The position numbers and the translations under genes were made by a program. Under the pieces are notes generated by a model, which saw nothing but the letters and a program-made list of their open reading frames with translations, ran no database searches and was not told the origin of the DNA. Of a stretch of DNA of 35,714 bases, positions 1 through 35,714 are shown piece after piece (within the stretch, counting starts at the first letter, position 1; every line of letters starts with the position of its first letter). This DNA is from Gammaproteobacteria bacterium (GTDB lineage Bacteria > Pseudomonadota > Gammaproteobacteria > Pseudomonadales > Azotimanducaceae): contig JABIZD010000213.1 of NCBI GenBank assembly GCA_018666555.1, positions 1 to 35,714 on the forward strand, given 5' to 3'.

Positions 1-1725
1 AAGGCCAAGAACCTCAAAAATCGCGTTGGCAGCTATTTTCGCAAAACCTCACTGGATGCGAAGACCATGGCATTGGTGGCTCGAGTCGCTGATGTCAATG
101 TAACTGTGACCGATAGCGAGACAGAGGCGCTTCTGCTGGAACAGACCCAGATCAAAGAGTGGCGGCCGCTCTACAATATCCTCTTTAAGGATGATAAGTC
201 CTACCCATATATTTATCTCTCGACCCAGGATACTTATCCACGGTTAGCTTTTCATCGAGGTGCGCGCAAGAAAACAGGCCGGTTTTTCGGCCCTTTCCCT
301 AGTGCATATTCTGTCAGGGATAGCATCAATGTACTGCAGAAGGCTTTTAGAGTTCGCTCTTGTGAGGACAGCTTTTTCAGGAATCGTTCCAGGCCCTGCC
401 TGCAATATCAGATCAAGCGCTGCTCGGGTCCCTGCTGTGAGCTTATATCTGAGGAAGACTATGAGGTAGATGTGTCTAATGCGGTTAAATTCCTCGAAGG
501 TAAAAGCCATGAGGTGCTTGAACAATACTCAGAAAGGATGGACCAGGCCGCAGCAGGTCTTGATTATGAGCGGGCGGCTATTCACAGAGATCAGATTTTA
601 CACCTTCGTAAAATCCAGGAGCAACAGCATGTTGTCGCTGCCGGCGGTAATATTGATGTTATTTTTGCCGAAAAGGCTGCTGCAGGCCTGTGCGTCCTTG
701 TCATGTTCATCCGCGGCGGGCGTATGCTCGGAAACAAAAACTTCTTTCCCAGTAATCGTCTCGATGAGCAGCCGGCTGGTATTCTTTCGGCATTTCTTTC
801 CCAGTTCTATCTGTCTGGCACGGCCGGTAGGGATATCCCTAGCGAAGTCGTCGTTAATGCGCAGCTTGATGATAAAACATTGCTGGAGAGTGCCCTGCGG
901 CAGGCTCGGGGAACCAAGGTTCGAATCAGTGATAACGTCCGAGGGACTCGTTCCCGTTGGCTTGGTATAGCCGGTAACAGTGCCAAGCAGGCGTTAGGTA
1001 GTCATCTGGCTCAGCGAGACAACCTGAACCGACGATTCCAGGCATTGCAGGAAGCTCTCGGACTGGATCAGATGCCAGATCGTCTAGAATGCTTTGATAT
1101 AAGCCACACTCAGGGCGAAGCCACCGTTGCCTCCTGCGTAGTGTTTGACCAGGCTGGGCCCAGGAAAGCCGATTATCGCTTGTTTAATATCAAGGATGTT
1201 ACTGCTGGCGATGATTATGCTGCCATGGAGCAGGCCCTCAGGCGACGTTATACGCGGCTCCAGAAGGGTGAAGGTCATCTCCCCGATGTGTTGTTTATTG
1301 ACGGTGGTAAGGGCCAGGTCACCCAGGCCAGAACAGTACTAGAAGAATTGCAGGTTGAAGGAGTCTTGATCATTGGCGTCGCCAAGGGCCCAAGTCGTAA
1401 GGCTGGTCTGGAGAGCCTGATCGTCCCGGGCAAACCCGAGTTGGAACTTCCACCTGACAATGCTGGATTACATCTGATTCAACATATCAGGGATGAGAGC
1501 CATCGATTTGCTATTACCGGCCATCGGCAACGTCGTGGTAAGAAGAGAACCGAATCACAACTGGATGGAATTCAGGGAATTGGTCCCACCCGAAAAAGAA
1601 ATCTGATAAGGTACTTTGGCAGTGTAAAGCAGGTGCTGAGTGCATCAACGGCTGAGATTGCCCGAGTTGAAGGAATTAGCCTAAAATTAGCGGAACATAT
1701 TTATACAACCCTGCACAACAGTTAA
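1..1725 (+). CDS. uvrC: UvrC, excinuclease ABC subunit C (5' end missing)
   Basis: UvrC makes both incisions around a bulky DNA lesion in nucleotide excision repair, acting with UvrA and UvrB. The reading frame is open to the first base of the window and starts with KAKNLKNRV, the end of the GIY-YIG core, so about 35 N-terminal residues lie outside; the ATG at 67 is internal, not the true start. The UVR (UvrB-binding) segment is encoded around 490-620. The RNase H-like 5'-incision domain follows, with its catalytic Asp in FDISHT at about 1093-1110 and the conserved RDESHRFAI further on. The C-terminal helix-hairpin-helix pair lies at about 1560-1720. About 574 residues are visible, against roughly 610 for the full family. 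It sits 30 bp before pgsA, the classical gammaproteobacterial order. It appears intact apart from the window edge. Confidence 0.97.
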   Translation, partial: KAKNLKNRVGSYFRKTSLDAKTMALVARVADVNVTVTDSETEALLLEQTQIKEWRPLYNILFKDDKSYPYIYLSTQDTYPRLAFHRGARKKTGRFFGPFPSAYSVRDSINVLQKAFRVRSCEDSFFRNRSRPCLQYQIKRCSGPCCELISEEDYEVDVSNAVKFLEGKSHEVLEQYSERMDQAAAGLDYERAAIHRDQILHLRKIQEQQHVVAAGGNIDVIFAEKAAAGLCVLVMFIRGGRMLGNKNFFPSNRLDEQPAGILSAFLSQFYLSGTAGRDIPSEVVVNAQLDDKTLLESALRQARGTKVRISDNVRGTRSRWLGIAGNSAKQALGSHLAQRDNLNRRFQALQEALGLDQMPDRLECFDISHTQGEATVASCVVFDQAGPRKADYRLFNIKDVTAGDDYAAMEQALRRRYTRLQKGEGHLPDVLFIDGGKGQVTQARTVLEELQVEGVLIIGVAKGPSRKAGLESLIVPGKPELELPPDNAGLHLIQHIRDESHRFAITGHRQRRGKKRTESQLDGIQGIGPTRKRNLIRYFGSVKQVLSASTAEIARVEGISLKLAEHIYTTLHNS

Positions 1726-1755
1726 ACTGGGGTCAGGTCAAAATGATCATTATTT

Positions 1756-2337
1756 ATGAAATTAGCCATCAGTTTACCTAATATTATTACTAGCTTTAGA
1801 ATTTTGCTGATTCCTGTGTTGGTTATAAGCTTTTATCTGTTGCCCCTGGAGAGCCGCTATCTTGCTTCAGCAGCGGTTTTTACCTTGGCCAGCCTTACCG
1901 ACTGGCTGGATGGTTATCTTGCTCGTAGCATGGGGCAGATGACCGCGTTTGGTGCTTTTCTAGATCCGGTGGCAGATAAATTGATTGTTGCCGTAGCACT
2001 GGTATTGCTGGTCGAAGTACATGCCAGTGCTATCCTCGCGATTCCTGCACTGGTTATTGTCTGTCGGGAAATTGTGGTGTCTGCACTACGCGAATGGATG
2101 GCGCGGTATAGTGAGAAACGCGGTGTTGCCGTGTCTTTTCTTGGCAAAATCAAAACAGTTTTTCAGATGATTGCGATCATCGTATTATTAGCCAGCGGTC
2201 CAGACCGTCATGCCCTAACGGTGATCCTCGGTTATATACTGCTGTATGCTGCTGCGGGCCTAACCCTGTTATCCATGTACCAATACCTCAGACTGGCATG
2301 GCCGGACCTGTATTCGGGGATGAAGAATAAAGACTGA
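1756..2337 (+). CDS. pgsA: PgsA, CDP-diacylglycerol-glycerol-3-phosphate 3-phosphatidyltransferase
   Basis: This inner-membrane enzyme makes phosphatidylglycerophosphate from CDP-diacylglycerol and glycerol-3-phosphate, the committed step to phosphatidylglycerol and cardiolipin. The 193-residue protein has the usual family length and carries the full CDP-alcohol phosphotransferase signature D-x2-DG-x2-AR-x8-G-x3-D-x3-D, starting at DWLDGYLAR and ending at FLDPVADK. Several hydrophobic segments surround it. The start ATG follows uvrC by 30 bp. An out-of-frame ATG at 1743 is not used, and the GGTCAGGT upstream is a rather distant ribosome-binding site. The pair uvrC-pgsA is normally followed directly by tRNA-Gly, tRNA-Cys and tRNA-Leu; here it is not. 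Confidence 0.97.
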   Translation: MKLAISLPNIITSFRILLIPVLVISFYLLPLESRYLASAAVFTLASLTDWLDGYLARSMGQMTAFGAFLDPVADKLIVAVALVLLVEVHASAILAIPALVIVCREIVVSALREWMARYSEKRGVAVSFLGKIKTVFQMIAIIVLLASGPDRHALTVILGYILLYAAAGLTLLSMYQYLRLAWPDLYSGMKNKD

Positions 2338-2838
2338 AGGCCCTGTTAATGCCTGGCTGGGCCGGCTGTTAGGCGGCAACAGACCTGCCGGACTTGTCGG
2401 GATTTGCTGTCTAAAGTGTCCCTAGGGCCGTCGACTGCGTCAGCGATGGCCACTTAACATCTTTTGCTCCAGTTCCTGCAACTTCTCCTTTGCCTTCGTT
2501 ACTTTTTCGACTTCTTTGTCTCTTTTACCTCTGATGACTCTTTTGCCTGCATGGCCGTGGGGATATTTACAAATGGTTCGGTCAATTGAGTGGCAGGTCA
2601 CCAACAAGGTTTATCTAATGCAGCCATTCAAAACCGTGCATATAGAGTTGAGTCGAAGCAATGGTCCGGCCGTTAATCACGCTGATGTGTAGGCTAGACA
2701 GATGTATTTTATTTTTCGAGAGCCGTGCTGGTTTTCTGCTGGAGGCAAGTTAACAGGGGAGTACTGAGCGTGTTAAGTTGTTATAGAAATACCAGCAGCG
2801 TTATACCTGCCGGAGAAATTAAACAACAGGGGAGCATC
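2338..2838. other. Intergenic stretch after pgsA; ancestral tRNA cluster absent
   Basis: About 500 bp without a convincing gene. In most gammaproteobacteria the tRNA-Gly/Cys/Leu cluster starts here, and I find no tRNA-like cloverleaf in it. Just after pgsA there is a weak GGCCC...GGGCC inverted repeat without a T run. A doubtful 55-codon minus-strand frame lies at 2440-2607. The last 30 bp hold the ribosome-binding site of the next gene. Confidence 0.6.
2440..2607 (-). CDS. Doubtful small ORF, lysine-rich C-terminus
   Basis: A 55-residue frame on the minus strand, opening right after an in-frame stop with TTG/TTG/GTG as the only possible starts and no Shine-Dalgarno sequence. The predicted product has a Cys/His-containing start (TCHSIDRTICKYPHGHAGKR) and a charged, probably helical tail rich in Lys and Glu. 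I do not recognise a family. The strongly biased tail suggests a real small protein or the 3' remnant of a longer, decayed gene, but chance cannot be excluded. Confidence 0.2.
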   Translation of the reverse strand: MLVTCHSIDRTICKYPHGHAGKRVIRGKRDKEVEKVTKAKEKLQELEQKMLSGHR

Positions 2839-3792
2839 ATGGAGACAATCTGGGTTGAGAACGGCGAAAACCGTCTTGAGGTTAAGTTGATGGGTAGTGG
2901 CCCGGTGATTTTATGCGTGCATGGCTGGCCCGAGCTGTGGTACTCCTGGCGGCATCAGATGGCTTATTTTGCAGACCAGGGCTACACCGTTGCGGCCATG
3001 AATGTGCGTGGATATGGTGGCAGTAGTCGACCGGCTGATGTCGACGCCTATACTTTGTCTGAGTTGAGCTCGGATGTGCAGGCTGTTGCGCAACACCTGT
3101 CAGACCAATCGGTGATATTGTTTGGGCATGATTGGGGGGCGCCTATTGTTTATCAGAGTGCGCTCCGTTATCCGGCGCTATTTTCTGCTGTAGCCGGCCT
3201 TAGCGTGCCGTACATGCCATCGGGGGAACAGTCTACGTTGGATCTGTTTCAGCAGATTTATGCGGGTCGGTTCTTTTACCAGTTGTATTTCCAGGCAACA
3301 GATGTTGCTGAAGCGGCTTTCGAGGCCGATATTCAGTCGGCGCTGCGAAAGGTTTACTTTTCGCTTTCAGGCGATGCGCCGCTTGATGATTGGTTGAAGC
3401 AGCGACCTGCAGACGCTGCATTGCTCGATGATCTGCTTGATCCGCAGCCCTTTCCGGCCTGGTTGAGTGAAGCAGATCTAGGCGTTTATGCCGAGGCATT
3501 TGGAAATTCGGGCTTTCGTGGACCGTTTAATCGATATCGGGCGCAGCAACTCGATACAAAGCAATTAGTGGATCACCGCGGCAAGAAGCTGGAGCAACCC
3601 AGCTGCCTGATTGCCGGTGAAAGAGATGCGGTCCGAAATTTTATCCCTGGTATCGACCTTTATGAAAACGCTGCCGCTGGCTGCTCTGATTACAGGGGAA
3701 CCACTATTATTGAGGCGGCTGGTCACTGGGTTCAGCAGGAAGCACCCGCAGAAACTAATGCCGCCCTTGATCAGTTTCTGCAGGGTCTTTAG
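2839..3792 (+). CDS. Alpha/beta-hydrolase, soluble epoxide hydrolase type
   Basis: Predicted to open epoxides to vicinal diols in the cytoplasm. The 317-residue protein has the epoxide-hydrolase oxyanion motif HGWPE at 28-32, the nucleophile Asp98 in GHDWGA, an acid Asp263 in AGERDAV, and the catalytic His296 in AGHW. Candidate lid tyrosines that would polarise the epoxide are Tyr150 and Tyr233 (FNRYR). An Asp rather than Ser or Cys nucleophile separates it from esterases; haloalkane dehalogenases share the Asp, but the HGWPE and lid tyrosines favour epoxide hydrolase. The frame is open further upstream, but ATG 2839 is preceded by AGGGGAG at ideal spacing. Its stop overlaps the stop of the convergent VOC gene by 4 bp. 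The natural substrate is unknown. Confidence 0.85.
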   Translation: METIWVENGENRLEVKLMGSGPVILCVHGWPELWYSWRHQMAYFADQGYTVAAMNVRGYGGSSRPADVDAYTLSELSSDVQAVAQHLSDQSVILFGHDWGAPIVYQSALRYPALFSAVAGLSVPYMPSGEQSTLDLFQQIYAGRFFYQLYFQATDVAEAAFEADIQSALRKVYFSLSGDAPLDDWLKQRPADAALLDDLLDPQPFPAWLSEADLGVYAEAFGNSGFRGPFNRYRAQQLDTKQLVDHRGKKLEQPSCLIAGERDAVRNFIPGIDLYENAAAGCSDYRGTTIIEAAGHWVQQEAPAETNAALDQFLQGL

Positions 3793-4142
3793 TTTGATTC
3801 ACTGAAAATCAGGCGGTTCCCGAATGGATCAAGGATGGTCATGTCCATACCCCAGGGTTGTTTTTCCAAAGCAGGGCGATAATAACGATAGTTTTTAGCC
3901 GTTAAGCCTTGCTGGTAGCCGGTAATATCCGTTATTGCAAATCGGGCAGCCGAACCGGGCGTGGCATCGCCGTGATGTTCTGAAAGATGCAGTTCACATT
4001 GAGCCAATTGAACACCTACATAAAGAGGAAGGCTACCGTCAAAGCGATGTTCAAATAATACACTGAAGCCGAGGTAATCAAGGTAGAACTCCCTCATTTT
4101 GGCTTCGTCAAAGATCCTGAATATTGGGATAACTGCATTCAT
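3789..4142 (-). CDS. VOC-superfamily protein (glyoxalase / bleomycin-resistance fold)
   Basis: A 117-residue vicinal-oxygen-chelate protein with both beta-alpha-beta modules: an N-terminal IPIFRIFDEAKMREFYLDYL segment, the typical LHLSEHHGD motif in the middle and a C-terminal MTILDPFGNRLIFSE. It most resembles the subfamily annotated simply as glyoxalase superfamily protein, which has no settled substrate. It could be a small-molecule-binding or resistance protein. It converges on the upstream epoxide hydrolase with a 4 bp overlap of stop codons, so the two are not co-transcribed. Confidence 0.8.
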   Translation of the reverse strand: MNAVIPIFRIFDEAKMREFYLDYLGFSVLFEHRFDGSLPLYVGVQLAQCELHLSEHHGDATPGSAARFAITDITGYQQGLTAKNYRYYRPALEKQPWGMDMTILDPFGNRLIFSESN

Positions 4143-4244
4143 GCTACTGCTGCAAAGCGACCGACTTTGACCATAACAGAGTTTTTAGAATTGGCCATTA
4201 AGTTTCGATTCCTCTGGGTTGGGTCAAACCTAGGTTGCAGCGCC

Positions 4245-4305
4245 GATTTTCAAATTATCGTATTCAGATTGTGATAGATGAGTACATGATTTTCAAATTA
4301 TCGTA
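4245..4305. repeat. Pair of 18-bp direct repeats upstream of the MORN gene
   Basis: The sequence GATTTTCAAATTATCGTA occurs at 4245-4262 and again, identically, at 4288-4305. The start-to-start distance is 43 bp, close to four helical turns. It lies 52 bp or more upstream of the start codon at 4357, between divergently transcribed genes, and is a plausible double operator or promoter duplication. Confidence 0.7.
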
Positions 4306-4356
4306 GATGGGCGCATAATGTCGGTTCAGTAGGCAGCAATTCAACCGGGGCGTTAT

Positions 4357-5043
4357 ATGATGCGAGATAGATTCAGTTCCTGGGTTGCGGCGATAGTGGC
4401 GTGCGGGCTACTTTGGATGAACTCTGTATCGCTGGCTGAAGATCTACCTCAGGCAATCTTGGAGCCAGAACCTGAATTGATCGGTCCATGTAATCCATTG
4501 GTTGATTTCGGCTGTAAAGGCACGGTTGAACTTGAACAGGGCGAGCAATTTACCGGGACGCTTAAAGAGGGCTTGCCAGATGGAGAGGGAGAAATAGTCT
4601 ACCCTAACGGAGATGTATACTCCGGCTACTTTCGTGAAGGTCGAAAGATGGGGCAGGGTAAGTACAGGTTTGCTAATGGTGATACATACAGTGGCTTTTG
4701 GGTGCGCGATAGGCTCTCGGGTGCTGTCGAGCTCGACTATGTCATTGGCGATCGCTATGTGGGCCCTCTCGAAGAAAACAAACCCCATGGGGAGGGTGCC
4801 ATGTTCTTTGCCAATGGCGATGTGTATCGTGGTCAATGGGTCAAGGGTGTCCGCACTGGAGAGGGGATTCTAAGCTACGGTGGAAGTCATGTGGAAAGTG
4901 CCGGTGATCGCTATCAGGGAGCATTCAGTAATAATTTGAGGCATGGCGAGGGACGATATATCTGGGCCGATGGTAAACAGAGCAAGGTGAGTTGTCAGTA
5001 CGACGTCTGCGAGGAGCCTTCCTGGACAAAACGCTTCCCTTGA
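4357..5043 (+). CDS. Exported MORN-repeat protein
   Basis: The 228-residue product starts with a Sec-type signal peptide (charged start, hydrophobic core at about 9-22, likely cleavage near SLA-ED at 26-29). Residues 64-206 hold about six MORN-type repeats of some 23 residues, with recurring cores such as DGEGEIVYPNGD, MGQGKYRFANGD and HGEGAMFFANGD. The third repeat has lost the usual Gly-x-Gly. MORN repeats form an elongated beta scaffold that binds lipids or proteins; in bacteria most are of unknown role. Four cysteines (45, 53, 213, 218) outside the repeats could form disulphides in the periplasm. Either ATG 4357 or ATG 4360 may be used. Confidence 0.8.
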   Translation: MMRDRFSSWVAAIVACGLLWMNSVSLAEDLPQAILEPEPELIGPCNPLVDFGCKGTVELEQGEQFTGTLKEGLPDGEGEIVYPNGDVYSGYFREGRKMGQGKYRFANGDTYSGFWVRDRLSGAVELDYVIGDRYVGPLEENKPHGEGAMFFANGDVYRGQWVKGVRTGEGILSYGGSHVESAGDRYQGAFSNNLRHGEGRYIWADGKQSKVSCQYDVCEEPSWTKRFP

Positions 5044-5050
5044 ATATAAA

Positions 5051-5086
5051 GCGGTTTTGCCTGATTACCGGAGCCGGCAATACCGC
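5051..5086 (+). terminator. Strong hairpin just after the MORN gene
   Basis: GCGGTTTTGCC at 5051-5061 pairs with GGCAATACCGC at 5076-5086 in 10 of 11 positions around a 14-nt loop, beginning 7 bp after the stop codon. There is no T run directly after it, so it is either an mRNA-stabilising 3' hairpin or an imperfect terminator. Confidence 0.45.
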
Positions 5087-5148
5087 GCTCATAACAACTT
5101 TGCTTCCTGTTTTAATTCCGCTCTAATTATTTGTTCTCATTTGTCCTG

Positions 5149-5165
5149 TAACTAACTGTTAGTTA
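5149..5165. promoter_or_regulatory. Perfect 17-bp palindrome, possible TetR-type operator
   Basis: TAACTAACTGTTAGTTA is an 8+1+8 perfect inverted repeat followed by the AT-rich TATAATTTATTT. The size, symmetry and AACTAAC/GTTAGTT half-sites resemble operators of TetR-family regulators. It is 249 bp upstream of the PhyH gene. No regulator gene is in the window. Confidence 0.45.
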
Positions 5166-5413
5166 TATAATTTATTTCTATATTCTGTATTTTTATTGTC
5201 GTGTTTTTCTTCCTGACGTGCTTTGCCAAGGGTCAGAAAGGGTCATGGAAGCAGCATATTCGGTGCCTCGTAGCAGGGCTCCGTAAGGTTGAATCAGGTC
5301 CGCCTGAGCCGATTCCACTGAACTTCACCAGGCTGCGGTGTACGGTCGACATCATGCCGTAAAGCCTTTACGCTAGGCAGGTTATTTGCCATTAAGAGTA
5401 TTAATTACCGCAC

Positions 5414-6235
5414 ATGAAGCCAAACTTGCCTCCCCAACGACCGCCTCGCAATCTCACAGAGGCTGAACGTCAGGCCCTGATTGATGATGGTGTTGTCTGC
5501 GTCAGGTCAATGTTGGATAACAAATGGCTAGAGACGATCGAAAACGGAGTCGAACGCATTAAGGCCAGCCCAGGTGTGATTGCCAATATTCTGTCCATGC
5601 CGGAGAAGGGCTTTACCGGTGATCTGTTTATGTGGCGAAAGTACAGAGAGTTTGCGGAGGTCCTATTTGAGTCACCATTGGCACATCTGGCGCAACAGGC
5701 CATGAATTCAACCCTGGTCAAGCACTGGTATGATCAGCTGTTTGTTAAAGAGGCAGGCGCGCAGGTGCCCACACCCTGGCACCATGACCTCACCTTCTGG
5801 CCGATCAAAGGCCAGGAGATTATTAGCATCTGGATACCCATCGATCCAGTAAACAGGGCATCCAGTGGTTTGGAATATATCCGCGGATCGCATCGCTGGG
5901 CCAATCGGTTTAAGGCAATAACACCTGATTACGCTGAGTTCATGGTAAACCCTGAACTTGAGGATGTTCCTGACATTGAGGCTAACAGGGACGATTATGA
6001 CCTTTTAGGATGGGATATGGAGCCAGGTGATATATTGATTTTTCATCCTCTGGTGGTGCATGGTTCTGGCGGTAATCACTCGACGCTAACTAATAGGCGA
6101 GCGCTGGCTAGCCGCTGGGTGGGAAATGACGTTGTTTATGATCCCAGGCCCCATACCATGCCTCTGCCTCCGGATCATGGACAGAAGCAGGGTCAACGCT
6201 TGCATGGGGACTTGTTTCCCACCGTGCTGGGGTAG
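5414..6235 (+). CDS. Phytanoyl-CoA dioxygenase (PhyH) family Fe(II)/2-oxoglutarate oxygenase
   Basis: Predicted cytoplasmic non-haem iron oxygenase that hydroxylates an unactivated carbon using 2-oxoglutarate and O2. The 273-residue protein has the family iron ligands His123-x-Asp125 (in TPWHHDLTFWP) and His216 (HPLVVHGSG), with a 2-oxoglutarate-binding Arg at 228 or 229. The IRGSHRW segment at 156-162 is typical of PhyH-like enzymes. The start is the ATG at 5414; no strong ribosome-binding site precedes it. It runs in the same direction as the aldolase and tartrate-dehydratase-like genes that follow, 255 bp on, so it may belong to the same catabolic set. Substrate unknown; these enzymes range from fatty acyl-CoA to small natural products. 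Confidence 0.85.
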   Translation: MKPNLPPQRPPRNLTEAERQALIDDGVVCVRSMLDNKWLETIENGVERIKASPGVIANILSMPEKGFTGDLFMWRKYREFAEVLFESPLAHLAQQAMNSTLVKHWYDQLFVKEAGAQVPTPWHHDLTFWPIKGQEIISIWIPIDPVNRASSGLEYIRGSHRWANRFKAITPDYAEFMVNPELEDVPDIEANRDDYDLLGWDMEPGDILIFHPLVVHGSGGNHSTLTNRRALASRWVGNDVVYDPRPHTMPLPPDHGQKQGQRLHGDLFPTVLG

Positions 6236-6270
6236 CAAACTCAGGCTCCTCTGGCTAGAAAGACTACAAA

Positions 6271-6326
6271 GGCCAGAAACAAAAGGCCAGAAACAAAAGC
6301 TTAGAAACAAAAGCTTAGAAACAATA
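6271..6326. repeat. Four 14-bp tandem repeats (two variants)
   Basis: GGCCAGAAACAAAA occurs twice (6271-6298), followed by GCTTAGAAACAAAA and GCTTAGAAACAATA (6299-6326). Each of the two variants has been duplicated in place, which suggests stepwise slippage. It lies in non-coding DNA after the PhyH stop. Confidence 0.8.
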
Positions 6327-6402
6327 GACTGTATCGAGCATAGACTGCAACCAAACCATTACCGAGAAGCGGTAATACAGTTGCTGCTGGACACGAAACG
6401 TT

Positions 6403-6468
6403 AACAGGCATACCTTAATCGCCATACGGCAACAGGCATACCTTAATCGCCATACGGCAACAGGCATA
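6403..6468. repeat. 28-bp tandem repeat, two full copies plus 10 bp
   Basis: The unit beginning AACAGGCATACC fills 6403-6430 and, identically, 6431-6458; a third copy breaks off after AACAGGCATA at 6468. It ends 22 bp before the aldolase start codon, so it lies in the 5' leader or promoter of that gene. Confidence 0.85.
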
Positions 6469-6490
6469 ATAATGAGAGGAGGGAATCTAC

Positions 6491-7288
6491 ATGGTCCTGA
6501 ACAATAGCTTTAGGAAGCTTCTGGATGAGGATAAACCCACCCTGGGAACACATTTCATGTTCACTGACCCGGATATTCCTGAGCTTATAGGTGATACAGG
6601 TTGTTTTGATTATGGTGAGTTCACGGCGGAATATTCGGCATTTGATCTGCCGCTGCTCTATAACCTGGCCAGAGCTGGTCAATGTGGCAATCTACCACTG
6701 ATGATCAAACCGGATCAGGAGAACCAGGGTTTTGTTTCCCAGGCCGCGCTCGGTGCCGGCTTTAAAGCGGTTCTGTTCACTGATATACGAACAGCGGAGG
6801 ATGTTGATATTGCCCACCGGATCATTCGCTCCGATACACCCGAAGAGAAGGGTTTTATGGGCGTAAAATTACGTCGGCCGGCGCTTTCCAGTTACGATAC
6901 CCAGGCCTATCTTGAAGATCTTCAATCCGTTGTGTTCTGTATTATGTTAGAGAAGGCCGTCGCAGTGGATGACCTGGACTCCATACTTGAGCGGGCTCAG
7001 GCAAAAGGGGTTGATATGACGCAGTGGGGCCCAGCTGATTTCAGTTTTTCTATGGGTGACCCGGGCTTACAAAGATCACCAGAGATACGGGTCTATGAGG
7101 AGAAGGTCATAGCAAAATCCCTGGAGTATGGCATCCATCCGAGAATCGAAATCGGGGCTGTTGAGCAAGCTAAACGCTATATGGATCTCGGTGTCAGGCA
7201 TTTCTGCCTTGGCTGGGATCGTTTCATTCTTCGTCAGCAGTTAAGCCAGTTGGGCTCTGATATGCGGAAATTGACGGACTCGCTATAA
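6491..7288 (+). CDS. HpcH/HpaI aldolase-family protein with altered active site
   Basis: A 265-residue TIM-barrel protein of the HpcH/HpaI aldolase and citrate-lyase beta superfamily, which cleaves or forms C-C bonds at 2-oxo acids using a divalent metal. Metal-ligand candidates are Glu154 (IMLEKA) and Asp183 (GPADFSFSMG). In canonical HpaI a catalytic His follows the first strand (GEH) and an Arg binds the oxo acid; here the equivalents read GEF (Phe44) and LMIKP (Lys73), so the reaction may differ from classical aldolases. The start ATG has a perfect GAGAGGAGGG ribosome-binding site. It is 121 bp upstream of the tartrate-dehydratase-like gene in the same direction, suggesting both act on small hydroxy or oxo acids. 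Confidence 0.8.
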   Translation: MVLNNSFRKLLDEDKPTLGTHFMFTDPDIPELIGDTGCFDYGEFTAEYSAFDLPLLYNLARAGQCGNLPLMIKPDQENQGFVSQAALGAGFKAVLFTDIRTAEDVDIAHRIIRSDTPEEKGFMGVKLRRPALSSYDTQAYLEDLQSVVFCIMLEKAVAVDDLDSILERAQAKGVDMTQWGPADFSFSMGDPGLQRSPEIRVYEEKVIAKSLEYGIHPRIEIGAVEQAKRYMDLGVRHFCLGWDRFILRQQLSQLGSDMRKLTDSL

Positions 7289-7409
7289 TTCCGGGAATGA
7301 AGTTATTGCTTGGGTTGCGCCACCGCCACTGGTCGGTAGAGTTAAGGTTGCAATGTAAAGTGGTAGCAGAACAGGCGACCCGATTAACCTTAGACCAGCG
7401 ATCTCGACT

Positions 7410-8576
7410 ATGAAAATTGTTGAACTCAGGGAATGTACCGTGCCTCTGCAGGGCAACATCAGCAATGCCCTGGTAAATTTTTCCAGCCACAGCGTGTCGC
7501 TTATCGCCGTTATTACTGATGTGGTTCGTAATGGTCAGCCTGTATCCGGAATTGCCTTTAACTCAATTGGTCGGTTTGCCCAGGGTGGACTGTTGCGAGA
7601 GCGTTTCTTCCCCCGGCTCATGGCTGCACCAGCTGAGACCCTGTTGAAGACTGATTCCAGCGGCTTTGACCCTGCAAAGGTACTGGCTTTAGTAATGGCT
7701 AATGAAAAGCCCGGTGGTCATGGCGATAGAGCTGCTGCCGTAGGTGGCCTGGAGCTGGCGTTCTGGGACCTGAATTCAAAACTGGCTGGTGAACCGGCTT
7801 ACCGGCAGATAGCTGCGTCCTATGGAAATAATACAGTTGGAGAAACTGTCCCTGTTTATGCCGCAGGAGGATATTACCATCCGCAAAAAAGGCTCAACGG
7901 TCTGGTTGACGAGCTTAAGGGGTACCAGGATCTTGGATTCCAGGATTTTAAAATCAAGATAGGGGGAGCCAGCCTAAGCGAGGATATCAAACGCCTGGAG
8001 GCTGCAATCAAGATTGCCGGCAGTAGTCACAGGATCGCTGTGGATGCTAACGGGCGCTTTGATCTGGAAACGGCACAAAACTACGCCCGAGAGCTCGCTG
8101 AGTATGAACTGAGATGGTTTGAGGAGCCTGGTGATCCTCTCGATTTTGAATTAAATCGGCATATCAGCAAGGCTTATGTGGGCCCGATTGCAACCGGTGA
8201 GAACCTTTTTTCGACCGTCGACACCCTGAACCTGGTTCGCTACGGCGGCATGCGAACCGATAAGGATATTTTCCAGATGGATCCTGGACTTAGTTATGGC
8301 CTCACCGAGTTTGCCCGCATGCTGGGCGTGATAGAGACGGCTGGCCACAGCAGAAGCTTTGTCTATCCTCATGGCGGCCACATGATTAATCTGCATGTAG
8401 TCCTCGGTCTGGGACTAGGCGGTTGTGAAGCTTATCCCGGCGTATTTCAGCCTTTTGGCGGCTATGCCAGTGGTTGTCTCGATGGTCAGGGCAGGGCGAG
8501 GGCTATCGAGGCACCGGGTTTTGGGCTGGAAGCCAAGCCAGGCCTCAAACCCTGGATTGATCGCCTGCTAGCCTGA
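7410..8576 (+). CDS. Enolase-superfamily dehydratase, D-tartrate dehydratase-like
   Basis: Mandelate-racemase-subgroup enzyme that abstracts the proton alpha to a carboxylate and eliminates water, probably turning a dihydroxy acid such as D-tartrate into an oxo acid (oxaloacetate). The 388 residues align closely, as far as I recall the sequence, with the characterised D-tartrate dehydratase TarD. Shared features are NEKPGGHG at 98-105, VYAAGGYY, the catalytic K-x-K pair Lys181/Lys183, metal ligands Asp212 (VDANGRF), Glu238 and Glu264 (ATGEN), and catalytic His321 in HGGH. Each functional residue is offset by one from TarD. An in-frame ATG at 7410 begins the usual beta strand. Identity of the substrate is inferred from family resemblance, not shown. 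Confidence 0.85.
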   Translation: MKIVELRECTVPLQGNISNALVNFSSHSVSLIAVITDVVRNGQPVSGIAFNSIGRFAQGGLLRERFFPRLMAAPAETLLKTDSSGFDPAKVLALVMANEKPGGHGDRAAAVGGLELAFWDLNSKLAGEPAYRQIAASYGNNTVGETVPVYAAGGYYHPQKRLNGLVDELKGYQDLGFQDFKIKIGGASLSEDIKRLEAAIKIAGSSHRIAVDANGRFDLETAQNYARELAEYELRWFEEPGDPLDFELNRHISKAYVGPIATGENLFSTVDTLNLVRYGGMRTDKDIFQMDPGLSYGLTEFARMLGVIETAGHSRSFVYPHGGHMINLHVVLGLGLGGCEAYPGVFQPFGGYASGCLDGQGRARAIEAPGFGLEAKPGLKPWIDRLLA

Positions 8577-8622
8577 TAGCCAGTGGCAAAAGCGGTCTAT
8601 CCGCAATGTTCCAGGCCTGCTG

Positions 8623-8940
8623 CTATGCTCGGCTGGCGGATGCAGGCTTATACTGGTGTGAAATCTGGTAGAACGCCGCCATAGGCTGATACGAGCGCAG
8701 AATGGGAAGGTCGGGATGGTCGACGGCTGCCTCCGCGAATGCCCTGAAGTCTGCTTCCTGCTGCCAGCTCGCATAGTGCACGATGTCGCTGCCATCAGTG
8801 TTACTGTGTAGCGTACTACCCAGGAAGCCACTGAAATGGCGGAGAAATTTATCGACATAACTGTCTATCTGCTGCAACACTGTGGCCTGGTTCTGCGCCG
8901 TCGTCTGAAAGCGGACAATAACGATAAAGGGTGTGGTCAT
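8623..8940 (-). CDS. ABM-domain protein (antibiotic biosynthesis monooxygenase fold)
   Basis: A 105-residue dimeric alpha/beta-barrel protein of the ABM type: IVIVRFQ opening strand, a helix with DSYVDKFLRHFSGFLGSTLHSN, then VHYASWQQEADFRAFAE and the ILRSYQPM region. Members include small cofactor-free oxygenases and quinone-oxidising enzymes, but most, like this one, have no proven reaction. It converges on the tartrate-dehydratase-like gene with a 46 bp gap. The ribosome-binding site before ATG 8940 is weak. Confidence 0.7.
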   Translation of the reverse strand: MTTPFIVIVRFQTTAQNQATVLQQIDSYVDKFLRHFSGFLGSTLHSNTDGSDIVHYASWQQEADFRAFAEAAVDHPDLPILRSYQPMAAFYQISHQYKPASASRA

Positions 8941-9274
8941 GAATTTACCCGGTAAGCTATGGTAATGAACATCCTACACTGTCGGCAGGTCAGTTGAGTG
9001 GCTTTATGTGCTGCAGTTTTGGTCTGGTCAGCAGATGTGGTGGGTACTAGTCTTGGGCTGGCTCCCTGGCCGCATAAACGACGTCTGGTTAGGGCCCGTG
9101 GAGAGAAGAGATGTAGCTTTATGGTGTTTACCACGGCTAATCCTTTATGCGCACTGACTATTTGCGGGCATGCTCGCATTTGACCGAATGTCGCTATGAT
9201 AGCCAGACTTAGCCGGGAACCAATGTAGGCTCTCCTGCAGGAACAACTGTTAACTAGCTCAGATCGAACAGGTA
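8941..9274. other. Intergenic stretch, nothing recognised
   Basis: About 330 bp between the divergent ABM and epoxide-hydrolase genes. Short open frames exist on both strands but have neither ribosome-binding sites nor recognisable products. It presumably carries the two divergent promoters. Confidence 0.5.
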
Positions 9275-10423
9275 ATGATTAGAGAATTTAACCTAGCGGT
9301 ATCCGAGAGCACCCTGAATCAGGTTTACGACAGGGTACGGGGTTATCCCTGGCAGACTTTACCCGACAATAGCGGCTGGGATCTAGGTGCCGATACAGGC
9401 TATATGAAGGAGCTCTGCAATTATTGGGTGGACGATTTCGACTGGTGCAGGCATGAAGCTGAGATCAATCGTTATGACAACTTTATAGCCCGAATTGATG
9501 GTATCGATATTCATTTTATCCATGAAAAGGGCAGTGGTACGAATCCCCAGCCTTTGCTGATCAGTCATGGTTGGCCCGGTTCTGTCATCGAGTTTTTCGG
9601 AATTATAGAGAAATTGGCCCACCCGGAACGTTTTGGTGGGAGCATTGAGGATGCTTTTGATGTGGTGGCGCCTTCTCTACCTGGGTTTGGCTTTTCTGGA
9701 GCACCTCCTGCGCCGATCGGCCCAAGGCGGATCGCCGCGATTTTCAATGCATTAATGACCGAACAGCTAGGTTATAGCGGTTATCTGGCCCAGGGTGGCG
9801 ACTGGGGCGGCACCATTGCCAACTGGCTCGGTTATGATCATGCGGGTTCGTGCCAGGCTATTCACCTGAATATTCTCACCATGCGCCTGGCTGATGGACC
9901 TCAGACTGCCGCAGAGCGTAACTGGCAGGTTCAGTTTGACAGGGAACAGACTCTACAAGAAGGATATCGGACCCAGCAGGCGACCAAACCCCAGAGTCTT
10001 AGTTTTGCTATGCTGGACAGCCCGGTCGGTATAGCTGCCTGGATAGTGGAAAAATTCCATGCCTGGTCGGATATTGAGGACGATGATATCGAAAGTGTTT
10101 ATTCAAAAGACACGTTGCTGGCCAACATTATGGTTTATATTTTGACCGGAACCTTTAACACGGCGGCATGGATTTATTATGGCCGGCGGATAGAGGGTGG
10201 CCGTTTTTTCCCAAGCGACTTCCAGAAAATCATCGTGCCAACGGCAGCGGCATTATTCCCCGCAGAAATGTCTATCTGGCCGCCACGCAGCTATGTTGAG
10301 AGGATGTTTAATCTGCAACGCTGGACCCAGATGCCAGCCGGAGGCCATTTTGCCGCTCTAGAACAACCTGATCTGTTAGTGGATGATATCAGGGCGTTTG
10401 CCAGAACCTGCTTGCGACGCTAA
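9275..10423 (+). CDS. Epoxide hydrolase, microsomal/EHN-domain type
   Basis: A 382-residue alpha/beta hydrolase with the N-terminal EHN extension (residues 1-95) typical of microsomal and juvenile-hormone-type epoxide hydrolases, but without a membrane anchor. HGWPGS at 98-103 supplies the oxyanion hole, Asp176 in GGDWGG is the nucleophile, Glu331 the likely acid and His358 in GGHF the base. Tyr301/302 are lid-tyrosine candidates. Glu as the acid and the EHN domain set it apart from the soluble-type enzyme at 2839. These enzymes often accept bulky epoxides such as limonene or fatty epoxides. A weak AACAGGTA precedes the start. It is a single gene with about 250 bp on its 3' side. Confidence 0.88.
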   Translation: MIREFNLAVSESTLNQVYDRVRGYPWQTLPDNSGWDLGADTGYMKELCNYWVDDFDWCRHEAEINRYDNFIARIDGIDIHFIHEKGSGTNPQPLLISHGWPGSVIEFFGIIEKLAHPERFGGSIEDAFDVVAPSLPGFGFSGAPPAPIGPRRIAAIFNALMTEQLGYSGYLAQGGDWGGTIANWLGYDHAGSCQAIHLNILTMRLADGPQTAAERNWQVQFDREQTLQEGYRTQQATKPQSLSFAMLDSPVGIAAWIVEKFHAWSDIEDDDIESVYSKDTLLANIMVYILTGTFNTAAWIYYGRRIEGGRFFPSDFQKIIVPTAAALFPAEMSIWPPRSYVERMFNLQRWTQMPAGGHFAALEQPDLLVDDIRAFARTCLRR

Positions 10424-10677
10424 GTCATTAATTCGATTAAGCTGCGGTCAACTGTCGCTATGCTTGTTTATTAAACAGTTCTAGCATGGCCTCGATGGTC
10501 ATGAGCTTATCGAAAAGCCGGGTATCAAGTGAGTAAAAGCAAATCAGGTTTGGTGGTGGGGCGTGTTTTCTATTTTAAAACCAAAAAAGAGACATTGTTT
10601 ACATAAAAACGCACAAAAACAAATATATACTGACTTTTGTTAATAATCTGACTTAACTGCATTGATAACTTTAGTTA

Positions 10678-11007
10678 TCAAAACGGGATATCGTCATCCG
10701 TCGAATTAACGTCCGAGTAATCATCAGGTGGAACATTATCAAAGCCTGGTGGTTGGCTGGCAGGCGCTGATGTCTGCTCAAATGATGCGTTGTTGCCTTC
10801 ACTGGGTTGCCAGTTATCAACTGAGGCGTACCACTTGCCTGAGCGGGCTTCCTTAATATCGATGTTAATCCATTCATCCTGCCGTGCAGATAACCATTGA
10901 AGCAGGTCTTCTCTTTTGATATTGACCTTTGCCTTAACAAAATCGGGTGCATTCGCATGCGGGGCCTTGGCGAAAAACCCTTCAATAAATTCCATCTCGT
11001 TAGCCAT
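10678..11007 (-). CDS. Small protein with SSB-type C-terminal tip (DDDIPF)
   Basis: A 109-residue protein. Residues 1-68 form a compact domain (FVKAKVNIKREDLLQWL ... WINIDIKEARSGKWYASVDNW). This is followed by a low-complexity Ser/Gln/Pro/Asn-rich linker (70-94) and the acidic tail ending Asp-Asp-Asp-Ile-Pro-Phe. That tail is the same as the last six residues of E. coli single-stranded DNA-binding protein, the peptide by which SSB recruits repair and replication enzymes. No full OB-fold is obvious, so it is not a normal SSB. I recall similar unannotated proteins in other gammaproteobacteria. ATG 11007 is chosen over the upstream ATG because AAGGAAG lies 5 bp before it. It is monocistronic. 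Confidence 0.7.
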   Translation of the reverse strand: MANEMEFIEGFFAKAPHANAPDFVKAKVNIKREDLLQWLSARQDEWINIDIKEARSGKWYASVDNWQPSEGNNASFEQTSAPASQPPGFDNVPPDDYSDVNSTDDDIPF

Positions 11008-11381
11008 GTTGCTTCCTTGTCTGCTGCCGGAGTTATTGTACAGGTTTAGGTTCGTCCAGTCCTGCAATATTGCTGATAAACAGGTCGGTATTCACCTTCT
11101 TAGAGCGTGGAAACGCATCCGGCTGCTGATCACTACCATTGGCCAGGTATAGTCCATGCGAGCCGACTATCTCCAGGGTCCAGGTCTGTCTTTACATACT
11201 AAAAGGCGCTCATCAGCGTATTCACTATGTCTTCACCGAGGAATTACCAACGATGCGATCTTTGATGTGGTAATGGTGTGGTTATGGCAGGGCGGTAGTA
11301 AAGGCAGTAGCGTCCCTGCCTGGAACAAGTTATAAAGGAGTTAGATTAATTCAACTCACCTTGTGCACAGGACTTTACGTC
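11008..11381. other. Intergenic stretch with one hairpin
   Basis: About 370 bp between divergent genes. GGCAGGG at 11286-11292 pairs perfectly with CCCTGCC at 11314-11320 (21-nt loop), about 60 bp upstream of the DUF5062 start and possibly in its leader. No gene is recognised here. Confidence 0.5.
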
Positions 11382-11651
11382 ATGGCAAAAACCAAAAAGC
11401 TGGCCAATGAACCTGCTTTGCTGAAAAAAGCGCTCCGCCTTGGCATGATTTATGCCGAAAAACGCGGTGTTGTTGAGTTCGAACCAACCGATTCTGCTCA
11501 CGAGAAGATCGAATATGTCTACCGTTTGCTGGTTCACGATAAGCTGATTCAGCCGCTTGCCAAATCTGATATATCGCAGAAAGCAATGGCTCATAAGCTG
11601 GCGATCTGGGTCTCAAAGCAACTGCCGGAGGATCATCCTCTATTAAAGTAA
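11382..11651 (+). CDS. DUF5062-family protein
   Basis: A small 89-residue, probably all-helical cytoplasmic protein. The pattern LLKKALRLGMIYAEKRG, then EKIEYVYRLLVHDKLIQPLA, then AHKLAIWVSKQLP-x-HPLL matches DUF5062, a family of unknown function found in gammaproteobacteria. The ATG at 11382 has AGGA at 9 bp spacing. An in-frame TTG at 11361 would add seven residues but fits the ribosome-binding site less well. Function unknown. Confidence 0.75.
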   Translation: MAKTKKLANEPALLKKALRLGMIYAEKRGVVEFEPTDSAHEKIEYVYRLLVHDKLIQPLAKSDISQKAMAHKLAIWVSKQLPEDHPLLK

Positions 11652-11711
11652 AGTCGGGGTAGAGGCCTTCTTGCCTTAGATGAGTGATCGGGGTCGCTAG
11701 ACCTTAATGGC

Positions 11712-12701
11712 TCAATTGTTTTTGAGCACGTCTTTGAAGTTAAGAGAGTTTATCTCGAGATCATCGGGCACGGGCTCAGGTTGGTGGACGCTGATCTCCC
11801 TGGCTAGGATTACATATTCTCGGTCGGTGGCGATATGAACCCGTCCTCGGAAGCCGGCCTTCCTGACGCGCTCTTTTATGTCCTCTGGCGTTGAATCGTA
11901 GAAAATATTGTGCGTAAACACCCCAATTTTTGCCCCGGTTTCAATGAACAGCTGAGCTGCTTGTTCAGGCGATGCTAATTTCTTTGAAACGGCACGAACC
12001 ACGGTTGGAATAGGCTCATCAAACTCATCGAGGTTCTCCAGTAGCGCAAGGGAAGGCGCATAAACATTGCAGATGGTGATGTCGACCTTTTTAACCATTT
12101 TGCCAAATGTGGGCGTATAGGTAGAGTCTCCGGTCAATAGAATAGAACGGCCCTGGTGTTCAAACAAGTAGCCAAGTGCAGGGTTACCATCACCGTGTTC
12201 AGCTGGAATGGCAGTAATGCGGGTCTTGTCATCCTTAAATACAATGCCTTTGGTCACTTCTGTGACCATGGTCCTGATTCCAGATGGTTTAACAACAGGA
12301 TTGACTCGCGCAACTACATCATGGGACATGAAGGCATGCAATCCATCTATCATTTTTTGAGTTCCGGGTGGCCCCCAGAAGTGCATAGGAGCATTTCTCT
12401 TGGTAATGAACCAACTTGTCATCCAAAGTGAAGGCAAGCCCTCGATATGATCGGAGTGCAGGTGGGTGAAGAATACGTTTTTGACAGCAGGTAAGTTGAT
12501 GCGGCTTTCGCCCATTCGCTGCAATACCCCTCGGCCGGCGTCGAACAGGAACTTATTGCCTGGCACCTCAATCAGCGTCGCCACTCCCTGGCGGTCTTTG
12601 GTGATTTCAGGCCCGCCTGTGCCCAGAAAATGAATAGTAATTTCTGCCTCTGCATGCAGCGACAGACATCCCAGAATTGCTATCAGAACTAAAGACTTCA
12701 T
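11712..12701 (-). CDS. Exported metallo-beta-lactamase-fold hydrolase, RNase Z-like
   Basis: A 329-residue MBL-fold protein with a Sec signal peptide (residues 1-19, cleavage near AEA-E), so it acts in the periplasm or outside. The di-zinc site is complete: HLHSDH at 80-85, His169 (PAEHGDG), Asp192 (LLTGDST) and His264 (VFTHN). The FLGTGGPE start is the mark of the RNase Z/ElaC and arylsulfatase-like branch. Because an exported protein has no tRNA substrate, a phosphodiesterase, sulfatase or lactonase-like role is more likely than tRNA processing. It converges with the DUF5062 gene with a 60 bp gap. Confidence 0.85.
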   Translation of the reverse strand: MKSLVLIAILGCLSLHAEAEITIHFLGTGGPEITKDRQGVATLIEVPGNKFLFDAGRGVLQRMGESRINLPAVKNVFFTHLHSDHIEGLPSLWMTSWFITKRNAPMHFWGPPGTQKMIDGLHAFMSHDVVARVNPVVKPSGIRTMVTEVTKGIVFKDDKTRITAIPAEHGDGNPALGYLFEHQGRSILLTGDSTYTPTFGKMVKKVDITICNVYAPSLALLENLDEFDEPIPTVVRAVSKKLASPEQAAQLFIETGAKIGVFTHNIFYDSTPEDIKERVRKAGFRGRVHIATDREYVILAREISVHQPEPVPDDLEINSLNFKDVLKNN

Positions 12702-13218
12702 TAGCTGAGTATTGCATTTAAGGTATTAACAGGGGAAATATTATTGGTTCTGCCAGAAGCAGGCAGATGTGTGGCCTGACGGAACCAAATGGCGCAGGAT
12801 TGTAGTAGAAATGTGTGGTTTTAGGCCCTTAAGCCGGTTTGATTATCAATACTGGGTTTCGCTAACCCGGCTTTAATTAACCTGAAACCCGCTTGTCTTT
12901 CTTTTGGTATTAAAGCATCGCGGGCCATGAATTTCTCAACACTCCAGCATCTCGAAGATCATTCGAGGTTATTTTGCTGACGCAAGCAATACCTGGGAGT
13001 CGACTAAGGCCGGGGGTTACTGTGCTTATATGAAAGAGGGCAGTTCGGCAAGCTTCTAGTCCTGTATTGAACCGGTAGCTAAAAGAAAGGCTCATGAGCA
13101 GCTTTGCAGGTGATTTCAAGTTTGTAATCGCAGAGATTAGTTGCTCTCAAGCGGTTAAATAATCTATTGTTCGTTTATAGGTCTTAACATATTCTTTAAA
13201 TTTTTGGGTGTCGTCACC
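12702..13218. other. Divergent intergenic region with branched palindromes
   Basis: About 520 bp between the MBL hydrolase (minus) and the AhpD-like selenoprotein candidate (plus). Nested inverted repeats lie at 12831-12873. A 69-codon minus-strand frame at 12910-13119 has no ribosome-binding site and no recognisable product, and I leave it out. The last bases hold the weak GGGTG ribosome-binding site of the next gene. Confidence 0.5.
12831..12873. repeat. Nested inverted repeats (possible cruciform)
   Basis: AAGCCGG (12831-12837) pairs with CCGGCTT (12867-12873). Inside lie the perfect hairpins TTGAT-T-ATCAA (12839-12849) and GGGTT-TCGCT-AACCC (12854-12868). The second shares two bases with the outer stem, so the structures partly compete. 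A bidirectional terminator is unlikely in a divergent region; a regulatory or attenuating structure is possible. Confidence 0.4.
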
Positions 13219-14310
13219 ATGTATGAATCAGAATTGCCAATTCGGCCTGAAATTAATGAAACTCATTTAGCCGCAGCAAAGCACTGGGCCTCGGCAGGCA
13301 CCTGGTGGTCTGCAGCAGAGCGAATTGCCATCGTTGAAGAAGCACGCAAAGCCTGGGATGCACAACCACTGGCTCCATGGCAGCAGCCTTCCTCTATCCC
13401 TGGGTTGATCAGCGATGATCATATCCTGCCTGTTGCTGCAATCGATGTGATCTGGCGATTAACTAATCATGTCTCGACGTTGACCAAAACCTGGTATGAA
13501 TCCTTCGTGCCGGACAAACTTTCAGCTCAACAATACGTCGAGATAGTCGGCATTGTTGCCCAATCGACCTTGACTGACAGGTTTGCTGATGCACTGGACT
13601 TACCGCGGGTCTCACTAGCAGCACCAGGACAAGGCCAAGCCTCGCAGCAACAACCAGATGATGCGGCTGTCTCAAGCCACTGGGTTCCCACCGCGCCGAT
13701 TGTCGATGGCTCCTGGAACCCGGCAACACCAACGGATGTGCCCAATGTGCGCAAGGCACTTAGTCTGGTAGCGGCGGAACGTATCATGCAGTGGGTTCTG
13801 ATCGATGCGCACTATGTTCAGGGTGGCGCCCTGGCCGATGATTTTGGTGCCAAGCACTGGTCACTGGAAAGAGCCCAGATAGAGCTGCTCGGCACCCGTA
13901 CTTCCAAAGTCAATGAGTGCTTTTACTGAGCCACCAGCCATGCAGTTCTGCTCGGTCGGAGTGGACAGGTTACAGGAACAGAGATCTCAATGGGTGTCGT
14001 CAAAGAGCTGGGAAATAATGACGGTGGTGTCAAGCATGGGGCTCTTCTGGCTAGGCTATGTGATGCGGTCGCGGCCAAAGACAGGACAGTAATGGCAGGT
14101 GTGCGTGCGGATATGCTGGCAGACATGAGTGCGGAACAATTGGTTGATGCTGTTGGCGTCAGCGCTATGTTCCATATGATGAATCGGGTCGCTAATGCTA
14201 CAGGCACGCCCCTTGACCCCATCATGAGCCAGGCGGGCCCAGCTATCTCAGAGGCCATTGGCGCATCTGGCTTTCATAGTAGGGCAGATACGCCCGAAGC
14301 CAAACCCTGA
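13219..14310 (+). CDS. AhpD/carboxymuconolactone-decarboxylase-like protein, probable selenoprotein (in-frame TGA at 13927-13929)
   Basis: Predicted thiol/selenol peroxidase or disulphide reductase of the AhpD fold. The frame runs from ATG 13219 through a TGA at 13927-13929 without shift to the stop at 14310, giving 363 residues if the TGA is read as selenocysteine at position 237. Around it the sequence has Glu222, Cys234-Phe-Tyr-Sec237 and His241, which is the AhpD pattern E-x11-C-x2-C-x3-H with the second, resolving or peroxidatic, Cys replaced. A SECIS-like hairpin follows directly. The protein seems to contain two AhpD-like halves; the N-terminal half (about residues 20-125) lacks the CxxC. 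The 20 codons after TGA are open and family-like up to an internal ATG at 13990. Alternatives are a nonsense mutation or a sequencing error. SelA/B/C/D genes are not in the window. Confidence 0.78.
13945..13966 (+). promoter_or_regulatory. SECIS-like hairpin downstream of the in-frame TGA
   Basis: CTGCTC (13948-13953) pairs with GAGTGG (13959-13964), two of six pairs being G-U, around the pentaloop GGUCG (13954-13958). The stem extends by U13947-A13965, a bulged U13946 and G13945-C13966. The loop begins 24 nt after the TGA. A GGU-containing small apical loop and a bulged U on the 5' side recall the E. coli fdhF SECIS bound by SelB. Confidence 0.6.
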
Positions 14311-14542
14311 CACTAGAGGGACATCCAACCGAGTCTCGAATTTACTTAGCAAACCATTAAATCACAGAGGTTGCACGGCATATTATTCAAATTCATTTTT
14401 CCCGGTGTGCTACGAGTCAGCAGTTTGTCGGGTCAGAATAGCGTCCCGGCCCTGACACGCTCTGATAACATGCTGGCTAGCAAGAGCCTGTCCGGATTTC
14501 TAAACAGCCTCTTCAGAACATCAATTAACAAAGGAATGCCTT

Positions 14543-14923
14543 GTGGATGACTTACTAGTCTTAATGCAAAGATTTCGAGTAGCCTACGGCAGTGCCGATA
14601 AAGAAGGGTTGCTGGCCTTGACCAGTGATGATTTCCAGTGGTGCCAGCATGTCGCCCAGTCGACTGATGAGCTACCTGCCGGGCGCACTTTACAGGGCGT
14701 TGATGCGCTGCTGGATGAACTCGCCTGGCGCAAGCAGCACTGGCAGGAAGTGAGATACTCGGACCTGGCTGAACGAGCAGCGGGCGATGATCTACTGGTT
14801 CAGACATTTACCATTTCAGGACTGCAAGATGGCAAGCCTTTTAATGCCAGGGCGGTTGATCCTTACCCAGTTAAAGATGGCCTGATTACACGTAAAGACA
14901 CCTATTGGAAGTATCTTAAATGA
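14543..14923 (+). CDS. NTF2-like / SnoaL-like fold protein
   Basis: A 126-residue protein with the NTF2-like cone fold: helix LLVLMQRFRVAYGSADKEGLLALTSDDFQW, then a central helix VDALLDELAWRKQHW, and closing strands ending GLITRKDTYWKYLK. The family covers polyketide cyclases, steroid isomerases and binding proteins; no catalytic residue is diagnostic here. The start is GTG 14543 with AAGGA 7 bp upstream. Its TGA stop overlaps the ATG of the following luciferase-like oxidoreductase (ATGA), so the two are translationally coupled and probably work on the same metabolite. Confidence 0.7.
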   Translation: MDDLLVLMQRFRVAYGSADKEGLLALTSDDFQWCQHVAQSTDELPAGRTLQGVDALLDELAWRKQHWQEVRYSDLAERAAGDDLLVQTFTISGLQDGKPFNARAVDPYPVKDGLITRKDTYWKYLK

Positions 14924-15969
14924 TGGAACAAGGACTCTGTACACTGGGCGATCATGTCGCTGATCCGGTAACCGGCATACGAACGAGCCAGGCAGAACGG
15001 CACCAGAACATTCGTGAATACCTGCAGATGGCAGAACCCCTGGGCTTTGATGCGATTGTCGTCGGTGAGCACCATTTCAGCGACTTTATTGTATCAGTGC
15101 CGCAGATCTTTCTTGGCTGGATGGCAGGGCAGACTAAAAAGATGCGTCTGGCTACGGGCGTTACCTTGTTGCCACACCACGATGCTGTTCGCCTGGCAGA
15201 AGATTTTGCAACGCTTGATGTTGTCTCTGAAGGGCGAGCCGAAATCTGGGTTGGCAAAGGCGTCGAACCGAAAGTGTATGACTATTTTGGTCAGCGGGCG
15301 GATGAAGCTGCTGACAGGCAACAGGAAGGTCTCGAGCTGCTGGTTAAGCTCTGGACAGAACAGGACCTGCACTGGCAAGGGCAGTATCGACCCCCATTAG
15401 CTGGCGTCACACTGGAGCCCCGGACAGTTCAAAACCCTCACGTGCCGATTTACGTTTCCTGCAGCAATCCCGCATCGGCAGTCGTCCCGGCGAAACTGGG
15501 TCTTAATCTGGTCATGACTGGTCTGGCTTTCGATCTTGATCAATTACAGCCGATGATTTCAACCTACAAAGAAGAATGGGACAAAGCAGGCCACAAGCAC
15601 CAGCCCCGAATCACCATGCTGGCTCACGTTCATGTCGGTGAAACCTCACAAGAGGCTATCTCTCATCTGCAGAAATACCAGTTCGATTTCCAGCGCTGGG
15701 TATTCAGCAAGCGGTTTGGTATGGCGCCTGATGAAGTTCAATTACCACCGCGGATAACAGACCTGGGTGATCCACACTGCGTCATCGCCGTTGGTAGCGC
15801 GTCGCAGGTGCAGGATAAAATTGCCCAACTATGTGAACTATCTGAATGCGACCGATTTGTTTATCAGGGTGACTATGGTGGGCAGCCCTGGTCAGTTGTT
15901 AAGGACTCTTTGCAGCGTTACGGAGCCGATGTATTACCCCTGGTAAAACAACTACCGGTTCAGGTTTGA
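14920..15969 (+). CDS. LLM-class (luciferase-like) flavin-dependent oxidoreductase
   Basis: A 349-residue TIM-barrel flavoprotein of the bacterial luciferase superfamily, probably an FMN- or F420-dependent monooxygenase or reductase. Typical features are the GEHHF motif near residue 49-53, LATGVTLLPHHDAVRLAEDFATLD, and VSEGRAEIWVGKG. Family members need a flavin reductase partner, and none is seen here. The start overlaps the stop of the NTF2-like gene by 4 bp (a second ATG follows immediately). It converges on the BASS transporter with only 2 bp between stop codons. Proximity to an AhpD-like redox protein and a GST would fit oxidation of a xenobiotic or lipid with peroxide handling, but that is inference. 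Confidence 0.88.
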   Translation: MMEQGLCTLGDHVADPVTGIRTSQAERHQNIREYLQMAEPLGFDAIVVGEHHFSDFIVSVPQIFLGWMAGQTKKMRLATGVTLLPHHDAVRLAEDFATLDVVSEGRAEIWVGKGVEPKVYDYFGQRADEAADRQQEGLELLVKLWTEQDLHWQGQYRPPLAGVTLEPRTVQNPHVPIYVSCSNPASAVVPAKLGLNLVMTGLAFDLDQLQPMISTYKEEWDKAGHKHQPRITMLAHVHVGETSQEAISHLQKYQFDFQRWVFSKRFGMAPDEVQLPPRITDLGDPHCVIAVGSASQVQDKIAQLCELSECDRFVYQGDYGGQPWSVVKDSLQRYGADVLPLVKQLPVQV

Positions 15970-15971
15970 CC

Positions 15972-16844
15972 TTATTTCAGGAAAAGATGCCAGGTCTTCG
16001 CAAAACTGATCCCGACGACAAGTACTGCCAGGAAATAGACGGTTGGCAGCACGGCGATATCGGGTCGCTCAAGCACGCTGACAGCGATTAAAAGTGCGAC
16101 CGCCAGGTTCCTGATAGAACCTTCAAGGGCAATGGTAACCCGATCCTGGGGATTGAGTCCGGCTGCCAGTGACAGGAAATAACTCACCCCGATGGTGAGA
16201 ACACATAGGACCAGTGACCAGGGTATGGCCTGTTCAATTTCAGCCACTACGGTATCGAAGGTCTCGTAGATAATGGCCGCAACGCAAACATACAGAGCCA
16301 GTTGGCCGAGTTTCTGCAAGCGCTTAAGGTTACTGGCGACAAACGCTGAACTCTTCGCCCGCCAGATCATACCGCCACCAATCGGTAGCACAATCAAAAC
16401 CAACAATTGAATCAGTGTCTCCACAACCGGTAGAGAAATAGGAGTATCAAGGTCTGTAATCAGATATGCGAAACCTCCCATTAGCAATGGCACCGTCAAA
16501 AACGAGGCTATTGATGAAATGGCAGTCAAGGCAACAGAAAGCACCAGGTTTGCTTTGGCAATCAGAACGAGGACATTCGAGAACCCGCCGCTTGGGCAGG
16601 CTGCTATGAGCAATATGCCGATGATAGTACCATCGGATACATCCAGAGCTAATTGCTTGATCAGAAGTGTTAAAAATACCGCGACCAACGGAAAGCTCAA
16701 GGTATGAATGATCGTACCCACAATCGGAACAGTGGGCGATTCAAGCAATTCGGCAAACTGCCTGACCTTTAACTCCATGCCAATGGTCGTCATCACAAAG
16801 ATTACGACTATAGGCAGTATATGTTGCTGTATACTGATCTCCAT
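15972..16844 (-). CDS. Bile acid:sodium symporter (BASS/SBF) family transporter
   Basis: A 290-residue polytopic inner-membrane protein with about nine to ten transmembrane segments and the family signature ACPSGGFSNVLVLIAKAN at 82-99, which corresponds to the crossover and Na+-binding region of BASS transporters. Probably Na+-coupled uptake of an organic anion. ATG 16844 (MEISIQQ) is preferred with GGAG 10 bp upstream; the open frame continues to 16904 but would then overlap the divergent GST gene. The two genes share a 32 bp intergenic space. The substrate cannot be read from the sequence. Confidence 0.85.
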   Translation of the reverse strand: MEISIQQHILPIVVIFVMTTIGMELKVRQFAELLESPTVPIVGTIIHTLSFPLVAVFLTLLIKQLALDVSDGTIIGILLIAACPSGGFSNVLVLIAKANLVLSVALTAISSIASFLTVPLLMGGFAYLITDLDTPISLPVVETLIQLLVLIVLPIGGGMIWRAKSSAFVASNLKRLQKLGQLALYVCVAAIIYETFDTVVAEIEQAIPWSLVLCVLTIGVSYFLSLAAGLNPQDRVTIALEGSIRNLAVALLIAVSVLERPDIAVLPTVYFLAVLVVGISFAKTWHLFLK

Positions 16845-16876
16845 TAAGCAAATACTCCAAAAAAAGGCACCGTTCA

Positions 16877-17485
16877 ATGATCTTAGTCGGTAGAGACCTG
16901 TCACCCTTTGTGCGTCGCTGCGCCATTGTGATGAACCTTCTCGGGCTCGAATATGAGCGTAAAATTGTCGCAGCTGCGCAAGATGCTGAATTGATCAAAC
17001 GCTACAATCCGCTCGGGCGCGTGCCTGCACTCATCCTCGCTGACGAAGTGGTCATTGATTCTCACGCCATTATAGACTATCTGCTGGATACCTACGATGA
17101 AGCAGAAGCACTGCTTGCAAAAACTGGTGACGCTCGTCGCCAGGCCCTTAAAATAAACGCACTGGCTGTCGGCACGATGGAAAAAGCAGTCGCTTCAGCC
17201 TACGAAAGAACATTGCGACCGAAGGAATTCATCTACGGGCCTTATCTTACCAAACTCAATGATCAGGTTGCTGCTGGATTAGAAGCGCTGGATCTGGTTT
17301 GTCCGTCAGATAGCTGGATAGGGGGCGCGACTCCTGGTCTTGTCGATGTCAGTGCGGTGGTAGCCTTTGACCAGGCAGGTATTGTTTTGCCTGAATTACA
17401 GGGTATCGCCGGGAATCTGGCTACGCTCAGTGTGAAATCAGAAGGATTGGCGGCTTTTTTGGAAACACGTTGGGTCGCGCCTTAA
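16877..17485 (+). CDS. Glutathione S-transferase family protein
   Basis: A 202-residue protein with an N-terminal thioredoxin-like GST domain: Ser9 in LSPFVRR at the usual catalytic helix start, NPLGRVPAL at 44-52 with the cis-Pro, and DSHAI at 61-65 that binds the gamma-glutamyl group. A C-terminal helical domain follows (from about residue 85). It could conjugate or reduce electrophiles with glutathione. It is divergent from the BASS transporter and convergent with the queCDE operon. Substrate unknown. Confidence 0.85.
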   Translation: MILVGRDLSPFVRRCAIVMNLLGLEYERKIVAAAQDAELIKRYNPLGRVPALILADEVVIDSHAIIDYLLDTYDEAEALLAKTGDARRQALKINALAVGTMEKAVASAYERTLRPKEFIYGPYLTKLNDQVAAGLEALDLVCPSDSWIGGATPGLVDVSAVVAFDQAGIVLPELQGIAGNLATLSVKSEGLAAFLETRWVAP

Positions 17486-17527
17486 CCCTGTCTTCGCCAG
17501 ATCACCCCATTAGGTCGTTTTTACTCC

Positions 17528-17545
17528 GTAAACACCCCGGTTTAC
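17528..17545. terminator. Possible convergent hairpin between GST and queE
   Basis: GTAAAC (17528-17533) pairs with GTTTAC (17540-17545) around a 6-nt loop. It lies between two converging genes and overlaps the last bases of queE. The T-rich tract expected of an intrinsic terminator is present only upstream of it on the plus strand, so the call is weak. Confidence 0.25.
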
Positions 17546-18174
17546 TGGATGTTTAATATCTTGTGGGTTTGCAGGCTCAGTTTCCATTCAGGGCTTGCCT
17601 GGCAATAGGCCAGTGTTTTTGCTAGATTTTTTTCGTACTCAGGATTGTCCATTGGTTGCAGGTACCGGTGTGTGAACTCCAATTCCTGGAATTTCTCGGG
17701 CATGGCTTTTTCCTGTGGGTAGACAAGTTTAAGTTCGTCACCATGGCGTTGCTTGAGTTCGGCATCTGCTTTCGGGCTAACACAAATCCAATCGATGTTT
17801 TTAGGAGCTGGGATTGTTCCATTCGTCTCGATAGCAATTTCAAAACCGAAATCGTGTAAACAATTGATAAGCGTTGTATCTAATTGAAGTAACGGTTCGC
17901 CGCCGGTGCAGACTATAAACCGGTTTGTTGTATTGGTTGGCCACAATGAGTCAATGACTGCGACGAGGTCCTGGACAGTACGATACTTACCACCATTCTC
18001 GCCGTTAGTCCCGACAAAGTCGGTATCACAGAATTGGCAAACGGCAGAAGACCGATCTTTTTCGAGCCCTGACCATAGGTTGCAACCAGAAAATCGGCAG
18101 AATACCGCCGCGCGTCCAGTATTGGCACCTTCGCCCTGTAAGGTATAAAAAATCTCTTTAACTGAATAGGTCAT
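17542..18174 (-). CDS. queE: QueE, 7-carboxy-7-deazaguanine synthase
   Basis: Radical-SAM enzyme that contracts the ring of 6-carboxytetrahydropterin to 7-carboxy-7-deazaguanine (CDG), the third dedicated step to preQ0 and queuosine. The 210-residue protein carries the unusual cluster motif C-x14-C-x2-C at Cys31, Cys46 and Cys49 (the last two in CQFCDTDF), seen in the gammaproteobacterial QueE type, and CTGGEPLLQ for SAM binding. The chosen ATG 18174 lies 2 bp after the queD stop; the open frame continues upstream inside queD, but MTYSVKEIFYTLQGEG is the family's normal start. Third gene of the queC-queD-queE operon. Confidence 0.95.
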   Translation of the reverse strand: MTYSVKEIFYTLQGEGANTGRAAVFCRFSGCNLWSGLEKDRSSAVCQFCDTDFVGTNGENGGKYRTVQDLVAVIDSLWPTNTTNRFIVCTGGEPLLQLDTTLINCLHDFGFEIAIETNGTIPAPKNIDWICVSPKADAELKQRHGDELKLVYPQEKAMPEKFQELEFTHRYLQPMDNPEYEKNLAKTLAYCQASPEWKLSLQTHKILNIQ

Positions 18175-18176
18175 AA

Positions 18177-19268
18177 CTAGACCGGTAGGGCTGGGGCCAT
18201 TGCGCCCCAGTTCAAGATGCAACCGCACCCGGGTTTCTGGTATAGATCGAATCGATCCAGTTGTGGCATAACATTCGAAAGTCGATTACGCACCCAGTTA
18301 GCAATAGTTAACGCGTCTGAATTAGCAGTACCATCGATCTGGGATAAGTCATGATGATCGAGTTGCTTGTAGATAGGCGCAAAAACTGATTTAACGTCTC
18401 CATAATCAACGGTCCAGCCCATCACTTGATCGAGTGGTGAAGTCAGGTGAAGGCGGGCGATATAACTATGCCCGTGCAGCCTTTGCCTGGGGTCACTGGT
18501 GGGCGCGTGGCCTAGCATGGTTGCCGCTTCAAATCGCTGTTGCTTCCAAATTCGAAAGTCACTGCCGTCATAGTGGCAACCGCCTGTGCGAGTCTCATAA
18601 ACTGATACCCAGCTGAGACAAGGGATTCGGTTGTACAGATTTCCCCAGATCCACTTCGCGATCATCTCGCTGGTGGGGTTTTCTAGACCTTCAATGTCGT
18701 TCAGGCAGGAATGGTTGAGTTGGTCCTGGATGGGTTGCCAGGTTTTCGCCAGCCAATCGTAGTCAACGCCTATATCAGAGTCATTCCGGGGTTGTTGGGC
18801 ATGGAGAATCACCTCAAAGGAATGCCCGTGCATTCTTCCGCATTGGTGTCCTTCTGGCACATTGGGTAGGCAATGGGCAGCCTCAAACTGGAAACGGTAC
18901 CAGAGGTGGGCATGGCCCTCATGGTCGATATCGACGCCCTGGTTTTGCGTGCTCTGTACACCAATACTCTCAACACTGAGATTAATGTTTTCTCGAATCC
19001 ACCTGGCCAGATTTTCATCGGTCGGGATGGTCATTACATCATTGAGGTAGGCGTAGTCGAAAGGCTTCGTTGTTTTCTCTAGGAGCATCTGCAGGTCATC
19101 AATTTCCGCCCCCTGAAAGGACGCCCAATCGCCCGGCAGGCTTGTCCTTAACTTGGCTTTAAAGGAGTGCCCGTGCAGTCTTGATGCTGGATGATCGCTC
19201 GGTAGCATGCTTAATTTTCTAGCTGCTTCAAAGGGCGCGATTGCCTGGTAAAAGACCTGCTGGTTCAT
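18177..19268 (-). CDS. queD: QueD-like triple-domain 6-carboxytetrahydropterin synthase
   Basis: QueD converts dihydroneopterin triphosphate to 6-carboxytetrahydropterin. A normal QueD is about 120 residues; this protein has 363 and contains three PTPS-fold units, at about 8-105, 124-230 and 243-350. Only the middle unit has the full active site: zinc ligands His132, His147 and His149, catalytic Cys143, His186 and Glu225. The first unit keeps the HGH motif (32-34) but has Arg17, Ala28 and Gln105 at the other key places; the third keeps HGH (265-267) but has Thr250, Arg261 and Gln344. The outer units look like non-catalytic paralogues that may complete the oligomer within one chain. The start overlaps the queC stop by 4 bp (ATGA). 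Confidence 0.88.
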
Positions 19269-19960
19269 AGGCTTGCCTGGAAGTAATTGGTGGGATCATC
19301 AATTCCAGCCTCGTTGAAGCCCTTTTTCCTCAGCAGGCATGAGTCGCAAGACCCGCAGGCACCGCCATCAGAAGAGGGGTCATAGCAACTTAACGTAGTA
19401 CTATAATCGACTCCAAGACTGCTGCCTTTTTCAATGATTTGTGCTTTGGTCATATCGATGAGGGGTGTGTGAATTTTCAGTTTTTGAGTACCTTCAACAC
19501 CTGCTTTGGTAGCTAGATTTGCCATGGTTTCATAAGCATGGATAAACTCAGGTCGACAATCGGGATAACCACTGTAATCCAGCGCATTGACCCCGATAAA
19601 TATATCAGATGCTTCTAGCACCTCTGCCCAGGCTAGTGCAAAGGATAGGAATACTGTGTTTCGTGCAGGAACGTAGGTAACCGGGATACCAGCGCTTATC
19701 TCGTCTGCGGATGCTGCCTTGGGCACATCGATGTCTGCCGTCAGGGCAGATCCGCCAAATACCCTTAAATCGATTTTGGCGATGACGTGCTCAAGGGCAC
19801 CCAGGGATGATGCCACACGCTTAGCTGAGTTGAGCTCGGCTACATTTCGCTGTCCATACTCAAAAGAAAGAGCATAGATATCGTAACCCTGTTCTTTCGC
19901 GATTGAGGCGATGGTGGTCGAATCCAGCCCCCCACTGAGCAGTATTACTGCTTTACTCAT
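19265..19960 (-). CDS. queC: QueC, 7-cyano-7-deazaguanine synthase
   Basis: ATP-dependent enzyme that converts CDG to preQ0 through an amide intermediate. The 231-residue protein has the PP-loop SGGLDS at 9-14, the conserved [17 protein letters not shown] and [17 protein letters not shown] stretches, and a structural zinc site formed by Cys192, Cys202, Cys205 and Cys208. It is the first gene of the operon and its stop overlaps queD. The product preQ0 goes either to QueF and queuosine in tRNA or to DNA modification; no dpd genes are seen, so tRNA modification is the likely role. Confidence 0.96.
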
Positions 19961-20703
19961 GACTTTTGTCTTTCAGTCCATCGTTCATAAAAGTGGTCAA
20001 CCAGTTTGTGTATGCGTATAGATATCGTTAGCAGGCCCAGGCAAATCGCAATAGGCGAGGGCTTCTTCTGTATGCGATTCAGAAAAAGCGTTTGCCTGCA
20101 AAGTGAACTGGAGGCTGGGCTCAGCCCCACTATTATATGAAAGATCTAATCAATCAGGTCGATATTATAACTGGAAATTATCCGTAGCAATATCCCTAAC
20201 TTCGAACACGATGAGAAAACAAGCTTGGTCACTAAATGTGGCTTATTTGATGTCTGAGTCAACAGGACAAATGGATTGAATGTTTCTGTTGTCAGTCTAT
20301 TAAGGCCTTGAGTCAGATTATCTGGGAGTATATGTGCAAGGTCACATGCAACCAGCGCAAGCAGTAGTAGGCCGGAAACAATGATTTTATCGGCTTGCTC
20401 CTATCCCATTGTTTGAAATCCCTTGGGAATGGTGAATTCTTCATCCCAGATAGCTTTGTGGCTATTGTCTAAACCGTGTCGCTTGAGGGTTGGGATGCGT
20501 TTCGTGGTTGTGTCAGTATCTTTTAACTCATAAAACCTTGGATAGGGTTTCAAAATCCTGATTGGTAAGCGGTTAACCTGGATGCCGTGCATGGGCAATG
20601 CCGGTTGTTATAAACTTCCGGATTCTTGCAAAGGCTTTTAGAATCTTAGAGAATCCTTTGATAGGTCAATATTAACGCAAGAAAAATAGGCGACCTGAAT
20701 GCA
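19961..20703. other. Long intergenic region upstream of queC
   Basis: About 740 bp between the divergent queC operon and the giant DUF1592-type gene. It contains the uncertain minus-strand frame at 20401-20598 and a few short inverted repeats (for example GGCTG-GGCT-CAGCC in the block 20101-20160). I looked for a preQ1-riboswitch-like structure before queC and saw none that I could support. Confidence 0.5.
20401..20598 (-). CDS. Uncertain hypothetical protein, 65 aa
   Basis: A 65-residue frame with a rather natural codon pattern and a charged product (LKPYPRFYELKDTDTTTKRI, then IWDEEFTIPKGF). It opens just after an in-frame stop, has no clear ribosome-binding site, and matches no family I know. 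It could be a small protein or the 3' end of a decayed gene in the large intergenic space upstream of queC. Confidence 0.3.
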   Translation of the reverse strand: MPMHGIQVNRLPIRILKPYPRFYELKDTDTTTKRIPTLKRHGLDNSHKAIWDEEFTIPKGFQTMG

Positions 20704-23700
20704 ATGAAAGCCGCTATTACAATAAGCCTGAAATACTTGGCTCTGCTTGTTTGTCTGCTTAGCGGCGTTGCCAGTGCGGAAGAGACTTTTACCCTCGATG
20801 TTGATGGCGATGGCGCGCAAGAACCCCTGACGGACGGGCTACTGGTCATTCGCCATCTTTTTAGCTTCACAGACCAGGCGCTCATTCTAGGTGCGGTGAA
20901 TGAGGCTGGCACTCGTACTGATGCTCTAGACATTTCGGCTTATCTTGAGGCAAATGAGGCAGCGCTGGATATAGATGCTAATGGTGATGTTGACCCCCTA
21001 ACCGACGGCCTGATGGTGATTCGTTACCTGTTCGGTTTTACCAGTACCACGCTCACCCAGAGTGCCGTGGCGGGTGATGCGAATCGAATCTCCAGTGAAG
21101 CCATTGAGGCTTATCTCGCCTCAATTTCAGTCGGTAATTCCGGTGGGGGTGGCACTGCGGCCAGTAGCTATTTCGAGGACGCTGTCTCCGATGTCATCCT
21201 TAATAACTGCATTGTTTGCCACAACGCTTCGGGGCCAGCCAGTTCCACGCCGCTTATTTACCTGAGTAGCTCTGATGAAAGCTACCTCGCCAGCAACTAC
21301 GAGACCTTGCGTAGCTACATCGCTGGCGGCGGGGGTGACACGCTGTTGAGCCGCGCTCGGGGCGTGAGTCATGGCGGTGGTGCGGTGTTGAATTCCTCAG
21401 ATGAAGCTTATGGCATTCTCCAGGAGTTTGTCCTGAAGGTAGAATCTGAATCCGGCTTGGGCAATGGCGAAGAACCTGGAGGGGAGTCACCGTCCGCCTA
21501 CTTTGAGTCGACTAAATTGCTCGCTGCTCGCGAAACCCTACGACGCGCCACGATCCTGCTGATCGGTCGGAACCCGACCCTTGATGAGACCGCATTGCTT
21601 GATGGTGAAGACGAATCCGGTTTAAGGGCGGCCTTGTCACAGGTCACCCGGGATCAGGCATTCCCTCAGTTTTTGGCTCGAGCGGCCAACGATCGACTGC
21701 TGACGGATGCTTTCATTGATGGAACCCCGATTGAACAATCAAATATTAATGGCAATGGCTTTTATCCTCTTGGCAGCAATGCCCAGGCGGAGATTCAAGC
21801 CCAAGGAAGTGAAGGATCCTTCTACTGGCAGCACAAGTGGGATCATTGGGCTTGGGGATTGGCGCGGGCGCCGGTTGAATTGATCGCCTATATTGTCGAT
21901 AACGATCGTGATTATAGGGAAGTCGTCACCGCGGATTACATGATGATGAACTATGCCGTGAATGACTTCCTTGCCGGTGGTGCCAGCTTTGATCCTGGCG
22001 ACCCTGCCTTGCTCCCTTACTGTAATGAAATGCCGAGTGAACCCTGCATTGACTACCGCATCTTTAAACCAGGTTATCATCGCGGCCAGACAGTCCTCGA
22101 TGATCAATTGGAGTTCGAAGACACTGCTTCCCAAGGCAGGCAAATCGTCGCTCATAGCGGTTTCATCGAGTATCCCCATGCCGGTGTGCTGAACACGCAG
22201 GCCTTCCTTAACCGTTATCCGAGTACCGAGACCAACCGCAACCGGGCCAGGGCGCGCTGGACTTTCTATCACTTTCTCGGTGTTGATATCGAGAAGTCTG
22301 CCCCCCGCGCCACGGACCCGGTTGCATTGGCAGACACCAATAATCCGACCCTGAAAAACCCGGCCTGTACCGTGTGTCATCAGGTGTTGGACCCGGTCGC
22401 CGGTGCCTTTGAGCATTATGGCGACGTCGGCTATTACAACGAATCCTGGGAAGGATTGGATGCGTTGCCCTATAACTATAAGCAGGAGCAACCTGATCCG
22501 GCTTCCAGTGACACCTTCGTTGCTGGCAACGCATTTAATGTAGAGAATGAGTCCTATGGCCCCAACTATACGCTTGAGGCTGAACTGACGGTGGGAACCG
22601 TCTACTATCGGGTTTCTTTCAACAACGATTATAGTGATGAAGATGGCGACCGGAATGCCCGTTTTCTCAGTCTCACAGTGACAGGGCCATCCAACCAGGA
22701 AACCATTGAATTCGAGTCGCTGCCCGAAGGGACAACCACCGCCGGATGCGGTGGTCCGCAGTCAGATGGCTATTGGCAATATTGCCCTGGTGGTGTGCTT
22801 ATCCCGATTAGCATTAATGAAGCCGGTACTTATCTATTTGAGTTGCAAGCGGCAGGGGAGCAGTATGGAGACGAACCCGTTCATCTGGTCGTATCTCTGG
22901 ATACAGACGCTGAAGGTGCCGATCGCTACCGATACCATGAGGGTGATACCTGGTACAGGGACATGCGGGATCCCGGGTTCCTGGGTCTGTCGGCTCCGGA
23001 TCAGGTGCCGAGCCTGGCCTGGCTCACAGAGCAGATGGTTGCCGACCCCTGGTTTGCCGAAGCTGCGGTGAAGTTCTGGTGGCCGGCGCTCATGGGCCAG
23101 GAAGTCGCTTCTGCACCTGAGGTCCTGGAAGACGCTGACTTTGAAGAAAAACTAGCCCTGTTTGAGGCTCAGAATCTATTGATCACGAACCTGGCTGAAT
23201 CTTTTGCCAACGGTATCAATGGCGGCAGCGCATTTAATGGCCGTGATCTCATTGTCGAGCTCATGCTGACTCCATGGTTTCGAGTTGATTCGGCAGTGGA
23301 TTCTAATGCCCCAGCGTCGGTCCTTGGAACCAGGCGATTACTAACGCCGGAGGAACTCGAAGCGAAATTTTTTCACTTGGCCGGGTTCTACTGGGGAAAC
23401 TGGAAAGATGAGTTTTCCGTTTGGACCTTTGGCGCTAGGTACACGAAGCTCAGCGACGAGTTCAAAATTCTGTATGGCGGTATCGATTCACGCAACGTTA
23501 CCCGAAGGCCCGAGCAGATGTCGGCGATTATGTTCAACATTGCAGAAAGAATGGCACTGGAAAGCACCTGCGAAATTGTGATCCGAGACTTTGATCTCCC
23601 CAACGATCAGCGTCGCCTGTTCAATGAAACGGAAATATTGACCACACCCGAACGCAGATTCCTGGACAGCGCCAGTGCAAGTATGAGCAATACTGACTTT

Positions 23701-24354
23701 GAAGCGGTGCTGGAGCTTCCTGTAGCCCTTGATTCGGGAGACTATCTGATATCGTTGGCCTTCACCAATAGCTATGGAGATAACCAAGGGCATCGGGCTG
23801 CCCAGTTTGATCGGCTCAGTATTATCCAGCCTGATGGATCGACCTTGACTATAGAGCTCGAATCACCGCCCCAGGGCACTAACTTCGAGGGCTGCTCAGG
23901 GCAGGCTACGGCCGAGTATCAACAATTAAACAGCAATTGCACCATGAATGTGCCGCTGAATCTGACGCAAACGGGTAACCACAGCTTGACGTTATTGGCT
24001 GCGGGCCAACAATATGGGGACGAGCCGGTAGAGATCAGCCTGGGACTCCTGGCGGCTTTAGACAACCAGGACGAAATAAGATTCCAGCTTGCCATTCTTC
24101 ACCAGAAGCTGCTCGGTGAAACGCTTTCCTTAGATGATCCTGAAATCAATGCCAGTTATAGCTTGCTGACAGAGACGCTGGATTACCGACGAAGCCTTGG
24201 GGGGAAAAACGTAGACCAGTGGCCCTTGAGTTCTTGTGATAATCATCTTTGGGGTATCTCACCCTTAGATACGACCGACCTTAATGGCATGAAAGCCACC
24301 TGGGTTACGGTGCTGACCTATTTAATGACGGATTTCAGGTTTCTGCATGAGTAA
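20704..24354 (+). CDS. Giant exported DUF1592-type protein with dockerin-like repeats, two CxxCH motifs and duplicated binding-like modules
   Basis: A 1216-residue secreted protein. In order: signal peptide (1-25), two dockerin-like calcium loops (LDVDGDG at 31-37 and LDIDANGDVD at 88-97, each followed by PLTDGL and a helix), a first haem-type CxxCH at 169-173, then the long DUF1592/DUF1588-like body with a second CxxCH at 555-559 (ACTVCHQVLDPVAG). Two copies of a carbohydrate-binding-module-like domain lie at about 617-735 and 997-1115, sharing an AAG-x-QYGDEPV motif. This architecture resembles planctomycete-type cytochrome-like proteins (PSD/DUF159x families) that are always paired with DUF1501 proteins; the partner follows 9 bp downstream. 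The role is unknown. Polysaccharide attachment with electron transfer is a guess from the domains. Confidence 0.8.
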   Translation: MKAAITISLKYLALLVCLLSGVASAEETFTLDVDGDGAQEPLTDGLLVIRHLFSFTDQALILGAVNEAGTRTDALDISAYLEANEAALDIDANGDVDPLTDGLMVIRYLFGFTSTTLTQSAVAGDANRISSEAIEAYLASISVGNSGGGGTAASSYFEDAVSDVILNNCIVCHNASGPASSTPLIYLSSSDESYLASNYETLRSYIAGGGGDTLLSRARGVSHGGGAVLNSSDEAYGILQEFVLKVESESGLGNGEEPGGESPSAYFESTKLLAARETLRRATILLIGRNPTLDETALLDGEDESGLRAALSQVTRDQAFPQFLARAANDRLLTDAFIDGTPIEQSNINGNGFYPLGSNAQAEIQAQGSEGSFYWQHKWDHWAWGLARAPVELIAYIVDNDRDYREVVTADYMMMNYAVNDFLAGGASFDPGDPALLPYCNEMPSEPCIDYRIFKPGYHRGQTVLDDQLEFEDTASQGRQIVAHSGFIEYPHAGVLNTQAFLNRYPSTETNRNRARARWTFYHFLGVDIEKSAPRATDPVALADTNNPTLKNPACTVCHQVLDPVAGAFEHYGDVGYYNESWEGLDALPYNYKQEQPDPASSDTFVAGNAFNVENESYGPNYTLEAELTVGTVYYRVSFNNDYSDEDGDRNARFLSLTVTGPSNQETIEFESLPEGTTTAGCGGPQSDGYWQYCPGGVLIPISINEAGTYLFELQAAGEQYGDEPVHLVVSLDTDAEGADRYRYHEGDTWYRDMRDPGFLGLSAPDQVPSLAWLTEQMVADPWFAEAAVKFWWPALMGQEVASAPEVLEDADFEEKLALFEAQNLLITNLAESFANGINGGSAFNGRDLIVELMLTPWFRVDSAVDSNAPASVLGTRRLLTPEELEAKFFHLAGFYWGNWKDEFSVWTFGARYTKLSDEFKILYGGIDSRNVTRRPEQMSAIMFNIAERMALESTCEIVIRDFDLPNDQRRLFNETEILTTPERRFLDSASASMSNTDFEAVLELPVALDSGDYLISLAFTNSYGDNQGHRAAQFDRLSIIQPDGSTLTIELESPPQGTNFEGCSGQATAEYQQLNSNCTMNVPLNLTQTGNHSLTLLAAGQQYGDEPVEISLGLLAALDNQDEIRFQLAILHQKLLGETLSLDDPEINASYSLLTETLDYRRSLGGKNVDQWPLSSCDNHLWGISPLDTTDLNGMKATWVTVLTYLMTDFRFLHE

Positions 24355-24363
24355 GGTAAAGCC

Positions 24364-25668
24364 ATGAAGCGAAGAACATTACTCAAAGCCCTGTCGCAAA
24401 TCAGTGCATTACCACTGATTGGAATGCCGGTGATGGCCCGCGCGCAGACCGAAGATAGTTATACGGGTCCTTTGCTGCTTCAGGTTCAAGCAGATGGTGG
24501 CTGGGATGTAACCAGTTATTGTGATCCCAAGGTAAATCAACCGGGTGAAAAACCCATTACTAATTGGTCAGTGAGTGCAGAGCCACTGTCAGCGGGAGGG
24601 ATTAATTTCGCTCCATTTGCCAATAATCAGGTCTTTTTTGAGAGTCATCACCAAAAAATGCTCGTGATCAATGGCGTTGATATGCAGACCAATTCCCATA
24701 GTACCGGTGTCCTGCACAATTGGAGTGGTCGCAATTCAGAGGGCTATCCCGCGCTGACAGCACTGTTTGCGGCGCAGCAGGCGCCGACACTGCCGATGCC
24801 TTACGTCAATTTTGGCGGTTTCGGCGCAACCGAAAATGTAATTCGCTACACTCGTCTGCAAGGTAATTCAGATCAATTGCGACAGATATTGGAACCCAAC
24901 CTGAATTATTATTATGATGACGGCGGTCAAGATGAACCGGTCTATTACACCTCACCTGACCAACTCGATTTACTAAATGAGTATCGACGAGCCCGTTACC
25001 AGCGCTTAAGGCAGAATAGCCAGCTGTTATCCAGAGAAGCTCAAAACCTGGATGCCTATGTGGATGCCTTTGAAAACCGCGACGCACTCAAGTCCTTTGT
25101 TTCCTATCTGCCAACGTCAGATGAGATAATTGAGGATACGCCGATGATCTACCCGAATATGAAAGCCCAGGTCCAGACCATTAGTGCCGCGTTCTCTGCT
25201 GGCATCTCTTGCTCAGCCGATCTGCAGTTGGGCGGCTTTGATACCCATGACGACCATGATAACCAGCATGCACCGCTACTCAGTTACCTGAATGAATCCA
25301 TCGACTTGATCTGGCAACTGGCAGAAGCAGGCGGGTATGCGGACCGGCTTACGGTGGTGATCGGATCAGATTTCTCCCGCACACCTCACTATAATTCGCA
25401 GGCAGGCAAGGATCACTGGCCTATTGGTTCGGTGATTGTGATGCAGGATAATCCCGCCTGGGGTGATCGCATGGTGGGAGAAACCGACCCGCTCCACAAC
25501 GTCAAGCACATCAACCCGACCTCGCTCCAACCCGATGAGGCTGGTGGCAGTATTATTTATCCGCGTCACGTTCACAAAGCATTGCGACAACTCGTTGGTC
25601 TGAATGATACTGCCTTGGACCAGCGCTTTCCCTTTAACGGCACAGAATTGTTTAGCTTTTTCTCGTAA
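24364..25668 (+). CDS. DUF1501-family protein, Tat-exported
   Basis: A 434-residue protein of the DUF1501 family, which has the alkaline-phosphatase/sulfatase-like fold and is exported. The N-terminus has a twin-arginine type signal (MKRRTLLKAL and a hydrophobic stretch ending ARA-Q). Family features include LLLQVQADGGWD near the start, LGGFDTHDDHDNQHAPLL, and VVIGSDFSRTPHYN followed by DHW. Starts 9 bp after the DUF1592-type gene, so the two form one operon. DUF1501 proteins are generally encoded beside a DUF1800, DUF1549/1553 or DUF1592 gene; no biochemical role is established as far as I know. Confidence 0.88.
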   Translation: MKRRTLLKALSQISALPLIGMPVMARAQTEDSYTGPLLLQVQADGGWDVTSYCDPKVNQPGEKPITNWSVSAEPLSAGGINFAPFANNQVFFESHHQKMLVINGVDMQTNSHSTGVLHNWSGRNSEGYPALTALFAAQQAPTLPMPYVNFGGFGATENVIRYTRLQGNSDQLRQILEPNLNYYYDDGGQDEPVYYTSPDQLDLLNEYRRARYQRLRQNSQLLSREAQNLDAYVDAFENRDALKSFVSYLPTSDEIIEDTPMIYPNMKAQVQTISAAFSAGISCSADLQLGGFDTHDDHDNQHAPLLSYLNESIDLIWQLAEAGGYADRLTVVIGSDFSRTPHYNSQAGKDHWPIGSVIVMQDNPAWGDRMVGETDPLHNVKHINPTSLQPDEAGGSIIYPRHVHKALRQLVGLNDTALDQRFPFNGTELFSFFS

Positions 25669-25908
25669 CCGCTTGATAGCTGATTGGTAGCGATGGTTCT
25701 AAATTGTCGGCTACATCCTTCTTTAAACCGCCATTCTAAAAAGGGTCTTGCGAGATAAGAGGACTGGGGAATTGTATTGATAAAAGCACCCTCAAGCTCC
25801 CAGGTGTCTATCAAATCAGGGTTGGAGCAGTTGGCCCTGCATTAGTGCCGCGAACAAGTGCGAGCAAATGTAAATCCGACGCCGTTACCGCTGCTTGTCA
25901 GATGTTAT

Positions 25909-26682
25909 CTACCAGGCAACTTCGTTGGGAAAATAGCGTGATATAAGGCCCTGGTAATAAGGCTTGAGGGTAGCCACTTCGGGCGTGCGGTCGCGTTTTG
26001 TGTACAGGTCGTATTGGTTGAAACGTCGCACCCAGTCGAGCATAGCCACATCGTGATTATTAAACAGGTGCTCATAGTGGTTGCTCGAATGACCCGGGTA
26101 AAAGCTGTGATAGCGAATCATGTACTGGGCAGGTTCAGGCAGATAGTCGCGGGTAACCAGGTACAGGTATTCATCATGACCCCAGGAAAGCGTGACGTTG
26201 TTTAAACCACAGTTTTCTTCATAGATGCCATTTTGACTTTGGTATTCCTCCTCCCGTGAATCGGGATTGTCGTCGAGGTACTCTGGATAAACGATGCTGC
26301 TTTGAAAGGCACAACCCAGCGGAAAGGTATCACCTGTTACTGCCCATTGCGGCTCACCATACAGACATAGAATCTTGCCAAGATCGTGGACCAGGCCGGT
26401 AAGGATGAACCAATCCGGGTGTCCATCGGCGCGAATAGCCTCGGCGGTCTGCAGGCAGTGCTCAATCTGCGACACTGAAGTATCTGGATCACTGTCATCG
26501 ACCAGGGTATCGAGGAACTCGCAGGCCTCCCAGATCCCCATGCGACGCTGGCTAAGGCAGGCATAGTCTTCGCGTTTGCTTCGAGCGAATTCAAGTGTTT
26601 GGTAACGATGATTTAGTCGGTAGAAGTTCCGGACACCGTCTTCAGCGTTGGTATAGTCGCGGTAATTATCGGGAGTATTCAT
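25909..26682 (-). CDS. Inositol oxygenase (MIOX) family protein
   Basis: MIOX is a di-iron HD-domain oxygenase that cleaves myo-inositol to D-glucuronate. All six iron ligands of the animal enzyme can be placed: His75 (IEHCLQTAEAIR), His99 and Asp100 (VHDLGK), His169 (SWGHDEYLY), His192 (IRYHSFYPGH) and Asp225 (FNQYDLYTK). The substrate-binding Lys103 is kept. The 257-residue length is close to the eukaryotic 285. It is rare in gammaproteobacteria; more often found in eukaryotes and some Bacteroidetes. Its ATG overlaps the TGA of the upstream flavin monooxygenase gene by 4 bp, so the two are coupled. No inositol uptake or iol gene lies nearby, so the true substrate may not be myo-inositol. 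Confidence 0.92.
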   Translation of the reverse strand: MNTPDNYRDYTNAEDGVRNFYRLNHRYQTLEFARSKREDYACLSQRRMGIWEACEFLDTLVDDSDPDTSVSQIEHCLQTAEAIRADGHPDWFILTGLVHDLGKILCLYGEPQWAVTGDTFPLGCAFQSSIVYPEYLDDNPDSREEEYQSQNGIYEENCGLNNVTLSWGHDEYLYLVTRDYLPEPAQYMIRYHSFYPGHSSNHYEHLFNNHDVAMLDWVRRFNQYDLYTKRDRTPEVATLKPYYQGLISRYFPNEVAW

Positions 26683-28142
26683 GGTCTGTTCATGGCGTTA
26701 CCGACGGTTAAAAAATGGGTTAAGTCAGGTTTTTGCATGGCGGCCTTGAAGTCTCTGCGCGTCCACGGCCATGTGGCGGGGACCCCTTTTGAATCAAGGT
26801 ACCAGCTGCTGCAACCACTGGCGAAAATAGTCTTCTTTGCCTGCTCAACCCGGGCGTGTTCGTATTCAGCCATTGCCTGTTGAGTAGCGCTGATTTCCTG
26901 GCATTTGCCTGTTTCCAGTTCTGCCAGCAGCTGTTCTATATAAGCCCATTGACACTCAGCAATTTCAATCAATGAGAAGTTTCCGACAGGCCCATTGGGG
27001 CCATTCAACATAAAGAAATTGGGGAAATCGGGTATGGAAATCGACAGGTAGGCAACGGGTTTGTCCCGCCAGACATTATTGAGGATAGTCCCGTTACTAC
27101 CAACGATATTCATGGGTCGCATGAATTCATGGGGTTTGTAGCCGGTCGCCAGGACGATGACATCAAACTCGCGTAACCGACCGTCAGCACCCCGAATTCC
27201 CTTAGCTTCAATACGGGTCACATTTTCTACCAGCACTTCGACATTATCGCGTTGGATGGCCTGGTAGAAATTCGGCGAGTAGATAAGCCGTTTGCAGGCA
27301 GCCCGATAATCAGGCCTGATTTTTTCCCTTAAGTCTGCATCCGTAACCGCCATCGCCAGAAAATCTGCGACAATCGTTTCGATTTCCTGCATTGCTTCTG
27401 AATCCGGGTTTGTGATCGCCGCGGTATATCGTTCAATGTTTGACTCCAACTCCTCATCATAGTGAAGACTTTGAAGCACATCCGGGTTGTTTTTGAAACG
27501 CGCCAGTTCATGAGTGGTGTAAGCTCGGTCCTCCACCGGCATAATCCACTGGGGAGACCGCTGAAAATGCGTGAGTACTGATGCCCTGGTGGATAGGGCG
27601 CTGACGAGTTGTACACCGGTCGACCCGGTCCCAATGATGGCAATTCGTTGGCCGTCCAATGGCGTCGAGTGGTCCCATTCTGCGCTGTGGAAAATAGCGC
27701 CTTGGAAGGCATCAATACCGCTGATGTCAGGGTAACGGGGATGGTGTAGAACCCCGGTGGCTGCGATAACGGCATCGGCGCTATCTTGCCTGCCGGATGC
27801 TGTTTTCAATTGCCAACGGCCGTGCTGATAAACGCAGCTGACTACCTCTTCATTGAACGTGATCCATTCTTCGAGGCCATATTTTTCTTTTACTGCTTCA
27901 AAATATGCCTGTACCTCATGGCCTGGTGGCTGAGTCCGCGTCCAGTCGGGGTTTAATTCGAAGGAATAGGTATAGGAATGCGACGGTACATCGCAGGTCA
28001 GGCCCGGGTAGGTATTTTCGCGCCAGGTGCCACCTATGGTGTGACCCTTTTCGTAGACGATAAGGTCACGGCAGCCTCTTTCCAGCAATTTGATGGCGGC
28101 CAGCATGCCGGCCATACCCGCACCAATAATGGCATACCTCAA
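26679..28142 (-). CDS. FAD-dependent monooxygenase, Baeyer-Villiger type
   Basis: A 487-residue flavoprotein. FAD-binding GAGMAG at 7-12, the Baeyer-Villiger-type fingerprint F-x-G-x3-H-x3-W-D from Phe146 to Asp157 (FQGAIFHSAEWD), and a second Rossmann motif GTGSTG at 171-176 for NADPH. It probably inserts oxygen next to a ketone or N-/S-oxidises a substrate. The frame is open to 28400, inside tRNA-Cys; the start is therefore taken as TTG 28142, where the FAD strand begins and GGGG lies about 8 bp upstream. It lies downstream of tRNA-Cys on the same strand and overlaps the MIOX-like gene by 4 bp. Confidence 0.88.
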   Translation of the reverse strand: MRYAIIGAGMAGMLAAIKLLERGCRDLIVYEKGHTIGGTWRENTYPGLTCDVPSHSYTYSFELNPDWTRTQPPGHEVQAYFEAVKEKYGLEEWITFNEEVVSCVYQHGRWQLKTASGRQDSADAVIAATGVLHHPRYPDISGIDAFQGAIFHSAEWDHSTPLDGQRIAIIGTGSTGVQLVSALSTRASVLTHFQRSPQWIMPVEDRAYTTHELARFKNNPDVLQSLHYDEELESNIERYTAAITNPDSEAMQEIETIVADFLAMAVTDADLREKIRPDYRAACKRLIYSPNFYQAIQRDNVEVLVENVTRIEAKGIRGADGRLREFDVIVLATGYKPHEFMRPMNIVGSNGTILNNVWRDKPVAYLSISIPDFPNFFMLNGPNGPVGNFSLIEIAECQWAYIEQLLAELETGKCQEISATQQAMAEYEHARVEQAKKTIFASGCSSWYLDSKGVPATWPWTRRDFKAAMQKPDLTHFLTVGNAMNRP

Positions 28143-28332
28143 TTCGAATCCCCGGTTTTGCTTGAATAAGGGGGAATGGTAACAGTTTTGGTGTCGGGAT
28201 CGATGCCGGATGAAAGTGCTGCTACAACCAGGGAATGAGGTTGCCGTAATGGCGAAGATAAAACCCCAAATAGTACATAAACACAGAGTTTGCAAACAGG
28301 GGTGGATGTGGGGCAATAGGAATGGGAATAAA

Positions 28333-28406
28333 TGGAGGCTGGGGTCGGAATCGAACCGGCGTAAACGGTGTTGCAGACCGCTGCATGACCACTCTGCCAC
28401 CCAGCC
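28333..28406 (-). tRNA. tRNA-Cys (GCA)
   Basis: A complete 74-nt cloverleaf with encoded CCA. Acceptor GGCTGGG/CCCAGCC, anticodon stem GCGGT/ACCGT around the loop CTGCAAC (anticodon GCA), T loop TTCGATT. One oddity: the T stem GCCGG/CCGAC has a C-A mismatch at the second pair (50-64). In most gammaproteobacteria this gene follows pgsA; here it is 26 kb away and on the opposite strand. Confidence 0.95.
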
Positions 28407-28547
28407 TCGCGGAAGGCGCAGTTTACTCTAATTTTTGACCCACCGCATCTCTGCTGTACTACTTATGGTCATATCTGATCTAGAACTAATAATTGCTGAA
28501 GCAGCCCCCTTTCTTTGGTAGGCTGTGGCAAAACAAGAGGTGCGAAG

Positions 28548-29315
28548 ATGAGCAGATTAGAAGGAAAAGTTGCGGTAATAACCGGCGGGTCCGGTGGCAT
28601 CGGTGTGGCGGCAGCAGAGCGTTTTATTAACGAAGGCGCTAAAGTTTTACTGGTGGACCTGGATGAAGCTGCCCTGGTTGCTGCTTCAGACAGGTTAGGA
28701 AGTAATGTATGTTCGTACTGCGTTGCCGACGTCAGTGATAAGGCTGATACCGATCGATTTGTTGCCCAGGCCGTAAACGATTTTGGTGGTGTGGATATAT
28801 TGCTGGCCAATGCCGGCATAGAAGGGGAGGTCGCTCCATTCCTTGATTGCTCGGAAGAAATGTTTGATAAAGTACTGAAAGTAAACGTTAAAGGTGTTTG
28901 GCTTGGTACCCAGGCCGTATTTCCAATCATGCAGGAGAGAGGTGGCGGCAGCATTGTGATTACCTCCTCAGTCGCCGGGATTAAAGGCGCCAGTATGCTG
29001 GCTCCTTATTCAACCAGTAAGCACGCAGTCATTGGCCTGATGCGGTCCGCTGCACTGGCAGGGGCTGAGCATAAAATTCGAGTCAATACAGTTAATCCCT
29101 CACCGGTCGAAACTCGAATGATGCGGAGTCTGGAAGCGGGTATCAGTCCTGATGATACCGATGCGGCGCATAATATAATGAGTGCTAATATCCCGCTGGG
29201 GCGATACGCTGAGCCATCAGATATCGCTAACATTATGCTGTTTCTGGCGTCTGACGAAAGCGAATTTCTCACCGGTGGCGTCTATATGGCCGACGGTGGA
29301 ACCTCTGCGAGGTGA
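28548..29315 (+). CDS. Short-chain dehydrogenase/reductase (SDR, classical)
   Basis: A 255-residue NAD(P)-dependent oxidoreductase. Cofactor motif TGGSGGIG at 12-19, Asp37 after the second strand (VDLD) suggesting NAD(H), NAG at 88-90, and the catalytic set Asn113, Ser140/141, Tyr154 and Lys158 (YSTSK). C-terminal FLTGGVYMADGG is typical. Probably oxidises a hydroxyacyl or cyclic alcohol. ATG 28548 has AGAGG 7 bp upstream; the longer frame from 28515 is not needed. It is divergent from tRNA-Cys and is followed by tesB. Confidence 0.93.
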   Translation: MSRLEGKVAVITGGSGGIGVAAAERFINEGAKVLLVDLDEAALVAASDRLGSNVCSYCVADVSDKADTDRFVAQAVNDFGGVDILLANAGIEGEVAPFLDCSEEMFDKVLKVNVKGVWLGTQAVFPIMQERGGGSIVITSSVAGIKGASMLAPYSTSKHAVIGLMRSAALAGAEHKIRVNTVNPSPVETRMMRSLEAGISPDDTDAAHNIMSANIPLGRYAEPSDIANIMLFLASDESEFLTGGVYMADGGTSAR

Positions 29316-29398
29316 TCATAGCTCCTCGGTCTTGAAGCTCTGATTCCAATATGACTAATGCCTTACTAGGGCGTCTTTGAACGCGTTTAAGAGTTTTG

Positions 29399-30250
29399 AT
29401 GAATAAACATAACTGGCCTCCCGTGCTGGATGAGTATACTCAGCTGAACCCGCTGCAGCGGCTGCTCAGTCTGTTAGATCTAGAGCCCATAGAGGAGAAC
29501 CTGTTCAGGGGATACCATCCTCCCGATCGAACCCGGCGCCTGTTTGGCGGTCAGGTCATAGCCCAGGCACTGGTGGCAGCAATGAATACGGTGCCAAAGG
29601 ATCGATCCCCACATTCATTACATGCCTATTTCCTGAGACCAGGGGACCCGTCTGTACCAGCATTGTTTGAAGTAGAACGCATTCGTGATGGTAAGAGCTT
29701 TACCACGCGACGAGTCGTGGTTGTACAAAATGGCCTGGCTATTTTTAATATGGATGCGTCTTTTCATATTTCAGAGCCCGGCTTAGCACATCAGCAACCC
29801 ATGCCTAAATTATTCCCGCCGGATGAAAACCAGCTTGTTGAAGGCCTTAAGCAGCGGCCGTTTCTTAGTTTTAGGGAAAACCACAGGCAGTTGCTGGAGG
29901 AGGTGCCGCAGCAGCCAGAACAGCAGATATGGATAAAAGCCAATGGTAATGCCCCGCTGGATCCAAGACTTCAGCTTGCGCTGTTAGCCTATGAATCGGA
30001 TGAAGCTTTGCTAGGGACTGCACGTATGCCGCATCGGGGTAAATTCGAAAGAAGTGATATGCAGGTCGCCAGTCTGGACCACAGCATCTGGTTTCATGAG
30101 TCTGTTAACGTCAATGACTGGCTCTTGTATAGCCTTGAAAGTCCGGCTGCGGCAGCCGCAAGAGGCTATACTCGAGGGTCGATATTTTCTGCTGAAGGAA
30201 AATTAGTTGCAAGTTGCATGCAGGAGGGTCTGATTCGGTTGAGATCGTGA
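29399..30250 (+). CDS. tesB: TesB, acyl-CoA thioesterase II
   Basis: Hydrolyses medium- and long-chain acyl-CoA to free fatty acid and CoA in the cytoplasm. The 283-residue double-hotdog protein has the TesB start DLEPIEENLFRG, FGGQVIAQAL, and the active-site residues Asp201 (ESDEALL), Ser225 (ASLDHSIWFH, Thr228 in E. coli) and Gln275 (SCMQEGLIR). ATG 29399 is used; the TTG just before it is also in frame. The stop codon is followed directly by the -10 of tRNA-Leu. Confidence 0.95.
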   Translation: MNKHNWPPVLDEYTQLNPLQRLLSLLDLEPIEENLFRGYHPPDRTRRLFGGQVIAQALVAAMNTVPKDRSPHSLHAYFLRPGDPSVPALFEVERIRDGKSFTTRRVVVVQNGLAIFNMDASFHISEPGLAHQQPMPKLFPPDENQLVEGLKQRPFLSFRENHRQLLEEVPQQPEQQIWIKANGNAPLDPRLQLALLAYESDEALLGTARMPHRGKFERSDMQVASLDHSIWFHESVNVNDWLLYSLESPAAAAARGYTRGSIFSAEGKLVASCMQEGLIRLRS

Positions 30251-30256
30251 TAGACT
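30229..30256 (+). promoter_or_regulatory. Probable tRNA-Leu promoter
   Basis: TAGACT at 30251-30256 is a good -10 placed 9 bp before the tRNA, directly after the tesB stop. The spacer to the tRNA (ACGCGCTCT) is GC-rich, like the discriminator of stringently controlled stable-RNA promoters. A -35 candidate (TCTGAT, 30229-30234) is weak and lies inside tesB. Confidence 0.35.
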
Positions 30257-30265
30257 ACGCGCTCT

Positions 30266-30352
30266 GCCCGGGTGGTGAAATTGGTAGACACGCAAGACTT
30301 AAAATCTTGTTCCCGTTAGGGAGTGCCGGTTCGATTCCGGCCCCGGGCACCA
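30266..30352 (+). tRNA. tRNA-Leu (UAA)
   Basis: An 87-nt class II tRNA with encoded CCA. Acceptor GCCCGGG/CCCGGGC, anticodon stem CAAGA/TCTTG with loop CTTAAAA (anticodon TAA at 30300-30302), a long variable arm and T loop TTCGATT. It corresponds to leuZ of E. coli, the last gene of the pgsA-linked tRNA cluster. Confidence 0.97.
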
Positions 30353-30451
30353 ACCAACATTTTTTGATAATACCGCTTCTACGCTTTTAACATCTTATAC
30401 TATGGTTACGTTTGTTAAAGACTAAGACTCATGTAGCCATATGAATATAAA

Positions 30452-30494
30452 TGCAGGTAAAGAGCTATCTGTGCATCCTCTGCGTGGCTCAGGC
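30452..30494 (+). repeat. Interspersed repeat, copy A
   Basis: A 43-bp element beginning TGCAGGTAAAGAGC and ending GGCTCAGGC, 99 bp after tRNA-Leu. It differs from copy B at two positions in these 43 bp. Its right end lacks the ACCTGCGGGCA found in copies B and C. Confidence 0.75.
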
Positions 30495-30581
30495 GTCTAT
30501 ATCACAACCCCATTAGTCAAAACCTCCCCGATACGGTAAAAGTACGGTATTGATAATCTTTGCATATCTGGGAGAGGAAGA

Positions 30582-31592
30582 ATGGAAGCACTGCGCGTTA
30601 ATATAGATATTACGAGCTGGAATGTTGGTACACGAGCACTGGCAATCGGCGCTGTTGTATCGGTTTTTCTAATCTCGATGTACATGGAAGGGCTATTTAG
30701 CTTCGGAGGTGTTCGTCCTGAAACACTTTGGTTTGCAATGCTTTCGGTTATCTGTCCTACGTTGTTTATGGGGTTCTATTTTCAGCGGCTAGGTATCTGT
30801 TCGGCAGGGAAAATCATTACTTCAATTGGCTTGCCCATAGGTATTCTATCCGGGACACTCAATGTTATTCCCATGATGTCGTATTTGACTGATCCAAACG
30901 CTGCGTGGGGCTTAACCGGGATATGTGCGTCCATTTCCGTAGCCGGTGCAATGCTCTCAGTAATCGCTCACTCTTGGTCAGATCATATATCCGTTGAAAA
31001 AATTGCTGGTGGAGCAGCTAAGCGGGAAGTCTTTCTTATCTGTTTAGGGACGTTGGCGATATTCATGTTGTTTTGTGAACTGTATGCCAACAGCTTTTAT
31101 GCTAAACACGACTGGTTAAACATAATGAGCCACTATTGGTTGGCGTTGTTCCTGCTGTCGATAATTTCATTGCTCGTCTTATTCACACCCAATAACCAGA
31201 GAAATTACCTCAACTCTGTATCCGTCGGTTGTGTGATCTCGATGGGGCTAGGGGTTGGATTTTCTACTGCATATTATTTTTCGGGTCACCAGAATCCTGC
31301 GACTCTAGGTGCCGCTTTCGCCTTTGCATTGATTATAATCATATACAGCTCATTGCTGTATCTAGTGAGTATCATTTTTAGGGTGACTAAAAGGAAGTTT
31401 GAGGCAGATAATCTAGGGAAAATGAACTGGCACATGGCGGAAATCTACGTGTTTTATATCTTTCTTACCATGACGCCACCATCGCTATGGGAAAGCATAT
31501 CGGGCGATTCAAGGCAGCTTGAGCAATTAGAGGAAAGACTCCTTGAGCTAGAACAGCGGGAGGCAGACAGGCTTTTAAAGTCAGGCGAGTAG
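30582..31592 (+). CDS. Multi-pass membrane protein of unknown family
   Basis: A 336-residue protein with roughly eight to nine hydrophobic segments between residues 19 and 305, and a C-terminal coiled-coil-like tail at about 309-333 rich in Leu and Glu (LEQLEERLLELEQ). The N-terminal hydrophobic start suggests inner-membrane location. I do not recognise a family. ATG 30582 has a strong GGGAGAGGAAG ribosome-binding site, so it is likely a real, well-translated gene. It is flanked by repeat copies A (upstream) and B (20 bp after its stop). Confidence 0.75.
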   Translation: MEALRVNIDITSWNVGTRALAIGAVVSVFLISMYMEGLFSFGGVRPETLWFAMLSVICPTLFMGFYFQRLGICSAGKIITSIGLPIGILSGTLNVIPMMSYLTDPNAAWGLTGICASISVAGAMLSVIAHSWSDHISVEKIAGGAAKREVFLICLGTLAIFMLFCELYANSFYAKHDWLNIMSHYWLALFLLSIISLLVLFTPNNQRNYLNSVSVGCVISMGLGVGFSTAYYFSGHQNPATLGAAFAFALIIIIYSSLLYLVSIIFRVTKRKFEADNLGKMNWHMAEIYVFYIFLTMTPPSLWESISGDSRQLEQLEERLLELEQREADRLLKSGE

Positions 31593-31612
31593 CATCCAAG
31601 TTGGTTTGGAGT

Positions 31613-31666
31613 TGCAGGTAAAGAACTATCTATGCATCCTCTGCGTGGCTCAGGCACCTGCGGGCA
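31613..31666 (+). repeat. Interspersed repeat, copy B
   Basis: A 54-bp copy beginning TGCAGGTAAAGAAC and ending CACCTGCGGGCA, 20 bp after the stop of the membrane-protein gene. Its ends contain GCAGGT and ACCTGC in inverted orientation, giving a short terminal inverted repeat. Confidence 0.75.
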
Positions 31667-31889
31667 AGACATATAGTTTTAGCGCTAGACAGTTGCGGTA
31701 TGACTAAAACCTGGTCTGCGAACCAATATCGAACCATCGTTGTCTCGGGTTAAAGATCGGTGTTAACTATCAGGATGATGAAACTTTATCGAACAAAAGA
31801 GAGCCTTTTGGATAGAGAAGCGCGCATTCAACTCTAACGCCTATCGATAAGGCAAAAGACTAAAATGAAGTTCTTAACGGGAAAGTATT

Positions 31890-32285
31890 ATGGATATCGA
31901 ATCTGAACTTAATCTGCACATGGATGGCAAAGGGCTTCACGAAGATCATTTTATGTTGTTTGGTCGTCCTCAAGTCATGATACCTAAGTGGTGGAAAAAG
32001 TTTTTCTTTAAGCACGACATCCATCATATGGTTACGGGCTTTGGTACTGACTTAGTAGGTGAACTGAAGCTTCTTTGTTGGGAAGTCGGCGCTGGTATGC
32101 CTTGGTATATGATAGGTGAGAAATACATCAAGTTTCCCTTAATGTTTGTCTTCAAGCCATCCACAGCTTTGGCTGCTTTTAAACTGGGTAGAACACAACA
32201 CAGCTTATACGCTGTAGACAGTGAGCTTTTAAGAACTAAGACTTTGGACGAAGTAGAGCATTATGTTGAAAGCGGTAAGTTCTAG
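31890..32285 (+). CDS. COQ4-like protein
   Basis: A 131-residue protein that resembles COQ4, the zinc-motif protein needed for ubiquinone synthesis in mitochondria and found sporadically in bacteria. It holds the metal motif HD-x2-H-x11-E at His42, Asp43, His46 and Glu58 (HDIHHMVTGFGTDLVGE). The C-terminal part (FPLMFVFKPSTALAAFKLGR ... SLYAVDSELL) fits the family fold. It is shorter than yeast COQ4. The ATG is preceded by ACGGGAAAG. No other coenzyme-Q genes lie nearby, so function is by resemblance only. Confidence 0.65.
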   Translation: MDIESELNLHMDGKGLHEDHFMLFGRPQVMIPKWWKKFFFKHDIHHMVTGFGTDLVGELKLLCWEVGAGMPWYMIGEKYIKFPLMFVFKPSTALAAFKLGRTQHSLYAVDSELLRTKTLDEVEHYVESGKF

Positions 32286-32716
32286 TCTTGATATGAGTCA
32301 GCTTTAAAAACTCACCTGTGATGTATCTTCACACGTACAACTAATAACCAACAAGAGGTTTAGCCCCCCTGTGCCTTAGTTAACGGCCACCTCCTTAGTT
32401 AATTCAAGTGCAGGTATAGAGCTATCTAAGGCATCACTGCGCGTCTCAGGCACCTGCGGGCAGGGTCAATAATCCTATACGAACAATCCTGAGTCTGTAG
32501 GCAAAGGCTGAAATCTTTGTGCGATATGGCTTATGTGCTGAAGCTGTGATCTCATTAATATCAGGACCACCGAAACTAGGTAGGCAATCTCACACAGAAT
32601 TCAACCAGTACTTTACCGGTTCCGTACCCTCCGGCAATACACATGGATTGAAATACCAGACCTGGCAAAAGTAGTCACTTGAATGCAGACAGCATGAGTG
32701 CTCCGAAAAACTTGGA
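32286..32716. other. Intergenic stretch with repeat copy C
   Basis: About 430 bp between the COQ4-like gene and the convergent DUF1800 gene. It contains the 10-bp sequence CCTTAGTTAA twice, 19 bp apart (32374-32383 and 32393-32402), and then repeat copy C. No gene seen. Confidence 0.5.
32409..32463 (+). repeat. Interspersed repeat, copy C
   Basis: The most diverged copy: it begins TGCAGGTATAGAGCTATCTA and ends CTCAGGCACCTGCGGGCA. With one small indel it is still clearly homologous to copies A and B, and it keeps the terminal GCAGGT/ACCTGC inverted pair. Confidence 0.7.
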
Positions 32717-35362
32717 TTACTTTTGAACCATAAATTCCGGCAATATCGCGGAACCGTAAGTTGCCAGTTCGAAGAACTCCGTGGTGCCTGTGTTCGAATT
32801 GGCAAGGGCCGTAGAGAACTCAGAAAGCGTCGCCGACGAACCCAGGTATTTCAAGCGCCCGGCATTCATGTAGAAGTCTAAATACTCCGCGACAGCTGTG
32901 CCCTTCGCCGCATTGTCTCCTGCAGTGTCGTCCCAGATCGTCGTTACGCGGGCGTTGCTTAGTCTCACGCGCAACAGCTCCTGATCGATGATTCCATTCT
33001 CTCGCGTGTAGCGATTGTTTCGGCGCACACCGTTTCGGATGAAGTTGTGGTACACATTGTAGGCCGTGTAGAGCTGCGTCTCGGTGACAAGCTCCAGTTC
33101 TGGCGAGACCAATGAGTTATTGGACAACGCACCGGTCGGCGCGAATTCGGGTGAGTAGAAATTGAATACCGATGGAGATCGTAGCGCCTCTTGTCCGATG
33201 TTCATGCCACCCATGCGAAGCAGCATCGCGCCATTCGAAAACTGGTCAGCGTTTTCGTAATCAAGCGCATACGCTGAAGTCTCACCACCGGTACTGCTGC
33301 CTATAAAGACAGACGACGACGCCTCGTGCAAACGCAACATCGCTGTGAGTTGTAATACGGGTTCTTTGAACTTGCCGAATTGAGGACTGCCCATCACGGT
33401 TGGATTGCGTGCTTCTGCATCGAGCAAGATGGCTCGAACGACCGCCGTCATATCGCCGGTGGCTCCAAATGCACCTGCAACTCGCTCAATGTAGTCGGGA
33501 CTCGGGTTCGATGTCACAAAGCGTTGAATAAGACGTTTCGCAACATACGGTGCAGTACCGCTATGCGCGACCAATGCATCGATCACCAGATCAAACTCTT
33601 CATCTGCCGGCGTTCCAGCAGGAATAATCAACTGTGATCCACCATCCGTAAACAGAAGTTTCTCAGTCGTATCGTGACGCGAATCATAGAATTTCATCGG
33701 CTCGGTCCAGCGGAACTGATAACCATTGCCAAAGGAACTGCCAAGCGAAAAGGTATTGTTGTCGATCATCTGTCCGCCGGAAGCCCTCTTGCTAAAACTG
33801 AGTCCGGTAAACACTTGCGCCATCTCTTTGATGACGTGGTTGTCATAGGTTTCGATCGGGAGGTTGTTCGGCCCCAACTGGATCGAACCGTTTTGATTCC
33901 GCGCCACAAGACCGAACGAGAACAGTTGCATCACTTCACGAGCGTAATTCTCATCAGGATAGTAACCGACATCAGGATCTTCTTTTTCATTGCGAAGATG
34001 ACTGAGGTAAGCGCCCATTACGGAATGTCGGCTTACTTCCCCCAATAAATTGCGGTAGGTCAGATCCGCGTGACGGGCGAGCGTATCGTAGTAGTCGGCC
34101 GTTCCTCTGTGCGCATTCCGAACGTCCGCGTTTTCCTCACTCACCACGAGAACCTGGCTTAGTGCGAATGCGACCCGCTGCCTCAGTTGATCTTTGCCAA
34201 ACGCAGCTACGGCCCAGAACGAATCCCTGCGAATTAAGAACCCGGGCTCGTCGTTACCGGTTGCATCAAGAAAAATAGGTAACTGCACGTCGAGTAGCGG
34301 TAAGTATTCGGTTTGCGGCTGTGCAAACTGCGCATTGATCCACTCGGAATACACCGTCATCCGGTTACCACCGTCGGCATCGATATCAGCTCGAAGTGCG
34401 GCGTACGCATCTGGTGTCGCACCAAACGTTGCCTGATTCAGAAACCGGACAATATCGAGGTCAACTTCAACTTCTGTCAGCTCTGTCGCTATCGGTGGAC
34501 TTACTGACGAGTCATACGCGAATGTGGCACTTATCTCACCGGCGGCGTAATTCGCCGTATGAATGTTGACGTATATCCGCCCTTCGAACAAAGCATCCAA
34601 CAGTTCTTGTTCCGAGGTAAAGGGAGCTCCGTTTTCGAGCGATAAAGTCCAGGGAAATTCAAACACGGGACCTGAAAACTCGATGTCTTTGAGAATGGGA
34701 CCGTTGGTCAAATGGATATGTTGGTCTACCTGTTGACTGGTTAGCCCGGAAAACGTGTAGTTGATCTCCGCCCCATCGTTGTCACCCTGAAGAATAAGAC
34801 TCGCCGTTCCTGATGCCGTGGTCACCGCGCTGTCTTGCGGTCCAAATAATCCGAGGAATACTTTGCGATTCGCGGGCGTGTTTTCGGCATCGATGACCGA
34901 GATGGACGCCGTTGTGTTTGAGCCCAGGTTGTAACCAGACCCTGTGCTCAGTGAGAAGAGTGCGACCTCCGGTACCTCATGTTGTGTATCCAGCACAGGC
35001 CTGACTTCGATAACTCGAGCGTTCTGATTCGCCCCGAGAGCCAACACACTACCCGAGACCATGCCGCCATCGCTGTAATGTAACTCGAAATCCGTTGCGT
35101 CGGCTGACCCTTTGACCGTTTCAGGATTTCCACTCATCGTGAAGTTTACGGAGACGGCAGTATCCGGGCCGGTTCTCGAAATCTGGAATTTCGCAATCGT
35201 GCCTGATATCTCAGCCGCTACAGACTCTCCGGATACTTCCGCAAGACTGACCACGATCGCCACCGGAGGTGGGGGAGTGCTATCGCCGCCACCGCTACCG
35301 CCGCCACATGCGGTCAACGTAGTGACGAAAAGAGACAAAGATGCTTTTTGAAGAATGCTCAT
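32717..35362 (-). CDS. DUF1800-family lipoprotein with Calx-beta-like and CHRD domains
   Basis: An 881-residue exported protein. Lipoprotein signal with lipobox LTAC (Cys19), a Gly/Ser-rich spacer, a Calx-beta-like region (about 35-160), a CHRD domain (about 167-282, with DQHIHLTNG and YVNIHTANYAAGEISATF), then the DUF1800 body (about 305-881; FLNQATFGATPDAY start). DUF1800 and DUF1501 proteins are regularly encoded side by side. The frame is open to 35479, overlapping the upstream DUF1501 gene, but ATG 35362 begins a normal lipoprotein signal and lies 5 bp after that stop. Function unknown; outer-membrane or surface location inferred from the lipobox. Confidence 0.88.
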   Translation of the reverse strand: MSILQKASLSLFVTTLTACGGGSGGGDSTPPPPVAIVVSLAEVSGESVAAEISGTIAKFQISRTGPDTAVSVNFTMSGNPETVKGSADATDFELHYSDGGMVSGSVLALGANQNARVIEVRPVLDTQHEVPEVALFSLSTGSGYNLGSNTTASISVIDAENTPANRKVFLGLFGPQDSAVTTASGTASLILQGDNDGAEINYTFSGLTSQQVDQHIHLTNGPILKDIEFSGPVFEFPWTLSLENGAPFTSEQELLDALFEGRIYVNIHTANYAAGEISATFAYDSSVSPPIATELTEVEVDLDIVRFLNQATFGATPDAYAALRADIDADGGNRMTVYSEWINAQFAQPQTEYLPLLDVQLPIFLDATGNDEPGFLIRRDSFWAVAAFGKDQLRQRVAFALSQVLVVSEENADVRNAHRGTADYYDTLARHADLTYRNLLGEVSRHSVMGAYLSHLRNEKEDPDVGYYPDENYAREVMQLFSFGLVARNQNGSIQLGPNNLPIETYDNHVIKEMAQVFTGLSFSKRASGGQMIDNNTFSLGSSFGNGYQFRWTEPMKFYDSRHDTTEKLLFTDGGSQLIIPAGTPADEEFDLVIDALVAHSGTAPYVAKRLIQRFVTSNPSPDYIERVAGAFGATGDMTAVVRAILLDAEARNPTVMGSPQFGKFKEPVLQLTAMLRLHEASSSVFIGSSTGGETSAYALDYENADQFSNGAMLLRMGGMNIGQEALRSPSVFNFYSPEFAPTGALSNNSLVSPELELVTETQLYTAYNVYHNFIRNGVRRNNRYTRENGIIDQELLRVRLSNARVTTIWDDTAGDNAAKGTAVAEYLDFYMNAGRLKYLGSSATLSEFSTALANSNTGTTEFFELATYGSAILPEFMVQK

Positions 35363-35367
35363 CGGCG

Positions 35368-35714
35368 TCAAGCTATGATTGTGGGTGCGGGTGCACCGTT
35401 GAAATTGATAAGTGACGGGAAGATAGACAATAGCTCCCCTTCCGGCACATCCATCCATCGCGCAAGTTCTACCGCACACTCAGAACCTGAGGTTGTGGGA
35501 ATCCAGCGTCCGCGCCCTGTATCAAGACCTTCGTCCAATCGAAAATCAGGATGCGTTCCAAGCAAACGACCACCGTCTATCGCGCCACCCATGAACATCA
35601 AGTGCCCACCCCAGCCATGGTCAGATCCAGCGGCGGCGTTATTGCCGTTCGGCGTGAATGTTCGGCCGAACTCCGATCCGACCATAGTTACCACAGAGCC
35701 GAAATCGCCTTGCG
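35368..35714 (-). CDS. DUF1501-family protein, C-terminal part only
   Basis: The frame runs off the right edge of the window (the start lies beyond). The visible 115 residues include VVTMVGSEFGRTF, NGNNAAAGSDHGWGGH and the GGAIDGGRLLG segment that are the hallmark C-terminal part of DUF1501 proteins. It is upstream of, and 5 bp from, the DUF1800 lipoprotein gene on the same strand, the usual pair. It keeps the SEFGRT...DHGWG form, whereas the DUF1501 protein at 24364 has SDFSRT...DHW, so the two are not recent duplicates. Confidence 0.9.
   Translation of the reverse strand, partial: QGDFGSVVTMVGSEFGRTFTPNGNNAAAGSDHGWGGHLMFMGGAIDGGRLLGTHPDFRLDEGLDTGRGRWIPTTSGSECAVELARWMDVPEGELLSIFPSLINFNGAPAPTIIA

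Follow-up and report, generated by a model that had tools for sequence, protein, structure and literature searches.

Does the TGA at 13927-13929 end one gene, or does it encode selenocysteine (Sec) in the middle of a longer one? The window, by which we mean the whole stretch of 35,714 nucleotides that was analyzed, holds two open frames of the same phase that are split by this codon, as the original prediction had stated, and exactly 20 open codons lie between it and the next ATG at 13990. The list of open reading frames puts the beginning of the upstream frame at a TTG (13204). We took the ATG at 13219-13221 as start, because both orthologs described below have a methionine at this position. 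The residues around the TGA display the precise spacing of the AhpD active site that had been proposed, Glu222-x11-Cys234-x2-TGA237-x3-His241. Across the six frames of the whole window, a TGA connects two same-frame stretches of about 60 or more codons each in nine places, and only the 13927 site has Cys-x-x-TGA. This arrangement is more than chance. A genome-wide reassignment of TGA can be rejected, since the codon is an ordinary stop elsewhere and ends 10 of the 25 main ORFs that we picked from the window's ORF list. In all probability, the locus encodes a single 363-residue selenoprotein of the NF041238 family, with hairpin-directed Sec insertion, AhpD domains in tandem, a lost CxxC pair in the N-terminal half and a proposed redox site (Table 1). 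That the TGA would specify Sec in place of the second active-site Cys is strongly supported by the sequence comparisons described in the following.

Table 1. Coordinates of the proposed selenoprotein gene, its elements and its downstream neighbors in the window
Feature	Position	Strand	Remark
Proposed complete selenoprotein frame	13219-14310	+	363 residues, Sec at 237, stop TGA 14308-14310
Predicted N-terminal half, diverged AhpD-type domain, cysteine pair lost	13234-13614	+	Moderate evidence
Site of the N-terminal CxxC, here Ala48-Gln-Pro-Leu51	13360-13371	+	CxxC in 50/53 members
Predicted C-terminal half, AhpD-type domain with CxxU site	13666-14307	+	PDB 6k40, E 3e-7 for the stretch alone
Glu222, AhpD-type active-site Glu, 12 residues before Cys234	13882-13884	+	53/53
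Cys234, proposed partner of Sec237	13918-13920	+	53/53, by selection of sequences
Proposed Sec237 codon TGA, place of the second Cys in the AhpD CxxC	13927-13929	+	
His241, AhpD-type active-site His, 4 residues after Sec	13939-13941	+	53/53
Putative SECIS-type hairpin	13949-13963	+	Stem 13949-13953 with 13959-13963, 5-nt loop 13954-13958, G at 13955
SnoaL-like protein	14543-14923	+	PF12680, 33.6 bits
Luciferase-like monooxygenase	14920-15969	+	PF00296, 192.6 bits
SBF/BASS-type symporter	15972-16904	-	PF01758, 75.7 bits; near window-type gene in 3/3 genomes
Glutathione S-transferase-like protein	16877-17485	+	PF13417, 58.2 bits; near window-type gene in 3/3 genomes

The read-through protein matches a catalogued family almost over its full length. 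It reaches 325 bits against the NCBIfam model NF041238 (cut-off 175), with residues 8-353 aligned to positions 1-356 of the 357 in the profile, and it shares with that family the CFYU motif and the position of Sec. NCBIfam names the family AhpD_rel_CFYUT, "alkylhydroperoxidase-related (seleno)protein". In a 2026 review, NF041238 appears with a CxxU motif under the name AhpD-related protein (hypothetical protein 1, Sargasso Sea metagenome) (PMC13188914), and a 2005 paper had described hypothetical protein 1 from four sequences, with a predicted SECIS element besides the CXXU motif (PMC1088965). The family is therefore not new, because the review already lists it as a selenoprotein; it is also through this listing that our gene would be tied to hypothetical protein 1. 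The original prediction further held that ordinary annotation would lose the active site. This does not apply where the NF041238 model is used: the family is already modeled, so annotation with that model need not lose it. In the accessible parts of the literature searched on NF041238, we met no functional study of the family.

The original prediction had named the protein an AhpD-like selenoprotein. The Sec part of this description stood, but the protein exceeds a simple AhpD in length and looks like a didomain protein. With AhpD and peroxidase-related proteins it has in common the sequence kinship of its C-terminal half and the E-x11-C-x2-[C/U]-x3-H spacing; it differs from them by Sec in place of the second Cys and by an extra N-terminal part. 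It stays below the curated cut-offs of TIGR01926 (52.2 vs 81.8 bits) and TIGR00778 (19 vs 27.8) as well as Pfam CMD (17.7 vs 23), and no family exceeded its cut-off in a Pfam scan. Ocean surveys report other AhpD-like and CMD-like selenoproteins with CxxU (PMC1088965, PMC2398784), which, as far as they are described there, resemble the window protein in this motif and in their kinship to AhpD. The review, in the part available, keeps AhpD-like (TIGR01926), CMD-like (PF02627) and a distant AhpD homolog (NF041047) apart from NF041238 (PMC13188914).

The TGA proved to be widely conserved. In a sample of 145 genomes of the same order, proteins exceeded the NF041238 cut-off nine times, in seven genomes (window included), every one with exactly one TGA, and none of 14 control genomes exceeded the cut-off. 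Within the same taxonomic family, 132 of 200 genomes have a protein over the cut-off. All family-level matches listed contain at least one TGA; the exceptions to a single TGA among them are G565 (two TGA) and G559 (one TGA and one TAG). A class-level draw of 369 genomes at a threshold of 1e-20 yielded a match only in the window's own genome, and a scan of viral contigs returned 63 pattern matches and no relative. Two genomes of the same genus (G631 and G652) carry orthologs that are 77% identical to the window gene, and both keep the TGA.

For residue counts we used 53 distinct sequences, after removal of copies with identical cores. The scripts required C-any-Y-TGA, so the presence of Cys, Tyr and TGA in 53/53 holds by construction; the counts for Glu, His, the N-terminal CxxC and the hairpin are independent of this selection. 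Three loci were left out: L079 (two TGA), L107 (a short match) and L066 (a contig-end fragment). The residue following Sec is Thr in 48 of the 53 sequences and Ala in five. The window protein is one of these five, and in this respect differs from the Thr in the family name, although that Thr is our reading of CFYUT and not a stated requirement of the family. A separate search pattern demanded Cys at the Sec position and found seven loci, two of which (L058 and L059) were examined and proved to be Cys homologs. Thus, homologs carry either Sec (TGA) or Cys at the site, as would be anticipated from the original prediction. The homolog from a Henriciella MAG (L058, 2264-3400) is a full-length Cys form with an unbroken frame across the site; its genome has selA, so the use of Cys is not explained by a loss of this gene. 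In the Cys form from a Bermanella MAG (L059, 6001-7090), stop codons interrupt the N-terminal half in the frame that was read, and its genome gave no selA match. As a separate observation, the AhpD-type selenoprotein gene of locus L026 (G003) is closely followed, on the reverse strand, by a second TGA read-through frame with the motif DWUPFC. This frame resembles a UxxC peroxiredoxin-like selenoprotein.

Formally, the locus consists of two ORFs and could be read as two separate genes, with a stop at the TGA and a second start at ATG 13990, or as a pseudogene. We regard this as very improbable: relatives keep the TGA at the same place, the Henriciella Cys homolog is a single unbroken frame over the site, and the codons on both sides of the TGA are under purifying selection. 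Compared with one ortholog, the window gene had a dN/dS of 0.078 upstream and 0.073 downstream of the TGA; with the other ortholog it was 0.117 downstream, and the comparison was saturated upstream. Among the three genes the values after the TGA lie between 0.07 and 0.12, with synonymous sites near saturation in both comparisons that involve the window gene. The synonymous divergence drops from about 0.7 overall to a pS of 0.23 in the 18 codons following the TGA. The lowest value of all 346 18-codon segments is found for those starting at residues 232-237, and a pS as low as 0.23 was reached by just 4 of 20,000 random 18-codon sets. The two orthologs are not independent in these comparisons, because they are close to each other.

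A single continuous selenoprotein gene is also suggested by a putative hairpin of the SECIS type in the coding region. In the 53 distinct Sec genes the hairpin starts 19 nt after the TGA and consists of a five-pair stem and a 5-nt loop; all five pairs can form in 51 of them, and every one has G as its second loop base. In the two Cys homologs only three pairs and one pair, respectively, can form, and the complete stem is absent from all 22 AhpD-motif sites that come from 23 other, single-domain loci. Pair 27-33 is C-G in 45 genes, U-A in eight and broken in none. The two bases both fall on third positions of codons, and at least three changes are needed to place the switch on the tree. The window copy could form two further pairs outside the stem (13947-13965), and we scored the resulting seven-pair stem across the set, in which the outermost two pairs are poorly kept. 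The number of paired cells, the number of cells with a double change and the covariation score were higher than in all 500 shuffles, while the numbers of pairs with a double change and of further pair types did not exceed the shuffles. Paired cells and covariation score were also higher than in every slid control. Folded alone, the window hairpin did not exceed shuffled sequence in stability (z of 0.30, -0.98 and -0.08); another structure wins in a 46-nt fold, and the hairpin forms in the two other stretches that were folded. Taken together, a SECIS-type hairpin accompanying the TGA is supported by the comparison of the genes.

It could be argued that the assembly, which is split into 217 contigs, contains a sequencing error and that the true codon is TGC or TGT. 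However, the TGA occupies the same codon in other, independent genomes, and the downstream hairpin accompanies the TGA and not the two Cys homologs. An error of this kind is therefore hardly credible, even less so than two separate genes. The hidden Sec codon is backed by comparative evidence that goes beyond the motif.

The host genome (4.17 Mb, 97.6% complete) also has the machinery to decode it. All four genes on which the original prediction depended, selA, selB, selC and selD, are present: contig C207 carries a tRNA-Sec (anticodon TCA), contig C152 adjoining selA (571 bits) and selB (425 bits) genes, and contig C128 selD (251 bits). The latter is part of a 733-residue fusion (C128:5181-6080 of G000; L020, L057), in which SelD follows an FAD-oxidoreductase-like domain and has a CxxC near the start of its own part. 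An earlier survey mentions, in its accessible part, Ndh-SelD fusions that have a CxxC (PMC2398784).

In the same taxonomic family, selA was detected at 1e-60 in 166 of 200 genomes and in 115 of the 132 NF041238-positive ones, a weak association (Fisher p 0.046). ARAGORN confirmed a tRNA-Sec in 10 of the 17 positive genomes that gave no selA match, so that 125 of the 132 have selA or tRNA-Sec. Neither was seen in the other seven, which are up to 96% complete; since the tRNA search scored part of the candidates, a miss is no proof that tRNA-Sec is absent. Nine of the 17 genomes were inspected for selB: a single one had a match over the cut-off, another carried a fragment next to its tRNA-Sec, and in the remaining seven no match passed the cut-off. 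Two genomes of the same genus, G575 and G591 (93% and 96% complete), carry the TGA gene together with tRNA-Sec; in neither did selA match at 1e-60 or selB exceed the cut-off.

We then compared the two halves of the protein with known AhpD domains. The C-terminal half matches PDB 6k40 ("Alkyl hydroperoxide reductase AhpD") with an E-value of 1.8e-11 when a profile of nine members is used. An alignment of N-terminal halves (A3) took in 37 of 51 N-halves. The N-half profile was compared with a profile of single-domain AhpD proteins from 19 of 23 loci, four without the expected motif being left out. The alignment covers 126 of 130 columns and places CxxC on CxxC; its score of 36.6 is well above the maximum of 16.1 in 20 column shuffles. 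These values give moderate evidence that NF041238 proteins may be tandem AhpD domains. An unrelated N-terminal domain with a metal- or thiol-binding CxxC is the less likely reading, but one that retains some weight. The hhalign probability for the comparison with single-domain AhpD is only 76%, Lys or Arg is found in 46 of 53 N-halves where AhpD has His, and three of four N-halves had no Pfam match, the fourth giving weak matches only. A PDB search with the N-half returned a synaptonemal protein first (E 0.031); the next two matches, 2oyo (E 0.25) and 6k40 (E 0.71), are weak, but both are AhpD-family proteins. A direct comparison of the N-half and C-half profiles produced short, low-probability alignments only, and fold predictions had a mean pLDDT of 36.7 for the window protein alone and 34.1 for the Henriciella Cys homolog aligned with it, values too low for either model to be used.

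The N-terminal CxxC has been lost in the small branch to which the window gene belongs. Among the 53 Sec members it is missing only in this gene and its two orthologs; the three form a clade with a support of 100/100, and its stem branch measures 2.42 changes per column. This sets the window protein apart from other NF041238 members, although the N-terminal CxxC is a common feature observed here and not a stated requirement of the family. The same genome encodes a full canonical copy with both CxxC and CxxU (C163), and a third copy that is cut by a contig end has kept the CxxC in its N-half. One paralog of a catalogued selenoprotein family has thus dropped its other cysteine pair. The family is already known. 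Neither the double domain nor the loss of the first site was met in the accessible literature, which was searched on AhpD-like selenoproteins, NF041238 and CMD/CxxU proteins.

In AhpD, the second Cys of the active site is peroxidatic. Likewise, the Sec selenolate would be the attacking group in the window protein. According to our model, the genome's own SelA, SelB, tRNA-Sec and SelD would decode TGA 13927 as Sec, with the coding-region hairpin directing the insertion. The selenolate, assisted by Glu222 and His241, could then attack an organic hydroperoxide or a disulfide, Cys234 may resolve the intermediate as a selenenylsulfide, and an outside thiol would regenerate the enzyme. The protein is likely a Sec-dependent peroxidase or disulfide reductase that is reduced by such a thiol. 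In canonical relatives, the N-terminal CxxC may serve as internal relay or donor, which would be impossible in the window branch. A more speculative extension, which we consider possible but rather doubtful, is that in NF041238 proteins the N-terminal CxxC feeds the C-terminal CxxU, and that the window branch, next to genes for a transporter, a monooxygenase and a glutathione-transferase-like protein, shed this relay, evolved fast and came to depend on an outside reductant or to act on a new substrate.

These genes and the SnoaL-like one all lie downstream of the window gene, and they bear on a further question, namely whether Sec is inserted into an enzyme that is not a hydroperoxidase and reduces a disulfide or an intermediate made by its neighbors, such as the luciferase-like monooxygenase and the glutathione S-transferase-like protein. 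The SBF transporter and GST-like genes are found near the window-type gene in all three genomes, and a monooxygenase occurs in two of the three, once as a piece (61 residues, 48% identity, near the ortholog in G631). In addition, an acyl-CoA dehydrogenase cluster, two members of which were checked against Pfam, is located near 6 of 16 family loci; these loci were chosen by us and several come from one genus, so the cluster is a lead and not a statistic. However, neighborhood is indirect evidence, and the Glu/Cys/Sec/His site is that of AhpD. Such a non-hydroperoxidase function is a realistic alternative, though still the less probable one. Farther downstream in the window, a 363-residue ORF on the reverse strand (18177-19268) contains three stretches that match 6-pyruvoyl tetrahydropterin synthase / QueD, and a queE-like gene (17542-18228) is located beside it.
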